Source: Neglectibacter timonensis (GTDB lineage: Bacteria; Bacillota; Clostridia; Oscillospirales; Acutalibacteraceae). From it: 64,000 nucleotides of DNA. Positions 1-64,000 of the stretch are shown here, piece after piece. A program made the translations under genes and the position numbers. The stretch is taken from positions 62,001-126,000 of the forward strand of contig NZ_LT160638.1 of the NCBI RefSeq assembly GCF_900048895.1, in the 5' to 3' direction. Under the pieces are notes generated by a model. That model worked only from the letters and a program-made list of their open reading frames with translations. It was not told where the DNA came from and did no database searches. Every line of letters begins with the position of its first letter. Positions within the stretch are counted from its first letter, which is position 1.

Positions 1-8
1 GCGGGAAA

Positions 9-920
9 ATGGGTAAAATAGCTTTCGTTTTCTCCGGCCAGGGCGCGCAATACGGCGGTATGGGAAAGTCCCTGTTTGAGGCGAGCGGCGCTGCCAGACA
101 GGTCTTTGAAACAGCGGACTCCATTCGTCCTGGCACCTCGTTGCAGTGCTTTGAGGGAACCACGGAGGAGCTTTCCATTACCAGAAATACGCAGCCCTGC
201 CTGTACTGCGTGGACCTTGCTGCTGCCAGGGCGCTGGAAGAGGCTGGGATTCATGCTGATTTTGCCGCAGGCTTTTCTCTGGGAGAGATTGCCGCGCTGA
301 CCTTTTCCGGCATCTTTACCGGGACAGAGGGATTTTCCTTTGTCTGTGCGCGTGCGGAAGCCATGCAGGAAGCTGCGGAACAGAATCCGGGCGCTATGGC
401 CGCCGTTCTGAAACTGCCGAACGGGCAGGTGGAGCAGCTGTGCGGTGAGTTTTCGCAGGTGTGGCCTGTGAACTATAACTGTCCCGGCCAGCTGGTTGTG
501 GCGGGAGAAAAAGAAGAGCTGGGGGCCTTCCGGCAGAGGGTGGCTGAAGCCGGAGGCAAAGCGGTCCCACTGGCTGTGAGCGGCGGCTTCCACTCCCCGT
601 TTATGGCGAGCGCCGCGGAGAAGCTTGAGAAGAAGCTGGAAAGCGTTTCTTTTGGAACCCCGAGGATTCCGGTATTCGCAAACTTTAACGCACAGCCCTA
701 TGGGGAGAATGCGGGCGAGCTGATCGTCCGGCAGGTGAAGAGCCCGGTACGCTGGCAGGAGACGGTGGAAGCCCTGGCAGCTCAGGGAGCAGATACTTTT
801 CTGGAATGCGGCGCGGGGAAAACCCTGTGCGGCCTGATCAAAAAGACTGTCAAGGGAGCGAGAGTTTTCCAGGTGGAAAATGCGGAAACCCTGCAGGCGG
901 CTGTGGAAGCGCTGCTGTAA
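9..920 (+). CDS. fabD: Malonyl-CoA:ACP transacylase
   Basis: Transfers the malonyl group from malonyl-CoA to acyl carrier protein, supplying the extender unit for type II fatty-acid synthesis in the cytoplasm. Seen: the N-terminal GQGAQ motif (residues 10-14), the nucleophile elbow GFSLGE with Ser90, and GGFHSPFM with the catalytic His195. The 303 residues are normal for the family. The ATG at 9 follows a short GGGAAA. It is the first gene in view of a fab/acc operon; fabH, acpP and fabK/fabI, which would be expected upstream, are outside the window. fabG follows after 56 nt. Confidence 0.97.
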   Translation: MGKIAFVFSGQGAQYGGMGKSLFEASGAARQVFETADSIRPGTSLQCFEGTTEELSITRNTQPCLYCVDLAAARALEEAGIHADFAAGFSLGEIAALTFSGIFTGTEGFSFVCARAEAMQEAAEQNPGAMAAVLKLPNGQVEQLCGEFSQVWPVNYNCPGQLVVAGEKEELGAFRQRVAEAGGKAVPLAVSGGFHSPFMASAAEKLEKKLESVSFGTPRIPVFANFNAQPYGENAGELIVRQVKSPVRWQETVEALAAQGADTFLECGAGKTLCGLIKKTVKGARVFQVENAETLQAAVEALL

Positions 921-976
921 GGAAATAACAGAAATTAGCCGCGGCCCCGGAAAACGGGGCGGACAGGAGGTTTATT

Positions 977-1714
977 ATGAAGCTGGAAGGAAGGCTGGCG
1001 CTGGTTACCGGCGCGTCTCAGGGCCTTGGAAAGTCCATTGCTCTGAAGCTGGCGGAAAACGGTGCGGATATCGCAGTGATCTATGTAGGGGACGAGGCGC
1101 CTGCGCTGGAAGTCTGCCGTGAGATCGAAGCCATGGGCCGCAGGGCAAAAGCCTATTTCTGCGACGTGCGGGATGAGAAGGCTGTGGAGGAAACGGTGAA
1201 GGCAGTGTCCAGGGATTTGGGCAAGGCGGACATCCTGGTGAATAACGCCGGTGTGACGCGGGACGGGCTGATGCTTACCATGAAGGATGAGGACTATGAT
1301 TTGGTGCTGGATATCAACCTGAAGGGCGCCTTCCATATGATCCGCGCCTGCTACCGCGATTTCATGAGGAAAAGATACGGGAAGATTATCAATATCAGCT
1401 CCATTGCGGGCTTGGTGGGAAATATCGGCCAGGTCAACTATGCTGCCTCCAAAGCGGGACTGATCGGCCTTTCCAAATCGGTGGCCAAGGAGTTGGGCAG
1501 CAGAGGAGTCTGCTGCAACTGTATCGCCCCCGGCTTTATCGAAACGGCGATGACCAAGGATATCAAGGAGGATAATCCCCTCCTGCAGCAGGTGCCCATG
1601 AAGAAGATGGGCAAACCCGAGGATGTGGCCAATGTAGCGCTGTTCCTGGCCTCTCCGGAGTCCGATTATATCACGGGAGAGACAATCCGGGTGGACGGCG
1701 GACTTGCAATCTGA
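977..1714 (+). CDS. fabG: 3-oxoacyl-[ACP] reductase
   Basis: NADPH-dependent reduction of 3-ketoacyl-ACP to 3-hydroxyacyl-ACP, the first reduction of the elongation cycle. This is a short-chain dehydrogenase: Rossmann motif TGASQGLG (residues 11-18), NNAG (89-92), and a catalytic Ser142/Tyr155/Lys159 set (YAASK). The C-terminus GETIRVDGGLAI is typical of FabG. Length is 245 residues. The start is fixed by AGGAGG at 966-971. A 159-nt spacer containing a copy of an interspersed repeat separates it from fabF. Confidence 0.97.
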   Translation: MKLEGRLALVTGASQGLGKSIALKLAENGADIAVIYVGDEAPALEVCREIEAMGRRAKAYFCDVRDEKAVEETVKAVSRDLGKADILVNNAGVTRDGLMLTMKDEDYDLVLDINLKGAFHMIRACYRDFMRKRYGKIINISSIAGLVGNIGQVNYAASKAGLIGLSKSVAKELGSRGVCCNCIAPGFIETAMTKDIKEDNPLLQQVPMKKMGKPEDVANVALFLASPESDYITGETIRVDGGLAI

Positions 1715-1799
1715 TTTTTAGAGGTTGGAGGCTGGACGTTGGATTTTAGATAAGAGCTTAAGGCTCTTGGTTAATAGAGAACGACTGACAGCTGGTAAA

Positions 1800-1863
1800 G
1801 ACGTCGGGAAATCGGTGTGCGGAAGCGCAGGATTGTCCCGCGGATGAAAAGTCTTTGGAAGGA
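1800..1863 (+). repeat. Interspersed intergenic repeat, copy A
   Basis: The segment ending in GATGAAAAGTCTTTGG matches, with few changes, segments at 3222-3284 and 3287-3369: a shared CGTCGGGA...GGTGT.CGGAAGCGC block, then CCCGCGGA, then AAAAGTCTTTGG. This copy lies between fabG and fabF and its 3' end abuts the ribosome binding site of fabF. Unlike copies B and C it lacks the terminal CCTTTCT/AGAAAGG palindrome. Confidence 0.75.
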
Positions 1864-1873
1864 TGGTTTCAAT

Positions 1874-3109
1874 TTGAATCGAGTAGTTATCACAGGGATG
1901 GGAGCTGTCACGCCGGTAGGAAATGACGTTTCTGCTTTCTGGGAAAGCCTGAAAACCGGAAAGTGCGGAATCGGCCCCATCACAAAATTTGATACCGCTG
2001 AATATAAAACAAAGGTTGCCGCAGAGATTAAGGATTTTGACCCGCTTCTGTACATGGAGAAGTCCGACGTGCGCAAATATGACTTGTTCTGCCAATATGC
2101 TTTGGCGGCGGCAACTCAAGCAGTGGAGGAGAGCGGTATTCGGGGCACTTTGCCTCCCGAACGGATCGGCACCTATTTTGGCTCCGGCATTGGGGGCATC
2201 AATACCTTTGCCCAAGAGGAACAGATTTTGCTGGAACGCGGTCCGCGCAGGGTCTCTCCGTTTTTTATTCCCGCGTTGATCATCAACATGGCGGCAGGGC
2301 TTATCGCCATCAAATATGATTTCCAGGGCGCGGCAATTCCCTCTGTTACCGCCTGCGCCACAGGCAATAATGCCATCGGAGAAGCTTACCGTGCCATTAA
2401 ACACGGCTACCTGGACGCGGTGCTGGCCGGGGGTTCGGAAGCCGCCATTCTGCCCATTGGCGTGGCAGGATTTTCCAATATGAAAGCGCTCTCCACCACA
2501 GAAGACCCGGCTGCCGCCTGCGTGCCCTTTGACGCAAGGAGAAACGGCTTTGTCATGGGCGAGGGAGCAGGGGCGCTGATGCTGGAGGAATATGAACATG
2601 CAAAGGCCCGCGGCGCCAAAATCTATGGGGAAATTTGCGGATATGGTGTCACCTGCGACGCCCACCACATCACGGCTCCCCATCCGGAGGCAGTCGGCGG
2701 GGCCAGAGCTTTGAAAATGGCCTATGATGAGGCAGGCGGATGCAAGGACGCCTCAAAACTCTATGTAAACGCCCATGGCACCAGCACTCCGCTGAATGAC
2801 GCCAGTGAGACGCTGGCCATCAAGAAGGGCCTGGGAGAAGAGACGGCCAGGAAGTGTATGGTGAGTTCCACGAAATCTATGACAGGGCATATGCTGGGCG
2901 CGGCCGGCGCTGTAGAAGCCATCGCCTGCATCCTGGCGGTGAAAGAGGGAATCGTTCCCCCCACCATCGGCTATCAGGAGCCGGATCCTGAATGCGATCT
3001 GGATTACGTGCCCAACGCGGCAAGAAAGGCCGAGGTGGAGCTGGCTCTTTCCGCTTCTCTGGGCTTCGGCGGCCATAACGCTTATCTGGCTTTCCGCAAT
3101 GCAGACTAA
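1874..3109 (+). CDS. fabF: 3-oxoacyl-[ACP] synthase II
   Basis: Condenses malonyl-ACP with acyl-ACP (KAS II), driving chain elongation. The catalytic triad is visible: Cys161 in VTACATGNN, His301 in NAHGTSTPLND and His339 in KSMTGHMLGAAG. I place the start at the TTG at 1874 because the protein then begins with the classical NRVVITGMG and has GGAAGGATGG just upstream. The in-frame ATGs further upstream (1817, 1844) lie inside the repeat element and would add about 19 unconserved residues. Length is 411 residues from the TTG. It is followed by a 362-nt repeat-filled spacer before accB. Confidence 0.95.
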   Translation: MNRVVITGMGAVTPVGNDVSAFWESLKTGKCGIGPITKFDTAEYKTKVAAEIKDFDPLLYMEKSDVRKYDLFCQYALAAATQAVEESGIRGTLPPERIGTYFGSGIGGINTFAQEEQILLERGPRRVSPFFIPALIINMAAGLIAIKYDFQGAAIPSVTACATGNNAIGEAYRAIKHGYLDAVLAGGSEAAILPIGVAGFSNMKALSTTEDPAAACVPFDARRNGFVMGEGAGALMLEEYEHAKARGAKIYGEICGYGVTCDAHHITAPHPEAVGGARALKMAYDEAGGCKDASKLYVNAHGTSTPLNDASETLAIKKGLGEETARKCMVSSTKSMTGHMLGAAGAVEAIACILAVKEGIVPPTIGYQEPDPECDLDYVPNAARKAEVELALSASLGFGGHNAYLAFRNAD

Positions 3110-3221
3110 AAGGCAGCGCCGGTGTGCCGCCGTTGGCGTTGCTTGCGGCGTACTGCCGCTGCGTTTTGCGTAACGATGGAGCTTGCATCACGCGAAATGG
3201 GGACAGCTTCCAGTCTATGTT

Positions 3222-3284
3222 GGACGGAAGCGTCGTGTTGCCCCGCGGAGTAAAAGTCTTTGGATTACCTTTCTTCAGAAAGGG
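3222..3284 (+). repeat. Interspersed intergenic repeat, copy B
   Basis: Nearly identical to copy C over about 60 nt: GGAAGCG.CGTGTTGCCC, then GCGGAGTAAAAGTCTTTGG, then TTACC. It ends in a perfect short palindrome CCTTTCT-TC-AGAAAGG (3268-3283). Confidence 0.85.
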
Positions 3285-3286
3285 AG

Positions 3287-3369
3287 TGGCGTCGGGAGGC
3301 AGGTGTCCGGAAGCGCCGTGTTGCCCTGCGGAGTAAAAGTCTTTGGGTTACCTTTCTTTAGAAAGGTAA
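3287..3369 (+). repeat. Interspersed intergenic repeat, copy C
   Basis: Longest copy, with a GGCGTCGGGA-type 5' block shared with copy A, the GCGGAGTAAAAGTCTTTGG core shared with copy B, and a 10-bp perfect stem TTACCTTTCT/AGAAAGGTAA (3348-3369). It is arranged head to tail with copy B at a spacing of about 80 nt. Confidence 0.85.
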
Positions 3370-3400
3370 TGGCGCCGGGGAGCGGGCCAAAAGTTTGGAG

Positions 3401-3449
3401 AAGTCCGAAGTCGGAATAAAAGTCTTTGGTCACCTGTCTTACAGAAAGG
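3401..3449 (+). repeat. Interspersed intergenic repeat, partial copy D
   Basis: Degenerate copy: AGTCCGAAGTCGGAATAAAA is followed by GTCTTTGGTCACCTGTCTT and ACAGAAAGG. It lies about 20 nt upstream of accB, so its 3' end approaches the accB ribosome binding site. Confidence 0.65.
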
Positions 3450-3471
3450 CGACCAGAAAGGTTGAACAGAG

Positions 3472-3921
3472 ATGGATGTAAAAGCGATTGAAAGCCTTGC
3501 GCGGATCATGAAGGAAAACGAGCTCAGCCTGCTGGAGCTTTCAGAGGAGGGTGTTTCCCTGAAGCTGGAGCGGAACCAGGGCGTCTGCTACCCTGTGCCG
3601 GCCACGCCGGAGGCTCCTGTCTCCGTTGTGTCACAGTTCACCTCCGCCCCTGCGACTGTGTCTGCATCCGCAGAGGAACTGGAGGGCACTCTGGTGCTTT
3701 CCCCTACGGTTGGAGTGTTCTACGCCGCGGCCTCTCCCGACAGCAAGCCCTTTGTGGAGATTGGGGATCGGGTCAAAAAGGGCGATGTACTCTGTGTGAT
3801 CGAGGCCATGAAGCTCATGAATGAAATTCCTGCTGAAACGGATGGCGTCATTGTAGAAATTTGCGTGGGGAACGGCCAGGTAGTGGAGTATAACCAGCCC
3901 CTGTTCCGCATTAAAAGCTGA
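3472..3921 (+). CDS. accB: Biotin carboxyl carrier protein of acetyl-CoA carboxylase
   Basis: Carries biotin between the carboxylase (AccC) and carboxyltransferase (AccAD) half-reactions of malonyl-CoA synthesis. The C-terminal biotinyl domain (about residues 72-149) has the EAMKLMNE motif with biotinylated Lys114. Upstream is a Pro/Ala/Val-rich flexible linker (about 41-70). The N-terminal part (1-38) resembles the usual BCCP helical region. Length is 149 residues. The start at 3472 follows GAACAGAG, a weak ribosome binding site. Only two bases separate its stop from the next gene, so the two are probably translationally coupled. Confidence 0.96.
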   Translation: MDVKAIESLARIMKENELSLLELSEEGVSLKLERNQGVCYPVPATPEAPVSVVSQFTSAPATVSASAEELEGTLVLSPTVGVFYAAASPDSKPFVEIGDRVKKGDVLCVIEAMKLMNEIPAETDGVIVEICVGNGQVVEYNQPLFRIKS

Positions 3922-3923
3922 GG

Positions 3924-4535
3924 ATGCGGGAGATCAATCCGAACCTTCTGGCCTACCTTCAGCAGGAAATTCTGCCGCAGTACGAAGCCGTTGACGGCGC
4001 CCACGGGCCGGAACATATCAGGCGGATCATCTCCAACAGTCTGGAACTGGCGCAGCAGCTGGATGTGGATATCAATATGGTGTATACCATTGCGGCCTGC
4101 CACGATCTGGGAATCCGGTACGGCAGGGAGAACCATGAACGCACTTCCGCCGAGCTTTTGATGGAGGATCAGAAACTGGAACAGTGGTTTACTCCGGAGC
4201 AGCGCGAAATCATGAAGCAGGCGGTGGAAGATCACCGTGCGTCCAGATCAGAAGCGCCCCGCAGCCTGTACGGACGCATCGTCAGCGAGGCGGACCGGGA
4301 TATCGACCCGGAAGAGATTGTCAAACGCTGTGTGGAATACGGAAAAGCGCACGCGCCCGAGCTCACACGCCAGGAGCAGCTGAACAGAGCGGAGGAGCAT
4401 ATCCGGCAGAAGTACGGTGAAGACGGATATTTGCACCTTTGGCTTCCCTGCAGCAGGAATGAACAGGGCCTTTCCACCCTGCGGGAGTGGCTGCGGACGG
4501 GAATCCTGAAACAAAAAGCAGAAAAATACCTGTGA
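3924..4535 (+). CDS. HD-domain phosphohydrolase embedded in the fab/acc operon
   Basis: A 203-residue soluble protein with the metal-binding HD-superfamily pattern: His31 (GPEHIRR), His60-Asp61 (ACHDLG), further His71 and His104, and Asp124 (SEADRD). Such proteins are metal-dependent phosphohydrolases acting on nucleotides or other phosphate esters; the substrate cannot be told from the sequence. It begins 2 nt after accB and lies between accB and fabZ on the same strand, so it is almost certainly co-transcribed with lipid-synthesis genes. I know of no standard role for an HD protein in this operon. A housekeeping hydrolase with no link to lipids remains possible. Confidence 0.85.
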   Translation: MREINPNLLAYLQQEILPQYEAVDGAHGPEHIRRIISNSLELAQQLDVDINMVYTIAACHDLGIRYGRENHERTSAELLMEDQKLEQWFTPEQREIMKQAVEDHRASRSEAPRSLYGRIVSEADRDIDPEEIVKRCVEYGKAHAPELTRQEQLNRAEEHIRQKYGEDGYLHLWLPCSRNEQGLSTLREWLRTGILKQKAEKYL

Positions 4536-4578
4536 TGCATACAGCCAGGCGGATTGGAAGAAAAGGAGAGAGAAGCGG

Positions 4579-4998
4579 ATGAACCGAGAAGAGATCAAAA
4601 AGATACTTCCCCATCGGGAACCCATGCTGCTGGTGGACGAAGTAGAGCTGGTGGACGGGAAATCTCATGGAAAATGCCATATCAGGGGGGACGAGTACTT
4701 TCTGCAGGGCCATTTCCCGGGGAATCCCGTGGTGCCGGGGGTCATCCAGTGCGAGATGCTGGCCCAGTCCGCCTGCGTGCTGTTAGCGCAGGGCGCGTCG
4801 GAAGGGGCAACTCCCTTGTTTACCAGCCTGGATAAGGTGAAGTTCCGGGGGCAGGTTAAACCGGGGGATACGCTGGAAACAGAATGTGAAATTACCCGGC
4901 AGCGGGGCAGTTTTTACTTTGCCAAGGGCACCGGGAGGGTGAACGGAAAAGTGTGCATCAGCGCGGAGTTTTCCTTTGCGTTGGTCAGAGCCGAATGA
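4579..4998 (+). CDS. fabZ: 3-hydroxyacyl-[ACP] dehydratase
   Basis: Dehydrates 3-hydroxyacyl-ACP to trans-2-enoyl-ACP. It has a single hot-dog domain with the signature GHFPGNPVVPGV: His45 and Glu59 are the catalytic pair. The N-terminal LPHREPMLLVD is a hallmark of FabZ. Length is 139 residues, normal. A GAGAGAAG ribosome binding site lies just upstream. It is followed closely by accC. Confidence 0.96.
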   Translation: MNREEIKKILPHREPMLLVDEVELVDGKSHGKCHIRGDEYFLQGHFPGNPVVPGVIQCEMLAQSACVLLAQGASEGATPLFTSLDKVKFRGQVKPGDTLETECEITRQRGSFYFAKGTGRVNGKVCISAEFSFALVRAE

Positions 4999-5046
4999 GG
5001 CGTCCCGGACAGGCGCCGGGAACACTTCCGGAAAGGATGAAATGAA

Positions 5047-6369
5047 TTGTTCACAAAATTACTGATTGCAAACCGGGGAGAAATTGCGGTGCGCATCATT
5101 CGGGCCTGCAAGGAGATGGGCATCTATACGGTGGCGGTCTATTCCGAGGCGGACCGGGAATCCCTGCATGTAGCGCTGGCGGATCAGGCCATCTGTATCG
5201 GCGGCCCCCGTGCGGAGGAAAGTTATCTCGACGGCGGGCGCATCGTCGCCGCAGCTTTGGCAACCCGGGCCCAGGCCATCCACCCGGGCTATGGATTCCT
5301 TTCGGAAAATGCGGAATTTGCCGCGCTTTGTCAAAAGCATGGAATCGTGTTTATCGGTCCTTCAGCTGAAATTATTGCTAAAATGGGAGATAAGGATACG
5401 GCCCGCCGCCTGATGAAGGAGAACGGCGTGCCCACCACGCCCGGCACCGATATTCTGAAGGATGCGAAGGAAGCATTGGAGGCCGCCGGGAAGATCGGTT
5501 ATCCGGTATTTCTCAAGGCGAGCGCAGGCGGCGGAGGCAAGGGAATCCGCCTGGTGGAGCGTCCCGAGGAGATGGAACGGGCTTTTCAGACTGCGTCAAA
5601 CGAGGCGGAAAAAGCCTTTGGCGACGGCAGAATGTACATGGAAAAATATCTGAACCCGGTCAAACATATTGAGGTACAGCTGCTGGCGGATGAAAAGGGC
5701 AATACGGTATGCCTGGGCGAGCGGGAATGCTCTATTCAGAGAAACAACCAGAAGTTGATTGAGGAATCCCCATCCCCCGCGGTATCGGAGGAGGCCAGAA
5801 AGAAACTGATGGAAACGGCAGCCAGGGCGGCCAGGGCTGCGGGCTACGTGAATGCAGGCACCGTGGAATTTCTCATGGACCGGGATGGGAATTTTTATTT
5901 TATGGAAATGAATACCCGTCTTCAGGTGGAACACCCTGTCTCCGAGCTGGTCACAGGCGTGGACATCGTCAAGTGGCAGATTCGCATAGCCGCCGGGGTA
6001 GAGCTGGATTTCACCCAGGAGGACATCCAGGTTCGCGGGGCTGCCATTGAATGCCGCATCAACGCGCTGGGAGCGGGAAAAGTGGACTTTTTCCATATTC
6101 CTGGAGGCCCCTGGGTGAGGTTTGACACATTTCTCTACCAGGGATACGACATCCCTCCCTATTATGACTCCATGCTGGGAAAGATGATCGTTTACTCCTC
6201 CACACGGGAAGAAGCCATCCGCAAGATGCAGTCCGCCCTGTGCGAACTGGTTGTAGGCGGAGCCAGAAACAACATTGAGGACCAGATCGAGATCATTCGG
6301 GATGAGCGTTTTAAAAAGGGCGATTACTACACGAATTTCATTGCCTCCCTCGGAAAGAACGGGGCTTAA
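5047..6369 (+). CDS. accC: Acetyl-CoA carboxylase, biotin carboxylase subunit
   Basis: ATP- and bicarbonate-dependent carboxylation of biotin on AccB. Seen: N-terminal KLLIANRGEIAVRI, the ATP-grasp glycine loop KASAGGGGKGIR (about 157-168), GERECSIQRNNQKLIEE and the EMNTRLQVEHPV active-site stretch. Length is 440 residues (usual about 445-450). The start is TTG at 5047, preceded by GGAAAGGATG at 5030-5039, and gives the conserved N-terminus FTKLLIANRGE. Confidence 0.97.
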   Translation: MFTKLLIANRGEIAVRIIRACKEMGIYTVAVYSEADRESLHVALADQAICIGGPRAEESYLDGGRIVAAALATRAQAIHPGYGFLSENAEFAALCQKHGIVFIGPSAEIIAKMGDKDTARRLMKENGVPTTPGTDILKDAKEALEAAGKIGYPVFLKASAGGGGKGIRLVERPEEMERAFQTASNEAEKAFGDGRMYMEKYLNPVKHIEVQLLADEKGNTVCLGERECSIQRNNQKLIEESPSPAVSEEARKKLMETAARAARAAGYVNAGTVEFLMDRDGNFYFMEMNTRLQVEHPVSELVTGVDIVKWQIRIAAGVELDFTQEDIQVRGAAIECRINALGAGKVDFFHIPGGPWVRFDTFLYQGYDIPPYYDSMLGKMIVYSSTREEAIRKMQSALCELVVGGARNNIEDQIEIIRDERFKKGDYYTNFIASLGKNGA

Positions 6370-6447
6370 GCAGTGACGCGGTATGGGGTGTCCTGTTTTG
6401 CGGCAGTTACAGAGGAAAGAATCCTTGCGGAGAAGGGATGACAGAGC

Positions 6448-7305
6448 ATGAATTTGATGGGACTGTTCCGCTCGCCTCAGAACGAGCTGGAAAAAGGCGG
6501 AATAAAACCGGGCAGTGAGGAGACGGGCATCAACAATACCTGTCCTCACTGCGGGGCGCTGCTGCCGATCAGCGAGCAGTGGGAAAACCTGAACGTCTGT
6601 ACTTCCTGTGGGTATCATTTCCGCATTGGCCCCAGGGAGAGAGTAGCCTATCTGGCTGATGAAGGTACTTTTGAGGAGCTGGACGCGGAGCTCATAAGCA
6701 GGGATCTGCTGGATTTTCCCGGCTATGACCAGAAACTGCGCAACGCGAAGCTCGCCTCCCGGGAAAAGGAGGGCGTTGTCTGCGGCACGGCGGAGATCTG
6801 CTCCGAAAAATGCGCGCTGTTTCTCATGGATCCCAATTTCATGATGGGCAGTATGGGCACTGTAGTGGGGGAAAAAATTACCCGTCTGTTTGAATTCGCC
6901 ACGGAACGCGCTCTGCCCGTAGTAGGTTTCACTGTTTCGGGCGGGGCAAGGATGCAGGAAGGGATTCTTTCCCTGATGCAGATGGCCAAGACCAGCGGCG
7001 CACTGCGCAGGCACAGCGACGCAGGGAATTTTTACCTCACCGTGCTCACCGATCCCACTACGGGAGGCGTGACGGCCAGCTTTGCCATGGACGGCGACGT
7101 CATCATGGCGGAACCGGGCGCTACGATCGGTTTCGCGGGGGCCAGGGTAATTGAGCAGACGATCCGCAAAAAGCTGCCCCAGGGCTTCCAGAAAGCGGAA
7201 TTCCTGCTGGAGCACGGCTTTGTGGATTTGATTGTGCCCAGACCGGAGCAGAAAAAAACCATCGCCAGGCTTTTGCGGCTGCACAGAAGGGGGGCGTCCA
7301 TATGA
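6448..7305 (+). CDS. accD: Acetyl-CoA carboxylase carboxyltransferase, beta subunit
   Basis: With AccA, transfers CO2 from carboxybiotin to acetyl-CoA. The N-terminal Cys4 zinc ribbon is present (Cys32-x2-Cys35, Cys51-x2-Cys54), followed by a crotonase-like carboxyltransferase domain with FTVSGGARMQEG and EPGATIGFAGARVIEQT. Length is 285 residues. Its TGA overlaps the accA ATG by 4 nt, so the two subunits are translationally coupled. Confidence 0.97.
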   Translation: MNLMGLFRSPQNELEKGGIKPGSEETGINNTCPHCGALLPISEQWENLNVCTSCGYHFRIGPRERVAYLADEGTFEELDAELISRDLLDFPGYDQKLRNAKLASREKEGVVCGTAEICSEKCALFLMDPNFMMGSMGTVVGEKITRLFEFATERALPVVGFTVSGGARMQEGILSLMQMAKTSGALRRHSDAGNFYLTVLTDPTTGGVTASFAMDGDVIMAEPGATIGFAGARVIEQTIRKKLPQGFQKAEFLLEHGFVDLIVPRPEQKKTIARLLRLHRRGASI

Positions 7306-8066
7306 GTGCGTATGACAAAGTGCTTCTGGCCCGTGCGAAGGGACGGGCTACGGGACTCACTTATGTGGAGGCCATTTTTGACGATTTTATAGAGCTTCAC
7401 GGGGATCGGCGGTTTTCCGACGACCCCGCCATTGTGGGAGGCATTGCGTGCCTGAACGGAGAGCCTGTCACAGTCATCGCCATGGAAAAGGGCGGGGACA
7501 TGAAGGATAAGGTTCGGCGTAATTTTGGTTCTCCCAATCCGGAGGGGTACCGGAAGGCCCTGCGGCTGATGAAGCAGGCGGAGAAATTCCACCGCCCTGT
7601 GGTGTGCTTTGTGGATACCTCCGGCGCGTTTTGCGGCCTGGGTGCGGAAGAGCGCGGCCAGGGCCAGGCCATTGCGGAAAACCTTGTGGAGATGATGGAT
7701 TTGCAGACCCCGGTAATCTCCATTCTCATCGGCGAAGGCGGAAGCGGCGGCGCGCTGGCGCTGGCGGTGGCGGACCAGGTGTGGATTCTGGAAAACGCAG
7801 TGTACTCCGTGATCTCTCCGGAGGGCTGCGCAAGTATCCTCTGGAAGGACGCCAAGAAAGTAAAGGAAGCGGCGGAATGTCTCAAGCTGACCGCCCAGGA
7901 CATGGAGAAGCTGGGCGTGGTGGAACGGGTAATTCCGGAGGAAAAGGATTTTGGCCTGATCTACGACCGAATAAAAACAGCCCTGCTGGAAACGCTCCCC
8001 GACCTGCAGACGCTGCCGGCAGATGAACTGCTGCAGAGACGGTACGAGCGGTTCCGGAAATTTTAA
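7302..8066 (+). CDS. accA: Acetyl-CoA carboxylase carboxyltransferase, alpha subunit
   Basis: Second carboxyltransferase subunit. Seen: FIELHGDRRFSDDPAIVGG, the glycine-rich GEGGSGGALALAVAD oxyanion-hole segment, and AVYSVISPEGCASILWKD, all family hallmarks. At 254 residues it is shorter than the roughly 320-residue proteobacterial form because the N-terminal helical extension is reduced, as usual in Firmicutes. It is the last gene of the operon, closed by a terminator at 8075. Confidence 0.97.
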   Translation: MSAYDKVLLARAKGRATGLTYVEAIFDDFIELHGDRRFSDDPAIVGGIACLNGEPVTVIAMEKGGDMKDKVRRNFGSPNPEGYRKALRLMKQAEKFHRPVVCFVDTSGAFCGLGAEERGQGQAIAENLVEMMDLQTPVISILIGEGGSGGALALAVADQVWILENAVYSVISPEGCASILWKDAKKVKEAAECLKLTAQDMEKLGVVERVIPEEKDFGLIYDRIKTALLETLPDLQTLPADELLQRRYERFRKF

Positions 8067-8074
8067 AGCGCAGC

Positions 8075-8118
8075 GGACGCACAGCAAACGGATTTGTTTT
8101 GCAGTGCGTCCTTTTTTT
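8075..8118 (+). terminator. Rho-independent terminator of the fab/acc operon
   Basis: Stem GGACGCAC/GTGCGTCC extends through GCAAA/TTTGC with one A:A mismatch and is followed directly by seven T. It begins 9 nt after the accA stop. Confidence 0.9.
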
Positions 8119-8171
8119 GTGTTAAGAGAGAAAAGGGCGGGTACACCCGGCACTTTTCGAAAGCCGGATTT

Positions 8172-8271
8172 TGTGATATGATAACCGCAGAAAGCTTACA
8201 GCGCGTGGGAAAAGCCGGGGTCTGGAAGAACCTGCGGTGCGCGACTCGCCCACCGCAGGTGTGATATGATA
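8172..8271 (+). promoter_or_regulatory. Two tandem extended -10 boxes with a hairpin, upstream of the rRNA methyltransferase gene
   Basis: The 12-mer TGTGATATGATA occurs twice (8172-8183 and 8260-8271). Each holds TGA-TATGAT, the form of an extended -10 promoter element; neither has a good -35 box. Between them a perfect 10-bp inverted repeat ACCTGCGGTG/CACCGCAGGT (8230-8239, 8251-8260) ends exactly where the second copy begins. Inferred promoters for the gene at 8310. Confidence 0.5.
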
Positions 8272-8309
8272 CCTTCAATACCAATAGGATGCCGGAGAAA
8301 GGAAGCCCC

Positions 8310-9470
8310 ATGGAACAGAAATATACTCCCTGCCCTGTCTACCGCAAATGCGGAGGCTGCCAGCTGCAGAATCTCGATTACCAACGCCAGCTTCGCTGGA
8401 AACAGGACCGCTGTGAAAAGCTCCTGGATGAATTTGGAAAGATAGAGCCCATACTTGGGATGGAGCAGCCCTATCACTACCGCAATAAAGTGCAGGCGGC
8501 ATTCGCCCGGGACAGGAGAAGCGGGCGCATTCTGTCCGGCGTGTACCAGTCCAGCACACACCGCATTGTGCCGGTGGATTCCTGCCTGACGGAGGATGAA
8601 ACTGCCGATACAATTATTGTGTCGATCCGTAAGCTGCTGAAGGCCTTTAAGCTCACAGCTTACGACGAGGTGGCAGGAAGGGGATTCCTGCGCCACGTGC
8701 TGGTGAAACGGGGTTTCTGCACAGGGGAAATCATGGTGGTGCTGGTGACCGGTACACCGGTGTTTACGGCAAAAAAGCATTTTGTGCAGGAACTTTTGAA
8801 GCTGCACCCGGAAATCACCACCATTATCCAGAATGTGAATGACAAATACACCTCTATGGTACTGGGGCAGAGCGAGAAGGTGCTCTACGGCCCGGGCACG
8901 ATTACCGATGTGCTGTGCGGCTGCAAATTCCGCATCTCCTCCAAATCATTCTACCAGATCAATCCCGTACAGACGGAGGCACTGTATGGGAAGGCAATGG
9001 AGTTTGCCGGACCGACCGGAAAGGAAAAAGTGCTGGACGCCTACTGCGGCATTGGCACTATCGGCATTATCGCGGCCAAGCGGGGTGCAGGCGAGGTGAC
9101 CGGCGTGGAGGTCAACCGGGATGCGGTGAAGGACGCCATTGCCAATGCCCGGGAAAATAAAGTGAAAAATATCTACTTTCACTGTGCGGACGCCGGAGAG
9201 TTTATGGAGGAGATGGCCGCGGAAGGGGAGCGGTGCGGCGTGGTATTTATGGATCCGCCCCGGGCCGGCGCCAGCGGGGAATTTCTGCGCGCCCTGTGTT
9301 CCATGGGCCCGGAACGGGTAGTATACATCTCCTGTAACCCGGAAACCTTGGCGCGTGACCTCAAATACCTGCGGGCAAACCACTACCGGGTTGAAAAAAT
9401 ACAGCCCGTAGATATGTTCCCGCATACACAGCATATTGAGATGGTAGTTCTGATGTCTAAGGTCGGGTAA
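8310..9470 (+). CDS. 23S rRNA (uracil-5-)-methyltransferase, RlmD/RumA family
   Basis: SAM-dependent m5U methylation of 23S rRNA (RlmCD/TrmA superfamily). The N-terminal CPVYRKCGGC motif (Cys8, Cys14, Cys17) is the iron-sulfur cluster ligand set of RumA-type enzymes. The methyltransferase fold shows DAYCGIGTIGI and FMDPPRAG. The nucleophile is Cys342 in YISCNPETLARDL. I start at ATG 8310 because GGAGAAAGGAAG sits just before it; an in-frame ATG at 8289 would place the ribosome binding site inside the gene. No TRAM domain is visible, so this is the short form (386 residues). Whether the target is U1939 or U747 cannot be read from the sequence. Confidence 0.9.
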   Translation: MEQKYTPCPVYRKCGGCQLQNLDYQRQLRWKQDRCEKLLDEFGKIEPILGMEQPYHYRNKVQAAFARDRRSGRILSGVYQSSTHRIVPVDSCLTEDETADTIIVSIRKLLKAFKLTAYDEVAGRGFLRHVLVKRGFCTGEIMVVLVTGTPVFTAKKHFVQELLKLHPEITTIIQNVNDKYTSMVLGQSEKVLYGPGTITDVLCGCKFRISSKSFYQINPVQTEALYGKAMEFAGPTGKEKVLDAYCGIGTIGIIAAKRGAGEVTGVEVNRDAVKDAIANARENKVKNIYFHCADAGEFMEEMAAEGERCGVVFMDPPRAGASGEFLRALCSMGPERVVYISCNPETLARDLKYLRANHYRVEKIQPVDMFPHTQHIEMVVLMSKVG

Positions 9471-9581
9471 ATAAGTGTAAAAAATCCTGATTTCAAGTCT
9501 TTTTTTCTATCGTAGAGTATGGAAGAGTTCAATTCGAAATCTAAATTAAAACATAAAAGAATGAAATTTTTAGGAAAACTA

Positions 9582-9609
9582 TTGAAAAAAGTGAATTTTG
9601 TGATAAACT
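9582..9609 (+). promoter_or_regulatory. Candidate promoter of the ABC sugar importer operon
   Basis: TTGAAA (9582-9587), a 16-nt spacer and TAAACT (9604-9609) in an AT-rich stretch roughly 145 nt before the lipoprotein gene. The match is moderate. Confidence 0.45.
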
Positions 9610-9638
9610 TATAAATACAACCAAATGTGAACTGCGCG

Positions 9639-9680
9639 AGAGGGGATCCCCTCTTTATGCTCTTCTTAAAGAAGAGCATA
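9639..9680 (+). promoter_or_regulatory. Leader with two consecutive perfect hairpins
   Basis: AGAGGGGATCCCCTCT (9639-9654) is a perfect 16-nt palindrome. One base later TATGCTCTTC-TTAAA-GAAGAGCATA (9656-9680) forms a perfect 10-bp stem. Both lie in the presumed 5' untranslated region of the ABC operon, about 75 nt before the start codon. No T-run follows, so they look like regulatory or mRNA-stabilising structures rather than terminators. Confidence 0.7.
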
Positions 9681-9753
9681 ATCAACCTCTGTTTAGCTTC
9701 CATGGAATGGACAGAGTGTGCAGTCATAAAAATTAATTATTGGAGGTATGGAC

Positions 9754-11091
9754 ATGAGCAAAAAACTGATTGCATTGCTGTTGGCGGTACTGATGATTCT
9801 GAGTGTTTCTGCATGCAGCAGCACGCAGAAGACTGAGTCTTCTGCGGAATCTTCGAAGGAAGAAGTATCTAAAAATAGCGAAGCTGCCGGTGACGAAACG
9901 GCCGTAGGATTTGATTATTATAAGGATTATCCAAAGGATATTTCCGGTGAAATCGAATTCTATCAGCAGAAGCCGGAAATTGAAGAATATATGTATGGCG
10001 TAATCGATGAGTTCATGGAGCTGTATCCGAATATCACGGTTACACAGAACGTCCAGAACGACGCAGCATCCAACCTGCAGACCAGAGCTGCAGCGGGCGA
10101 TTTCACAGATGTGTGGCTTTATTGGCCGACGGACATGGTCTGGAATGCGTTCTATGACGAAGGGTATCTGATGGACGTTTCCGATCAGCCGTATCTGGCG
10201 TATGCGTCCGAGTCTGTTCTTGAGCTGTTTGCACGCGACGGCAAGTACTATGGTGTTCCGGAAGCAAACAACGCTGCAGGCATTATCGCAAACGTTGCCA
10301 TGTTCGAAGAGAACGGCATTGCACTGCCGGAAGATTGGGATTCCTTCATCGCTGCTTGTGATGCATTCGTGGAAAAGGGCATCACTCCGATTGGACTGAC
10401 TTTGAAGGACGGCGCGGACTGTGCACGCAACATTCTCCTCGGTGACTACGTCCCGGGTGAAGAAATCAAGGCGGTTTCTGCAGGGGATAAGAAGCTTTCC
10501 GAGACCGATTTTCCGAAGTCTGTGGACGATCTCACCAAGATCTACAGCTATGCCAACGACAAGGCAATTTCCTCCGATTATAACACCGGTCTGACTGACT
10601 TTGCCAATGAAGAGTCTGCAATGTTCCTCTCCGGCAACTGGACGTTTGCCTCGATCCGCGGTATCAACCCGGATATCAAGATCGAGCAGTTCCCGCTCCC
10701 GTCTTCCGCAGGCAGAGGCTATATCTGCTCCGGCGTTGACGTTGGCTACACTATCGGCGCGAATACCAAGTATCCGGAGGCCTGCAATGCTTTCGTCAAC
10801 TTCCTCGTAAGCCAGCCGCAGGCAGAAAAGTACTGCAACCTAGACGCTGCGATCCCGGCGATCAAGGATGTTGTTGTCGAAGATACCACCGCCAAGAGGA
10901 TGGTCGATAAGGTCGCGAAGGGCGAATCTTTCAACTGGCCGAACCACTTCTTCCCGGCAGGCGGCGCAGAGCAGCTTGCGAACCAGGCTTCCACGCAGTT
11001 CTATATGGATATCGTGGAGCTCGGCGAGGAGCAGGCCAAGAAAAACTACATTGCGCAGATGGACGGCATCATGGATGGCTCCATTAAGTAA
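9754..11091 (+). CDS. Sugar ABC transporter substrate-binding lipoprotein
   Basis: Extracytoplasmic binding protein (family 1 solute-binding type), captures an oligo- or monosaccharide for the permeases that follow. The signal peptide carries a lipobox LSVSAC with lipidated Cys21, then a Ser/Glu-rich linker (about 22-50) and a mature domain with the usual family features (GDFTDVWLYWP, EESAMFLSGNWTF). I choose the ATG at 9754, eight bases after GGAGG at 9741-9745; the ATG at 9748 is too close to it. The substrate cannot be named. Codon use looks more uniform (CCG, GCA rich) than in neighbouring genes. Confidence 0.92.
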   Translation: MSKKLIALLLAVLMILSVSACSSTQKTESSAESSKEEVSKNSEAAGDETAVGFDYYKDYPKDISGEIEFYQQKPEIEEYMYGVIDEFMELYPNITVTQNVQNDAASNLQTRAAAGDFTDVWLYWPTDMVWNAFYDEGYLMDVSDQPYLAYASESVLELFARDGKYYGVPEANNAAGIIANVAMFEENGIALPEDWDSFIAACDAFVEKGITPIGLTLKDGADCARNILLGDYVPGEEIKAVSAGDKKLSETDFPKSVDDLTKIYSYANDKAISSDYNTGLTDFANEESAMFLSGNWTFASIRGINPDIKIEQFPLPSSAGRGYICSGVDVGYTIGANTKYPEACNAFVNFLVSQPQAEKYCNLDAAIPAIKDVVVEDTTAKRMVDKVAKGESFNWPNHFFPAGGAEQLANQASTQFYMDIVELGEEQAKKNYIAQMDGIMDGSIK

Positions 11092-11204
11092 TGGAGAAAA
11101 GCGTATCATCAAATAAGTAGTTTGGAATGGGCAGGAGGTGGCAAGTCCTTCTGCCTGTTCTGTTTCGGACCCAAAGAAATAATACGTAAGTAGGAGGGTA
11201 TCGT

Positions 11205-12104
11205 ATGGCACGCAGTTTGTCGAAGAAGGAAGGGCACAAACTGAATTCATGGAAAATTGTCCCGTATTGTGTCGTTATTCCGTGTATGCTGATTTACCTC
11301 ATTTTTTTCTATTTCAATGTGGGACAGGGCGTCGCTTACAGCTTTACGAGCTGGAACGGCATCTCTGCTGAAAAAACCTTTATTGGCCTCCAAAATTACA
11401 CAGACGCATTTAACTCCAATTATCTGCAGATGACCATGAAGTTTACGGTTATCTTTGCGGTCATCGTCCTTGTGCTCACGAACGTTCTGGGACTGTTTCT
11501 TGCGGTTCTGTTGGATAAGAAAATCCGTGGCGTGAATTTTTTCCGGGGCATGTATTTCTTCCCGGCGGTTATGTCCACGCTGACGATTGCCTATATTTTC
11601 AATCAAATCGACTACAGGCTGATTACGCTTCTGGGTGAATGGCTGGGAAACGGAACGCTGTCCGCCGGTCTGTTCTCCTCCCCGGTCTGGGCGCCGTATC
11701 TGGTGGCTCTGACACAGGTATGGCAATCTTTCCCGGTTACTATGGTCATATTCCTGGCGGGGCTGCAGGGCGTTCCAGAGGATATTCTGGAATCTGCCCG
11801 CATTGACGGCGCCAGCAATATGCAGATGTTTTGGAAGATCAAAATGCCGATGATCATTCCGTCGCTGATGATCAACCTTGTCAACAACACAAAAACCGGT
11901 ATTACAGCTTTCGATATCGTTATGGGTACGACAGCAGGCGGACCGGGCGGTGCGACCTACTCCTTTGCCATGTATATGTATATCAAGTATTCCAAACAGG
12001 AGGTCGGCTATGCCTGCGCCATTGCGATGATTATGGCGATCATATTCGGCGTGGTCGCCACGATACAAATCATTTATATGCGCTCAAAGGAGGTAGAATT
12101 GTAA
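11205..12104 (+). CDS. ABC sugar transporter permease (MalF/UgpA type)
   Basis: Integral membrane subunit of the importer, 299 residues with about six hydrophobic helices. The cytoplasmic EAA loop that docks the ATPase is visible as ESARIDGASNMQMFWKIKMP (about 196-215). An AGTAGGAGGG ribosome binding site at about 11189-11198 supports the start at 11205. Its stop TAA shares one base with the ATG of the second permease (TAATG), so the two are coupled. Confidence 0.92.
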   Translation: MARSLSKKEGHKLNSWKIVPYCVVIPCMLIYLIFFYFNVGQGVAYSFTSWNGISAEKTFIGLQNYTDAFNSNYLQMTMKFTVIFAVIVLVLTNVLGLFLAVLLDKKIRGVNFFRGMYFFPAVMSTLTIAYIFNQIDYRLITLLGEWLGNGTLSAGLFSSPVWAPYLVALTQVWQSFPVTMVIFLAGLQGVPEDILESARIDGASNMQMFWKIKMPMIIPSLMINLVNNTKTGITAFDIVMGTTAGGPGGATYSFAMYMYIKYSKQEVGYACAIAMIMAIIFGVVATIQIIYMRSKEVEL

Positions 12105-12946
12105 TGACGACAGGTGCAGAAAGCAAAATGAGACGCTTCCTCGGCAAATTCGGGATCTATTTTGTACTGATTCTGACATCCGTCATCGTTGTATTCCCTT
12201 TTTATCTGACTGTCCTCACAGCGTTCAAACAGCCTGCCGATGCCCGGAATTTTTTTCTGGCACTGCCGGTAAAATGGAGTTTTGACAACTTCGAGCAAGT
12301 GCTTACTCGCGGCGGTTACTGGGACGCATTGAAGAATTCGGCAATCATAACCGTGATAGCGACATTCGGCACGATGGCAATCAACACAATTTTGGCCTAT
12401 TTTCTTGGCAGAAACCAGCACAAAAAATTCTTCAACTTTGCATATTATTTCTTTATTATCGGTATTTTCATTCCTTTTCAGGTTGTTATGATCCCGCTGG
12501 TCATTCTGGGTAAGGGTTTGGGAATGCTGAATCTGCAGGGACTTATCTGCATGCACATCGCGCTGTCTTTCCCGACCAACGTATTTCTGATGACAGGCTT
12601 TGTGAAAGGAGTGCCGCGAGACGTGGATGAGGCAGCGATGATTGACGGCTGCGGACCGATCCGCACCTTCTATCAGATCATTATGCCGATGATGTCGCCG
12701 ATTATTGCGACAACCTTGGTGCTGACGGTTCTGGGCGTGTGGAATGATTTTACTCTGCCGCTGGTCGTCCTGCAGAAAGATAAGACCCTGCCGCTGTTCA
12801 TCTACAATTACCGAACCAAGTACATTACGAATTTCAACCTGGCATTTGCAGCCTACACGCTTTCCATGATTCCTCCAATGGTGGTATATCTTTTCTGTCA
12901 GAAGTATATCATCAAAGGTCTGGCATCGGGTGCTGTCAAAGGATAA
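12104..12946 (+). CDS. ABC sugar transporter permease (MalG/UgpE type)
   Basis: Second membrane subunit, 280 residues. The EAA loop reads DEAAMIDGCGPIRTFYQIIM, followed by hydrophobic helices and the typical C-terminal FCQKYIIKGLASGAVKG. The start at 12104 overlaps the previous stop and follows AAAGGAGG at 12087-12094. No ATP-binding gene follows; the operon ends at the terminator at 13022, so the transporter probably borrows a shared MsmK/UgpC-type ATPase encoded elsewhere. Confidence 0.92.
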   Translation: MTTGAESKMRRFLGKFGIYFVLILTSVIVVFPFYLTVLTAFKQPADARNFFLALPVKWSFDNFEQVLTRGGYWDALKNSAIITVIATFGTMAINTILAYFLGRNQHKKFFNFAYYFFIIGIFIPFQVVMIPLVILGKGLGMLNLQGLICMHIALSFPTNVFLMTGFVKGVPRDVDEAAMIDGCGPIRTFYQIIMPMMSPIIATTLVLTVLGVWNDFTLPLVVLQKDKTLPLFIYNYRTKYITNFNLAFAAYTLSMIPPMVVYLFCQKYIIKGLASGAVKG

Positions 12947-13326
12947 GTAGGAATTTCAGATTACTCAAAGTAACAGTTTGGATTGAATATCTATAAAGGT
13001 GCAGGAAATATAGCATTTCCGGGAGTTGTGACGGTTTGGACAATCGTTTCAGCTCCTGTTTTTTATTGTCCTCACAGTCTCGGGACATTACCACTCAAAT
13101 ATGCCGTGGCGGCCCGATTTTTTCTGAGTCTGCCGGCTGAAATTCAGTTCGAGGGATCTCTGGCATCCGATTGTGGGCAGAGGAGCAGAGAGCTGTGTGA
13201 AAAAACTGCCGGGCGAAGGGTGGAAATTTGCCGGCGGGGCTTGAGATTTTACGAAGAATATGGGAAAATAGAAAGGCTTTGCGGCCTCTTCCGCCGCGGT
13301 TCAGGAAAACTTGAGGAGAGTGGAAC
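12947..13326. other. 380-nt intergenic region between the ABC operon and the NSS symporter gene
   Basis: Holds the ABC-operon terminator (13022-13064) and then about 260 nt that should contain the promoter of the symporter gene; I see no clear -35/-10 pair. One open frame (12983-13363) crosses the terminator and runs into the symporter gene; it has no recognisable domain and is not accepted as a gene. Confidence 0.6.
13022..13064 (+). terminator. Rho-independent terminator of the ABC operon
   Basis: Outer stem GGAGTTG/CAGCTCC and inner stem ACGGTT/AATCGT (each with a G:U pair) form a long hairpin followed by TGTTTTTT. Confidence 0.85.
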
Positions 13327-14685
13327 ATGGAACAGAAACGAGGAAAATTTTCCGGTAAGATAGGCTTTATCTTTGCGGCGGCGGGTTCCGCCGTAGGCTT
13401 GGGGAATATCTGGAGGTTCCCCTACCTGGCTGCAAAATACGGCGGAGGGATCTTCCTGCTGGTGTACCTCATTTTGGTAGTGACCTTTGGTTTTGCTCTG
13501 ATGGTGGCGGAGGTGGCCATCGGGCGCAAGACACAGCTGAGCGCAGTGGGGGCGTTCGGAAAGCTGAATCAGAAATTTTCATTCCTGGGTTATCTGGCGT
13601 CTGTCGTGCCGATGATCATCTTTCCCTATTATTGTGTGATCGGCGGCTGGGTGGTAAAATATCTCAGTGTTTATGTCAGCGGACAGGGTCTGGCGGCCGC
13701 CCAGGACGGCTTTTTTGAAGGATTTATCGGAAAACCCGTTGAACCCATTCTGTTTTTGGCTGTTTATGTGGGCATTACCGCACTGATCGTATTTTTAGGC
13801 GTGCAGAACGGGGTGGAAAAGGCCAGCAAAATTATGATGCCCGTACTGGCTGTTTTGGCGCTGGGCGTGGCGGTCTACTCCGTAACCAGGCCGGGTGCGC
13901 TGGATGGGGTGAAGTATTATCTGATTCCCGATTTCAGCCGGTTTTCCCCCATGACTGTGTTGGCTGCTATGGGGCAGCTGTTCTATTCCATGTCCCTGGC
14001 CATGGGCATTATGGTGACATACGGCTCCTATATGAAAAAGGAAGACGATCTGGAAAAGTCGGTCAAACAGATTGAACTGTTTGATACCGGCATGGCTTTT
14101 GTGGCCGGGATGATGATTGTCCCTGCGGTATTCGCCTTTTCCGGCGGGGATGAGGCTGCTCTGAATAAGGGAGCTGGCCTGATGTTCGTCACCCTGCCCA
14201 AAGTGTTTGCGGACGCTGGGACTTTGGGTTTGATCTTTGGCGGCGTATTTTTCGTTCTGGTGCTGTTCGCAGCGCTCACCTCCTCAGTTTCCCTGATGGA
14301 GACGGTGGTGTCCATCTTCCAGGACAAGTTTCACTGGAGCCGGAAATTTACCTGCACCCTGGTTATGGTGGGATGCCTTTTGCTGGCGCTGCCCTCCTCT
14401 CTGGGCTATGGCCTGCTCAGCTGGATTGCGCCGTTGGGTTTCTCTCTGCTGGACTTCTTCGATTTTATCAGCAACAGTGTGCTGATGCCCATTGTGGCCT
14501 TCCTGACCTGTATTTTCGTCGGATACATTGTTAAGACGAAGGCTGTGGAGGATGAGGTGAAGCTTTCCTCTCCGTTCAAGAGGGAAAAACTGTTCACCGT
14601 GGTGATCAAATACTTGGCCCCGGTTTGTATCGTGCTGATTCTGGTTACATCTGTGCTGGATGCTTTGGGCGTTATGAAAATCTAG
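13327..14685 (+). CDS. Sodium:neurotransmitter symporter (NSS/SNF) family transporter
   Basis: Secondary transporter coupling Na+ entry to uptake of an amino acid or related small molecule. The N-terminal signature GSAVGLGNIWRFPYL (about residues 20-34) contains the sodium- and substrate-site residues of the LeuT fold; about 11 hydrophobic helices follow. Length is 452 residues, the usual length of the bacterial short forms. GGAGAGTGGAAC precedes the ATG. It stands alone, without an enzyme gene that would hint at the substrate, and is followed by a strong hairpin at 14811. Confidence 0.93.
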   Translation: MEQKRGKFSGKIGFIFAAAGSAVGLGNIWRFPYLAAKYGGGIFLLVYLILVVTFGFALMVAEVAIGRKTQLSAVGAFGKLNQKFSFLGYLASVVPMIIFPYYCVIGGWVVKYLSVYVSGQGLAAAQDGFFEGFIGKPVEPILFLAVYVGITALIVFLGVQNGVEKASKIMMPVLAVLALGVAVYSVTRPGALDGVKYYLIPDFSRFSPMTVLAAMGQLFYSMSLAMGIMVTYGSYMKKEDDLEKSVKQIELFDTGMAFVAGMMIVPAVFAFSGGDEAALNKGAGLMFVTLPKVFADAGTLGLIFGGVFFVLVLFAALTSSVSLMETVVSIFQDKFHWSRKFTCTLVMVGCLLLALPSSLGYGLLSWIAPLGFSLLDFFDFISNSVLMPIVAFLTCIFVGYIVKTKAVEDEVKLSSPFKREKLFTVVIKYLAPVCIVLILVTSVLDALGVMKI

Positions 14686-14810
14686 GATCACCTTGCCTGG
14701 GCGGAGGAGGGCCACGGCAAAACGGAGGAACCGTTTACCTGGCTGAAAAGAGCGGGATCTTGTGGCGGAGCTCCGGAGCTTCAGGGGTCTGGCACGGTTT
14801 ATAACCGGTG

Positions 14811-14853
14811 AGACAGGGGCATTGCAGAAGGGTATTCTGCAATGCCCCTGTCT
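14811..14853 (+). terminator. Perfect 19-bp hairpin after the NSS symporter gene, probable terminator
   Basis: AGACAGGGGCATTGCAGAA pairs perfectly with TTCTGCAATGCCCCTGTCT around a five-base loop. It is followed by the weakly T-rich ATCTATTTT. The stem is strong but the T tract is poor, so termination is likely but not certain. Confidence 0.65.
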
Positions 14854-14963
14854 ATCTATTTTGAAAACGGGCGTATTCCGTCAGACCGGGACGGAACGGA
14901 AATGCCATTTCCTTTTATGCCTGTTTGTGGTATTATGGAGCAAAAGCGGGAAGGGGCGGCAAT

Positions 14964-15428
14964 ATGTCAATTAGGAGTACGGTGAAAGCCCTCCTGGTGG
15001 AAAATGGCAGGCTACTGTTAAACCAGTGCAGAACGGCGGACGGACAGACCTATTATGACCTGCCGGGCGGCGGCCAGCACCTCTATGAGACTATGGAGGA
15101 GGCGGTTGCACGGGAGGTGTTGGAGGAAACGGGTATCCCGGTTGAGGTGGAGCTGTTTGCCGGGCTGGTGGAGGAAATCACAACGGATCCAGCGCTCCGG
15201 GGGGAGTACCCGGAGTATTCGCACCGGGTACTCCATATCTTCCGGGTACGCAGGACCGGAGAAGCCCTTGGCTGCTGCTGCGAGAAAGACTTGGGGCAGG
15301 AGGGTTCGGTCTGGGTGACGCCGGAGGAAGCGGATCAGCTGCCTCTGCGGCCTCAAAATCTGCGCGGGCATATATCGGAGCTGCTGTCTTCCGGATCCGC
15401 CGCTTTTTGGGGCACTGTGAAGCGGTAA
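14964..15428 (+). CDS. Nudix hydrolase
   Basis: Hydrolyses a nucleoside diphosphate linked to another moiety; substrate unknown. The Nudix box is intact: GGGQHLYETMEEAV, then AREVLEETGI (residues about 35-58 together), matching G-x5-E-x7-REUxEExGU. Length is 154 residues from the ATG at 14964, which follows GAAGGGGCGG; an upstream in-frame TTG (14925) would add 13 residues without a ribosome binding site. Confidence 0.9.
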   Translation: MSIRSTVKALLVENGRLLLNQCRTADGQTYYDLPGGGQHLYETMEEAVAREVLEETGIPVEVELFAGLVEEITTDPALRGEYPEYSHRVLHIFRVRRTGEALGCCCEKDLGQEGSVWVTPEEADQLPLRPQNLRGHISELLSSGSAAFWGTVKR

Positions 15429-15563
15429 CAGAATGATCTTGCCTTTCAGGGAAGCCGTATGGAACGTTCCGGCGGACGGAATCAAACTACAGAAAAAGGA
15501 ACCGTGAGTTTGGCATCCTCTTTTTTCACAGGGTGTGCGGACTTGGCGTGTACGGGTGTTTTT

Positions 15564-16784
15564 ATGAAAACAGAACGGAAGTATCCCTCAGTGAGGATAG
15601 ACGCACGGGGAACCAAGAAGGCTCAGGGCGGGCATCCCTGGGTGTTTGATAACGAAATTACAGAACAAGAAGGCGTTCCGGAGGACGGCGGGCTGTGCGA
15701 TGTGCTGAGCCATAAGGGCCGGTATCTGGGAACGGGGTATTACAACGGTCATTCCAAAATACGGGTGCGGATGATTTCCAACAATGCCAACGATACGTTC
15801 GGCGAGGAATTTTACCGCCGGCGCCTCCAGTATGCCTGGGAGTACCGGAAAACCGTCATGGGGCCTGATGCGGAAAACTGCCGGCTGATTTTCGGGGAAG
15901 CGGACCATTTCCCGGGCCTGACCGTAGACCGGTTTGGAGAGGTTCTTGTGACGCAGACGCTGTCCCTGGGGATCGAGCGGATCAAGTCGATGCTGTTCCC
16001 CTTGATGGTACGGATATTGGAGGAAGACGGCCAGAGGATTTCCGGTATCTTTGAACGCAATGATGTGAAGCTTCGGGAACTGGAGGGCATGGAACAGGGC
16101 AAGGGCTGGTTCCCGCTGGCAGGGAAGGAGTTCCCTTCTGAAGCGTGGACAGAGATCGAGGAAAACGGAATCAGATACCTGGTGGATTTCGAGAACGGAC
16201 AGAAGACGGGGTTCTTTCTGGATCAGAAATATAACCGGGCGGCTGCAGCCCGGCTGGCGCCCGGCAGGAATGTGCTGGACTGTTTTACCCATACAGGATC
16301 CTTTGGACTCAATTGTGCGAAAGCCGGAGCAAAGCATGTCTGCTCGGTGGACGTCTCCGAGTCCGCCATAGCCTGCGCAGCGGAAAACGCACGGCGCAAC
16401 GGCCTCTCAAACGTTGTGGAGTATAAGGCGGCCAATGTGTTTGACCTGCTTCCTGGGCTGAGGAATGGGGAGTATGACTATATCATCTTAGATCCCCCCG
16501 CTTTTACCAAGTCCGGAAAGACTGTGGACAGTGCGGAGAGAGGCTATAAGGAGATCAATTACCGGGCCATGAAAGCCCTGCCCCGGGGTGGATACCTTGC
16601 CACCTGCTCCTGTTCCCATTTTATGGCGGACGGCAGGTTCCGCGGCATGCTGAAAAGCGCTGCGGCGGATGCCGGCGTGGAACTGAGGCTGATTGAGGCC
16701 CGGCAGCAGGGGCCGGATCATCCGGTGCTTTGGAATGTTCCAGAGACGGATTATCTGAAATTTTACCTGTTTCAGGTTGTTTGA
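15564..16784 (+). CDS. Class I rRNA cytosine-5 methyltransferase, RlmI-like
   Basis: SAM-dependent m5C methyltransferase of the RlmI (YccW) family, acting on 23S rRNA. An N-terminal PUA RNA-binding domain (about 5-75, HPWVFDNEI) precedes an EEHEY-like middle domain and a Rossmann methyltransferase with NVLDCFTHTGSFGL and YIILDPPAFTKSG; Cys residues in ATCSCSHFM supply the catalytic thiol. I start at ATG 15564 (406 residues), where the conserved N-terminus begins; an upstream ATG at 15459 would add 35 unconserved residues. The ribosome binding site is weak (GGGTG). Confidence 0.88.
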   Translation: MKTERKYPSVRIDARGTKKAQGGHPWVFDNEITEQEGVPEDGGLCDVLSHKGRYLGTGYYNGHSKIRVRMISNNANDTFGEEFYRRRLQYAWEYRKTVMGPDAENCRLIFGEADHFPGLTVDRFGEVLVTQTLSLGIERIKSMLFPLMVRILEEDGQRISGIFERNDVKLRELEGMEQGKGWFPLAGKEFPSEAWTEIEENGIRYLVDFENGQKTGFFLDQKYNRAAAARLAPGRNVLDCFTHTGSFGLNCAKAGAKHVCSVDVSESAIACAAENARRNGLSNVVEYKAANVFDLLPGLRNGEYDYIILDPPAFTKSGKTVDSAERGYKEINYRAMKALPRGGYLATCSCSHFMADGRFRGMLKSAAADAGVELRLIEARQQGPDHPVLWNVPETDYLKFYLFQVV

Positions 16785-16850
16785 CCATCGTGCGGAAACC
16801 ACCTGAACAGAGAGTACAGCGGCGGCGGGAAGACGCGGAGGAGAGAAAGA

Positions 16851-16997
16851 ATGCCTGTCTATTATTGCAAAAAATGCGGATTCACATTTAAGCGGGAGGG
16901 GAAGGTGGAAAGCTGCCCAGACTGCGGAAAGCCGGACGTGCGGCCTGCCCTGGAGCAGGAAATCGCAGAGTTCTACCGGAACCAGGAGGCAAAATAG
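16851..16997 (+). CDS. 48-residue Cys4 zinc-ribbon/rubredoxin-like mini-protein
   Basis: Begins MPVYYCKKCGFTF and contains ESCPDCGKPDVRP: Cys6-x2-Cys9 and Cys22-x2-Cys25, an ideal metal-binding knuckle pair, followed by a charged helical tail (ALEQEIAEFYRNQ). A good ribosome binding site (CGGAGGAGAGA) precedes the ATG. It sits 66 nt after the RlmI-like gene and 31 nt before the glycyl radical enzyme, so it is probably co-transcribed with the latter. It could bind Zn or Fe. Function unknown; a role as small partner of the radical enzyme is a hypothesis from position only. Confidence 0.8.
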   Translation: MPVYYCKKCGFTFKREGKVESCPDCGKPDVRPALEQEIAEFYRNQEAK

Positions 16998-17028
16998 CTT
17001 TAAAAAAGGTTGTCTGGAGGTGTAAAAA

Positions 17029-19272
17029 ATGCAGTCGTTTGTACAGGACCGCTATTTTCGGGAGCATGTACGGGGGAGAGAGAATCCCAGGGTCACGGCG
17101 TGGTTTTTCCACGCCTATGTTTCCCATATAACAGCCCCGCCCGTGCTGCGGGAGGCCAGAGCGCTGGCCGCTTTTTGGGATAAGGCCGATATTTTGGCCT
17201 ACCCTCAAGAGCTGGTGGTGGGGAGCCTTTTTGCCGCTGAGGTGGCTTGGTTCCATTATGGAGACGGAGTGGTGCTGGACAGAAAGCGGCTGGAGGAATA
17301 TGTCCGGCAGAATGGGCTGGACGCCCAAGCCTATGGGGAAATGGCGGACCGGGTGGAGAAGGCCTGCTATCAAAATCCCTATCAGCCGGGGTTCCGTTCG
17401 GATCGCTTCACAGAGGAACAGAAGCGTTCGCTCTATTCCACTGCGGCTACCTCCACCTGGTTCGGCGGCCATATGGCCATGGACTACGAAAAAATTCTGA
17501 AGGTGGGGCTCGGTGGTTACCGAAAGGAGCTTGCCCTTGAGAAGGGATCGCATCCGGAAGCAAAGGAGTTTTATGAAGCGCTGGAGGTAACCCTATCCGC
17601 CTTTCAGAGGCTCATCCTGCGTACGGCACTGGTCTGTGAGCAGCTGGCCTCCTGCCAGGAAGAGGATGTGCTCCGGGAGAATATGGAGCGGGCTGCTCTG
17701 ACTTTGCGGGCCGTTGCAGAGGAACCGCCCGCCGGTTTCCGGGAAGCCCTGCAGCTGGTGGTAATGGTACATCTCTGCTCCAACGCCGACAGCTTCGGCA
17801 GGTTTGACAAGTACCTTTTCCCCTTTTTCCAGCGGGATCTGGAACAGGGCAGGCTGACGGAGGAGGAAGCGCTGGATCTTCTCCAAAGCCTGATAATCAA
17901 GGTGGAGCAGCTGGATCAGATTCAGAACATGACTCTGGGCGGCGTGCTTCCGGACGGCAGCGGAAATTATACCCGGCTGACCGAGCTGATGCTGAAGGCG
18001 GTTTCCAATATGGGATATAAGGGACCCAATTTGGCGCTGCGGGTGCACCCTTCCATGCCGCAGCATTTTTGGCCTCTCATCACCTCCTGCCTTGCCACAG
18101 GGAAGGGCCTGCCGGCACTTTACAACGATGAGGAAGCGATTCCTGCGCTCCAGCGGGGAGGCTACCCGCTGGAACTGGCGAGAGATTACTGCCTGGGAGG
18201 CTGCAGTCAGATCATGTTTGGTGGCCGCAGCCAATTCCTCAATGATATCGGGCTGATGAACGTGGCAAAGATTTTTGAGCTTACCCTGCATAACGGCAGG
18301 GATGTTCTGGATGGAGGAAAGCAGATTTCTCCAGCCACCGGAGAGGCGTGGGATTTTCCGGATTTTGACAGCCTGTACCGGGCGTTTTTGAGGCAGCTGG
18401 AGTATTTTATCCCGCTGGAGGCGGAGATCAATACGCTGGATGTGCTGGAACGAGGCAAAAAGGAAGGATATGCGTTCCGTTCCCTGTTTACCAGGGGCTG
18501 CATCGAATCGGGAAAGGGAATTTATGAGGGCGGTCCGCTCTATCAGAATGTCCAGTTGGAATGCATCGGCATCACAAATACGGCAGATTCCCTCTATGCG
18601 GTAAAAAAAGCGGTGTACCAGGAAAAGAGACTCACCCTGGCGGAATTGGTGGAAATACTGGACAATAATTTTGAGGGGCAGGAGGAACTCAGAGATTATC
18701 TGCGGGGGTTGGATAAATTCGGAAACGACCGGGAAGAGGTGGACTCCCTCCGGATGGAAATCACCCGTTTTCTCTTTGATGGGCTGCGCGGGCAGAAGGG
18801 CCCCTTTGGCGGACGCTATATCCCCGGCGAGGTGATTTTTACAGCGCATGAGCTCTGCGGCGCCCATGTGGGCGCAACGCCGGACGGCAGGCTGCGGGGC
18901 GAGGTGCTGGCCGATTCTGCCGGAAGCAGCCAGGGGATGAACCGGAACGGCCCTACAGCGCTGCTGAATTCCGTGAGGAAGCTCCCCACGGAGGAGATGG
19001 TGACCAGCATAGTAGTCAATCTCAAGTTTCACCGCGCTTTTTTCGAAAAGCACCAGGAGGAGGCAGCCGCCCTGCTCCGCGCCTATTTCAGGGGAGGCGG
19101 CCAGCAGGTGCAGGTCAATGTCTGCGACAAGGAAGAGCTGAAGGATGCGGTGCTTCATCCGGAACGCCACCAGGATCTGATTGTGCGGGTCGGCGGCTAC
19201 AGCGATTATTTTGTCCGGCTGAGTCCTGCCCTGCAGCAGGAGATCATCCTGAGAAGCGAATCGGTGGTCTGA
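17029..19272 (+). CDS. Glycyl radical enzyme of the pyruvate formate-lyase superfamily, substrate unknown
   Basis: A 747-residue enzyme with both hallmarks of the superfamily: the C-terminal radical loop RVGGYSDYF with radical-bearing Gly723, and an active-site cysteine loop DYCLGGCSQ with Cys392 as the expected thiyl residue. Conserved framework motifs are present (SFGRFDKYLFPFF, LPALYNDEEAI, RGCIESGKGIYEGG). The dehydratase/lyase families usually have GCVEP, where Glu is the general base; here Ser-Gln follows the Cys, so the chemistry is not that of glycerol, choline or hydroxyproline enzymes. It is also not a true pyruvate formate-lyase, which has adjacent Cys-Cys. No radical-SAM activating enzyme is encoded nearby. 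Ribosome binding site CTGGAGGTG precedes ATG 17029. Confidence 0.9.
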   Translation: MQSFVQDRYFREHVRGRENPRVTAWFFHAYVSHITAPPVLREARALAAFWDKADILAYPQELVVGSLFAAEVAWFHYGDGVVLDRKRLEEYVRQNGLDAQAYGEMADRVEKACYQNPYQPGFRSDRFTEEQKRSLYSTAATSTWFGGHMAMDYEKILKVGLGGYRKELALEKGSHPEAKEFYEALEVTLSAFQRLILRTALVCEQLASCQEEDVLRENMERAALTLRAVAEEPPAGFREALQLVVMVHLCSNADSFGRFDKYLFPFFQRDLEQGRLTEEEALDLLQSLIIKVEQLDQIQNMTLGGVLPDGSGNYTRLTELMLKAVSNMGYKGPNLALRVHPSMPQHFWPLITSCLATGKGLPALYNDEEAIPALQRGGYPLELARDYCLGGCSQIMFGGRSQFLNDIGLMNVAKIFELTLHNGRDVLDGGKQISPATGEAWDFPDFDSLYRAFLRQLEYFIPLEAEINTLDVLERGKKEGYAFRSLFTRGCIESGKGIYEGGPLYQNVQLECIGITNTADSLYAVKKAVYQEKRLTLAELVEILDNNFEGQEELRDYLRGLDKFGNDREEVDSLRMEITRFLFDGLRGQKGPFGGRYIPGEVIFTAHELCGAHVGATPDGRLRGEVLADSAGSSQGMNRNGPTALLNSVRKLPTEEMVTSIVVNLKFHRAFFEKHQEEAAALLRAYFRGGGQQVQVNVCDKEELKDAVLHPERHQDLIVRVGGYSDYFVRLSPALQQEIILRSESVV

Positions 19273-19338
19273 GCTTCCAGAAGGGCGGGCCGGCTTGAGC
19301 AGGATCCGCGTTATCAGGGATAAAAAAGATCTGCGGAA

Positions 19339-19382
19339 AGAGGGAAAGCCTGTGCGGCAGAGCAGCATTGCCCTTTCCCTCT
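19339..19382 (+). other. Perfect 10-bp inverted repeat downstream of the glycyl radical enzyme gene
   Basis: AGAGGGAAAG (19339-19348) pairs with CTTTCCCTCT (19373-19382) in the 197-nt gap before the histidine kinase gene. No T-run follows, so it is not a classical terminator. The rest of the gap shows nothing recognisable. Confidence 0.5.
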
Positions 19383-19469
19383 GCCGTGCTGCGCAGTCGG
19401 ATGCTTTTTCCTCGTTTGGCAAGCTGAAAGCGGAAAAGGAAGAGATGGCGAATTAAGGGGGAAAGCTGT

Positions 19470-20765
19470 ATGGATCAAATGGCGGCGGCGAATATTGCGC
19501 TGGATGTGGTCAGCATTATTTTATCGCTGCTCCCCGTCGTGTACCTGCTGGGCAATCACCGATACCGTCAGGAGCGGTCAAACCGATACTTTCTGGGCGT
19601 GTGCGTTTCCAACCTGCTCATGATTGTGGGGGATTTACCGGACTGGCTCATACAGGATGCTTCCGGGCCGCTGAGGAAAATTGTGCTGACCCTGTCCTCG
19701 GCGTTGTTTTATACCGCCTCCGCCTTTGTGCTGTATTTTTTCGGCCGCTATATACTCGAGTACCTGCAGGTTGCCGGCCGAACCGGAAAACGGTATTTGG
19801 CGGCGATTACGGCTGTGTGCGGCGTGCAGATTTTCTTTGCCCTTATCAGCCCCTTCAGCGGCTCCATTTTTTATGTGGCGGATGACGGTTACCAGCGCGG
19901 CAGCCTGTTCTTCATTTCCCAGCTGGTCCCGCTGTTTTGTTATCTTCTTTTTACCGCCCTGGTGATCCTATACCGGAAACGGCTGGCATGGCAGGAAATC
20001 GTCTTTTTTCTGCTGTATATTTTCGTGCCGCTGGGCGGCGGAGCGACGCAAATGTTCCTGCGCGGCGTAGCCGTGGTCAATATCGGCGTGGCGCTGGCGC
20101 TGCTGTTTATTCTGGTCAACATCCAGTTTGAACATGAACTATTGCTCAAGCGGCAGGAGAAGGAGCTGGCAGAGCAGCGCATCGACATGATGCTTTCCCA
20201 GATCCAGCCGCATTTTCTCTACAATACCCTCACGACGATCCGCCAGCTTTGCGACGTGGACCCTCAGAAAGCGAAAGCGGCCATCCGGGATTTTTCCCTG
20301 TTCCTGCGGGGCAACATGGATTCTCTCAAAAGCAAGGCGCCCATTCCTTTCGAGCAGGAGCTTTCTCACGTGGAACACTATTTGGCACTGGAACAGCAAC
20401 GGTTTCAGGAAAGGCTTCATGTGGTGTATGAGATTGCCGCACGGGATTTTTCCATCCCGCCGCTGACGATGCAGCCCATTGTGGAGAACGCTGTGCATCA
20501 TGGCGTTCTCAAACGGGAAGAGGGCGGCACGGTCACAGTGAAAACGGAGGAGACGTCAGACGCTTACCTTGTCACCGTGAGTGACGACGGCGTGGGATTC
20601 CGGCCGGATATGCGTCCCCCGGACGATGGACGAACCCATATCGGCATTGAGAATGTCCGGGGAAGGCTTTCTGCATTGTGCGGGGGTACGCTCACCCTGC
20701 ACAGCGAGGCAGGCGTGGGGACCACTGCCCTCCTCGCGATTCCGAAGAGGGAGGGAACGCCATGA
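19470..20765 (+). CDS. LytS-type membrane sensor histidine kinase
   Basis: Sensor of a two-component system, 431 residues. The N-terminal half (about 5-220) is a multi-helix membrane region (about six or seven segments) that may itself be the sensor. Then a His_kinase-family phosphoacceptor site MLSQIQPHFLYNTL with His248 and a HATPase domain with NAVHHG (N box) and VSDDGVGF/HIGIENVRGRL (G boxes). The stop overlaps the response regulator start by 4 nt (ATGA). Ribosome binding site AAGGGGGAAAG is upstream. The signal is unknown; the large surface protein downstream is a possible target. Confidence 0.9.
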   Translation: MDQMAAANIALDVVSIILSLLPVVYLLGNHRYRQERSNRYFLGVCVSNLLMIVGDLPDWLIQDASGPLRKIVLTLSSALFYTASAFVLYFFGRYILEYLQVAGRTGKRYLAAITAVCGVQIFFALISPFSGSIFYVADDGYQRGSLFFISQLVPLFCYLLFTALVILYRKRLAWQEIVFFLLYIFVPLGGGATQMFLRGVAVVNIGVALALLFILVNIQFEHELLLKRQEKELAEQRIDMMLSQIQPHFLYNTLTTIRQLCDVDPQKAKAAIRDFSLFLRGNMDSLKSKAPIPFEQELSHVEHYLALEQQRFQERLHVVYEIAARDFSIPPLTMQPIVENAVHHGVLKREEGGTVTVKTEETSDAYLVTVSDDGVGFRPDMRPPDDGRTHIGIENVRGRLSALCGGTLTLHSEAGVGTTALLAIPKREGTP

Positions 20766-21547
20766 ATTATATTGCTGTGGATGATGAGCCGTACGCGCTG
20801 AAGGATCTGGAAGAAGAACTGCAAAGGGCCGCGCCAAACGCGGTGCTCCACAGCTTCACCCTGCCTGGCAAGGCGCTGGAATATGCCAGGTCAAACCCGG
20901 TGGACGCGGCGTTTTTAGATATTGAGCTGGGCAGCGCAAACGGCCTCGTGCTTGCCAAACAGCTCAAGGACCTTCAGTCCCGGATTCAAATCATCTTTGT
21001 CACCAGCCACGAGCAGTACGCGGTGAAGGCCTTCGAGCTGCACGCCACCGGCTACCTGATGAAGCCCGTTACGGCGGAGGATATCCGCCGTGAGCTGACA
21101 TTCCTTTATAAAGACTCTGGACGGGATAAACGGGTGCGGGTGCAGACTTTCGGCGGGTTCGACGTATTTGTGGACGGAAAACCTCTGGAGTTCAAGCGCT
21201 CTAAGTCCAAGGAGCTGCTGGCCTATCTGATCGACCGTCATGGGGCGAACGTCACCACTGGAGAACTCTGTGCGGCGCTGTGGGAGGATGAGATGGGCGG
21301 AGCCGGGCAGAAGAGCTACCTGCGCACCCTCCTGTCCGATTTGAGAGCATCGCTGCGCCGTGCCGGGGCGGGGGAGATCCTGCGGAAGGGATTTGACAGC
21401 GTGGCGATTGTCCCCGAGCTGCTGGACTGCGACAGCTATCGGTTTCTGGAGGGCGATCTGCAGGCGGTCAACAGTTACCGGCACGACTATCTGCCAGCCT
21501 ATAGCTGGGCGGAATTTTCCGTAGCGGCGCTGGAAGAACGACTGTAA
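20762..21547 (+). CDS. Response regulator with receiver and SARP/OmpR-like winged-helix domain
   Basis: Partner of the histidine kinase. The receiver domain (1-118) has acidic DDEP, phosphoacceptor Asp53 (AAFLDIEL) and a conserved Lys in LMKPVT. After a short linker, residues about 123-261 form a transcriptional-activator DNA-binding domain of the SARP/AfsR-like kind (VRVQTFGGFDVFVDGKPLEF, RSKSKELLAYLI), not the LytTR domain that usually accompanies LytS kinases. Start ATG 20762 follows GAGGGAGG and overlaps the kinase stop; the upstream extension in this frame is kinase coding sequence. Length is 261 residues. Confidence 0.9.
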   Translation: MNYIAVDDEPYALKDLEEELQRAAPNAVLHSFTLPGKALEYARSNPVDAAFLDIELGSANGLVLAKQLKDLQSRIQIIFVTSHEQYAVKAFELHATGYLMKPVTAEDIRRELTFLYKDSGRDKRVRVQTFGGFDVFVDGKPLEFKRSKSKELLAYLIDRHGANVTTGELCAALWEDEMGGAGQKSYLRTLLSDLRASLRRAGAGEILRKGFDSVAIVPELLDCDSYRFLEGDLQAVNSYRHDYLPAYSWAEFSVAALEERL

Positions 21548-21563
21548 AATAATTTTTGAAAGC

Positions 21564-21596
21564 GGCCCGGTTTTTTCTGAAACCGGGTCCTTTTTT
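21564..21596 (+). terminator. Rho-independent terminator of the two-component operon
   Basis: GGCCCGGTTT pairs with AAACCGGGTCC (one bulged T) and is followed by six T, 17 nt after the regulator stop. Confidence 0.88.
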
Positions 21597-21620
21597 GTTG
21601 CGGGTTTGTTGCGCATCGGC

Positions 21621-21629
21621 TGCTATACT
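21621..21629 (+). promoter_or_regulatory. Candidate extended -10 promoter of the giant surface-protein gene
   Basis: TGC-TATACT matches an extended -10 element; no convincing -35 box stands 17 nt upstream. It lies about 140 nt before the start codon, between the terminator at 21564 and a double-palindrome leader. Confidence 0.45.
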
Positions 21630-21691
21630 AAAAGAGAAAATGGGGAAGGTCTGCACCTCTGTGTCCGGCGCAGACAAACCGAAGAAAAAGG

Positions 21692-21733
21692 CAAGGGGCA
21701 TGCCCCTTGTTTCCTTGGGGGGGTTCCCCAAGG
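21692..21733 (+). promoter_or_regulatory. Double-palindrome leader of the giant surface-protein gene
   Basis: CAAGGGGCATGCCCCTTG (21692-21709) is a perfect 18-nt palindrome; three bases later CCTTGGGG-GGGTT-CCCCAAGG (21713-21733) is a perfect 8-bp stem. Their arms are near reverse complements of each other, so alternative pairings are possible. There is no T-run. The arrangement echoes the paired hairpins before the ABC operon. Confidence 0.7.
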
Positions 21734-21771
21734 AGAGGCAGCTGATAGAAGCCTGAACAGGAGGGACAGAG

Positions 21772-24700
21772 ATGAAACGAAGAATACTCTCATTGCTGCT
21801 GTCCGTTGTGATGGTAATCACAATGGCGCCCACCGCGGCGATGGCAGCCCAGAAGGAGACGGGAGAGGCCGCGGAAAGTTCCGGATTCACAGATGTATCC
21901 GGAGAGGATTGGTTCTATGGCTACGTGGTTCAGGCCGTGGAGAAGAAGCTGTTTGGAGGGGTTGGGGAAGACCGGTTTGACCCCAGCGGTACAATGAGCC
22001 GGGCCATGTTTGTTACAGTGGTCGGCCGTATGGCGGGGGTGGATACAAGCCTTTACAGTGGGAACGGAGGTTACAGTGATGTGACAGCCGGAAGCTGGTA
22101 TGCACCCTATGTGGTGTGGGCTTCGGAAAATAAGGTGGCCCAGGGCTACGGAGGCGGCAAGTTCGGCCCCAACGACGCTGTGACCCGTGAGCAGATGGCG
22201 GCGATGCTGCTGCGCTGGGCGACGGCTGCGGGCATCCAGCTGAAGGAATCTGCCGGCGGAACGGAACCTAAGGATTTGGCCGCCGTATCCGTTTGGGCAA
22301 AGGAAACCATCCTTGTCCTGTGGAGGGCAGGACTGCTTCAGGGGGATGAGAACGGAAAGGTGAATCCGGCCGCAAACGCCACACGTGCGGAATGCGCGGC
22401 CTTCTGCGTGCGTGCGGACGACGCGGTGGACGCTTACTATACGGAGGCGGGGATTCCCCGGCCCGGACATCCGTCGGAGGGCGGAAGCACAACCTATTAT
22501 GCCGTTACCTTTGAGACCAAGGGAGGAAGCGAACTTTCTCCTCAGAGCCTGCCAAGCGGCACCGCGCTGGGCAATCTTCCCTCGCCCTACAAGGCGGGAG
22601 AGATTTTCCTGGGCTGGTATTATGATGAGGAATTGAACCAGGCGGTGGCGAGCAGCGACAGGCTGACTGGTTCGCTGACCCTGTATGCCAAGTATGAGAA
22701 GGCCGGAGAGATCCAGGAGAACGGCTCGGCCCGTTTTACCGCGGCTATGGATGTGGAGCCGGGCTTCACGATCGCGGTCAAAAGTGCGGAGAGCCAGAGT
22801 GCGGAGGCGGTCAAAGCCCTCATCACGGCCAAAAACCTGAGCACGGATACCGAGGGAGATATTGTTACTGTTAAGGGCGAGAACGGGAGTTTTACCATTT
22901 CGAGCGCGGATAAAAGCGGATTTGAACCCGGTTCTGCCTACAAGCTCACCCTGAACGATGACGATCTTACTTTCGACGGTCAGCCCGCGTCCGTCCGGGA
23001 GTACAACTTTACGGTCAAGCGGGAAGACGAGGCCATGGACCTTGTCCTTTCCGAAGGTCTCAAATACATACCCGCGGGAAATATTTCCGATGTCACCGAG
23101 GACGGCGAAAGCGTGGAAAGCCTGGACGCGGCGCTGCTGACCGTGGGCAAAAACGAAGACGGCACCACCGAGGCGATCAAGAAAAAGATCACCGGAACCT
23201 TCCAGTATTCGGGCGGCGAGACCCTCAAGGAGGGCGATACGGTGGCGGTGTACGAAGGCATGCACCCTGACCGGCGCAAACCTGACGGGCAGACCAATGC
23301 GCTGGATGACGCGGATGCCAACCCGGAGAAAAACGCAGCCATCTCCTATGTGAAGATTACGAAGATAGAGAGCGGCGCCTGCAGCTATGAGAGCGCCGAG
23401 GTGGACGACGTGCTCTTCACCCCGGATGTACTGCCCGTGCCGGAGGACGCGGATCTGGACGGTGAGCCAAACAATGACTCCATTACCGTCGGGAAATCCG
23501 TAATGACCTATACGGACGATCGGTATGCAGAAATGGGTCTGGATTCCCAGACGACGATCGACGTGGGCGACTATATCGCGTTCTATTCCGGAGACTTTGA
23601 GGAGGAGTCCGGAAATGGGGAAAGCAGCTCTGAAGTGACAGGCTATGGACGGATTACTTCTGTGGGAACAGAGGAAAACGGCAACTATGTGATTGGGTAT
23701 GAGGAGGTCGAAGAGGAAGAGGTCCTGGCCGCAATGGACGTGTACGAGACCGATAACATCAGCGGCGAGGCGCTGTTGGAGGACGTGGACCGAACCGAGC
23801 TGGAAAACAGCATCGCCCGGCAGGCGGAGAACAGCGGCTTTGTGGAGGAAGCCAGCCAATTCCTCGCCGACACGGCGCTGCAGACCGATTCCTTTTCAGA
23901 ATTTGACTCCGACCTTTCCATGACCGCCTTCTCCGTGACCGGCGGCGAGGGCCTGCCGCTGCGGCAAAACGGCCTGCTCCGCGGGGCGAACGGAGAAAAT
24001 TGGAAGGTCGAAATTACGAAAAAAAGCGTGAATGCTTCCATCGGCACAAAACTTCAGCATTTTAAGGGGCTTTCCGGCGTGCGTGCGGAGCTCACCGTGG
24101 GAATCGAAATTACGGTCACCAGCCCGGCCGGCGGGGAGATCGTGATGAACGTGATGGGAACCTTCCAGCAGGAAGTGCGCATCGCGGTCAACGTCTCGGG
24201 CGGCGCGGATTGGAAGTGGAAATGGAAAATATTTCCCTATATCAGCGACTATCACGCCGCTGTTTCCGCCGACCTGTACGACTATACCGGCATTGAGGTG
24301 AAGGCCACCGTCACTTCCGGCGATAAGACCGAGGATATCAGCGAGCAGATGAAGACGCTGCTGGAACAGGGCGGGGACAGCAGCATGTCCGCCGCTCTCC
24401 AGAAACGCTACCAGGAAATGCTGAATACGCAAACTGAGTGGGTGGACCTGTTCACACAGCCGATTTTCAACCAGCGGTTCAACGTGGCGCTGATTTTCAC
24501 GGTGGAGTTTTCCGTGGATTTCGTGGTGAGCGCCGACGTGAACATTTCGCTGGGCTGCAAATTCGAGTATGAGAACGCCAAACGCTATGTTTACAACATC
24601 AAGCTGTTCTCCGGCACGGTTACCAGCGATACCATTGACCTGGTGGAGGAGCGTTACGAATTCGAATTCTACGTCATGGGCACGCTGGGCCTGAAAGCCG

Positions 24701-27700
24701 GGATACGGGCGGAGATCAGCCTCAGCCTGATCACAAAAAGCGTGGCCTATGTGGCGGTGACCGCCGAGGCGGGCGCTTACGTCAAGCTGTGGGGCTATTT
24801 CTACTACAGGCTGGTACATACCGCGTCTGCAGGGACGGACAAGGGCGCGGCGGGCGCCCTGCTGCTGGAAGTGGGGGCCTATCTGGAGATCACCTTCACC
24901 GCCTCGGCTATCGGCGGCCGGTATTCCTATCATCCGACGCTGTACGACAACGAATGGCCGCTGTGGTCGGCGGGCACGCAGCAAAACGTGACAGGCTTCA
25001 GCTATGCCCAGTCGGAAGCGCCCAAGGTGGCGCTGAAAAAGTATTATACCACTTACAGCCTGCCGGACAGCATATTCAGCATGGACGGCATGGATCTGAA
25101 AACCGGCAGAGTCACAAGCCGGACATATTCCGCCGATGATTTTACCATCACCATAACAAATCCCGCGTTCACGTATCAGGACGGCATTGTGACCGTGAAT
25201 CCCGGCGACCAGCCCAGGCAGGACGGCGAAATGATCATCACCTGGAAGGGCCAGCCGCTGGCTTTCTCCTCTGCGCCCATCAAGCGCACCATCAGCCTGC
25301 ACTGGGATAACCTGAAGGATGGCTACTATATCGCCTTCAATTCCAACGGCGGCAGCGCCGTGGGGATGATCACCAAGGCCTACGGGGCGGCGGTGACCGC
25401 GCCTTCAAATCCCACCCGGCTGGGCTATGTGTTCGGAGGATGGTATCAGGATGATCAGCTGCAGACAGCGTACACCATTCCTGCTACCATGCCCAACGAG
25501 GATGTGCAGGTCTACGCCAAGTGGACGCCCGCCACGGACACGAAGTACACCGTGGAGCATTACAAGCAGGAGCTGAACGGCGCTTATGCCCTGGCGGAGA
25601 GCGAACCGCTGCAGGGCACCACCGAAACCACGGTGACGCCCACAGTCAAAACCTACACCGGCTTCGATTCACCTGCGGCGCAGAACGTGCAGATCCTGCC
25701 GGACGGCAGCGCCCTGGTGCGGTACTATTACCCGCGGAAGAGTTATACCGTCACGTTTCAATCGGGTATTTCGGACATTGAAGACGTTACCAGCACCTTC
25801 AAATACGAGGCCGCCATCCTCGCCCCGGGCTTTGCCACAGCGGGATATACCTTTGGCGGATGGGGGACGGGGCTGCCCCAAACCATGCCCGCGGAGGATC
25901 TCACCGTTACCGCAAGCTGGACTCCATCCGACGATACCCCCTACCGGGTGGAGCATTATGTCCAGCGGCCAGACGGAACAAGTTACGAGCTGAAACCGGT
26001 CGTCAATCAAATAGGTGCAACGAACGGCACGTTGACGCTTTCGGCTCTGTATGATGAGAGCTTCCTCGTTCCCGGCGGTATCTCGTACGACCATGCCACT
26101 GTGGAGGGGAAGACCGTTTCCACCGCCGATATCCTGGCGGACGGCTCGCTGGTCGTCAAGCTCTACTACATCCGCAATGAACATGTGCTGACCTGGCACT
26201 TCAACGGCGGCACCACCGAAGACGCCTACACACAAAAGAGCATATACGGCAGCACGATCACCGCACCCGCCAATGTTATCCGTACGGGCTACGATTTCAT
26301 GGGCTGGTACACAGACGAACAGTGCATGACGCCGCTTCTCTCCTCCGCTACCATACCCACGGCGGATATGGATATTTACGCCAAGTGGGAGGCGCGGAGA
26401 GACACCGTTTATACCGTGGAATACTATCAGCAGAACGTTGATGATGACGGTTATACATTGGTGGCGGGGGACACGCAATCCCTGCAGGGAACCACCGACA
26501 CAAAGACGGAAAGCTTTGCAGACGAAGATAAATACGAATTTTTCACCCTCAATCCGTCGGCGGGCGGCTATCTTGCCTCTGGAACTATCGCTGGCGATGG
26601 TTCGCTGGTGCTGAAGCTGTACTATGACAGGAACAGCTTCACGGTAGACTATTCCGTGGATGGGATATCCTATGACAACCAGCAGACCTATCGTTACGGA
26701 AAAATGGTCGTCTTTCCCCAAGAGCCGACAAAGGAAGGGTATAACTTCGGCGGTTGGCAGCTGGAAGGCAGCGACTTTAACGGTGTGATGCCTGGGAAAA
26801 ATATCACACTGGAGGCAGTATGGCTCGCCGAAACGGAATATGCTTATACCGTAGAGTACTATAAAGAGAGTTTGGCTGGCAGTCAGGATTTTGTAGAGAG
26901 AGAAACCCTGACAGGCGAGTTCGATTCGAGCATTACGGTGAGGCCCTCAAAGGAATATGAGGGATTCACAGAGCCCGGGACACAGGAAGTAACGATCAAG
27001 AAAGACTTGACCATCAGGTTCGAGTACACACGCAACAGCTATAACCTTACCTGGGAGCTGAACGGCGGCACGGCCTCCAACGAATATACATACGGTACCA
27101 CGAAGTACGGAGCGCCCATCACCGTGCCCAGCCCGAACAAAACCGGCTATACCTTCGACGGCTGGGATAAAACAGCGATCTCTGCAATGCCTGCTGAAGA
27201 CCAGAGCTTCTCTGCACGGTGGAAGATCAACCAATATACCATCAGCTTTGACGCCAAGGGCGGAAGCTCTGTGAGTTCTATTACGCAGGACTATGCCACC
27301 CCAGTCAGCCAGCCCTCGGCCCCAACATACAGAGGCTATACCTTCGAGGGATGGTACAGCGACGAGACGCTTGAGGCCAAGTACATATTCGGAGCCATGC
27401 CCGCGCAGAACATCACTCTGTATGCCAAATGGAAAGCGGTGGACTACGCTATCACCTATTATCTGAATGAGGGAAGCTTAACGGGAGAGAAGACCACTTA
27501 CATCGTTACAGACAGCTTCACACTTCCTGCGCCTACCAAAACCGGCAATACTTTTGCCGGCTGGTGTACGAGTTCGGCGCTGACAGATCCCAATTTAGAT
27601 GTCAGCATCACAGATGAGACGGGCGATAAGGAATTTTGGGCGAAGTGGACGGTCAACCAGTACACGATCACCTTTGTGTCCAACAGTGAGCTCTCGGTGG

Positions 27701-29163
27701 ATGCTATCACGCAGGATTATGGTACGCCTGTTACCGCGCCCGAACCCACACGCAGCCACTATACCTTTGACAAGTGGTACAGTGACAGCAGTTTAACTAC
27801 GCCGTACACCTTCGCCACGATGCCAGCACAAAGTATTACCCTGTATGCCAAATGGACGCCGGTTACGTATACCATTACCTACAACTTGAATCAAGGAGCG
27901 TTGAGCGGCTCGGACAGCAACCCCACCGCTTACACGGTGGAGAGCGACAGCATCACGCTCAAAAATCCCACAAGGACCGGCTACACCTTCGCAGGCTGGA
28001 TGAATACGAGTACGTCTAAAACGGTCACCACTATCCCCAAGGGCAGCACGGGAAACATGAGCCTTACCGCACAGTGGAATACGGTTCCCTATACTATCAG
28101 CTATAATGTCGACGGCGGCACTCCTCTGGAAAATCCCCCGGCCAGCTATACCGTGGAAACTGAAACCTTTACACTTCCACAGCCTAAGAAAGAGGGGTAC
28201 AATTTTACCGGCTGGACGGGAAGCAACGGGACCACGGCACAAACGGAGGTTACCATCGTAAAGGGCAATACCGGAAACAAGGAATACAAGGCCAACTGGA
28301 AACCGATCACCTATACCCTCAAACTGGCCGACACGGTAAGTAAGAATGCCGATGGCCGTGCGGATCTGTACCAAAAATTTGGCGGCAGTGGCATGACCGT
28401 AAGCTATGACCAATCGGTCAGCATTACCAATATTACTGGTCTTACCGGATTTACGACCAGTAAGGGGAATATTGGAACTACTTTTATGAATTTGACAGAA
28501 AACCAGGGTGAGACGGTTATCTTGACACCTGTGTGGAAGACAGATGCGATTTACTCACATTCGCAATGGGCTGCGATATGGGACAATTTGTCCGGAAACT
28601 ACAAGCTTGGCGCGGATTTGGATCTGCAAAATGAAACGATCACTCGGATTGGCAATGGCACAGAGCAGCCATTCACAGGGCAGATCGATGGTCAAAATCA
28701 TACTATCCGCAATTTTAAAACGAATACGGGACTTTTTGATGTGCTTGCCGAAGAGGCCAGCGTGATGAATCTCATTATAGAAAATGAGGTGACAGGATAC
28801 TGGGCTTCTGGTGCCGTGGCACAGAGAGTTGAAAAAGGTAATGTGAGAATCACCGGCGTAACGGTGAAAGGCTGTACAATCGGAGCTTCAACAGGGGGCG
28901 GTTTAATTGGTGATATAGGCAGAATTGACGGCGGTGATGCAGCAAACTTAGCTATCAGCGGCTGTACCATTGACAGCACAGTGAAATGGATTGAATATGG
29001 AGGTAGTTCGGAGAGAACATGGGGCGCTTTTGTCGGCAGGGTAAATACAAATTCAAGTGTAAGTGCAGCCAATATCACAAATAAGACCAGCCTTCAAAAG
29101 TGTGGTCAGTTGAGCGGAGACTGGAGAGAATTAAGCGATCCGCCGGTTGTACTTCCCTCGTAA
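21772..29163 (+). CDS. Giant secreted SLH-anchored surface protein with InlB/MucBP-type repeats
   Basis: 2463 residues. Order: signal peptide (1-27, cleavage after AMA); three SLH domains (about 38-90, 100-154, 166-220) for non-covalent cell-wall attachment; one InlB-like repeat (about 240-310); a long beta-rich middle (about 315-1170) without recognised domain; then about 1000 residues (1180-2180) of tandem modules. These alternate Listeria/Bacteroides-type repeats (GY.F.GWY...M......YAKW) with MucBP-like modules (YTVEYYK...L.G......). The C-terminal 200 residues (about 2260-2463) read like a GLUG/right-handed beta-helix (ADLDLQNETITRIG, GQIDGQNHTIRNF). There is no LPXTG signal and no catalytic motif. 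Probably an adhesin. The last 600 nt are more AT-rich than the rest. GGAGGGACAGAG precedes the ATG. Confidence 0.92.
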   Translation: MKRRILSLLLSVVMVITMAPTAAMAAQKETGEAAESSGFTDVSGEDWFYGYVVQAVEKKLFGGVGEDRFDPSGTMSRAMFVTVVGRMAGVDTSLYSGNGGYSDVTAGSWYAPYVVWASENKVAQGYGGGKFGPNDAVTREQMAAMLLRWATAAGIQLKESAGGTEPKDLAAVSVWAKETILVLWRAGLLQGDENGKVNPAANATRAECAAFCVRADDAVDAYYTEAGIPRPGHPSEGGSTTYYAVTFETKGGSELSPQSLPSGTALGNLPSPYKAGEIFLGWYYDEELNQAVASSDRLTGSLTLYAKYEKAGEIQENGSARFTAAMDVEPGFTIAVKSAESQSAEAVKALITAKNLSTDTEGDIVTVKGENGSFTISSADKSGFEPGSAYKLTLNDDDLTFDGQPASVREYNFTVKREDEAMDLVLSEGLKYIPAGNISDVTEDGESVESLDAALLTVGKNEDGTTEAIKKKITGTFQYSGGETLKEGDTVAVYEGMHPDRRKPDGQTNALDDADANPEKNAAISYVKITKIESGACSYESAEVDDVLFTPDVLPVPEDADLDGEPNNDSITVGKSVMTYTDDRYAEMGLDSQTTIDVGDYIAFYSGDFEEESGNGESSSEVTGYGRITSVGTEENGNYVIGYEEVEEEEVLAAMDVYETDNISGEALLEDVDRTELENSIARQAENSGFVEEASQFLADTALQTDSFSEFDSDLSMTAFSVTGGEGLPLRQNGLLRGANGENWKVEITKKSVNASIGTKLQHFKGLSGVRAELTVGIEITVTSPAGGEIVMNVMGTFQQEVRIAVNVSGGADWKWKWKIFPYISDYHAAVSADLYDYTGIEVKATVTSGDKTEDISEQMKTLLEQGGDSSMSAALQKRYQEMLNTQTEWVDLFTQPIFNQRFNVALIFTVEFSVDFVVSADVNISLGCKFEYENAKRYVYNIKLFSGTVTSDTIDLVEERYEFEFYVMGTLGLKAGIRAEISLSLITKSVAYVAVTAEAGAYVKLWGYFYYRLVHTASAGTDKGAAGALLLEVGAYLEITFTASAIGGRYSYHPTLYDNEWPLWSAGTQQNVTGFSYAQSEAPKVALKKYYTTYSLPDSIFSMDGMDLKTGRVTSRTYSADDFTITITNPAFTYQDGIVTVNPGDQPRQDGEMIITWKGQPLAFSSAPIKRTISLHWDNLKDGYYIAFNSNGGSAVGMITKAYGAAVTAPSNPTRLGYVFGGWYQDDQLQTAYTIPATMPNEDVQVYAKWTPATDTKYTVEHYKQELNGAYALAESEPLQGTTETTVTPTVKTYTGFDSPAAQNVQILPDGSALVRYYYPRKSYTVTFQSGISDIEDVTSTFKYEAAILAPGFATAGYTFGGWGTGLPQTMPAEDLTVTASWTPSDDTPYRVEHYVQRPDGTSYELKPVVNQIGATNGTLTLSALYDESFLVPGGISYDHATVEGKTVSTADILADGSLVVKLYYIRNEHVLTWHFNGGTTEDAYTQKSIYGSTITAPANVIRTGYDFMGWYTDEQCMTPLLSSATIPTADMDIYAKWEARRDTVYTVEYYQQNVDDDGYTLVAGDTQSLQGTTDTKTESFADEDKYEFFTLNPSAGGYLASGTIAGDGSLVLKLYYDRNSFTVDYSVDGISYDNQQTYRYGKMVVFPQEPTKEGYNFGGWQLEGSDFNGVMPGKNITLEAVWLAETEYAYTVEYYKESLAGSQDFVERETLTGEFDSSITVRPSKEYEGFTEPGTQEVTIKKDLTIRFEYTRNSYNLTWELNGGTASNEYTYGTTKYGAPITVPSPNKTGYTFDGWDKTAISAMPAEDQSFSARWKINQYTISFDAKGGSSVSSITQDYATPVSQPSAPTYRGYTFEGWYSDETLEAKYIFGAMPAQNITLYAKWKAVDYAITYYLNEGSLTGEKTTYIVTDSFTLPAPTKTGNTFAGWCTSSALTDPNLDVSITDETGDKEFWAKWTVNQYTITFVSNSELSVDAITQDYGTPVTAPEPTRSHYTFDKWYSDSSLTTPYTFATMPAQSITLYAKWTPVTYTITYNLNQGALSGSDSNPTAYTVESDSITLKNPTRTGYTFAGWMNTSTSKTVTTIPKGSTGNMSLTAQWNTVPYTISYNVDGGTPLENPPASYTVETETFTLPQPKKEGYNFTGWTGSNGTTAQTEVTIVKGNTGNKEYKANWKPITYTLKLADTVSKNADGRADLYQKFGGSGMTVSYDQSVSITNITGLTGFTTSKGNIGTTFMNLTENQGETVILTPVWKTDAIYSHSQWAAIWDNLSGNYKLGADLDLQNETITRIGNGTEQPFTGQIDGQNHTIRNFKTNTGLFDVLAEEASVMNLIIENEVTGYWASGAVAQRVEKGNVRITGVTVKGCTIGASTGGGLIGDIGRIDGGDAANLAISGCTIDSTVKWIEYGGSSERTWGAFVGRVNTNSSVSAANITNKTSLQKCGQLSGDWRELSDPPVVLPS

Positions 29164-29219
29164 CCGTTGACCCATTCCTCGCGACAAGGTTACGTTGCAA
29201 AACGAGCGAAAAAAGGAAC

Positions 29220-29252
29220 GAGGTTTGGAAACCCTTTCGGGCTCCAAACCTC
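29220..29252 (+). terminator. Hairpin after the giant surface-protein gene, possible terminator
   Basis: GAGGTTTGGA pairs perfectly with TCCAAACCTC around AACCCTTTCGGGC. Flanking GCGAAA and TTTCGC can lengthen the stem. The sequence after it is T-rich (TTTATTCTTCATTT) but not a pure run. Confidence 0.6.
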
Positions 29253-29427
29253 ATCTTTCGCTTTATTCTTCATTTGTGTAGAAAAAAAGAAAGCAAAACC
29301 AATATTAAGTGTTTGAGCGTCATGGGTAACTGATTTTTGCAATAGATACGGCGGGCAGTGAACCCTTCGTAAAACACTTTGTAGTGCAGTTCTCGGCTTG
29401 CTTCCCCATAGAATTGAATTTGAACCG

Positions 29428-29462
29428 CCGCCGGCCAAGGATATCCTTGGCCGGCGGTTTTT
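29428..29462 (+). terminator. Strong GC-rich terminator
   Basis: CCGCCGGCCAAGGAT is a perfect self-complementary half of a 30-nt palindrome (29428-29457) followed by TTTTT. It insulates the giant gene from the aro operon. Confidence 0.85.
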
Positions 29463-29516
29463 CCGTTTTCAAGCAGGAAAAGCCTGCACGGGAGGGAGGT
29501 TCGGGGAAAGGAGCGT

Positions 29517-29545
29517 TTGCAATTGGAAAGAAAACTTGCTATGAT
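29517..29545 (+). promoter_or_regulatory. Promoter of the unknown-aroF-phosphorylase-MazG operon
   Basis: TTGCAA (29517-29522), 17-nt spacer, TATGAT (29540-29545): a close sigma-A match, 26 nt before the first start codon. Confidence 0.75.
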
Positions 29546-29571
29546 AAAGAAAAAAGAACCGGAGGCTAGGC

Positions 29572-30006
29572 ATGAAATCTATCGACAGTTTTTCCTACAA
29601 ATTGGGCGCGGCAGACTGTTTCTGTGAAATGGTGCGTGCGGGAGTAAAAAAAATCGCCCTGGCCCATCCCTGCGACAGCCGGGAGGAGCGGGACGGCTTT
29701 CTGCCGGAGTTTCGGAAGCTGTGTGAGGAATATGGCGTAAAACTGTACTGTGAGGATGAGGGTTTTCTCACCGACCTGTTCCCTGCAGCCCTGAATAAAG
29801 ACAGGTTCAACGTGATCTTCTATCAGGAAGACGCTGTTCTGCAGGAATACCTTGCCCTGAAGGAGGAAAAAAGAAAAGCCAGAGAGACGGGGGCCTATAC
29901 CCCGGAAAAGCGGCGGGAGATCGCCTGGCGCTACGGTAAGCTGCTCTCCTATACGGACGAGGGCATCGAACGGCTGCTGGCGGCCAACCGGGACAGGGAG
30001 GATTAA
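29572..30006 (+). CDS. Unknown protein at the head of the DAHP synthase operon
   Basis: 144 residues, soluble, acidic and basic residues evenly mixed, no signal peptide or membrane segment. I do not recognise the family. The N-terminal part (GVKKIALAHPCDSREERDGF) looks like an alpha/beta fold with a strand-loop-helix, and the C-terminal third is helical and charged. CCGGAGGC precedes the ATG at 29572, and the promoter lies just upstream, so it is a real gene. It is followed after 31 nt by the DAHP synthase gene, suggesting co-expression; no functional link can be claimed. Confidence 0.75.
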   Translation: MKSIDSFSYKLGAADCFCEMVRAGVKKIALAHPCDSREERDGFLPEFRKLCEEYGVKLYCEDEGFLTDLFPAALNKDRFNVIFYQEDAVLQEYLALKEEKRKARETGAYTPEKRREIAWRYGKLLSYTDEGIERLLAANRDRED

Positions 30007-30037
30007 ACAATTCCGTACAGAAAGAAGGAGATTCAGG

Positions 30038-31069
30038 ATGTCGATGACGATAAACCGCCAGCTGCCCCTGCCGTCCGAACTTAAGGCAGAGTATCCCCTG
30101 TCCCCGGGGGTGAAGGCGCTCAAGGCGGCAAGGGACCGGGAAATCCGTGAGGTGTTCGAGGGGGAATCCCACAAGTTTCTGGTGATTGTGGGCCCCTGCT
30201 CTGCCGATCTGGAGGATGCGGTTCTGGACTACGTGACAAAGCTCGCCGGAATTCAGGAACGGGTGAAGGAGAAGCTGGTGCTCATCCCCCGGGTGTACAC
30301 CAACAAGCCCCGCACCACGGGAGAGGGCTACAAGGGCATGCTGCATCAGCCCTCCCCGGATAAGGCGCCCGATCTGCTGGGCGGTATCATCGCAATCCGG
30401 AAAATGCACATCCGGGTGATGGAGGAATGCGGGCTGACCTCTGCCGATGAGATGCTGTATCCGGAGAACCGGAGCTATCTGGATGACCTGCTGTCCTATG
30501 AGGCGGTGGGCGCACGCTCCGTGGAAAACCAGCAGCACCGGCTGACCGCCAGCGGGATGGACATCCCCGTAGGCATGAAGAATCCAACCAGCGGCGACCT
30601 TTCCGTGATGCTCAACTCCGTCCAGGCGGCCCAGGCCTCCCACACTTTTCTGTACCGGGGCTGCGATGTGACCACCAGCGGAAACCCTCTGGCCCATACC
30701 ATTCTGCGGGGCGGTGTGGATAAATACGGCATCTGCGTGCCCAATTATCATTATGAGGATCTCATGCGGCTTTGGGAGTTATACGGGAAGCGGGAGCTGG
30801 AGAATCCCGCGGCAATCGTGGATGCGAACCACTCCAATTCCAACAAAAAGTACAGGGAGCAGATCCGCATTGTCAGCGAGGTGCTCCACAGCCGGAACTA
30901 TAATCCGGAGGTGAAGGCCCTTGTCAAGGGCGTGATGATAGAGAGCTATCTGGAAGAGGGCAACCAGGAGATCGACTGCCGGCGGGTGTATGGAAAATCC
31001 ATCACAGACCCCTGCCTGGGCTGGAAGGATACGGAAAGGCTGCTCCTTTCCATAGCGGAAAAATGCTGA
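30038..31069 (+). CDS. 3-deoxy-7-phosphoheptulonate (DAHP) synthase, class I
   Basis: Condenses phosphoenolpyruvate with erythrose 4-phosphate, the first step of the shikimate/aromatic amino acid pathway. Signature motifs: VIVGPCSAD (metal-binding Cys), RVYTNKPRTTGEGYKG, GARSVENQQHR, GMKNPTSGD and IVDANHSNS. Length is 343 residues, the AroF/AroG/AroH type. An N-terminal arm (residues 1-40) may carry feedback inhibition, but which aromatic amino acid inhibits cannot be told. Ribosome binding site AGAAGGAGAT. No other aro genes lie nearby. Confidence 0.95.
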   Translation: MSMTINRQLPLPSELKAEYPLSPGVKALKAARDREIREVFEGESHKFLVIVGPCSADLEDAVLDYVTKLAGIQERVKEKLVLIPRVYTNKPRTTGEGYKGMLHQPSPDKAPDLLGGIIAIRKMHIRVMEECGLTSADEMLYPENRSYLDDLLSYEAVGARSVENQQHRLTASGMDIPVGMKNPTSGDLSVMLNSVQAAQASHTFLYRGCDVTTSGNPLAHTILRGGVDKYGICVPNYHYEDLMRLWELYGKRELENPAAIVDANHSNSNKKYREQIRIVSEVLHSRNYNPEVKALVKGVMIESYLEEGNQEIDCRRVYGKSITDPCLGWKDTERLLLSIAEKC

Positions 31070-31092
31070 GCGGCGGAGATAAGGAGGGAATC

Positions 31093-31902
31093 ATGGAAGC
31101 GGATCAGAGGGCATTATGGTATTATCCCGAGGATAAGACGGAACCGGTCATCACTGCCGCCCGGCAGATTGTCAGTAAATATGGAAGCGACGGATGGCGG
31201 AAGCTTCCGCCGAAAGCGGTGGTCTTTTGTATGGGGAAGGGCCTGCCCATCCTGGAGGCGAATTTCTCCACAGAACAGCTTTTAGAGACCCTGCCGGGCT
31301 TCATCTCTCATTCCAAGGTGTTGGGGCTGCGGGGGCAGGACCAGGTCTGCTATGTCCATGGCGGCTATGGAAGCCCCCAGATTACCTGCACGGTGGAAAC
31401 CCTTTGCGCCATGGGTGTGGAGGAATTCCTGCTCATTGGCCTTTGCGGGGTGTTCGGGGAAGGAATTCAGGTGGGAGATGTGCTGCTCCCCGAGAAGATT
31501 TGGAGTGAGGAAGGGGCGTCCCGGCACTATGTGCAGAATCCAGGTTTTGCAAAAGTGAACAGCTCAGAGGACGCTGAGCGGCTGACCGCTTTCTTTTCAG
31601 CGAGGGGCCTTGCCGTCAGGAGGGCGAATACCGTCACTACGGACGCCGTGTTCCGCCAGACCTATTTTAAGGAAACCCTGTGGCGGGAGATGGGCTGTGT
31701 GGGCGTGGATATGGAGGCCTCTGCCTTTGTGAATGTCTGCAACTATTATGGGAAGAAAAACACGGTGCTGCTGCTGGCCTCGGATAAGCATCCGCTTTCG
31801 CCGGAAGAGCCTGCCTGGGAATGGGGCGGCGAGAGGTTTGGGGAGCTGACGGAACGCTTTGTCTGTGCCGGAATCACCTATGTTCCTGCAACCATATCAT
31901 AA
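31093..31902 (+). CDS. Nucleoside phosphorylase (PNP/UDP phosphorylase family)
   Basis: Phosphorolysis of a nucleoside to base and ribose 1-phosphate, for salvage. Family motifs: GYGSPQITCTVETL, LIGLCGVFGEGIQVGDVLLP and VGVDMEASAFVNVC (ribose-binding Glu). Start ATG 31093 is chosen for AAGGAGGG at 31081-31088; the ATG at 31063 overlaps the previous gene and lacks a site. Length is 269 residues. Base specificity (uridine, purine or nucleosidase-like) cannot be settled by eye. Confidence 0.85.
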   Translation: MEADQRALWYYPEDKTEPVITAARQIVSKYGSDGWRKLPPKAVVFCMGKGLPILEANFSTEQLLETLPGFISHSKVLGLRGQDQVCYVHGGYGSPQITCTVETLCAMGVEEFLLIGLCGVFGEGIQVGDVLLPEKIWSEEGASRHYVQNPGFAKVNSSEDAERLTAFFSARGLAVRRANTVTTDAVFRQTYFKETLWREMGCVGVDMEASAFVNVCNYYGKKNTVLLLASDKHPLSPEEPAWEWGGERFGELTERFVCAGITYVPATIS

Positions 31903-31926
31903 AAGCCTTTTTTGGAGGGGACCGCC

Positions 31927-32244
31927 ATGAAGGAACGTGTGTACAATAAGCTGGTACGGGACAACATTCCCGACATCATCCGGGAAAGCGGGGAGACGCC
32001 GGTTATCCGTACGCTGGAGGACGAGGAATTCCGGGAATGCCTGGGCTGCAAGCTCCGGGAAGAGGTAGAGGAATTTTTGGAGGAGAGCAGCCTGGATGAA
32101 CTCAGCGATATTTTGGAGGTGCTGGAGGCGCTGGCCAATCTGGAAGGCTGGACAGACGGGGAAATCCAACGCACCTGCCGGAACAAGGCGGAGAGCCGCG
32201 GCGTATTCCGGGAACGCATTTTCCTGGAGAAGGTGATTGAGTAG
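31927..32244 (+). CDS. MazG-like nucleoside triphosphate/phosphoribosyl-ATP pyrophosphohydrolase
   Basis: A 105-residue all-alpha NTP pyrophosphohydrolase-like protein. It begins YNKLVRDNIPDII and carries the acidic metal-binding helices EEVEEFLEE (about 49-57) and DELSDILEVLEAL. Related proteins cleanse non-canonical nucleotides. TTGGAGGGGACC precedes ATG 31927. It is the last gene of the aroF operon and converges on the regulator gene at 32344. Confidence 0.85.
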   Translation: MKERVYNKLVRDNIPDIIRESGETPVIRTLEDEEFRECLGCKLREEVEEFLEESSLDELSDILEVLEALANLEGWTDGEIQRTCRNKAESRGVFRERIFLEKVIE

Positions 32245-32343
32245 GCGCTTACCGCGGCTGGCTGGGCGGCAGAAAAGCCCCGGCACAGCATAAATCCAGG
32301 CAGCCGGTTCATGGAACGGGCTTTTGAAATCCGGACGAATGCC

Positions 32344-33420
32344 CTAAAGGGCTGACGAAGGCGCCAGTTTTTCCAGAATATCCCGGAATCGGGGTTCTTT
32401 TTGAAGGGGTTCAAAGGCGGGCGTCAGCTCCAGCGCCTTGGCCGCCATCCTCCTGGAGGAGTCCAGCTTTTCCGGAGACGTACGAAAGGACAGATGGGGA
32501 AAAATGGGGTGGCTGCTGTAGTCGGTGCGAAAAGCCAGCTTTTCCGCGTACTGCTCCAACCGGTCCACCGCCTCACGGGTTCTTCCCTGTTTCATCAGCA
32601 GGACGGCGGAATATTCCAATTCTCCGGAAACGTCCTCCAGATCGAACAGTTCTGCGAGGCGAAGACTGAGCCCGCACAGGAAAAGGGCGCGGTCCGTCCC
32701 GTCCCTTTCCTGGGAGAGAGAGGCCAGGGAGTGCAGGGCCAGGCTGGCGGAACGAAGAAGCTGAAACAGATGTGCTTCCAGAAGCTTTTCCGCCTGCTCG
32801 CTTTTTCCCTGCGCCAGATAGAGGGAAGGGTACAGCTCGTTGGGATCAATTTCAACCTTGGGGAGGCTGTCCAGCAGCGCTTCGGTTTCCTCCAGCCGGT
32901 TTTCCGAAAGGCGGAAAGCAGCCAGCCCTACGGTGGCGGCGGCGAAGTAACGCGGATCCCCGCTGGCGCGTACCTGGCTGTAGAGCTGTGCGGCTAGCCG
33001 GAGGATTTCCTGCACTCGTTCCTCTGTCAGCTCTTCGGACGGCAGAGTCCCCAGCATGGTTTGGTACAACCCCCCTACGGTAAGCTTTAAACCGGCGCTG
33101 TTGGGGTATTCGTGGAGCAGTTCTTCACAGCGCTGCTGTCCGGCGGAAAAACCCCGGCTGCCAAACAGGCCCTGCAGTTCCCTGTAGAGGGAATCCACCT
33201 CTTCTTCGGTCAGTTCCTCCTGAAAAGAGAGCAGAATATCCACCGTGATGCCCAGCGCACGGGCAATGGGGGAGAGCAGGGTCACGTCAGGATAGGAGCT
33301 TTCCGTCTCCCATTTGCTGACAGCCGGAGGAGAGACGCCCACCGACCTGGCCAGCTGTTCCTGCGTCATATGCCGTTCCCGGCGGTACCGGGAAATATTT
33401 TCTCCGATTTTTAGTTCCAT
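32344..33420 (-). CDS. Xre-family HTH regulator with TPR-like helical domain
   Basis: 358 residues. An N-terminal helix-turn-helix (about 5-60: ENISRYRRERHMTQEQLARS then VGVSPPAVSKWE) is followed by an all-helical region of tetratricopeptide-like character (about 80-345), as in peptide-sensing RNPP-like regulators and in many stand-alone Clostridia regulators. On the minus strand AAAGGAGGGAAC precedes the ATG at 33420, and a promoter lies at 33448-33476. It is divergent from the FucO-like gene, a candidate target. No small peptide gene is evident next to it. Confidence 0.88.
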   Translation of the reverse strand: MELKIGENISRYRRERHMTQEQLARSVGVSPPAVSKWETESSYPDVTLLSPIARALGITVDILLSFQEELTEEEVDSLYRELQGLFGSRGFSAGQQRCEELLHEYPNSAGLKLTVGGLYQTMLGTLPSEELTEERVQEILRLAAQLYSQVRASGDPRYFAAATVGLAAFRLSENRLEETEALLDSLPKVEIDPNELYPSLYLAQGKSEQAEKLLEAHLFQLLRSASLALHSLASLSQERDGTDRALFLCGLSLRLAELFDLEDVSGELEYSAVLLMKQGRTREAVDRLEQYAEKLAFRTDYSSHPIFPHLSFRTSPEKLDSSRRMAAKALELTPAFEPLQKEPRFRDILEKLAPSSAL

Positions 33421-33447
33421 GACAAGTTCCCTCCTTTGGGTAAAACC

Positions 33448-33476
33448 ATGATACCACGGGAAAAAGGCCCGGGCAA
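33448..33476 (-). promoter_or_regulatory. Promoter of the Xre-TPR regulator
   Basis: Minus strand TTGCCC (33476-33471), 17-nt spacer, TATCAT (33453-33448), 27 nt before the start codon. Confidence 0.65.
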
Positions 33477-33604
33477 TGGAGGCTTGGGAAACCGGAGGGA
33501 AGATTTTTCTGAACGGCAGGAAGGTTTTTGGCGTCCGGAGCGGCTTAACGGTAGGCGGACAGGATTTGAAAAGGGAAAAAGTGACGATTCTCCGGAATTG
33601 CCTC

Positions 33605-33633
33605 TTGATTGATCTCACGATACTTGATAAAAT
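33605..33633 (+). promoter_or_regulatory. Promoter of the FucO-like alcohol dehydrogenase gene
   Basis: TTGATT (33605-33610), 17-nt spacer, TAAAAT (33628-33633), about 50 nt before the start codon. Confidence 0.6.
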
Positions 33634-33681
33634 TTTAACAGAAGAACTATGGAACAGTTTATTCCAAGGAGGCATTTTGTC

Positions 33682-34830
33682 ATGGCAAACAGATTCGTGC
33701 TCAATGAAACATCCTATCACGGCAAGGGAGCAATCCAGGAGATTGCATCCGAAATCAAAAATAGAGGCTTTTGCAGGGCCTTTGTCTGCTCCGACCCGGA
33801 CCTGCTGAAGTTCGGCGTTACCGGGAAAGTCACGGATGTGCTGGATGCCGCCGGCATTCCCTATGAGATCTATTCCAACATCAAGGCAAACCCCACCATT
33901 GAAAATGTGCAGACGGGCGTTGCGGCGTTTGAGAAATCCGGGGCAGACTGCCTGATCGCCATCGGCGGTGGTTCTTCCATGGACACCTCCAAGGCCATCG
34001 GCATCATTGCGGCGAATCCGGAATTTGCCGACGTGCGCAGTCTGGAAGGCGTTGCCGATACCAAGAACCCTTCAGTGCCCATCATCGCAGTGCCTACCAC
34101 GGCAGGTACCGCCGCAGAAGTCACAATTAACTATGTGATCACGGACGCGGAGAAGAACCGCAAGATGGTTTGCGTGGATCCGCATGATATCCCTGTGGTT
34201 GCCGTGGTGGATCCGGACATGATGTCCAGCATGCCCAGGGGGCTTACTGCAGCCACCGGTATGGATGCGCTGACCCATGCCATTGAGGGATACATCACCA
34301 AGGCCGCCTGGGAGCTTTCCGATATGTTCCATCTGAAGGCCATTGAGATCATAGCCCGCTCCCTGCGGGGCGCGGTGGAAAATGCGCCCGAGGGCCGGGA
34401 AGGGATGGCCCTGGGCCAGTATGTGGCCGGCATGGGCTTTTCCAACGTGGGCCTGGGCATCGTACACTCCATGGCTCATCCTCTGGGCGCCCTGTATGAT
34501 ACGCCCCACGGCGTGGCCAACGCCATTATCCTGCCCACCGTCATGGAGTACAATGCGCCGGCCACCGGTGAAAAGTACCGGGAAATCGCCCGTGCCATGG
34601 GCGTGGACGGCGTGGACAATATGACCCAGGAAGAGTACCGCCGGGCCGCTGTGGATGCAGTGCGCAAACTTTCTCAGGACGTGGGAATTCCAGCCGATTT
34701 GAAGGAGATTGTAAGGCCGGAGGATGTCCCGTTCCTGGCGCAGTCCGCCTATGACGACGCCTGCCGTCCCGGCAATCCCCGCGACACCAGCGTGGAAGAG
34801 CTTACAGCGCTCTATCAGTCTTTGCTGTAA
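33682..34830 (+). CDS. fucO: Iron-containing alcohol dehydrogenase, FucO (lactaldehyde reductase) type
   Basis: Group III dehydrogenase reducing aldehydes with NADH. The resemblance to lactaldehyde:propanediol oxidoreductase runs the whole length: N-terminal MANRFVLNETSYHGKG, NAD motif AIGGGSSMDTSKAIG, PTTAGTAAEVTINYVITD and the metal-site histidines in ALTHAIEGYIT, VHSMAHPLGA and DTPHGVANAI. Length is 382 residues (FucO about 383). Start ATG 33682 follows AAGGAGG (33667-33673); an in-frame ATG at 33649 is less likely. Its role would be disposal of lactaldehyde from fucose or rhamnose, or general aldehyde reduction. No other deoxysugar genes lie nearby, so the substrate is inferred from homology alone. 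Confidence 0.9.
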   Translation: MANRFVLNETSYHGKGAIQEIASEIKNRGFCRAFVCSDPDLLKFGVTGKVTDVLDAAGIPYEIYSNIKANPTIENVQTGVAAFEKSGADCLIAIGGGSSMDTSKAIGIIAANPEFADVRSLEGVADTKNPSVPIIAVPTTAGTAAEVTINYVITDAEKNRKMVCVDPHDIPVVAVVDPDMMSSMPRGLTAATGMDALTHAIEGYITKAAWELSDMFHLKAIEIIARSLRGAVENAPEGREGMALGQYVAGMGFSNVGLGIVHSMAHPLGALYDTPHGVANAIILPTVMEYNAPATGEKYREIARAMGVDGVDNMTQEEYRRAAVDAVRKLSQDVGIPADLKEIVRPEDVPFLAQSAYDDACRPGNPRDTSVEELTALYQSLL

Positions 34831-34851
34831 GACAGGAGTCACTGCGTAAAT

Positions 34852-34897
34852 AAGCCAAGCTGCCCGGGGAACCCTCCTCCCGGGCAGCTTGGCTTTT
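34852..34897 (+). terminator. Rho-independent terminator after the alcohol dehydrogenase gene
   Basis: AAGCCAAGCTGCCCGGG pairs perfectly (17 bp) with CCCGGGCAGCTTGGCTT around a 10-nt loop, ending in TTTT. Confidence 0.93.
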
Positions 34898-35041
34898 CAG
34901 CGGGAGAAAATCCAGGCGTTGTGTCACAATTCGCAGCGCTGGTCCGTATCCCAGGCAGAAAGGAGGCAGATTTTCCGGTTGAGCCCGATAAGCTTCTTTC
35001 CATTACAATCAATGCTGTGGAAATTCCCATCTCCTGAATAA

Positions 35042-35087
35042 AAACAAAACATCCTGCTTTTCTTTTGAAAAACAGGATGTTTTGTTT
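35042..35087 (-). terminator. Hairpin terminator of the MurT-GatD operon
   Basis: AAACAAAACATCCTG and CAGGATGTTTTGTTT form a perfect 15-bp stem with an inner TTTTC/GAAAA extension. Read on the minus strand it ends in TTTTGTTTTTATT, so it should stop transcription coming from the gatD-like gene; on the plus strand the tail is weaker. Confidence 0.8.
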
Positions 35088-35198
35088 GGCTTATAGCCAT
35101 AGCAATCTTTTGTTTGAGGACAGCTGCACACCGAAAGGTGGAGAAAGTAACGGAAGTCCTGTGGGAAGCTTCGTACAGCAACGGTTCATGCGGGACTT

Positions 35199-35897
35199 TC
35201 AGGTTTTTGCATGAAAGTCCTTCAGGCGCTTCCGGTAGGCGGCGTTGATTTCGGAATCAAAGGCCAGCCGTGTATTCGGCACGCCCAGATCGGACAGAAG
35301 CCGCTTTGTGAGGCAGGGGTTCAAAATCAAAATTGGGCCCAGCAGATAGGTTCCGACAAAATTCTTATAGCGGATTCCCTCAGTCTTCAGCTTCTTGTTG
35401 AGCCCCGTACCCTTTGTCACTTGAAGAAAGGGATAATAACCTGGGGCGGTGTAGGCCATAGTGAACTGTGATTTAAAGCCCATGACTTCTTCTCCGTCGA
35501 ACCGGCCCAGGAAGGTGCTGTTGTGGCGGTGCATCATGTCCCGCTTGGCACGCAGGTCAAAAATACCCAAGCCGCTGATTTTACTGCCATCCTCATTTTC
35601 AATAGATTCGCCGAGAATTTCCAGAGCATTCCCAGTAAATAGAAAGCAGGCGCCCTTTTCGATGAGTTCGTAAATCCGGTCGCTCAGCGGACGGAGCTTT
35701 TCGATGACACGCTCCTGGGTGCGTTCCGTCATAGGCCCCAGATAGATCAGGCCCACGTCCTCGCTGGCAAAGGCCGGTTCCGCCTCGAAGGGGGTTTCCA
35801 CGAATTCCGCCTCGGGCAGGCATTTCCGCAGGTACCACATATTGCTCATATCCCCAAACAGGTTGCAAAATTCAGGGAATAGGATTTCAATCTTCAT
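35199..35897 (-). CDS. GatD-like glutamine amidotransferase-fold protein lacking catalytic Cys and His
   Basis: The 232-residue partner of the MurT gene upstream. In GatD proteins a class I amidotransferase fold supplies ammonia for amidation of lipid II glutamate, with a nucleophile in a CGGYQ-like elbow and a His in GTYLHGP. Here the elbow reads FLFTGNALEILG (Thr88 in place of Cys) and the second motif reads VGTYLLGPIL (Leu186 in place of His). Both codons are clear in the DNA (ACT and CTG), and the rest of the fold is conserved (YLGPMTER, MGFKSQF), so it is not a decayed frame. It presumably cannot hydrolyse glutamine by the normal route. Start ATG 35897 overlaps the murT end by 11 nt; a GTG at 35906 is an alternative. 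Confidence 0.85.
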   Translation of the reverse strand: MKIEILFPEFCNLFGDMSNMWYLRKCLPEAEFVETPFEAEPAFASEDVGLIYLGPMTERTQERVIEKLRPLSDRIYELIEKGACFLFTGNALEILGESIENEDGSKISGLGIFDLRAKRDMMHRHNSTFLGRFDGEEVMGFKSQFTMAYTAPGYYPFLQVTKGTGLNKKLKTEGIRYKNFVGTYLLGPILILNPCLTKRLLSDLGVPNTRLAFDSEINAAYRKRLKDFHAKT

Positions 35898-37299
35898 TTT
35901 GACCACCGTCTTCTTTCCCGTTTTCCCCGCCGCTGTCTTTCAGAACTGCCTTGACCTGTTCCTTGACCCGGTTGGCCAGTCCTATGGTGTAGACGTCGTA
36001 AAGGATGAACACAGAATCCACTTGGGCGGGATTGAGCAGCGAAGCCGCCTTTTCATTCTCCTCCACGTGTGCGATTTTGCTCTCCGGAATTCCGGCCATC
36101 AGCAGCCGCACGCAGACATCCCAATGACGGGCGCCCGCCGCGACGATCTGAGGAATGCCGGCGTCGTTTAAAAACTCAAAGTCAGTGTCGTAGTACCAGG
36201 AGGTATTCTCCACGGAGTGAGCCGCGTCAAAATAGTCGTCCAAAAACAGGATGACCGCCTTACGGCCGGGGTAGTTCCGGATGTTTTCAAAGGCACGGGA
36301 GCAGGCGATGGGATTTTGTCCTTTTGCCAGGTGAAGAACGACCTTTTTTCCTCCGGCCTCCTCTTCCTTATACCTGCTTTCGCTGATAGAGAGCTTTTCC
36401 ATGGATGCGGCGATCTGATCCGGGGATAGTCCGAATTCTGAAAGAAAGGCCACCGCGGAAAGGGAGTTATAGACATTGATGGTGCTGGAATTGGGCATGG
36501 GATAATCCCGTTCCTCGCCGCCGTATTTCACCGTCATTTTGCCCTGTTCCGGGTGGGTGGAGGTGACGCGGTAATCCGCCTCCGGAGATTGAAATTCACA
36601 GCAGGGGCAGTGGGCCTTGCCGATGTGGTGGTAGCGCACAAACTCCCATTCCAGCCTGGCGCCGCACTGGGGGCAGACGCGGATGTCCTGAACGATGTTC
36701 TGGCATTCCTCCCCGTCCTCCGGCATGCGGTCAATCCCGAAAAAGACACGGCGGTTCTGGGGTTTGAGGCTGGAGCAGAGCAGGTCGTCCGCATTGAGAA
36801 TCAGCCGGGTCCGGTCGGGAATGTAACGCTCCAGCACGTCGAGGATAAATTCCATGTGGGCGTTTCTTTTATAGGAATCTCGGAAGATGTTGGTGCACAG
36901 CAGCAGGTCGGGCTTGAGATAGGGAAGGATTTTCGGAGAACTGCGTTCATCCAGCTCGAAGATGGCCAAATCTTTTTTCGGCTTGCCGAAAAAAGTGGAA
37001 TTTGCAATGAGCGCGGAGGCAACTCCGGTATTTACATTGGTGCCGGAACGGTTGCAGACGAAGTCGTAGCCGCAATCCTCCAATACGTCCTCCACCATGT
37101 TGGCCACGGTAGTTTTGCCGTTGGTCCCGGTGATGCCGACAACCGTTTTCGGCCGGGGCATGCGCCCGAGAAAATCGGGACAGAGGATGATCGCCCAGGA
37201 TCCGGGCATAGACGTCCCCTTTCTGCCGATCAGCTTCAGGACCATAGCAGTCCCCTTGGCAAAAAACAGAGCGAAATAAAAACGAAGGCTTCTTCTCAT
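35887..37299 (-). CDS. MurT-like Mur ligase (lipid II isoglutaminyl synthase type)
   Basis: 470 residues. Mur-ligase central domain with P-loop GITGTNGKTTVANMVED, FELDERSSPKIL and LILNADDLLCSSL; an inserted Cys4 zinc ribbon (CPQCGARLEW, then CPCCEF), typical of MurT; and a C-terminal DUF1727-like domain with ILFLDDYFDAAHSVE. In Gram-positives MurT with GatD amidates D-Glu of the peptidoglycan stem. A hydrophobic N-terminal helix (RFYFALFFAKG) is usual. I start at ATG 37299 after AAAAGAG; the frame stays open upstream for 46 more codons without conservation. Its partner lacks the usual catalytic residues, so the real reaction of this pair is open. Confidence 0.9.
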   Translation of the reverse strand: MRRSLRFYFALFFAKGTAMVLKLIGRKGTSMPGSWAIILCPDFLGRMPRPKTVVGITGTNGKTTVANMVEDVLEDCGYDFVCNRSGTNVNTGVASALIANSTFFGKPKKDLAIFELDERSSPKILPYLKPDLLLCTNIFRDSYKRNAHMEFILDVLERYIPDRTRLILNADDLLCSSLKPQNRRVFFGIDRMPEDGEECQNIVQDIRVCPQCGARLEWEFVRYHHIGKAHCPCCEFQSPEADYRVTSTHPEQGKMTVKYGGEERDYPMPNSSTINVYNSLSAVAFLSEFGLSPDQIAASMEKLSISESRYKEEEAGGKKVVLHLAKGQNPIACSRAFENIRNYPGRKAVILFLDDYFDAAHSVENTSWYYDTDFEFLNDAGIPQIVAAGARHWDVCVRLLMAGIPESKIAHVEENEKAASLLNPAQVDSVFILYDVYTIGLANRVKEQVKAVLKDSGGENGKEDGGQNED

Positions 37300-37432
37300 A
37301 ACGACAACTCTTTTCTGTGGGTTCAAAAGGGCAGAGGCGAAACACCGGGAACAAAAGAGGGTCTTCCGTTCCCCAAGGTTGATACAGGCGCAGTTTCCCT
37401 GATGGAGAGAGCCTGTCCCTCGTGCTCTGGCT

Positions 37433-37462
37433 ATCATAGCATAGAATGCCCGCTTTTTTCAA
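37433..37462 (-). promoter_or_regulatory. Promoter of the MurT-GatD operon
   Basis: Minus strand TTGAAA (37462-37457), 18-nt spacer, TATGAT (37438-37433). It implies a leader of about 130 nt before the murT start and stands back to back with the promoter at 37473. Confidence 0.65.
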
Positions 37463-37472
37463 GTACACCGGC

Positions 37473-37501
37473 TTGACCTTTGGCAATATTTGATATATCA
37501 T
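37473..37501 (+). promoter_or_regulatory. Promoter of the sugar isomerase/epimerase-like gene
   Basis: TTGACC (37473-37478), 17-nt spacer, TATCAT (37496-37501), 35 nt before the start codon. Confidence 0.75.
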
Positions 37502-37536
37502 ATTCTTATCAACAGTAAGAATTGGAGGAGATTCCC

Positions 37537-38358
37537 ATGAAGACGTTGCCCGTAGCAGTGCAGGTCTATTCCGTAAGAGACGATGCGGAGAAAGATTTCC
37601 GCGGAACGATGCAGAAAATTAAGGCGCTGGGTTATGAAGGTGTGGAACTGGCAGGCCTTTACGGCCTGGAGCCCGCAGAGATCAAGGCGGCCATTGCCGA
37701 CGCGGGCCTTGTTGCCCTTTCCGCCCATGTCCCGTTCCAGGAACTGGTGGCCGATATGGACGGAACCATCGCGAAATATGTGGAGATCGGCGTACAGTAT
37801 ATTGCCATCCCCTATCTGATGGAGGAGGACAGGCCTGGAACGCCCAAATTTGAAGACAATGTGAAGCTGTTTGCAGAAATCGGACGTAAGTGCAAGGAAA
37901 ACGGCATTCAGACCCTGTACCACAACCACGATTTTGAGTTTATGAAAATGGACGACGGCCGTTATGCGCTGGATTATATCTATGACACGATTCCTGCAGA
38001 CCTGCTGCAGACAGAGATTGACACCTGTTGGGTGAAGGTGGCGGGGGAAGATCCTGCGGCCTACGTGAAGAAGTACAGCGGAAGGGCGCCTGTGGTTCAT
38101 CTGAAGGATTTCCATAAAGAGGGAAAGCCCGGAAACATGTACGAGCTGATCGGCACGGAAGTGAAGAAGGAAGAGAGCGCAGGAACCTTTGAATTCCGGC
38201 CGGTAGGAAGCGGAGATCAGGATTTTCCGTCCATTCTGGAAGCGTCTGTGGAGGCTGGGGCCAAATGGGTTGTGGTGGAACAGGATCAGTCCATCGGCCG
38301 TACGCCTATGGAAGCCATCCAGATGAGCCGTGAGTATCTCAAGGGTCTGGGCTGGTAA
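37537..38358 (+). CDS. Sugar phosphate isomerase/epimerase-like TIM barrel
   Basis: 273 residues of the xylose-isomerase-like/AP-endonuclease-2 superfamily. Seen: AVQVYSVRDD at the N-terminus, VELAGLYG, TLYHNHDFEF (metal-binding His), QTEIDTCWVKVAG (metal-binding Glu/Asp), VVHLKDFH and a final VVVEQDQS. Such enzymes isomerise or epimerise keto sugars, inosose or related polyols using a divalent metal; the substrate is unknown. GGAGGAG at 37524-37530 fixes ATG 37537. It is a single-gene unit, closed by a terminator at 38406. Confidence 0.88.
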   Translation: MKTLPVAVQVYSVRDDAEKDFRGTMQKIKALGYEGVELAGLYGLEPAEIKAAIADAGLVALSAHVPFQELVADMDGTIAKYVEIGVQYIAIPYLMEEDRPGTPKFEDNVKLFAEIGRKCKENGIQTLYHNHDFEFMKMDDGRYALDYIYDTIPADLLQTEIDTCWVKVAGEDPAAYVKKYSGRAPVVHLKDFHKEGKPGNMYELIGTEVKKEESAGTFEFRPVGSGDQDFPSILEASVEAGAKWVVVEQDQSIGRTPMEAIQMSREYLKGLGW

Positions 38359-38405
38359 GCGGTTTGAATTGCTCTCCCAGAGAGCCTGCCTGTGAGACAG
38401 TTTAT

Positions 38406-38448
38406 AAAAAGGGAGCCTTTGCTGAATTTCGGCAAAGGCTCCCTTTTT
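38406..38448 (+). terminator. Rho-independent terminator after the isomerase-like gene
   Basis: GGGAGCCTTTGC/GCAAAGGCTCCC perfect 12-bp stem, preceded by AAAAA and followed by TTTTT, so it could work in both directions. Confidence 0.92.
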
Positions 38449-38561
38449 GATATACCGTACTTTGAAAGAGAGGATGCGTTCTGCACCTCTCCCGGAAGCT
38501 GATTGAGTACCGGAAAAGGGAAATGTTCCCGATCCAGGTATGGGAGCAGAGAAAAGCCTGA

Positions 38562-38605
38562 AGCAAGGGAACTGCCGATCCTTTTAGACCGGCAGCTCTC
38601 TTGCT
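38562..38605 (-). terminator. Hairpin at the 3' end of the alpha-xylosidase gene
   Basis: Outer stem AGCAAG/CTTGCT and inner stem CTGCCG/CGGCAG, 24 nt past the alpha-xylosidase stop on the minus strand. The minus-strand tail is only mildly T-rich (TCAGGCTTTTCT), so termination is moderately supported. Confidence 0.55.
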
Positions 38606-38629
38606 TTGCACAGGAAAGTATCCTGGGGC

Positions 38630-40945
38630 TTACAGGGTGAAACTCACATCCTCAAGGCCTGCGTTGACCTTGAGCAGGGTGCCCAGCTCTGTCTTTTCCG
38701 CTTCTGCGCCGGAAAGGCGGCTTACACCATCTACATTGCGCAGCAGGATAGAAAGGTTTTCCGCTGTGCCGTCAAACCGGAAAGTGACCTTTCCGCCTTT
38801 GTTTTCGGCACAGACTTTCAGCATATCGTTTCCGTACATATCTTTGATGTCAGCGCAGGCGCTGTCCTTCAAAGCAAACACATGGAGGGTCAGGTCCCTG
38901 CCGAATTCGTATTCCACATTCTGGTCGTCAGCGCCCACGGCGATGATAGAGTTCTCCCGGGCCATCAGGGGCAGGCTCATAAAGTCGTGGACCTCATGCT
39001 GCCATTTGCCGCCCTCGACCACCTTGTTGGAAAGGAAATTGGTCCAGGTGCCCTCGGGCAGATAGTAGTCCACGTCGCCGCTCTCGGTAAACACGGGGGC
39101 TACCAGAAGGCTTTCGCCCAGCATATACTGGCGGTCCAGGTCGGAACAGGGAATATCCTCCGGGAATTCCAGCACCATGGCACGCATGGTGGGAATGCCG
39201 GTCTCGTGGGTATAGACGGCGCTGGAGAACAGATAGGGCATCAGGGTGCACTTCAGGTTCGTAAACTTGCGCACCACATCCACGGCCTGGTCGCCGAAGA
39301 GCCACGGCACACGGTAGGAGTTGGAACCGTGCAGGCGGGAGTGGGTGGAGAGCAGGCCGAAGGCCGCCCAGCGCATGTATACGTCTGCGGGGGCGGTGCC
39401 CTCAAAGCCGCTCATGTCGTGGCTCCAGAATCCGAAGCCGGAGAGGCACAAGGAAAGGCCCGCACGCAGGGATTCACTCATGGAGAGATAGTTGGAAGAG
39501 CAGTCTCCGCCCCAATGGACCGGGAATTTCTGACCGCCCACGGTAGCGCTGCGGGCAAACAGGCAGGCCTGGTTCTTGCCTTTATATTCCTCCAGCAGCT
39601 CGAACACACATTTGTTGTACAGGTAGGTGTAGTAGTTGTGCATCAGCTCTGGATCGCTGCCGTCGTAGTACGCCACGTCGGTGGGAATTCTCTCGCCGAA
39701 ATCGGTCTTGAAGCAGTCCACACCCATATCCAGCAGGGCGCGAAGCTTATCCTGGTACCATTTCCAGGCATCGGGATTGGTAAAGTCTACCAGACCCATG
39801 CCTGCCTGCCACAGATCCCACTGCCACACGTCTCCATTGGGACGTTTCAGGAGATAGCCCTTTTCCGCAGCTTCTTTAAAGAGAGGGGATTTCTGGCCGA
39901 TGTAGGAGTTGATCCACACGCAGATTTTCAGCTTCTTATCGTTCTTCATACGGGAGAGCATGCCTGGCACGTCGTCGAACATGGCTTTGTCCCAATCGAA
40001 GTTGCACCATTCATTTTCCTTCATCCAGTAGCAGTCGAAGTGGAACACATGCAGGGGAATCCTGCGCTCCGCCATGCCGTCCACAAAGCTGGTCACCGTC
40101 TTCTCGTCATAGCTGGTGGTGAAGGAGGTGGTGAGCCACAGGCCGAAGGTCCAGGCTGGAGGCAGGGCAGGGCGGCCCGTCAGAGCGGTGTAATTCTGCA
40201 GCACAGTCTTGCCGTCTCCGCCGCCGACTACCATGAAATCCAGCTTCTCGCCGGGTACGGAGAACTGCACCCGGGTGACCACCTCGGAGCAGATCTCATA
40301 GGATACCTTCCCACTGGTATTCACCAGTACACCGTAGCCCTTGTTGGTCATATAGAAGGGAATATTTTTGTAGGAGATTTCGGAGCAGGTGCCGCCGTCC
40401 TCATTCCACATATCCACAACCTGGCCGTTTTTGACGAAGGGGGTGAAACGCTCGCCCAGGCCGTAAACCTTTTCGCCCAGGTCCAGATCCATCTGACAGC
40501 GCATAAAGGGCCCCTCGGGGGTGGAAATCGTGCTGATCATGGCGTGCCCGAAACGGTCGCCTATCTTGGTGAGCTTTTTGCCTTCATAATAATAGGAAAA
40601 GGAGCAGGGATTCTTGGTGATGCGCAGTTCGGTTTTGCCGCTCTTGACAGAAAGCCCGTCCTCTGTCTCCGTCACATCCAGGGGATAGTCCTCCACTGCC
40701 ATTTCGAATTGAGGCTCTTTTTTGGCGCTTCCCATAAAATGGTACGCCTGTGTGCGGATGATGTCCGCCTTGGGAGAAGAGATGAACATCTCCAGCACAG
40801 GTCCGCCCATAGCGCGGACATCCTGCGGATAGGGAACCGAGTACAGGTAGACGCGATTCTTTTCGATTTTTACCTCGCGGATTTGGACGGCGTCTGCTGC
40901 CTCGACGCCGGGACGGTTCAGCCAATAGCCTTTGGTAAATTTCAT
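38630..40945 (-). CDS. yicI: Alpha-xylosidase, glycoside hydrolase family 31 (YicI type)
   Basis: Releases terminal alpha-xylose, for example from isoprimeverose units of xyloglucan, inside the cell. It is 771 residues, almost exactly the length of E. coli YicI, with no signal peptide. An N-terminal beta-sandwich (MKFTKGYWLNRPGVEA) is followed by the GH31 barrel with the nucleophile Asp in DCFKTDFGERIPTD and the acid/base Asp in HWGGDCSSNYLSMSESL. GGAAGGAAAGC precedes the ATG at 40945. It is divergent from an AraC regulator, its likely controller. Alpha-glucosidase activity is an alternative for GH31, but the KTDFGE motif favours xylosidase. Confidence 0.93.
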   Translation of the reverse strand: MKFTKGYWLNRPGVEAADAVQIREVKIEKNRVYLYSVPYPQDVRAMGGPVLEMFISSPKADIIRTQAYHFMGSAKKEPQFEMAVEDYPLDVTETEDGLSVKSGKTELRITKNPCSFSYYYEGKKLTKIGDRFGHAMISTISTPEGPFMRCQMDLDLGEKVYGLGERFTPFVKNGQVVDMWNEDGGTCSEISYKNIPFYMTNKGYGVLVNTSGKVSYEICSEVVTRVQFSVPGEKLDFMVVGGGDGKTVLQNYTALTGRPALPPAWTFGLWLTTSFTTSYDEKTVTSFVDGMAERRIPLHVFHFDCYWMKENEWCNFDWDKAMFDDVPGMLSRMKNDKKLKICVWINSYIGQKSPLFKEAAEKGYLLKRPNGDVWQWDLWQAGMGLVDFTNPDAWKWYQDKLRALLDMGVDCFKTDFGERIPTDVAYYDGSDPELMHNYYTYLYNKCVFELLEEYKGKNQACLFARSATVGGQKFPVHWGGDCSSNYLSMSESLRAGLSLCLSGFGFWSHDMSGFEGTAPADVYMRWAAFGLLSTHSRLHGSNSYRVPWLFGDQAVDVVRKFTNLKCTLMPYLFSSAVYTHETGIPTMRAMVLEFPEDIPCSDLDRQYMLGESLLVAPVFTESGDVDYYLPEGTWTNFLSNKVVEGGKWQHEVHDFMSLPLMARENSIIAVGADDQNVEYEFGRDLTLHVFALKDSACADIKDMYGNDMLKVCAENKGGKVTFRFDGTAENLSILLRNVDGVSRLSGAEAEKTELGTLLKVNAGLEDVSFTL

Positions 40946-41221
40946 TGCTTTCCTTCCTTTCTTTTCCGGTGGAACAGTTTGCAGATTCCTGATTTTTGCA
41001 GGCAAGCCGAAAAATATCGGGGCCCGGCAGTTGAAAAAAGCCGTACCATGATATATAGTATATCTATATTGTACGTGAGAGCCGGGAGAATTACTTGTGC
41101 AAAACGGGCAATTGGTTCCACTATTTTGACCGGCTTGCCAGGTCGGACAGCTCTTTTGGGATGTGAAGCCTTTAGGTGCTGAACGATAGGCGGAAAGCTG
41201 TTGCGGGAGGAGGGTGTGTCC

Positions 41222-42070
41222 TTGGAATACCGGGAGTTAAAGGAACACAGAAAACATGGAGACGTGGGCCTGCCGGTGAGCTGCTACCGTATCCAACCCC
41301 CCTATGAGAACTTCTGGCAGCTGGAATGCCATTGGCATGACGAAATGGAGCTCTTCAAGGTGGAACGGGGCACGGTTCAAATCCAGTGCGGCAACGATTA
41401 TTTTGAAGCGCGGGAGGGTGATCTGGTCTTTTTCAACAGCGGAGAGCTTCACGCCGCCCGGCCCTTGGACGGGGCGGAGATGGACTATTCAGCCATTGTG
41501 TTCAGCCCTGAGATGCTTTGCGGGGATGAAAACGACATCGCCCGGATCCGCTATGTGGCTCCGGTGGTGGACGGAAGGCTCCAGGTTCGCAGGGTAGCGA
41601 GCAGCAGCAGCCTGCTGCAGATGTTTGACCAGGCGGTGGAACTGCTGCAAAACCGGGAAGTTTCCTATGAGCTGCGGGTAAGGGCCAGGCTGTTGGAAAT
41701 TTTCGCAAGCCTGGCGGAGACGGGGAAAAACCGGGTGGAGGAGGCGGAGAAGGCGTCCTCCAAGGCGGTCAAAGCTGCCATAGATTATATCAGGGAAAAC
41801 TATAAAAAGCAGATCTCCATCGAGGAGCTGGCGAAGCTCTGCCACATGAGCGACGGGCATTTCTGCAGGATGTTTAAAAAATACACCTTCAAAACTCCGG
41901 TGCAGTATATGAACAGCGTCAGGCTGTCTGCGGCCATGGATCTGCTGACCCGCACGGACAGAAAGGTGCTGGATATCGCTCTGGACACGGGTTTCAACAG
42001 CCTGAGCTATTTTATCGGCGTGTTCAAGCAGGGGCTTGGGTGTACGCCCACGCAGTTTCGCAGGCATTGA
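41222..42070 (+). CDS. AraC-family transcriptional regulator with cupin sensor domain
   Basis: The N-terminal AraC-type cupin domain (about 15-140: HWHDEMELFKVERG, FFNSGELHAARP) binds a small ligand such as a sugar. A C-terminal double HTH follows (about 185-280: ISIEELAKLCHMSDGHFCRM, DIALDTGFNSLSYFIGVFK). I start at TTG 41222, seven bases after GGAGGAGGG (41205-41213), giving 282 residues; a TTG at 41201 would put that site inside the gene. It is divergent from yicI with about 275 nt between them, so it probably controls alpha-xylosidase expression in response to a sugar. Confidence 0.9.
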   Translation: MEYRELKEHRKHGDVGLPVSCYRIQPPYENFWQLECHWHDEMELFKVERGTVQIQCGNDYFEAREGDLVFFNSGELHAARPLDGAEMDYSAIVFSPEMLCGDENDIARIRYVAPVVDGRLQVRRVASSSSLLQMFDQAVELLQNREVSYELRVRARLLEIFASLAETGKNRVEEAEKASSKAVKAAIDYIRENYKKQISIEELAKLCHMSDGHFCRMFKKYTFKTPVQYMNSVRLSAAMDLLTRTDRKVLDIALDTGFNSLSYFIGVFKQGLGCTPTQFRRH

Positions 42071-42151
42071 GCGGGCAAGGGCTCTGGCGAATGATCTTTG
42101 GGAAGCTGCTGCAGTCTGGAATACTATTTATAGAAAAGAATATCGGGAAGG

Positions 42152-43084
42152 ATGTTGTTTGTGTTTTTGGGGGTTGCGGCGCTGGTTCTGCTGGCATGTG
42201 TGCTGTTTTGGCTGTGGGCGATAGCGCCCCAGGTAGCTGGCAGGCCGGATTTTACGGAGCTGAAGAAATATGATTACGCCCACCGCGGCCTGCACCATAA
42301 GGAAAACGGCGTGCCGGAGAACTCTCTGCTGGCGTTCCGTCTGGCTGCGGACTGCGGCTTCGGCATGGAGCTGGACTTACAGCTGACAAAGGACAACCGT
42401 GTGGTGGTACATCATGACCATTCCATTGTTCGTACCTGCGGCGTGGATAAGCTGATTTCCGACATGACCTATGAAGAGCTGAAAGGATACCGCCTGTTCG
42501 GTACAGAAGAAAGGATTCCCCTGTTTGCAGAGGTGCTTGCCCTGGTGAAGGGGAAAACCCCTTTGATCGTGGAGCTCAAGGGCTATAACGATGTGAACAC
42601 TCTTTGCATCCTTGCAATGGAGGAGCTGAAGAACTATGAGGGGCTCTATTGTGTGGAGTCCTTTGATCCGCGGATTGTCCGGTGGTTCCGGCAGAACCAT
42701 CCTGGGATTATCCGGGGGCAGCTGATGGAGCACCTGCAGCGGGGCAAAAACGGGATGAGCGGCGCCCAGGCGTTTTTCGGGCGCAATCTGATGACGAATT
42801 TCCTCACCCGTCCTAATTTCGAGGCGTATGACTTCAATTGGCGGAACAATATTTCCCTGCGGGCTGCCCGCAGAGTGTTCGGCATGCAGGAGGTCAGCTG
42901 GACCCTCCGAAGCGAGGAGGCGTTCCGGTTGGCAAAGTCAGCGGGCAATCTCTGTATCTTCGAGCATATTTTGCCTGTAAAGGCGGAAGAATGGAAAGAG
43001 AGGAGTTTTGAGGAACTCCTCAAGAACAGGAAAGCGGTAGCTCTGGCAGAGCTGAAAACTGCCACAGCCCCCAAGGTTCGGTGA
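42152..43084 (+). CDS. Membrane-anchored glycerophosphodiester phosphodiesterase
   Basis: Hydrolyses glycerophosphodiesters to glycerol 3-phosphate and an alcohol; a role in lipid or teichoic acid turnover is likely. An N-terminal membrane helix (residues 1-25, LFVFLGVAALVLLACVLFWL) is followed by the GDPD TIM barrel with YAHRGLHHKENGVPENS (catalytic His), MELDLQLTKD (metal Glu/Asp) and VVVHHDHSIVRTCG (second His). Length is 310 residues. CGGGAAGG precedes the ATG. Confidence 0.92.
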   Translation: MLFVFLGVAALVLLACVLFWLWAIAPQVAGRPDFTELKKYDYAHRGLHHKENGVPENSLLAFRLAADCGFGMELDLQLTKDNRVVVHHDHSIVRTCGVDKLISDMTYEELKGYRLFGTEERIPLFAEVLALVKGKTPLIVELKGYNDVNTLCILAMEELKNYEGLYCVESFDPRIVRWFRQNHPGIIRGQLMEHLQRGKNGMSGAQAFFGRNLMTNFLTRPNFEAYDFNWRNNISLRAARRVFGMQEVSWTLRSEEAFRLAKSAGNLCIFEHILPVKAEEWKERSFEELLKNRKAVALAELKTATAPKVR

Positions 43085-43213
43085 GGACCCCTTGGGACAG
43101 CGCGGCGTGTGGCACGGGCTTTTAAGTAGAAAGGCCGCGAAAACCGAACGGAATCTGAAAAACATACCTTTAAAAAAGATTCGGAAAAAAACTGAAAAAT
43201 TTTAAATTATTTC

Positions 43214-43242
43214 TTGCATTCCGAAAGCTGGTATGGTATTAT
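43214..43242 (+). promoter_or_regulatory. Promoter of the S10 operon
   Basis: TTGCAT (43214-43219), 17-nt spacer ending in TGG, TATTAT (43237-43242); an overlapping TATAAT at 43240 is an alternative -10. The only strong sigma-A-like site seen before rpsJ. Confidence 0.65.
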
Positions 43243-43425
43243 AATCAAGCGTGACTGCACAGATATGCGATGAAGCGGGAGGTTGCGGCCCAGCAGGGCC
43301 GGTTTTTCCGTGGAGTATGTCCGATTTTAAACCGGGCGAAGGAATTTGAATGGCTGGAACCGCTGGGCAATCCTCAGCAGGCCGATGTTGCGCCGTTCAA
43401 AGGATGATATGGGTTTGTCCTTGCC

Positions 43426-43458
43426 CCGGAATCCGCCTGCGCGGATTTCCGGTTTTTT
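43426..43458 (+). terminator. Terminator-like hairpin in the rpsJ leader
   Basis: CCGGAATCCGC pairs with GCGGATTTCCGG (one bulged base) around CTGC, followed immediately by six T. It lies downstream of the S10 promoter and upstream of rpsJ on the same strand, so it would attenuate the operon unless overridden. Confidence 0.75.
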
Positions 43459-43535
43459 GATGTCTTGGGTGGAAACACCCGGAACAGTGTTGGAAAAACC
43501 CAGCCCGCCAACGAATAATTAAGGAGGCGATTTAC

Positions 43536-43847
43536 GTGGCAGTCAAAGAAAAGATCAGAATCAGAATTAAGGGGTACGATCATCAGCTGGTGGACCAATC
43601 CTCCGAGAAGATCGTAGCAACGGCAAAGCGCACGGGCGCACGGGTTTCCGGACCTGTCCCGCTGCCCACCGAAAAGCAGGTCATCACGATTCTGCGAGCC
43701 GTTCATAAGTATAAGGACAGCCGTGAGCAGTTCGAACTGAGAACCCATAAGAGACTGATCGACATTCTCAGGCCCAGCAACAAGACTGTGGAAGCCCTGA
43801 TGGGCCTGGAACTCCCCGCCGGCGTAGAGATCGAAATCAAGCTGTAA
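43536..43847 (+). CDS. rpsJ: 30S ribosomal protein S10
   Basis: First gene of the S10 operon; S10 is a 30S head protein that, as NusE, also joins transcription antitermination complexes. 103 residues with [17 protein letters not shown] and the tRNA/NusB-facing [12 protein letters not shown] loop, [13 protein letters not shown] start, eight bases after AAGGAGG. 111 nt to rplC. Confidence 0.98.
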
Positions 43848-43958
43848 GGGAAAGCCGCTTGCAAAAGCAGCTGCAACTTTCGCTGAAAGGTTTCTACCTA
43901 CCGAGATCGGAGGGTCATGTTGGGAGACCAACCAATAACCTACAGGAGGAAAAAACAA

Positions 43959-44591
43959 ATGAAAAAAGGAATCATCGGTAAGAAGATCGGCATGACGCAG
44001 ATCTTCGACGACAAGGGAAAGGTCATTCCCGTCACCGTGCTCGAGGCAGGTCCCTGCGTGGTAACGCAGAAGAAGACCCTCGAAAACGATGGGTATGAGG
44101 CGGTACAGGTGGGCTTTGGCGACCAGAAGCCCCAGCGCGTTTCCAAGCCTCTCACCGGCCACTTCAAGAAGGGCGACGTCGCTCCGAAGAAGACGCTCCG
44201 CGAGCTCCGTCTGGAAGACATCAGCGCCCTGAACGTGGGAGACCTGATCAAGGCCGATACGTTTGAAGCGGGCGAGCGTGTGGATGTGACCGGCCGCAGC
44301 AAAGGCAAGGGCTATGCCGGCGTGATCAAGCGCTGGAATTTCCACCGTCTCAAGGAGACCCATGGTTCGGGTCCTGTGGCCCGTCACGGCGGCTCCAGCG
44401 GCGCCTGCTCCAGCCCCTCCCGCGTATGGAAGGGCCTGAAGATGGCCGGCCATCTGGGAGCCGAGACCGTCACCGTACAGAATCTTACCGTTGCAAAAGT
44501 GGATGCGGAGAACAACCTGATCGCCATTAAGGGCGCCGTTCCCGGCCCCAACGGCGGCATCGTCATTATCCGCGACAGTGTGAAAGCGTAA
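43959..44591 (+). CDS. rplC: 50S ribosomal protein L3
   Basis: Early-assembly 23S rRNA binding protein near the peptidyl transferase centre. 210 residues; [17 protein letters not shown] at the N-terminus and [20 protein letters not shown] in the extended loop. Start ATG 43959 after AGGAGG; the frame stays open 14 codons upstream without conservation. rplD follows after 17 nt. Confidence 0.98.
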
Positions 44592-44608
44592 GGGAAGGAG
44601 GAATTAGA

Positions 44609-45232
44609 ATGCCTACAGTAGCAGTTTTGAACATGCAGGGCAAGGAAGTCGGAAAGCAGGAGCTTTCTGAGGCCGTGTTCGGTATTGAGCCCAACGTTTC
44701 GGTTATGAACGACATGGTTAAGAATTATCTTGCCAATCAGCGCCAGGGCACTCAGTCCGCTCTGACCCGTTCCGAAGTTTCCGGCGGCGGCAGAAAGCCG
44801 TGGAGACAGAAGGGTACAGGCCGCGCCCGTCAGGGTTCGACCAGAGCTCCCCAGTGGACCCATGGCGGTATTGTGTTTGCGCCCAAGCCCAGAAGCTACC
44901 GTTACACCCTGAACAAGAAGGTACGGCGTCTGGCCATGAAGTCCGCCCTCTCTTCCAAGCTTCAGGACAACGAGTTGATCGTGATCGACCAGATCGCTTC
45001 CGAGGAGTACAAAACCAAAGCCATCGCCGCCATGCTCAAGGCAGTCGGCAGCGAGAGGAAGGCTCTCATCGTACTGGATACGGTGGATGAAAAGGTCATC
45101 GCTTCCGCCAGGAATATTCCCGGCGTGAAGACCGCCCAGGTCAACACCCTGAATGTATACGACATCCTCAATGCCGATAAGTTTATCGTCGTCAAGGATG
45201 CGGTAGCCAAAATCGAGGAGGTGTATGCATAA
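44609..45232 (+). CDS. rplD: 50S ribosomal protein L4
   Basis: 23S rRNA-binding protein lining the exit tunnel; in some bacteria it also regulates its own operon through the leader. 207 residues; SGGGRKPWRQKGTGRARQGS is the diagnostic tunnel loop. The stop TAA shares its last A with the rplW start (TAATG). Confidence 0.98.
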   Translation: MPTVAVLNMQGKEVGKQELSEAVFGIEPNVSVMNDMVKNYLANQRQGTQSALTRSEVSGGGRKPWRQKGTGRARQGSTRAPQWTHGGIVFAPKPRSYRYTLNKKVRRLAMKSALSSKLQDNELIVIDQIASEEYKTKAIAAMLKAVGSERKALIVLDTVDEKVIASARNIPGVKTAQVNTLNVYDILNADKFIVVKDAVAKIEEVYA

Positions 45233-45522
45233 TGGCAGCACAGGACATCATCATCCGCCCGATCATCACCGAAAAGACGATGGACGGAACCAGCCAGAAG
45301 AAGTACACCTTTGAAGTCAGCAAGGATTCCACCAAAATCGACATCGCGAGAGCGGTGGAAGAGCTGTTCGGCGTCAAGGTCAGCAAAGTGAACACCCTCC
45401 ATGTCAGGGGCCGCCTGCGCCGCCAGGGCAGGAACGAGGGCTATACCAGAAGCTGGAAGAAAGCCGTTGTCACCCTGACCGAAGGCAGCAAGACGATAGA
45501 ATTCTTTGAGAGCATGGTGTAA
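45232..45522 (+). CDS. rplW: 50S ribosomal protein L23
   Basis: Tunnel-exit protein that docks trigger factor and SRP. 96 residues with IIRPIITEKTMD and VEELFGVKVSKVNTLHVRGR. One-base overlap with rplD. It is followed by an unusually long 167-nt gap before rplB. Confidence 0.98.
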   Translation: MAAQDIIIRPIITEKTMDGTSQKKYTFEVSKDSTKIDIARAVEELFGVKVSKVNTLHVRGRLRRQGRNEGYTRSWKKAVVTLTEGSKTIEFFESMV

Positions 45523-45689
45523 AGCTTACCTTTAAGAAGAACACCAGAGCCCACACAAAGATGGGCACGAATGGGAGCTTCGGAGGCTGAGCAGAGACCT
45601 GCTGTCGGGCGCCTTAACCCCGCGGCTGACAGCAAGAAGGTCCATGGCCAGCCAGCTACCCGCAAAGCCAATATAGGAGAGTGAACGAT

Positions 45690-46523
45690 ATGCCAATCAT
45701 CAATTATAAGCCGACGTCGGCGGCAAGGCGCAACATGTCCGTTACGGACTATACGGGCCTTTCCAAAAACGGACCGGAAAAGAGCCTGCTGGCTCCTCTG
45801 GATAAGAAGGCGGGCCGCAACAGCTACGGCAGAATCACCGTTCGCCACAGAGGCGGCGGCAACCGCAAAAAGTACCGCATCATCGATTTCAAGCGGCAGA
45901 AGCACGACATGGAAGCAACCGTGCTGAGCATCGAGTACGATCCCAACCGTTCCGCTTTTATCGCGCTTGTTCAGTATGAAGACGGCGAGAAGAAGTATAT
46001 CATCGCCCCCAACGGCCTGAAGGCCGGGGACAAGGTGGTCTCAGGCGCAGCTGCCGACATCAAGCCCGGCAATGCCCTGCCCCTGAAGAACATTCCCGTG
46101 GGTACCTTTATCCACAACGTAGAGCTGTATCCCGGCAAGGGCGCGCAGCTGGCGAGAGCCGCCGGCATCATGGCGCAGCTGATGGCCAAGGAAAACGGCA
46201 TGGCGCTGTTGAGGCTTCCCTCTGGCGAGCTGCGCAACGTTCCCGAAAACTGCATGGCTTCCATCGGCCAGGTCAGCAACATCGATCATGAGAACGTGAA
46301 GATCGGCAAGGCCGGCCGCAAGCGCCATATGGGCTGGAGACCCACCGTGAGAGGTTCCGTCATGAACCCGAACGATCACCCGCACGGCGGCGGTGAGGGC
46401 AAGAGCCCCATCGGACGTCCGGGCCCTGTCACTCCTTGGGGCAAGCCTGCTCTGGGATACAAGACCCGCAAGACACACAACCGCAGCGATAAGTTTATCG
46501 TGAAGCGCAGAAACGGCAAGTAA
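45690..46523 (+). CDS. rplB: 50S ribosomal protein L2
   Basis: Core 23S rRNA protein required for subunit association and peptidyl transfer. 277 residues; [12 protein letters not shown] start, [12 protein letters not shown], and the C-terminal [20 protein letters not shown] carrying the essential His. ATG 45690 is preferred to the GTG at 45681, which would leave no room after GGAGAG. Confidence 0.98.
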
Positions 46524-46551
46524 GGCGCACGGGAAAGGAGCTTAGAAGAAT

Positions 46552-46824
46552 ATGAGCAGAAGCTTGAAAAAGGGACCTTTTGTACAGCCCGTGCTGCTGA
46601 AAAGGATCCAGGCTATGAACGAGGCAGGCGAGAAGAAGATCGTCAAGACCTGGAGCAGAGCCTCCATGATCTTCCCGGATTTCGTCGGCCACACGATCGC
46701 AGTTCACGACGGCCGCAAGCATGTGCCGGTGTACATCACCGAGGACATGGTTGGGCACAAGCTGGGCGAATTCGCCCCCACGCGTACCTTTAAGGGTCAC
46801 GCCGGCTCGAAGACAACCAAATAA
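46552..46824 (+). CDS. rpsS: 30S ribosomal protein S19
   Basis: 30S head protein near the A site. 90 residues; [18 protein letters not shown] at the N-terminus and [18 protein letters not shown] near the C-terminus. Ribosome binding site AAAGGAGC. Normal S10-operon position between rplB and rplV. Confidence 0.98.
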
Positions 46825-46844
46825 GAAAGGAGAGCTGAGTAAAC

Positions 46845-47180
46845 ATGGAAGCGAAAGCAACACTGAACTATACCCGAATCTCTCCCCGCAAGGTTGGCCT
46901 CGTGCTGGATCTTATCCGCAACAAGCCGGTGGACCTTGCCGCCGCTATCCTGAAGCATACGCCTAAGGCTGCCTGCGAGGATCTGGAGAAACTTCTGAAG
47001 TCCGCAGTTGCCAATGCTGAAAACAATTTCAACATGGATAAAAGCAGCCTTTACGTCTCCCAGTGCTATGTGACTCCCGGCCCCATCCTGAAGAGGGTCC
47101 GTCCGAGCTCCCACGGCAGAGCGTTCCGGGTGTTAAAGAGAACTTCCCACATCACCATTGTGGTGAAGGAAAAAGAGTGA
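46845..47180 (+). CDS. rplV: 50S ribosomal protein L22
   Basis: Tunnel-lining protein. 111 residues with [18 protein letters not shown] and the conserved C-terminal [20 protein letters not shown] hairpin. AAAGGAGAG precedes the ATG. 18 nt to rpsC. Confidence 0.98.
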
Positions 47181-47198
47181 GCGGTAAGGAGGTAAATT

Positions 47199-47933
47199 AT
47201 GGGTCAGAAAGTTAATCCCCACGGCCTTCGCGTGGGTGTGATCAAGAACTGGGATTCCCGTTGGTTTGCGAAAGACAATGTCTTCGGCGATACGCTCGTG
47301 GAAGATTATAACCTCCGCAAGACGCTGAAGAAGCAGCTGTACTCCGCGGGTGTTCCGAAAATTGAAATTGAGCGCGACGCCTCTAAGGTGCGCATTCATA
47401 TTCACTGTGCCAAACCCGGCATGGTAATCGGCAAGGGCGGTTCGGAAATCGAAAAACTCCGCCTTCAGTGCGAAAAGATGCTGAATAAGCCCGTGGTCAT
47501 CAATATTGTGGAAGTGCGTCAGCCCGACCTCAACGCGCAGCTGGTGGCTGAGAACATCGCCTCTCAGCTGGAGAGAAGAATTTCTTTCCGCCGCGCCATG
47601 AAGGGCTGCATCGGCCGCAGCATGAAGCTGGGCGCCAAGGGTATCAAAACGCAGGTTTCCGGCCGTTTGGGCGGCGCTGAAATCGCCAGAAGCGAGCAGT
47701 ACCACGACGGTACCATTCCGCTGCAGACGATTCGTGCGGATATCGACTACGGTTTTGCCGAAGCGAACACCACCTACGGCAGAATTGGCGTAAAGGTTTG
47801 GCTTTATAAGGGCGAGGTGCTCAACGACAACCGCAGCGGCCGTCCGGAAAGACCGGAGAGACCCCGGCGCGATGACCGCCGCGACCGTCAGGACCGTCGT
47901 CCCGCAGAGAAAAGGGAAGGAGGCCGCAGATAA
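47199..47933 (+). CDS. rpsC: 30S ribosomal protein S3
   Basis: 30S head protein at the mRNA entry channel, with KH domain ([15 protein letters not shown]) and C-terminal S3 domain ([13 protein letters not shown]). 244 residues: after the normal end the protein carries an extra tail of about 30 residues made almost only of Arg, Asp, Pro, Glu (for example [20 protein letters not shown]). Stop and rplP start overlap by one base (TAATG). Confidence 0.98.
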
Positions 47934-48361
47934 TGTTACTCCCCAAGCGCGTAAAATACCGCAGAGTGCAGAGAGGCCGCATGAAGGGCAAAGCCACTCG
48001 CGGAAACAAAGTCACTTACGGTGATTATGGTCTCCAGGCTCTGGAGCCCGCATGGATCACCTCCAACCAGATCGAGGCGGCCCGTGTCGCCATGACCCGT
48101 TACTGCAAACGTTTCGGTAAGGTCTGGATCAAGATTTTCCCCGACAAGCCCGTCACGCAGAAGCCGGCTGAAACCCGAATGGGTTCCGGTAAAGGCTCCC
48201 CCGAGTATTGGGTAGCCGTGGTAAAGCCCGGCCGCGTGATGTTCGAGCTGGGCGGCATTCCGGAAGCAACCGCAAAGGAAGCTCTCCGCCTGGCTGCCAA
48301 CAAGCTCCCCATCAAGTGCAAATTCGTGACTAAGGAAGAAACGGAGGCCAGTGAGGTATGA
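47933..48361 (+). CDS. rplP: 50S ribosomal protein L16
   Basis: A-site tRNA-proximal 50S protein. 142 residues; [20 protein letters not shown] start and [20 protein letters not shown]. Overlaps rpsC by one base and rpmC by four (ATGA), so the three are coupled. Confidence 0.98.
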
Positions 48362-48561
48362 AAGCTTCAGAAATCAGAGAAATGACAGCTGAAGAGCTGA
48401 ACCAGAAACTTACAGACCTCAAGGCAGAGCTTTTCAATCTGCGGTTTCAGCTCGCGATTAATCAGCTTGACAACCCGATGCGCATTTCGGCCGTGAAAAA
48501 GGATATCGCCCGTGTGAAAACGGTGATCCGTGAGAACGAGCTCAGCGCCGATAACGCCTAA
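48358..48561 (+). CDS. rpmC: 50S ribosomal protein L29
   Basis: Small helical tunnel-exit protein. 67 residues with [20 protein letters not shown] and [15 protein letters not shown] 48358 overlaps the rplP stop. Confidence 0.97.
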
Positions 48562-48578
48562 GGGAAGGGGGAGTAAAA

Positions 48579-48845
48579 GTGAGCAACACTGCAGAGAGAA
48601 ATATGAGAAAAACCGCTGTCGGACGCGTTGTCAGCGATAAGATGGACAAGACGATCGTCATTGCCATTCAGGACAGTGTGAAGCATCCGATCTATGGAAA
48701 GGTCATCAAGCGCACCGTGAAACGGAAGGCCCACGACGAGAACAACGAGTGCCGCGTCGGCGACCGTGTGCGTATCATGGAGACCCGTCCCCTCTCGAAG
48801 GACAAGAGATGGCGTCTGGTCGAGATCATCGAGAAAGCCAAATAA
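48579..48845 (+). CDS. rpsQ: 30S ribosomal protein S17
   Basis: 16S rRNA binding OB-fold protein. 88 residues; [40 protein letters not shown] and [15 protein letters not shown] start after AAGGGGGAG. Confidence 0.97.
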
Positions 48846-48913
48846 GTGAATTTTGGCACACAAACCATTATTGAGAGCAAAAATTTGGCTTTGAAGCAAA
48901 GGAGGAACGTACT

Positions 48914-49282
48914 GTGATACAGCAGCAGTCTTACCTCAAGGTGGCCGATAACACCGGCGCGAAGGAACTTATGTGCATTCGCGTTCTGGGCGGTACCGGC
49001 AGGAGGTATGCCAATATCGGCGACGTCGTGGTAGCTTCGGTTAAGAAAGCAGCACCCGGCGGCGTGGTAAAAAAAGGCGACGTGGTTAAGGCAGTCATCG
49101 TAAGATCGGCTTCCGGCGTGCGCCGTGACGACGGCACGTACATCCGTTTCGATGAAAACGCCGCCGTTATTATTCGAGATGACAAGAACCCCAGGGGAAC
49201 ACGTATCTTCGGGCCGGTTGCGCGTGAGCTGCGCGATAAGGAATACCTGAAGATCCTGTCGCTTGCCCCGGAAGTACTTTGA
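48914..49282 (+). CDS. rplN: 50S ribosomal protein L14
   Basis: Subunit-interface protein. 122 residues; [18 protein letters not shown] and [19 protein letters not shown] start (48914) after AAAGGAGGA. 68 nt from rpsQ; begins the spc part of the cluster. Confidence 0.98.
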
Positions 49283-49298
49283 TGGAGGTGCACTGTAA

Positions 49299-49616
49299 AT
49301 GAATAAGCTTCATGTGAAAAGCGGTGACACCGTAGTGATCCTCAGCGGTAAGGATCGCGGCAAAAAGGGCAAGGTCATGCAGGTGAGCCCGAAGGAAGGC
49401 AAAGTCATCATTGAGAACGCCAACTTCGTGCAGAAGCATGTCAAGCCCCGTAAGATGGGTGAGGCCGGCGGTATCATCAAGGCCGAATCCGCCATCTATG
49501 CCTGCAAGGTGCAGGTTGTCTGCCCGCGCTGCGGAAAGCCCACCCGTGTCGGCCACAAGGTCCTTGAGGACGGCACGAAGGAACGCGTCTGCAGAAAATG
49601 CGGCGAGTCGCTGTAA
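49299..49616 (+). CDS. rplX: 50S ribosomal protein L24
   Basis: Assembly-initiating 23S rRNA binder with a KOW motif ([20 protein letters not shown]). 105 residues; the C-terminus has a CPRCGKP...CRKCGE Cys4 knuckle, present in many Firmicutes forms. 16 nt from rplN. Confidence 0.98.
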
Positions 49617-49631
49617 GGGAGGAAAGACGAG

Positions 49632-50171
49632 ATGGCAAGAATGAAAGAATTCTACAAGGCGGAAGTAGCTCCCGTGCTGATGAAGAAGTTTTCTTACAAA
49701 AGCGTGATGGAGATTCCGAAGCTTGATAAGATCGTTATCAATGTGGGTGCCGGCGAGGCCAAGGACAATACCAAGGTCATCGACGCCATCAGCGGCGATC
49801 TCATGAAGATCACCGGCCAGAAGCCCCTGGTCTGCAAGGCGAAGAAGTCCGTCGCAAACTTTAAGCTCCGTGAGGGCATGCCCATCGGCGTAAAAGTGAC
49901 TCTCAGAGGCGACCGGATGTATGAATTCCTCGACAGGCTTTTCAACGTGGCGCTTCCCCGTGTCCGCGACTTCCGCGGCATTAACCCCAATTCCTTTGAC
50001 GGCAGGGGCAATTACAACATGGGTATCCGCGAGCAGCTGATCTTCCCCGAAATCGACTACGATAAGGTCGACAAGGTGCGGGGCATGGACATCTGCTTTG
50101 TCACCACGGCGAAAACCGACGAAGAAGCCCGCGAGTTTCTCACTCTGATGGGCGCTCCGTTTACAAAATAA
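49632..50171 (+). CDS. rplE: 50S ribosomal protein L5
   Basis: 5S rRNA binding protein of the central protuberance. 179 residues with [34 protein letters not shown] and [35 protein letters not shown] precedes ATG. Confidence 0.98.
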
Positions 50172-50183
50172 GGAGGGATTATT

Positions 50184-50369
50184 GTGGCCAAGACTTCGAT
50201 GAAAATTAAGCAGAACAGACCCCAGAAGTATTCCACCAGAGAATACAACCGCTGCAAGATCTGCGGCAGGCCGCATGCCTACCTTCGGAAATTCGGCATT
50301 TGCCGTATTTGCTTCCGTGAGCTCGCCTACAAGGGCGAAATCCCCGGAGTGAAGAAGGCAAGCTGGTAA
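50184..50369 (+). CDS. rpsZ: 30S ribosomal protein S14, zinc-binding type
   Basis: 61-residue short S14 with four cysteines ([17 protein letters not shown]), the C+ zinc form usual in Gram-positives; a Cys-free paralogue may exist elsewhere for zinc shortage. GTG start at 50184 after AAGGAGG. 12 nt from rplE. Confidence 0.97.
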
Positions 50370-50411
50370 GCAGTTGCACGGCAACTGACGAGCATTAAGG
50401 AGGTAAAAGTC

Positions 50412-50810
50412 ATGCAAGTTACAGATACAATCGCCGATCTGCTGACCCGCATCCGCAACGCGCAGGCCGCGAAGCATGATACCGTGGAAGTGCCCGCTTC
50501 CAATATGAAGAAGGCTATCTGCCAGATTCTTGTGGACGAGGGCTATGTGAAGAACTTCACGGTGACGGACGACGGCAAGCAGGGCATCATCAACATCACC
50601 CTGAAATACGGCGCGGGCAGAACCCCCGTTATCAAGGGCCTCAAGAGAGTGTCAAAGCCCGGCCTTCGCATCTATTCCAACGCGCAGGAGCTGCCGAAAG
50701 TGATGAAGGGCCTGGGAATCGCCGTGGTTTCCACTTCAAAGGGGATCATGACGGACCGGGAAGCCAGGAAAGCAAACGTCGGCGGCGAAGTGCTGGCGTT
50801 CATTTGGTAA
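50412..50810 (+). CDS. rpsH: 30S ribosomal protein S8
   Basis: 16S rRNA binder; in E. coli it is the translational repressor of the spc operon. 132 residues; [20 protein letters not shown] and [27 protein letters not shown] precedes ATG. Confidence 0.98.
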
Positions 50811-50828
50811 AAGAGGGGGTGCGATAAC

Positions 50829-51377
50829 ATGTCAAGAATTGGAAGAAAACCTATAAATATTCCCGCCGGCGTCGACGTGAAGGTCGACGGCAGCGTCGTG
50901 ACGGTGAAGGGCCCGAAGGGAACCCTGACCCAGTCTTTCAACCCCAAGATGACTGTGGCGGTTGAGGGGGCTGAGATCATTGTTACCCGTCCCGATGATG
51001 CGAAGGATTCCAGATCCCTCCATGGCCTGACCCGTACCCTGGTGGACAATATGGTTACCGGCGTCACCCAGGGCTTCAAGAAGGATCTCGAGGTGCAGGG
51101 CGTTGGCTACCGTGTGCAGAAGCAGGGTTCTAACCTGGTTATGAACCTGGGCTTCTCCCATCAGGTCATCGTTTCTGAAACCGATGAAATCAAGATCGAT
51201 GTTCCCAATCCCAACACCATCGTGATTTCCGGCATCGACAAGCAGAAGGTGGGCCAGTTTGCCGCCGAGGTACGTGAGAAGCGGCCTCCGGAACCCTATA
51301 AGGGCAAGGGCATTCGCTATGCTGGAGAGTATGTACGCCGCAAGGAAGGCAAAGCCGGTAAGGGCGCCAAAGGTTAA
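50829..51377 (+). CDS. rplF: 50S ribosomal protein L6
   Basis: 23S rRNA protein near the factor-binding site. 182 residues; [20 protein letters not shown] and [30 protein letters not shown] ribosome binding site. Confidence 0.98.
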
Positions 51378-51390
51378 AGGAGTGAGATAA

Positions 51391-51750
51391 ATGGTTAGTA
51401 AGGCAGATACGAATAAAGCCAGACTTCGCCGTCACAAGAGAGTGCGCGGCAAGATTTCAGGCACGGCCGAGCGGCCCCGTCTGAACGTTTTCCGCTCCTC
51501 CACAAACATCTATGCCCAGATCATCGACGACGTGACTGGCCACACGCTGTGTGCGGCTTCGTCGCTGGACAAGAGCTTTAGCGGCAACGGCGGAAACAAA
51601 GAGGCTGCCAGAGAAGTGGGCAAGATGATTGCGCAGAAGGCAGCAGAAAAAGGAATCACCAACGTGGTCTTCGACCGCGGAGGATATATTTTCCACGGCC
51701 GCGTCAAAGAGCTGGCCGAAGGCGCCCGTGAGGGCGGCCTCAACTTCTAA
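51391..51750 (+). CDS. rplR: 50S ribosomal protein L18
   Basis: 5S rRNA-binding protein. 119 residues; [20 protein letters not shown] and [31 protein letters not shown] precedes ATG. Confidence 0.98.
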
Positions 51751-51767
51751 GAAGGAGGAATAAGGAT

Positions 51768-52268
51768 TTGGCTAGTAATATTGACGCAACGACACTTGAT
51801 CTGCAAGAGCGCGTAGTCTCCATCAACCGCGTTTCCAAGACCGTGAAAGGCGGCCGCATCATGAAGTTCTCAGCCCTGGTGGTTGTGGGCGATGGGAACG
51901 GCACCGTGGGCTTCGGAATCGGCAAAGCTTCCGAAGTGCCGGACGCCATCCGCAAAGGCATTGAAGACGCGAAAAAGAACCTGATGAAGGTTGCTCTGCG
52001 CGGCTCCACAATTCCTCACGAGATCACAGGGGAATTCGGCGCCGGCAAGGTTCTGCTGAAGCCTGCCGCCCCCGGTACCGGCGTTATCGCCGGCGGCCCG
52101 GTTCGTGCCGTGGTTGAGAGCGTGGGCATTAAGGATATCCGTACCAAGGCGCTCCGTTCCAACAATCCGTGCAATGTGGTGCGCGCCACAATCGCTGGTC
52201 TGGCTCAGCTGCGCACAGCCGAAGAGGTTGCAGCGCTTCGCGGCAAGACCACGAAAGAAATTCTGTAA
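51768..52268 (+). CDS. rpsE: 30S ribosomal protein S5
   Basis: Fidelity-related 30S protein. 166 residues; [20 protein letters not shown] and [18 protein letters not shown]. The start is TTG 51768 after GAAGGAGGA (51751-51759); no better start codon is near. Confidence 0.97.
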
Positions 52269-52283
52269 GGGAGGGTGCAAACT

Positions 52284-52451
52284 GTGAAAATTACTTTGAA
52301 AAAAAGCCTGATCGGCAGTAAGAAAGATCAGATTGCAACCGCCCAGTCCCTGGGCCTCAAAAAGGTCGGAGACACGACTGAGCAGCCCGATAATGCCCAG
52401 ACACAGGGCAAGGTGAAGAAAATCGGCCATCTTATCGAGGTTAGCAAGTAA
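52284..52451 (+). CDS. rpmD: 50S ribosomal protein L30
   Basis: 55-residue protein with [20 protein letters not shown] and [20 protein letters not shown], the compact L30 fold. GTG start at 52284 after AGGGAGGG. Position between rpsE and rplO is the standard one. Confidence 0.96.
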
Positions 52452-52471
52452 AGCGAAGGAGGTGCGTATCA

Positions 52472-52912
52472 ATGAAGCTCAACCAGCTGACAGCTACGCC
52501 CGGCTCCACCAAGGAGCGCAAGCGTATCGGCAGAGGTTACGGTTCCGGCACGGGCAAAACCGCCGGTAAGGGACACAAGGGCCAGAAGGCCAGAGCGGGC
52601 CGCGGCCAGCGCCCCGGCTTTGAAGGCGGCCAGATGCCTCTGCAGAGAAGAGTCCCCAAGAGAGGATTCAACAATATCTTTGCCAAAGAGATCGTCTCCC
52701 TGAATGTGGGAACGCTCAATCAGTTTGAAGACGGCGCAGTGGTGGATGCCGCTGCCCTGGTAGAAACCGGTATTCTCCGGAAATCCTGCGACGGGGTGAA
52801 AATCCTCGCCAATGGTGAACTCAAGAAGAAGCTGACGGTCAAGGCGACCGCTTTCTCCGAAGCCGCGAAGGCCAAGATTGAGGCTGCGGGCGGAAAGGCC
52901 GAGGTGATCTGA
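52472..52912 (+). CDS. rplO: 50S ribosomal protein L15
   Basis: Late-assembly 50S protein. 146 residues; [20 protein letters not shown] and [29 protein letters not shown] precedes ATG. secY starts one base after the stop. Confidence 0.98.
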
Positions 52913-52913
52913 G

Positions 52914-54215
52914 TTGTTTAACACCATCAAAAACGCCTGGAAGATCCCGGACCTGCGGAAGAAGATCCTCTACACGCTGCTGATTATCATCGTGTTCCGT
53001 TTCGGTTCGGTTATTCCGGTGCCCTTCCTCGACATTTCAAAGCTTGGGGAATTGATGAGTGAGGCCGGGCAGAACTCGGCCCTGGGCTACATCAATATGC
53101 TGACAGGCGGCGCGTTTTCCTATGCCTCCCTGTTCGCTATGGGCATCACGCCTTACATCAACAGCTCCATCATTATGCAGCTGTTGACCATCGCCATTCC
53201 CCCCCTGGAGAGGCTCTCCAAGGAAGGCGAGGAAGGCCGTAAGAAGATCGCCACCATCACAAGGTATGTCACCGTTGTGCTGGGTCTGATCCAGGGTGTG
53301 GCTTACTACTTCTATCTCCGCAACTCGGGAATCACCAAGTATTCTGCGGGCGGGGCAGGCGTCTTTACGGCGTTCGTCATCGTGCTGACCTTCACGGCCG
53401 GCACCGCGCTCATCATGTGGATGGGCGAGCAGATCAACGAAAAGGGGATCGGCAACGGCATCTCCATCATCCTGCTTGCAGGTATTGTCGCAAGGCTTCC
53501 GGTTACGGTGGGCTCCCTGTGGCAGTATCTCCAGCTGGGTCAGCAGGGCCAGCCCCAGTATTTCGTACTGGTTCCGCTGTTTATCGTCCTGTTCCTCGCA
53601 GTGGTGTGGGTCATCGTTTTCATGAACGACGCCGAGCGGAGAATTCCGGTGCAGTATGCCAAGAAGGTGGTAGGCCGCAAGATGTACGGCGGCCAGAGCT
53701 CCTTCCTTCCTGTGAAGGTGGCCATGAGCGGCGTTATGCCCGTCATCTTCGCCAGCGCAATCCTATCCATTCCCCAGTTCATTCAGTTTTTTGTCAATCC
53801 CACAGGCGGCTTCTGGAAGAGCTTCTTCGACGCCTTCTCCCAGACCGGCTGGCTCTATACTCTGCTCTATTTCCTGCTGATCATCATGTTTGCATATTTC
53901 TATATGTCGATTCAGTATAATCCGCTGGAAATGGCCAATAATCTCCGCCAGAGCAACGGCACCATCCCGGGTATCCGTCCCGGCAAACCCACGGCGGACT
54001 TCATCGCAAAGATCCTTTCCAAGATTACGCTCATCGGCGCCCTGTTCCTCGCGTTCGTGGCGCTTATCCCGATCATCTACAGCAACCTGACCGGTATGCA
54101 CGGTCTGATGATGGGCGGAACCTCGGTGATCATTATCGTAGGCGTAGCGCTTGAAACTGTGAAGCAGCTGGAGTCGCAGATGATGATGCGTCATTACAAG
54201 GGCTTCCTCGATTAA
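52914..54215 (+). CDS. secY: Protein translocase subunit SecY
   Basis: Channel subunit of the SecYEG translocase in the cytoplasmic membrane. 433 residues with ten hydrophobic helices; GGAFSYASLFAMGITPYINS (plug region/TM2 surroundings) and the cytoplasmic loops with ERRIPVQYAKKVVGRKMYGG. TTG start at 52914 after GAGGTGA, immediately after rplO, so translation is coupled. 167 nt to adk. Confidence 0.98.
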   Translation: MFNTIKNAWKIPDLRKKILYTLLIIIVFRFGSVIPVPFLDISKLGELMSEAGQNSALGYINMLTGGAFSYASLFAMGITPYINSSIIMQLLTIAIPPLERLSKEGEEGRKKIATITRYVTVVLGLIQGVAYYFYLRNSGITKYSAGGAGVFTAFVIVLTFTAGTALIMWMGEQINEKGIGNGISIILLAGIVARLPVTVGSLWQYLQLGQQGQPQYFVLVPLFIVLFLAVVWVIVFMNDAERRIPVQYAKKVVGRKMYGGQSSFLPVKVAMSGVMPVIFASAILSIPQFIQFFVNPTGGFWKSFFDAFSQTGWLYTLLYFLLIIMFAYFYMSIQYNPLEMANNLRQSNGTIPGIRPGKPTADFIAKILSKITLIGALFLAFVALIPIIYSNLTGMHGLMMGGTSVIIIVGVALETVKQLESQMMMRHYKGFLD

Positions 54216-54270
54216 GCAGTTACGGGCACTGGGTCGGAACTTTCCGGCCTTTGAGAGAAGGAAAGTAGTG

Positions 54271-54292
54271 GTTTGAAAGCAAACTTTCAAAC
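54271..54292 (+). other. Perfect hairpin in the secY-adk spacer
   Basis: GTTTGAAAG-CAAA-CTTTCAAAC, 9-bp stem without T-run. Further small inverted repeats follow (GGAAC/GTTCC and TTCCGC/GCGGAA, 54320-54353). Likely an mRNA structure inside the operon, not a terminator. Confidence 0.6.
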
Positions 54293-54382
54293 AGCGTGTT
54301 GTGCTTTTCGGAACAGCGTTCCGGATTCCGCTGAGGCGGAACCGCACAATCCCGCGGTATGGAGAAAGGAAGGTGCTTTGCT

Positions 54383-55021
54383 ATGAAGCTGATTCTGTTA
54401 GGCGCCCCGGGGGCCGGGAAAGGCACCCAGGCAGAGGTAATCTGTCAAAAGAACAACATCCCTACAATTTCCACGGGGAATATTCTCCGTGAAGCGCTGA
54501 AGAGCGGCACAGAGATGGGCCTGAAGGCCAAAACCTATATGGAGAGCGGCAAGCTTGTGCCCGATGAGATCCTGATCGGTATCATCAAGGACCGTCTTTC
54601 CCAGGATGACTGCAAAAACGGTTTTATTCTCGACGGCTTTCCGAGGACCATTCCTCAGGCCGAGGCTCTGGATACGATGGGTGTAGAAATCGACGCAGTC
54701 CTCGATATCGAGGTTGCGGATGAGGATATCGTCACCCGTATGTCCGGACGCCGTGTCTGCGAAAAGTGCGGCTCCTCCTACCATGTGCTGTACAAACAGC
54801 CTTCGGTGGAAGGCAAGTGCGACATTTGCGGCGGCACCCTCGTTCAGCGCAAGGACGACCATCCCGATACAGTGAAGGAACGCCTGGAAGTGTATCACAC
54901 TCAGACGGAACCCCTCAAGGAGTTTTACAGCAAGCAGGGAAAGCTGCTTGTCGTTCACGGCCAGGAAAAGGTGGAGGATACCATCCGCCTGGTTTTGGAA
55001 GCTCTGGAGGATTTGACATGA
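54383..55021 (+). CDS. adk: Adenylate kinase, zinc-binding
   Basis: Interconverts ATP + AMP and 2 ADP. 212 residues: P-loop LLGAPGAGKGTQAE, NMP site ISTGNILREALKSGTEMG, DGFPRTIPQAEAL, and a LID domain with a Cys4 zinc site (CEKCGSS...CDICGG) typical of Gram-positives. ATG 54383 is preferred over an in-frame ATG at 54359 because GGAAAGGAAGG lies between them. TGA overlaps map by 4 nt. Confidence 0.97.
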   Translation: MKLILLGAPGAGKGTQAEVICQKNNIPTISTGNILREALKSGTEMGLKAKTYMESGKLVPDEILIGIIKDRLSQDDCKNGFILDGFPRTIPQAEALDTMGVEIDAVLDIEVADEDIVTRMSGRRVCEKCGSSYHVLYKQPSVEGKCDICGGTLVQRKDDHPDTVKERLEVYHTQTEPLKEFYSKQGKLLVVHGQEKVEDTIRLVLEALEDLT

Positions 55022-55770
55022 TCGTGCTGAAAACGAGCCGTGAGCTTTCCCTGATGCGGAAGGCCGGGAAAATCTCGCAGACAGCACTGAAGCTCGCCGG
55101 AGAGGCAGTTGAACCCGGGGTATCCACCTGGGAGATCGACAAAATCGTCCGCCAGTATATCGAGAAGATGGGCGCAGTGCCCAGCTTTCTCGGGTACGGC
55201 GGGTTTCCGGCCAGCGCATGTATCTCTGTAAACGACGTGGTCATCCACGGCATACCCTCCAAAAGCATTATTCTCAAAAAAGGCGACATCGTCGGAATCG
55301 ACATCGGCGCCTGTTATGAAGGCTTCCATGGCGACAACGCCTGGACCTTCCCCTGCGGGGAAGTGAGCGAGGAGGCCAAAGCGCTTTTGGATGCGACCGA
55401 AAAAGGACTGTTTCTCGGAATCGAGCAGGCCCGTCCCGGCAACCGGCTGGGGGATATCGGTCACGCAGTACAGGCGTATGTCGAAGCTCGCAATTACTCG
55501 GTGGTACGAGAGTTTGTCGGCCACGGAGTAGGTGCGAAGCTGCATGAAGACCCAAGCGTTCCCAATTACGGTACGCCCGGGAGGGGCGTGCGACTGCTGC
55601 CAGGCATGACCATTGCCATTGAGCCCATGGTGAACCGGGGCAAATGCGGGGTGAGAATCCTGCAGGACGGCTGGACCACGGTGACGCAGGACGGAAGCCT
55701 TTCCGCCCACTTTGAACACACGGTGGCCATTACCCCAGACGGGCCCGTCATTTTGACGCAGCTTGATTGA
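55018..55770 (+). CDS. map: Methionine aminopeptidase, type I
   Basis: Removes N-terminal Met from nascent proteins. 250 residues; GYGGFPASACISVNDVVIHG, DIVGIDIGACYEGFHGDNAW (metal Asp pair), FVGHGVGAKLHEDPSVPNYG (His) and MTIAIEPMVN (Glu). ATG overlaps the adk stop (ATGA). Confidence 0.97.
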   Translation: MIVLKTSRELSLMRKAGKISQTALKLAGEAVEPGVSTWEIDKIVRQYIEKMGAVPSFLGYGGFPASACISVNDVVIHGIPSKSIILKKGDIVGIDIGACYEGFHGDNAWTFPCGEVSEEAKALLDATEKGLFLGIEQARPGNRLGDIGHAVQAYVEARNYSVVREFVGHGVGAKLHEDPSVPNYGTPGRGVRLLPGMTIAIEPMVNRGKCGVRILQDGWTTVTQDGSLSAHFEHTVAITPDGPVILTQLD

Positions 55771-55778
55771 GGCGGCCC

Positions 55779-56030
55779 ATGGAGATCAAACGCGGACAGG
55801 TGGTCAGGTCGCTGGCAGGCCATGACAAAGGTGATTTTCAGACGGTGCTGGAACTTCTGCCGCCCTATGCGGTGGTGTGCGACGGAAAGCGCAGGAGTCT
55901 GGAGCATCCCAAGAGAAAGAAACTGCTCCACCTGGCGCCCACTGCGGCGGTGCTGCCGGAAGAGAGCCTTGAAACCAATCGACAGATACGAAGCGCACTG
56001 CGTTCCTTCCGGGAACGGGCGCAAAAGTGA
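55779..56030 (+). CDS. KOW-domain RNA-binding protein (L14e-like)
   Basis: 83 residues, basic. Begins [20 protein letters not shown], a KOW-like motif, with [20 protein letters not shown]. Proteins of this kind occur between map and infA in many Firmicutes; the function is not established but ribosome association is likely. ATG 55779 follows GAGGCGG, 8 nt after map. Confidence 0.85.
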
Positions 56031-56047
56031 AGCACGGAGGTTTTTCT

Positions 56048-56266
56048 ATGTCAAAGCAGGACGTAATTGAAGTACAGGGCGTAGTGAAAGAAGCCCTTCC
56101 GAACGCGACGTTTCAGGTCGAGCTGCAGAACGGCCACACGGTTCTGGCCCATATTTCCGGGAAGCTGCGGATGAACTTCATCCGGATTCTGCCGGGAGAT
56201 AAGGTTACCATGGAGATGTCTCCCTATGACCTGACCAAGGGCCGCATCACGTGGCGTTCGAAATAA
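56048..56266 (+). CDS. infA: Translation initiation factor IF-1
   Basis: 72-residue OB-fold factor that binds the 30S A site during initiation. [40 protein letters not shown] and [12 protein letters not shown] are diagnostic. ATG 56048 follows CACGGAGG. Confidence 0.98.
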
Positions 56267-56364
56267 ATGAAACCCAGTACCCGGCAGAATTGCAATTCAG
56301 AGTTCCGGTTTCTACCGGAGCCGCTCACTCCCAGCGGCCGGGCGCAAGAAAGGAATGGTCATAA

Positions 56365-56478
56365 ATGAAAGTAAGGCCTTCTGTTAAGAAGATGTGTGAG
56401 AAGTGCAAGATCATCAAACGTAAGGGCAAGGTCATGGTCATCTGTGACAACCCCAAGCATAAGCAGCGCCAGGGCTGA
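56365..56478 (+). CDS. rpmJ: 50S ribosomal protein L36
   Basis: 37 residues: [20 protein letters not shown], then [17 protein letters not shown]. Zinc ligands Cys11, Cys14, Cys27 and His32 are intact (C+ form). AAGAAAGGAATGG precedes the ATG. Standard place between infA and rpsM. Confidence 0.97.
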
Positions 56479-56508
56479 GCCCTGCGGCGAAAACATGGAG
56501 GTATAAGA

Positions 56509-56877
56509 ATGGCTCGTATTTCCGGTATTGATTTACCCAGAGATAAGCGAATCGAGATTGCTCTTACCTATATCTACGGAATCGGACGCAAGACTGCAAG
56601 CAACATCTGCACCGAGACCGGCGTGAATCCCGACATCCGGGTGAGAGACCTCTCGGAAGACGATACAGCAAAGCTGAGAGAGTATATCGACAAGAACTGC
56701 CACGTGGAAGGCGACCTTCGCCGCGACGTTGCGTTCGACATCAAGAGACTTATCGAAATCGGCTGCTACCGCGGCATTCGCCACCGCAAGGGCCTTCCGG
56801 TAAGAGGCCAGCGTACGAAGACCAATGCAAGAACCCGCAAAGGTCCCAGAAAAACGATGGCTAACAAGAAGAAGTAA
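56509..56877 (+). CDS. rpsM: 30S ribosomal protein S13
   Basis: 30S head protein contacting the P-site tRNA and 50S. 122 residues; [40 protein letters not shown] and the basic tail [26 protein letters not shown] precedes ATG. Confidence 0.98.
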
Positions 56878-56891
56878 GGAGGGGTTTTTCA

Positions 56892-57293
56892 ATGGCAGCA
56901 CAGAAGAGCACAAAGGGTACGGTGCGCAGACGCCGTGAGCGCAAGAATATTGAGCGCGGCGCAGCCCATATCCAGTCTACATTCAACAATACCATCGTAA
57001 CGATCACCGATACGCAGGGCAATGCAGTGTCCTGGGCCAGCTCTGGAGAGCTGGGCTTCCGTGGGTCGAGAAAATCCACTCCCTTCGCCGCGCAGACGGC
57101 AGCCGAAACGGCAGCCCGTATCGCGATGGAGCATGGCATGAAGACCGTAGAGGTCTTCGTTAAGGGTCCGGGCGCAGGCCGTGAGGCCGCCATCCGCGCA
57201 CTGCAGGCCGCCGGTCTGGATGTGAGCATGATCAAAGACGTCACGCCCATCCCCCACAATGGATGCCGTCCTCCCAAGAGAAGACGCGTATAA
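56892..57293 (+). CDS. rpsK: 30S ribosomal protein S11
   Basis: Platform protein. 133 residues; [39 protein letters not shown] and the C-terminal [24 protein letters not shown] ribosome binding site. Confidence 0.98.
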
Positions 57294-57321
57294 CTCAACC
57301 GATTACTAGGAGGTACCATAA

Positions 57322-57948
57322 ATGGCAAGATATACTGAAGCTGTGTGCAAGCTTTGCCGCCGCGAGGGCCAGAAGCTGTTCCTCAAGGGTGAGAGATGCT
57401 ACACAGATAAGTGCGCGATCAACCGCAGGGCATACGCTCCCGGCCAGCATGGTCAGGGCCGTAAAAAGACTTCCGAGTACGGTTTGCAGCTGCGCGCAAA
57501 GCAGATGACAAGACGCTTCTACGGCGTTCTGGAAAACCAGTTCCACCACTATTACGAGATGGCCACCACCATGCAGGGCAAGGCCGGCGACAACCTGCTG
57601 ATCCTGCTGGAGTCCCGTCTTGACAACGTGGTTTACCGCTGCGGCTGGGCCAGCTCCCGTGCGGAGGCCCGCCAGCTGGTGGTTCACGGACATTTCACCG
57701 TAAACGGCAAGAAGGTGGATATCCCCTCCTACCTGGTGAAGCCCGGCGAGACAATCGCCATTAAGGACAGCAGTCGCCAGAGCGATAAGTTCAAGGCTGT
57801 GCTGGAAGCAAACTCCGCACGTCCCGTGCCGAAGTGGCTGGATGTGGACGCCCAGAACGCGCAGGCGAAGGTTGTTGAAATGCCCACCCGTGAGGAGATC
57901 GACCTTGAGGTTGACGAAACGCTCATCGTCGAGTTGTACTCCAAGTAA
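57322..57948 (+). CDS. rpsD: 30S ribosomal protein S4
   Basis: Primary 16S rRNA binder. 208 residues with an N-terminal zinc-knuckle-like Cys pattern ([20 protein letters not shown], then DKCAINRR) and the S4 RNA-binding domain ([39 protein letters not shown]). Its presence in the alpha operon between rpsK and rpoA is normal in Clostridia. Confidence 0.98.
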
Positions 57949-58017
57949 TGCCCTTTACTTTTTCAGGCATCCAAGACATTTTGGCAAGCTTTGTACTGTG
58001 TAAAAGGAGGATCGCGG

Positions 58018-58971
58018 ATGATTGAGATAGAGAGACCCAAAATAGAAATCGAGGAAATTTCCGAGAACGGCACTTATGGCAAGTTTGTGGTAGAGCCTTT
58101 GGAAAGGGGCTTCGGCACCACGCTGGGCAACGGGCTGAGAAGAGTTCTGCTTTCCAGTCTGCCCGGGACGGCTGTCAAATCTGTAAAGATTGACGGCGTG
58201 CTGCACGAATTTTCCACTATTCCCGGTGTCAAGGAAGACGTTACCGAGATCATACTCAACATCAAGGGTCTGGTCGCCAAGCTGCATTGCGACGGTCCGA
58301 AGACGGTTGAGATCTCCGCCGAGGGTCCCTGCAAGGTCACGGCGGAAGCCATCAAATGCGACAGTGAGGTCGAGATTCTCAACCCGGAACTGCCTATCGC
58401 CACTTTGGGCGACGGCGCCAAGCTCTATATGGAGCTCACCCTGGATAAGGGAAGGGGTTATGTTTCGAACGAGCGGAATAAGCAGAATATGGCGGAGGGC
58501 GTGATCGGAGAGATTGCGGTCGATTCAATTTACACACCTGTGCTCAAAGTCAATTTTAACGTTGAGAGCACCCGTGTCGGCCAGAGCATCGACTACGACA
58601 AGCTGACGCTCGAGGTCTGGACAAACGGTGTCATCAACGCGCAGGAGGCTGTCTCTCTTGCGGCAAAGGTTCTCACAGACCATCTGAACCTGTTCGTGGA
58701 TCTTTCCGACAAGGGAAAGAGCACGGAAATTATGGTGGAGAAGGACGAGGGCGGCAAGGAAAAGGTTCTGGAGATGACCATCGAAGAGCTGGATCTCTCG
58801 GTCCGTTCCTTCAACTGCCTGAAGCGCGCCGGGATCAACACGGTGGAAGACCTGATCAACAAGTCTGAAGAGGACATGATGAAGGTGCGCAACCTGGGCC
58901 GCAAGTCGCTGGAAGAGGTCGTATGGAAGCTGGCTTCCCTGGGCTTCAACCTGCGTAAGGAAGACGAATAA
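58018..58971 (+). CDS. rpoA: DNA-directed RNA polymerase alpha subunit
   Basis: Scaffold of RNA polymerase and target of activators. 317 residues; N-terminal dimerisation domain ([20 protein letters not shown]) and C-terminal domain ([31 protein letters not shown]) joined by an acidic linker. ATG 58018 after AAAAGGAGG; the frame is open nine codons upstream. Confidence 0.98.
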
Positions 58972-59004
58972 TAACCTACTTTGAAACGTTAGGAGTGAAT
59001 ATCT

Positions 59005-59346
59005 ATGCCGGGAACCAGAAAACTCGGGAGAGACACTGCTCATAGAACCGCCATGCTGCGGGGCCTCGTGACGTTCTTCTTCGAGAATGGCAAGATTGAG
59101 ACCACCGTAACGCGCGCAAAAGAAGTGCGTTCGCTGGCGGAGAAGATGATCACCATCGCGAAGGAAGACAACCTGCACAACAGACGCATGGTGATGAGCT
59201 TCCTCACGAAGGAATCTGTTACCAACAAGCTGTTCAAGGAAATTGCCCCCAAGTATGCTGACCGCAACGGTGGCTATACCCGTGTGACAAAGCTCGGGCC
59301 CCGCCGCGGCGACGCCGCTGAAATGGCGATTCTCGAGCTGCTGTAA
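59005..59346 (+). CDS. rplQ: 50S ribosomal protein L17
   Basis: Last gene of the supercluster. 113 residues; [40 protein letters not shown] and [20 protein letters not shown]. Followed by a terminator at 59371. Confidence 0.98.
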
Positions 59347-59370
59347 GAGTTTTTTATGATAGACAGAAAA

Positions 59371-59405
59371 GGTCCGCTGCATGATTCTGCAGCGGACCTT
59401 TTTGC
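59371..59405 (+). terminator. Rho-independent terminator of the ribosomal supercluster
   Basis: GGTCCGCTGCA/TGCAGCGGACC perfect 11-bp stem, 6-nt loop, then seven T. It begins 24 nt after the rplQ stop. Confidence 0.95.
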
Positions 59406-59477
59406 TGTCATAGTATGGGATAACTGAATCAGAACAAGCCCGCACAAAATATGTGAACCAGCCGATTGTGCGGCAGA

Positions 59478-60044
59478 TTACTCCAAATTTGTTCCGCGTA
59501 CTATTTCGGCATCGGGGAGGTTCAGAAGCTTGCTAATTTGCGCGAATGCTTCCTCGGTGCTTCCGGGATATAGCCGCAGGGCCAGGATCAGACTTTTTTC
59601 TTGCGATGTCAATTCGCCTATGATGTGGGGGTCCTTGGCCACCTTTTTACGAGGTCTCAACGAGCTTTGCCCCAGATTTTCCAGATGCTTTTCGTCAAAA
59701 AAGTCATCCATGGAAATATGATAAAACTCGGCCATACGTTTCAGCATAAATATGTTAGGCAGGGTTTTCCCAAGTTCATAATAAGTATAAGTGGAGCGTT
59801 GGATATCAAAACAGTCTGCAAGGTTCTGTTGAGATATATTGGTAAGAATCCGCAATTTTCTCATAGTGTCACACAAAATTTGCTGTTCTGCGCTTAATTG
59901 CCTGTGTTGTCTTTTCAATGCTGACATCTCCCAAGAATGAATAAGAAAAAAATGTTTCTTTTCGCTGTACCCGCGATTTTTCCATCCTTCTTCAATTTTA
60001 TAAAACAAATCAACTTCATGTAAAAATGAAAAATTAAATGACAT
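59478..60044 (-). CDS. Xre-family HTH regulator
   Basis: 188 residues. A helix-turn-helix domain lies in the middle (about 58-115: MRKLRILTNISQQNLADCFD, then IQRSTYTYYELGKTLPNIFM), preceded by about 55 residues of unknown type and followed by a C-terminal helical part ending in NLPDAEIVRG. Start at 60044 is supported by GAGGTG five bases upstream on the minus strand; an internal ATG at 59927 would give only the HTH part but has its GGGAG too close. The stretch is AT-richer than the ribosomal cluster beside it. Target unknown. Confidence 0.82.
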   Translation of the reverse strand: MSFNFSFLHEVDLFYKIEEGWKNRGYSEKKHFFLIHSWEMSALKRQHRQLSAEQQILCDTMRKLRILTNISQQNLADCFDIQRSTYTYYELGKTLPNIFMLKRMAEFYHISMDDFFDEKHLENLGQSSLRPRKKVAKDPHIIGELTSQEKSLILALRLYPGSTEEAFAQISKLLNLPDAEIVRGTNLE

Positions 60045-60115
60045 AAGACACCTCGGTCTCTACAGCATTTACACCGTATAGAGTTGCCGTTACTAGGGCT
60101 GCCACCAGAGCGCTT

Positions 60116-60526
60116 TTAGCTTTCTTGTATCTCGTCTATTTGTATACCTATCTCCGCCTGTGTCCAACAACAATATCGTTTCCATAAGTCATCAGTGTAA
60201 TTATTTTCTGCTTTGTATTTACGTATCATTTCAATTTTCTCGCTGTGCGTGATGTTTAGAAAAAAGATATGGACTATTGTATCTTTGAATTGCCTGTATT
60301 TTTCTTCTCGAGGTGGGTGTAATACAGTGTCTACATCAACTAATAGATAATCACAGATCTTCCAGATTTGCTCAATAGATACTGTTATTTCGTTTATAAC
60401 ATTTTCTATTACTTCGTCAGCCAGACCACAGCGTTGAGCAAATTCGTTAACGTTAATATGGTTTTCACGTTGAAATAACTTAACACGATATGCTAACTCA
60501 TAGTTAATTGCAAATTCGGTACTCAT
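60116..60526 (-). CDS. Small HTH-like regulatory protein
   Basis: 136 residues. The N-terminal half (about 10-66: YRVKLFQRENHINVNEFAQR, CGLADEVIENVI, IEQIWKICDYLLVD) has the pattern of a divergent Xre-type helix-turn-helix; the C-terminal part is helical and charged. GGAG precedes the ATG on the minus strand. AT-rich codon use throughout. Divergent from the regulator at 60653, from which it is separated by 126 nt. Function unknown. Confidence 0.7.
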   Translation of the reverse strand: MSTEFAINYELAYRVKLFQRENHINVNEFAQRCGLADEVIENVINEITVSIEQIWKICDYLLVDVDTVLHPPREEKYRQFKDTIVHIFFLNITHSEKIEMIRKYKAENNYTDDLWKRYCCWTQAEIGIQIDEIQES

Positions 60527-60652
60527 TATCTTATTCTCCGCAAAAATTTTGTGTATAGCGACTTCAGCATAACAGAAAATTTAATTAATCAAGATGGACA
60601 AAGTAAAAAAATAAAACTAAAATATTAACTAATAAGTTTTGGAGATGAAAGT

Positions 60653-60964
60653 ATGGCTATAGCGTTAAAAACGAAGGAGTTACGAGAAGAACAAAATATG
60701 ACGCAAATGGATTTGGCGTTAGAATTAGGACTAGGAAATACAACAATACAGCAATATGAGGCGGGCACATATGAACCTAGTCTTACAAATCTAATAAGAA
60801 TAGCTGATTTATTTGGTGTAACTGTTGACTATTTGATTGGAAGGACACCGATTCGGGGACCTGTTTACAGCGATGATGAGAAACTGGCTTACCGGTTGAG
60901 TACCTTAAAAAACGAAAAAGCAAAGAGAGCGGTTCTTTCTCTTTTGGAAGAAGTAAAAGAGTAA
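60653..60964 (+). CDS. Xre-family HTH regulator (phage-repressor type)
   Basis: 103 residues. Typical Cro/CI helix-turn-helix at the N-terminus (about 6-62: LKTKELREEQNMTQMDLALE, LGLGNTTIQQYEAGTYEPSL, NLIRIADLFGVTVDYLIGR). The short C-terminal extension (LSTLKNEKAKRAVLSLLEEV) is helical. TTTTGGAGATG lies upstream. AT-rich, unlike the flanking core genes; such repressors are common on phage and integrative elements. Confidence 0.85.
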   Translation: MAIALKTKELREEQNMTQMDLALELGLGNTTIQQYEAGTYEPSLTNLIRIADLFGVTVDYLIGRTPIRGPVYSDDEKLAYRLSTLKNEKAKRAVLSLLEEVKE

Positions 60965-60986
60965 AATGGAGCGGGTGTATTTATTA

Positions 60987-61070
60987 TTTTACTATACAAA
61001 AAACGGCGTGTCAACTGCTATAAATAATCCAAATTTTGACCATTGATGTGAGTGGGCTTTTTTACTATAC
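60987..61070 (+). repeat. Direct repeats TTTTACTATAC, possible operators
   Basis: The 11-mer TTTTACTATAC occurs at 60987-60997 and 61060-61070, in the gap between two regulator genes. The second copy overlaps the -10 box of the promoter for the downstream gene, as expected for a repressor site. A loosely related ATAGTATTATAGTA follows at 61087-61100. Confidence 0.5.
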
Positions 61071-61071
61071 T
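61043..61071 (+). promoter_or_regulatory. Promoter of the tandem-HTH regulator
   Basis: TTGATG (61043-61048), 17-nt spacer, TATACT (61066-61071), 46 nt before the start codon. Confidence 0.7.
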
Positions 61072-61117
61072 AAAGGTGCATTATGAGATAGTATTATAGT
61101 AGAAAGGTATCTTAAAT

Positions 61118-61672
61118 ATGATAAAAAATCTTCGTTATTATCGAGAATTGCATAAAATGACCAGAAAAGAATTGGCAGAGATGTTTGGGCTTACAGAGAA
61201 AAAGCTCTATTATTATGAAAGAACGACTAGTAAAAGTGAACCTAAACTTGATGTTATCACAAAGCTAGCTGATTTCTTTGGGATAACTGTTGATGAGTTG
61301 ATTGGGAGAACGGATGCTTATTCGGCAAAACCGCTGTGTTCGAAAATCGATTTGGCTAAACTCGGACAACGATTGAGAGAAAGAAGAGAAGAGTTAAACC
61401 TTTCGATGAAAGAAACGGCAGAAAGATCGGACATTACATCAGCTTATCTTTCTTTTATTGAATGTGGTAAGAAAACTCCTAATGTTGATGTTTTTGCTCG
61501 ACTGCTAAACACGTTGAATATGTCTGCTGATGCGGCCTTACTGGATTCACTTACAGCTGCACAAGATGAAAAATCCTCATATTTGCAGTATAAACTTATT
61601 GGTCTCGACCCGGAAAGGCGTCTAATGGCTCTCCGTGCATTCGAATGCTTTATAGAGGGCCTAAAGCAATAA
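61118..61672 (+). CDS. Regulator with two tandem Xre-type HTH domains
   Basis: 184 residues with two helix-turn-helix domains in one chain: the first at about 2-64 (IKNLRYYRELHKMTRKELAE, MFGLTEKKLYYYERTTSKSE, FFGITVDELIGR) and the second at about 76-145 (LGQRLRERREELNLSMKETA, ITSAYLSFIECGKKTPNVDV). A short helical C-terminus (LMALRAFECFIEGLKQ) may serve dimerisation. GTAGAAAGG precedes ATG. AT-rich. The two domains could bind two half-sites from a monomer. Target unknown. Confidence 0.85.
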   Translation: MIKNLRYYRELHKMTRKELAEMFGLTEKKLYYYERTTSKSEPKLDVITKLADFFGITVDELIGRTDAYSAKPLCSKIDLAKLGQRLRERREELNLSMKETAERSDITSAYLSFIECGKKTPNVDVFARLLNTLNMSADAALLDSLTAAQDEKSSYLQYKLIGLDPERRLMALRAFECFIEGLKQ

Positions 61673-61756
61673 ATGATCTCTTGAAATATAGGGGCCTTTT
61701 AAACAATGTATCCAATATGGTAAAATTTTTAAAAGAAGCGGATGACTAAACGATAA

Positions 61757-61791
61757 AGAACCACCGGCTTTTATACCGGTGGTTCTCTTCT
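61757..61791 (+). terminator. Rho-independent terminator of the regulator islet
   Basis: AGAACCACCGG/CCGGTGGTTCT perfect 11-bp stem with 8-nt loop and CTTCTT tail. On the minus strand it also ends in TTTATCG, so it may act both ways. Confidence 0.8.
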
Positions 61792-61975
61792 TGCCACTTA
61801 TGAAAATATAGCTTTCATGCGGCTTTGCCGTGCTCGCGCAGAAGAAACAAGGGTTCCCTGCACTTCCTGCGAAAAAGACATTTTCACTTCCTGCGTCTTT
61901 CTGTCATGGTTTTTTTCAAGCGCCCAGCTGGATTTCGTAAAAAGCATGAAAACATTTCTTTTGAGGCGGACAGAC

Positions 61976-63523
61976 TTATTTTTCCCAGTACATCTTCGTT
62001 TTTGTGTTCACGTCTCCGGCCTTCAGGGTGAAGGAGTATTCCGGCGTCAGGGGGTCCGCCAGGCCGCCTGCCTCCGGGATGGTGGAGTCGGCGTTGAGAA
62101 TCAGCTTGTCACCCTGAAACTGCAGCACAAATCGCTTGCCCCCCGCCATGCGGGTATTGCGCAGCTCCAGTTCCAGTTTGTCCACAGCGCGCCAGCGTCC
62201 GATGGCTCCGTAAAGCACACCGTCCAGCTGGGTCAGCACATGGTGTCCTTCCATCCCTATCTTCAGCTCGCAACAGCCGTTGTCCTGAACGCATTGCAGC
62301 CGCACGTCGCTGTTTCCGGCAAAAATCAGATGAAGCTCCTGCAGTGTTCCACCGTCCGGCTGGAATTTTCCGATGCCTCCGATCAGGTCAGTCAGAGAGG
62401 GGGTGGGGGCGTTAGGCAGGTAGACGGCCCCGTTGAGGGATTCCTCCGCTCCGGGATTCCGCATGCCAAGCATGGGAGTGAGTTCCAGATTCCGCAGGCG
62501 GTGGGCCAGTACATGGCAGTTCATGCGGTCCTCCGGCAGAGGTTCCGCCTGCATACCGGGCAGAAGTTTCTCCCACACAGAGGTCAAAACAGCCTGCAGG
62601 CGCATAGAGGCGGAGGTGATCACCAGCACGGCGTCCTGTTCCGTGAATACGATGCCGTATTGGCCGAAGGCTCCGTCTCCGCGGAACACGCCCCGGGGCT
62701 CACAACGCCAGAACTGGAAGCAGTAGCCTTGCTGCCAGTCGGGGTCGCCTCCCCAGCCCACACCCCTATTTTCGATTTGCTTGGAGGTGGCAGCCTGGAA
62801 CCACTCCTTCCGAAGCAGCTGTTTTCCTTCCCATTGGCCCTGATTGGCTACAAACTGGATGAACCGTGCCATGTCCTCTGTGGTGAGGGAATACCCTGCT
62901 CCACCCATTTCCGTACCGTCCGGCAGCGCTTGACAACGAATGTCGGACATGCCCAGGGGCTCTATGAGCCTTGGCCGCAGGAACTCGGTGAGGTGCTTGC
63001 CTGTTTTGCGCTTCAAAATAGCGCACAGCAGGTTGGTGCCCGCCGTATTGTACATGAATTTCGTACCCGGCTCATACACGAAGGGATGGGCAAGAAAAGC
63101 ACTGATCCAGTCCGGATCGTCGATCCCCATGTTGGGGATTTCGCTTTCATGGCCGCAGCCCATCATCAGAAGATGACGCACCGTGGCTTTTTTCAGATTT
63201 TCGCTGGGGTTCTCCGGAACCTTTTCCGGGAAGATATCCACCAGGCGGTCGTCCAGGCTGAGCAGGCCTTCCTGTTCGGCAAAACCGATGGCAGTGGAGG
63301 TCAGGCTCTTGCTGAAGGAGAACATGATGTGGGGAGAGGCCGGCGTATAGGGCTTCCACCAGCCCTCCGCACAGACTTTGCCATGGCGCAGCAGCATGAA
63401 GCTGTGCATTTCAATCCCATAGCGGTAAAGCTCGTCGAGAAATTCCAGAATCGACTTGGAGGAAATCCCCACGCTTTCCGGGGTGACCCGTTCAAAATCC
63501 ATCTTTTCAACACAACCTTTCAT
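61976..63523 (-). CDS. Serine hydrolase of the class C beta-lactamase/PBP-like family
   Basis: 515 residues. The N-terminal two thirds show the beta-lactamase fold: SFSK (Ser69-x-x-Lys72), then FMYNTAGTNLLCAILKRKTG carrying the Tyr-x-x motif, and GYSLTTEDMARFIQFVANQG. A C-terminal beta domain of about 150 residues follows (LQLNADSTIPEAG region). No signal peptide is visible, so the enzyme is probably cytoplasmic and an esterase or peptidase rather than a secreted beta-lactamase. The start could also be the ATG at 63502, which would remove seven residues. It diverges from eno. Confidence 0.85.
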   Translation of the reverse strand: MKGCVEKMDFERVTPESVGISSKSILEFLDELYRYGIEMHSFMLLRHGKVCAEGWWKPYTPASPHIMFSFSKSLTSTAIGFAEQEGLLSLDDRLVDIFPEKVPENPSENLKKATVRHLLMMGCGHESEIPNMGIDDPDWISAFLAHPFVYEPGTKFMYNTAGTNLLCAILKRKTGKHLTEFLRPRLIEPLGMSDIRCQALPDGTEMGGAGYSLTTEDMARFIQFVANQGQWEGKQLLRKEWFQAATSKQIENRGVGWGGDPDWQQGYCFQFWRCEPRGVFRGDGAFGQYGIVFTEQDAVLVITSASMRLQAVLTSVWEKLLPGMQAEPLPEDRMNCHVLAHRLRNLELTPMLGMRNPGAEESLNGAVYLPNAPTPSLTDLIGGIGKFQPDGGTLQELHLIFAGNSDVRLQCVQDNGCCELKIGMEGHHVLTQLDGVLYGAIGRWRAVDKLELELRNTRMAGGKRFVLQFQGDKLILNADSTIPEAGGLADPLTPEYSFTLKAGDVNTKTKMYWEK

Positions 63524-63617
63524 AATCCAGCGGACACCTACGCTCCGCTAACAAAAATTCATATCCTGTTTCCAGGAGAGGCTGCTCTTCTTTTCGAAAA
63601 CAGGAGAAGATATTTTT

Positions 63618-64000
<383 letters not shown>

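Follow-up and report, generated by a model that had tools for sequence, protein, structure and literature searches.

Neither S. aureus nor S. pneumoniae can do without the MurT/GatD enzyme, and amidation of D-Glu has effects on cross-linking and NOD-receptor sensing. The locus described here lies in a window of Neglectibacter timonensis DNA (the window being the whole stretch of 64,000 nucleotides that was analysed) and encodes such a pair, in which the glutaminase Cys and His of GatD are missing. It raises the question of what a MurT/GatD pair does without them.

Gene layout and catalytic residues

The gatD-like and murT-like frames were both open and overlapped by 11 nt (Table 1), as an earlier, sequence-only reading of this DNA had said when it called gatD intact and overlapping murT. 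Pfam searches matched GatD to PF07685 (E 1.3e-10) and MurT to PF08353 and PF08245. Pfam, NCBIfam and PDB sequence searches all grouped the pair with MurT and GatD, and the closest PDB relatives were, by their titles, the solved GatD and MurT chains of S. aureus, S. pneumoniae and S. pyogenes. The NCBIfam equivalog scores were 63.6 bits against a cut-off of 400 and 212 bits against 800; the GatD cut-off was passed by none of 150 genomes of the window organism's family, those with canonical pairs included. The AlphaFold models, made from alignments that included canonical sequences, had a pLDDT of 95.7 for GatD and 91.6 for MurT. The GatD model fitted solved GatD best (TM 0.83-0.85 to 6gs2_A and 5n9m), and the MurT model fitted 7q8e, 6h5e and 9sq9 best, over both domains (TM 0.50-0.68). 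A GATase_3 subunit and a MurT-type Mur ligase in one operon are what marks a MurT/GatD synthase, and operon order and folds were those of the isoglutaminyl synthase of S. aureus, S. pneumoniae and S. pyogenes. In ancestry and fold alike, this is a MurT/GatD variant.

Table 1. Features of the murT-gatD locus, with positions in the window. Clade 1 is the window-like group of relatives.
Feature	Position	Strand	Remark
gatD-like gene, 232 aa including Met, no glutaminase Cys/His	35199..35897	(-)	ATG at 35897
murT-like gene, 470 aa	35887..37299	(-)	11-nt overlap with gatD
GatD Leu186, codon CTG, at catalytic H189 position	35340..35342	(-)	His in 0/101 clade-1 rows, 80 of them chosen by a His-excluding pattern
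GatD Arg124, S. aureus R128, kept	35526..35528	(-)	R in 100/101 clade-1 rows
GatD Glu93, codon GAA, at Q98 position	35619..35621	(-)	E in 98/101 clade-1 rows
GatD Gly89, codon GGG, at S. aureus C94 (nucleophile)	35631..35633	(-)	G in 99/101 clade-1 rows
GatD Thr88, codon ACT, at I93 position; earlier candidate	35634..35636	(-)	T in 95/101 clade-1 rows
GatD Asp16, S. aureus D19 / S. pneumoniae Asp32, kept	35850..35852	(-)	D in 97/101 clade-1 rows
MurT Asn365, codon AAT, at S. aureus D349	36205..36207	(-)	N in 85/99 clade-1 rows, D in 2
MurT Cys4 zinc-ribbon segment, 4/4 Cys kept	36598..36675	(-)	alignments
MurT active-site loop RDSYKRNAH (S. aureus RDQMDRFGE)	36856..36882	(-)	alignments
MurT P-loop GTNGKTT, kept	37108..37128	(-)	alignments

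Pairwise and multiple alignment placed S. aureus IEDGMPGLTICGGYQFLG against window IEKGACFLFTGNALEILG with no gap from IEDG through QFLG. The elbow of the AlphaFold GatD model, where a strand ends and a helix starts, was at Gly89. Because the ungapped alignment puts Gly89 at C94 and the model puts the elbow at the same Gly, the substitution is read as Cys to Gly. The sequence-only reading was right that the nucleophile Cys is lost, but the residue it named in that place, Thr88, aligned with I93 and was rejected. Its other assignment, Leu186 in place of the conserved His, agreed with the alignment to S. aureus H189. It had also allowed for the Cys of GACFLF at the elbow and another His in the active site; the alignment put Gly89 and Leu186 at these positions. 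The GACFLF Cys was rejected as an alternative nucleophile because its column holds Cys in 5 of 104 clade-1 rows, and among 97 distinct clade-1 rows His reached at most 76% in any GatD column.

GatD Cys11 (35865-35867) and Cys26 (35820-35822) were both present in 78 of the 97 distinct clade-1 GatDs. The 99 canonical GatDs contained only one such Cys, in one row, and 22 distinct GatDs of clade 2, a further Cys-less clade, contained neither, so that the two were rejected as a new catalytic pair.

In S. aureus, the GatD variants C94A and H189A were devoid of glutaminase activity (PMC5871853), and C94S was inactive (PMC6113224). The third triad residue was assigned differently: the S. aureus study named MurT D349, with severely reduced activity in D349N (PMC6113224), and the S. 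pneumoniae study proposed instead the GatD Asp at S. aureus position 19, a change of MurT Asp D355 having cut activity there without abolishing it (PMC6085368). By alignment, the Cys and His that were catalytic in both studies are gone here. Unlike the characterised synthases, the window pair also has Asn for MurT D349, and other residues stand in place of the oxyanion glycines and Q98 and, in clade 1, of the E-N-H-x-G motif. These states support a loss of glutaminase chemistry that goes further than the earlier reading had stated, and judged by its aligned catalytic residues the pair falls outside the glutamine-hydrolysing isoglutaminyl synthases. GatD D19 and R128 are kept, R128 being the glutamine-capturing Arg of S. 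aureus (PMC5871853). The earlier suggestion that glutamine is bound rather than cleaved is thus possible in part: the retained Arg speaks for it, and the replacement of the other pocket residues speaks against it.

The MurT subunit retained the P-loop Lys and Mg-binding acidic residues by which a Mur ligase is recognised, and shares its P-loop, Mg residues and Zn ribbon with the known MurT. K59, E108 and the four Zn Cys were conserved in 98 of 99 clade-1 rows (the remaining row being a gap), and K315 and N316 in all 99. The GAN-motif Asn and the Asp-Glu pair, which are needed in S. pneumoniae (PMC6085368), were invariant in a 35-row alignment by our own mapping.

The canonical-type MurT loop (RDQxDR..E) was absent from the window MurT, and the stretch around D346/G347 was replaced too. 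According to the S. pneumoniae study, this loop contains a His in Mur ligases but none in canonical MurT (PMC6085368); in the Cys-less class a His is again present, at a position other than in Mur ligases. The S. pneumoniae loop adjoins the GatD interface and could form an ammonia channel, with a gate lined by acidic residues (PMC6085368). This "negative gate" is partly neutralised here, D355 being Asn, and loop residues D139/E143 are Lys/Met/Arg and His in the Cys-less class, although D139A and E143A had minor effects only in S. pneumoniae (PMC6085368).

Coupled changes among relatives

Residue states were compared in 101 clade-1 rows, made up of 21 from a family-genome search and the best 80 of 376 stretches from a contig scan, with at least three genomes appearing twice. 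Beside the Gly at C94 and Glu at Q98 given in Table 1, Asn stood at G95 in 100 of the 101 rows. The H189 position held I, L, Q, V or T. Because the contig-scan pattern allowed just L, I or Q at that position, the lack of His189 in the best 80 of the 376 stretches is by construction; the other states were free. The conservation survey proposed in the sequence-only reading gave Gly, with Thr before it, in about 100 relatives, and a variable residue at the Leu position. The E147, N148, H149, G151 motif, fixed in canonical rows, gave way to other residues in clade 1; clade 2 kept N148 but not the other three. Clade 2 was still acidic at MurT 349 (E 58%, D 35%; 29 of 31 rows as worked out from the percentages). 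The GatD pocket had the new common states T93, G94, N95 and E98 in both Cys-less clades, with R128 kept, and on the aligned rows the former glutamine pocket is thus reconserved and not decaying.

We also analyzed 145 distinct GatD and MurT pairs from the whole-genome searches, leaving out the contig-scan loci. All 90 pairs with the Cys kept His189, MurT D349 and a canonical-type loop, and none had N139 + H141; their MurT position 139 was Y, F, H, C or W, and position 141 was Glu (89) or Gln (1). The other 55 pairs were without the Cys, 47 of them also without His189. The N139 + H141 loop was present in 42 of these 47, and D349 was kept in 10. When the contig-scan loci (best 80 of 376) were added there were 221 pairs, of which 123 lacked Cys and His, 116 had N139 + H141 and 10 had D349. 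One counted pair (L026) probably adjoins a ligase that is not its MurT: at L026/L181 (G060) a clade-1 GatD was found but a MurT next to it was not, the adjoining frame being another Mur ligase by reading. On these alignments, the Cys-less state is not a local mutation; both subunits have changed in a coupled fashion.

The eight Cys-less pairs that retained His189 came from families f25 and f38, both other than that of the window organism. In f38 (L221, L231, L232, L245) the Cys alone was lost from GatD (VGLGFQ or IGLGFQ), with His189, Gln98 and Arg128 kept; the MurT loop of these four pairs was canonical-type, with D349 in three and a gap in one. In f25 (L192-L195) the GatD elbow read TGSSLS, with His kept and Arg128 lost, and MurT E108 read as Asp; the f25 genome G387 had a canonical pair (L196) and a second GatD match on contig C11. 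Three divergent pairs (L140, L178 and L256, with VGATGA, VGTTGM and IGTAGA) had no Cys, His or Arg128, and their MurT had a QQRNG(E/D) loop and Asn at 349. One pair, L128 (G131), looked intermediate: its GatD had Cys and His with CEGLE for CGGYQ, and its MurT had QDRYGQ.

A MurT tree of 84 rows was built by a quick search with SH-aLRT support only, and 30 of its 81 inner branches were unresolved. Clade 1 formed one branch (99). Clades 1 and 2, f25 and the VG-type forms grouped together (94, with the program's mark 95) among canonical rows, and the f38 Cys-only losses were a separate branch (100); clade 2 and the canonical rows were not strictly one-branch groups. On this tree, the Cys appears to have been lost at least two times, with one loss alone going with a rebuilt MurT.

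Distribution and neighbouring genes

GatD was found in 52 of 150 genomes of the window organism's family, the other 98 giving no match. When the search was repeated with the curated GatD model, 60 of the 150 matched; the eight extra genomes, all weak matches and seven of them in frames of at least 484 aa, were excluded as probably CobB/CobQ-type, and so were additional matches in four further genomes, which lay in frames longer than 500 aa. By the residue table, 40 of the 150 genomes were Cys-less and 12 canonical. Clade 1 was found in 21 genomes and clade 2 or its divergent allies in 21, with 2 genomes having both. Two Cys-less pairs were present in three family genomes, both of clade 1 in G038 (L017/L180) and one per clade in G107 (L019/L185) and G084 (L182/L183).

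The earlier reading had suggested that a second, canonical pair may do the normal job. This was rejected, as the window organism's own genome had a single MurT and its three other GATase_3 matches read by sequence as HisH, PdxT and a DJ-1/PfpI protein, so that a second GatD was not found. Canonical and Cys-less forms were seen together in none of the 52 GatD-bearing family genomes (P = 0.02 for no overlap, with the genomes non-independent through shared ancestry).

The 376 contig-scan stretches encode relatives, and the best 80 came from Acutalibacter, Neglectibacter, Scatolibacter, Anaeromassilibacillus and many other Clostridia. In a phylum sample, 133 of 398 genomes matched; loci from 100 of 132 genomes (own genome excluded) gave 99 GatD rows, 87 with Cys and 12 with Gly, figures which are not a frequency, the query being a Cys-less alignment. 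The gut-genera table of one review omits Acutalibacter, Neglectibacter, Scatolibacter and Anaeromassilibacillus, and a UDP-precursor exporter assigned to Acutalibacteraceae is cited in the same review (PMC11382707).

The genes rlmN, rsgA, rpe and those for a PP2C phosphatase and a PASTA-domain kinase (names by sequence reading) recurred in 30-38 of 80 loci (L037-L116, the best 80 of 376). The recurrent genes around these best 80 loci, judged from 16 representative proteins that were read, included none recognisable as serving donor biosynthesis or cell-wall synthesis. The neighbours were rejected as a functional clue, the recurrent ones being general cell genes.

Possible nitrogen donor and acceptor of the pair

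In the literature searched, which lay largely outside subscription journals, we found no description of a natural Cys-less GatD class and no peptidoglycan structure for the window organism's family. The sequence comparison itself gives loss of Cys, His and D349, retention of the ATP/Mg site and Zn ribbon, co-remodelled subunits and no other pair found in the genome. Probably, the pair does not hydrolyse glutamine and is still a ligase. Since a co-remodelled pair lacks the glutaminase residues, it would be unsafe to annotate the cell wall of these gut bacteria as isoglutamine-containing.

The fuller statement that we favour, held tentatively and with somewhat less than even confidence, is a glutamine-independent MurT/GatD-type ligase whose nitrogen is free ammonium. 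MurT would bind ATP and Mg2+ and activate a carboxylate of a peptidoglycan precursor as acyl phosphate, the acceptor being most likely the D-Glu alpha-carboxyl on the lipid-linked precursor. GatD, in complex with MurT, would hydrolyse no glutamine but would be required as a scaffold, completing the active site of MurT and the substrate channel, and free ammonium/ammonia would be the attacking nitrogen. To work in nature, such an enzyme has to capture NH4+ and deprotonate it at neutral pH; the former pocket (Asn90, Glu93) and the new MurT loop His148 may do this in place of the glutaminase, with Glu93 and His148 as the candidate residues.

The ammonia reading is chemically sound because S. aureus GatD_C94G, which used no glutamine, kept NH3-dependent amidation of lipid II at pH 8.5, not at 7.5; MurT or GatD alone was inactive in amidation (PMC3266927). 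The window GatD is like GatD_C94G in the Gly at the nucleophile position and unlike that point mutant, active at pH 8.5 only, in that the pair is also changed in the His, the MurT Asp, the pocket and the loop. Human CPS1 likewise keeps an inactive glutaminase-like domain, with Cys changed to Ser, and uses external ammonia (PMC4655335). The window pair resembles mammalian carbamoyl phosphate synthetase I in this retention; the ligase of the latter is unrelated, its change is Cys to Ser and its channel is different. Archaeal MurT-like proteins are MurT relatives from genomes without GatD (PMC11915815), unlike the window MurT, which has its GatD partner.

However, a plain switch to ammonia needs no rebuilt MurT loop, and the f38 Cys-only GatDs with a canonical-type loop show how a plain ammonia user might look. 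These may be the naturally occurring equivalent of S. aureus C94G and a control for a simple user of ammonia, and with canonical, Cys-only-lost and fully rebuilt pairs all in existence the family forms a natural experiment on a change of nitrogen donor in a glutamine amidotransferase. The partly neutralised gate (D355 to Asn, with D139/E143 changed) also stands against ammonium, although the corresponding S. pneumoniae changes had minor or partial effects, as do the continued conservation of GatD Asp19 and Arg128 and the acidic residue of clade 2 at MurT 349. Taken with how the f38 forms differ, the rebuilt loop suggests a change that goes beyond where the donor comes from. Free ammonium is the most likely donor and another amine is nearly as likely, the latter being held close behind because of the rebuilt loop, the f38 contrast and the position of loop and gate in S. 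pneumoniae.

The amine that the pair ligates might be an amino acid or polyamine in place of ammonia, joined to the alpha-carboxyl of D-Glu or to a different carboxylate of the precursor, a serious possibility in which we place limited confidence; GatD may then bind part of the substrate or just shape the channel. The loop states N139 and H141, which separate 42 of 47 pairs without Cys and His from all 90 Cys pairs, fit this reading, as do the reconserved pocket around R128, the loop His at its different position and the replaced D346/G347 stretch. The Selenomonas lipid intermediate:diamine transferase presumably acts on a lipid precursor, whose D-Glu alpha-carboxyl would receive an amine. The link to it is an idea only, drawn from likeness of modification and not from sequence, and polyamines on this carboxyl do exist in Negativicutes (PMC10628300). 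Against another amine stands the lack of a donor-biosynthesis gene among the recurrent neighbours of the best 80 of 376 loci. A ligand in the old pocket, moreover, probably cannot attack directly, because the GatD and ligase sites are far apart in the solved complexes (PMC6113224). A second, widespread MurT/GatD class of gut Clostridia that puts a non-ammonia amine onto the D-Glu alpha-carboxyl, with GatD as substrate-shaping partner, is conceivable though rather doubtful; if true, this would open D-Glu modifications to genetic study.

A different acceptor or a part in regulation, in which the pocket would sense an amino acid and gate MurT, or MurT would use another carboxylate, is quite unlikely for the pair. 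Arg128 together with the new Glu98 offers a possible binding site for a zwitterion, the acceptor-side motifs are changed, and at some of the best 80 of 376 loci the pair adjoins the PASTA-kinase/PP2C cluster; on the other side, the ATP/Mg residues tested in MurT are kept. The predicted MurE diamino-acid motif was DNPR or DNSR, with one DNCR, in 30 family genomes (L257-L286, 29 readable). DNPR and DNSR were each found in all three classes, and stem residue 3 was rejected as the cause. As the MurE motif does not track the MurT/GatD class, stem residue 3 gives no obvious explanation, and this too speaks against a changed acceptor.

The gatD gene had dN of about 0.30-0.34 against a saturated dS of 1.4-2.6 in four relatives (no dS was obtained for the nearest relative, a fifth), values which point to purifying selection. 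As they recur in about 100 relatives and come with such selection, the residue states are not attributed to chance. A decaying or non-functional locus, which would account for the lost catalytic residues and for the 98 of 150 family genomes without a GatD match, is very improbable, being largely refuted by the purifying selection, the changes made together in both subunits and a GatD frame that is open in 119 distinct clade-1 and clade-2 sequences.
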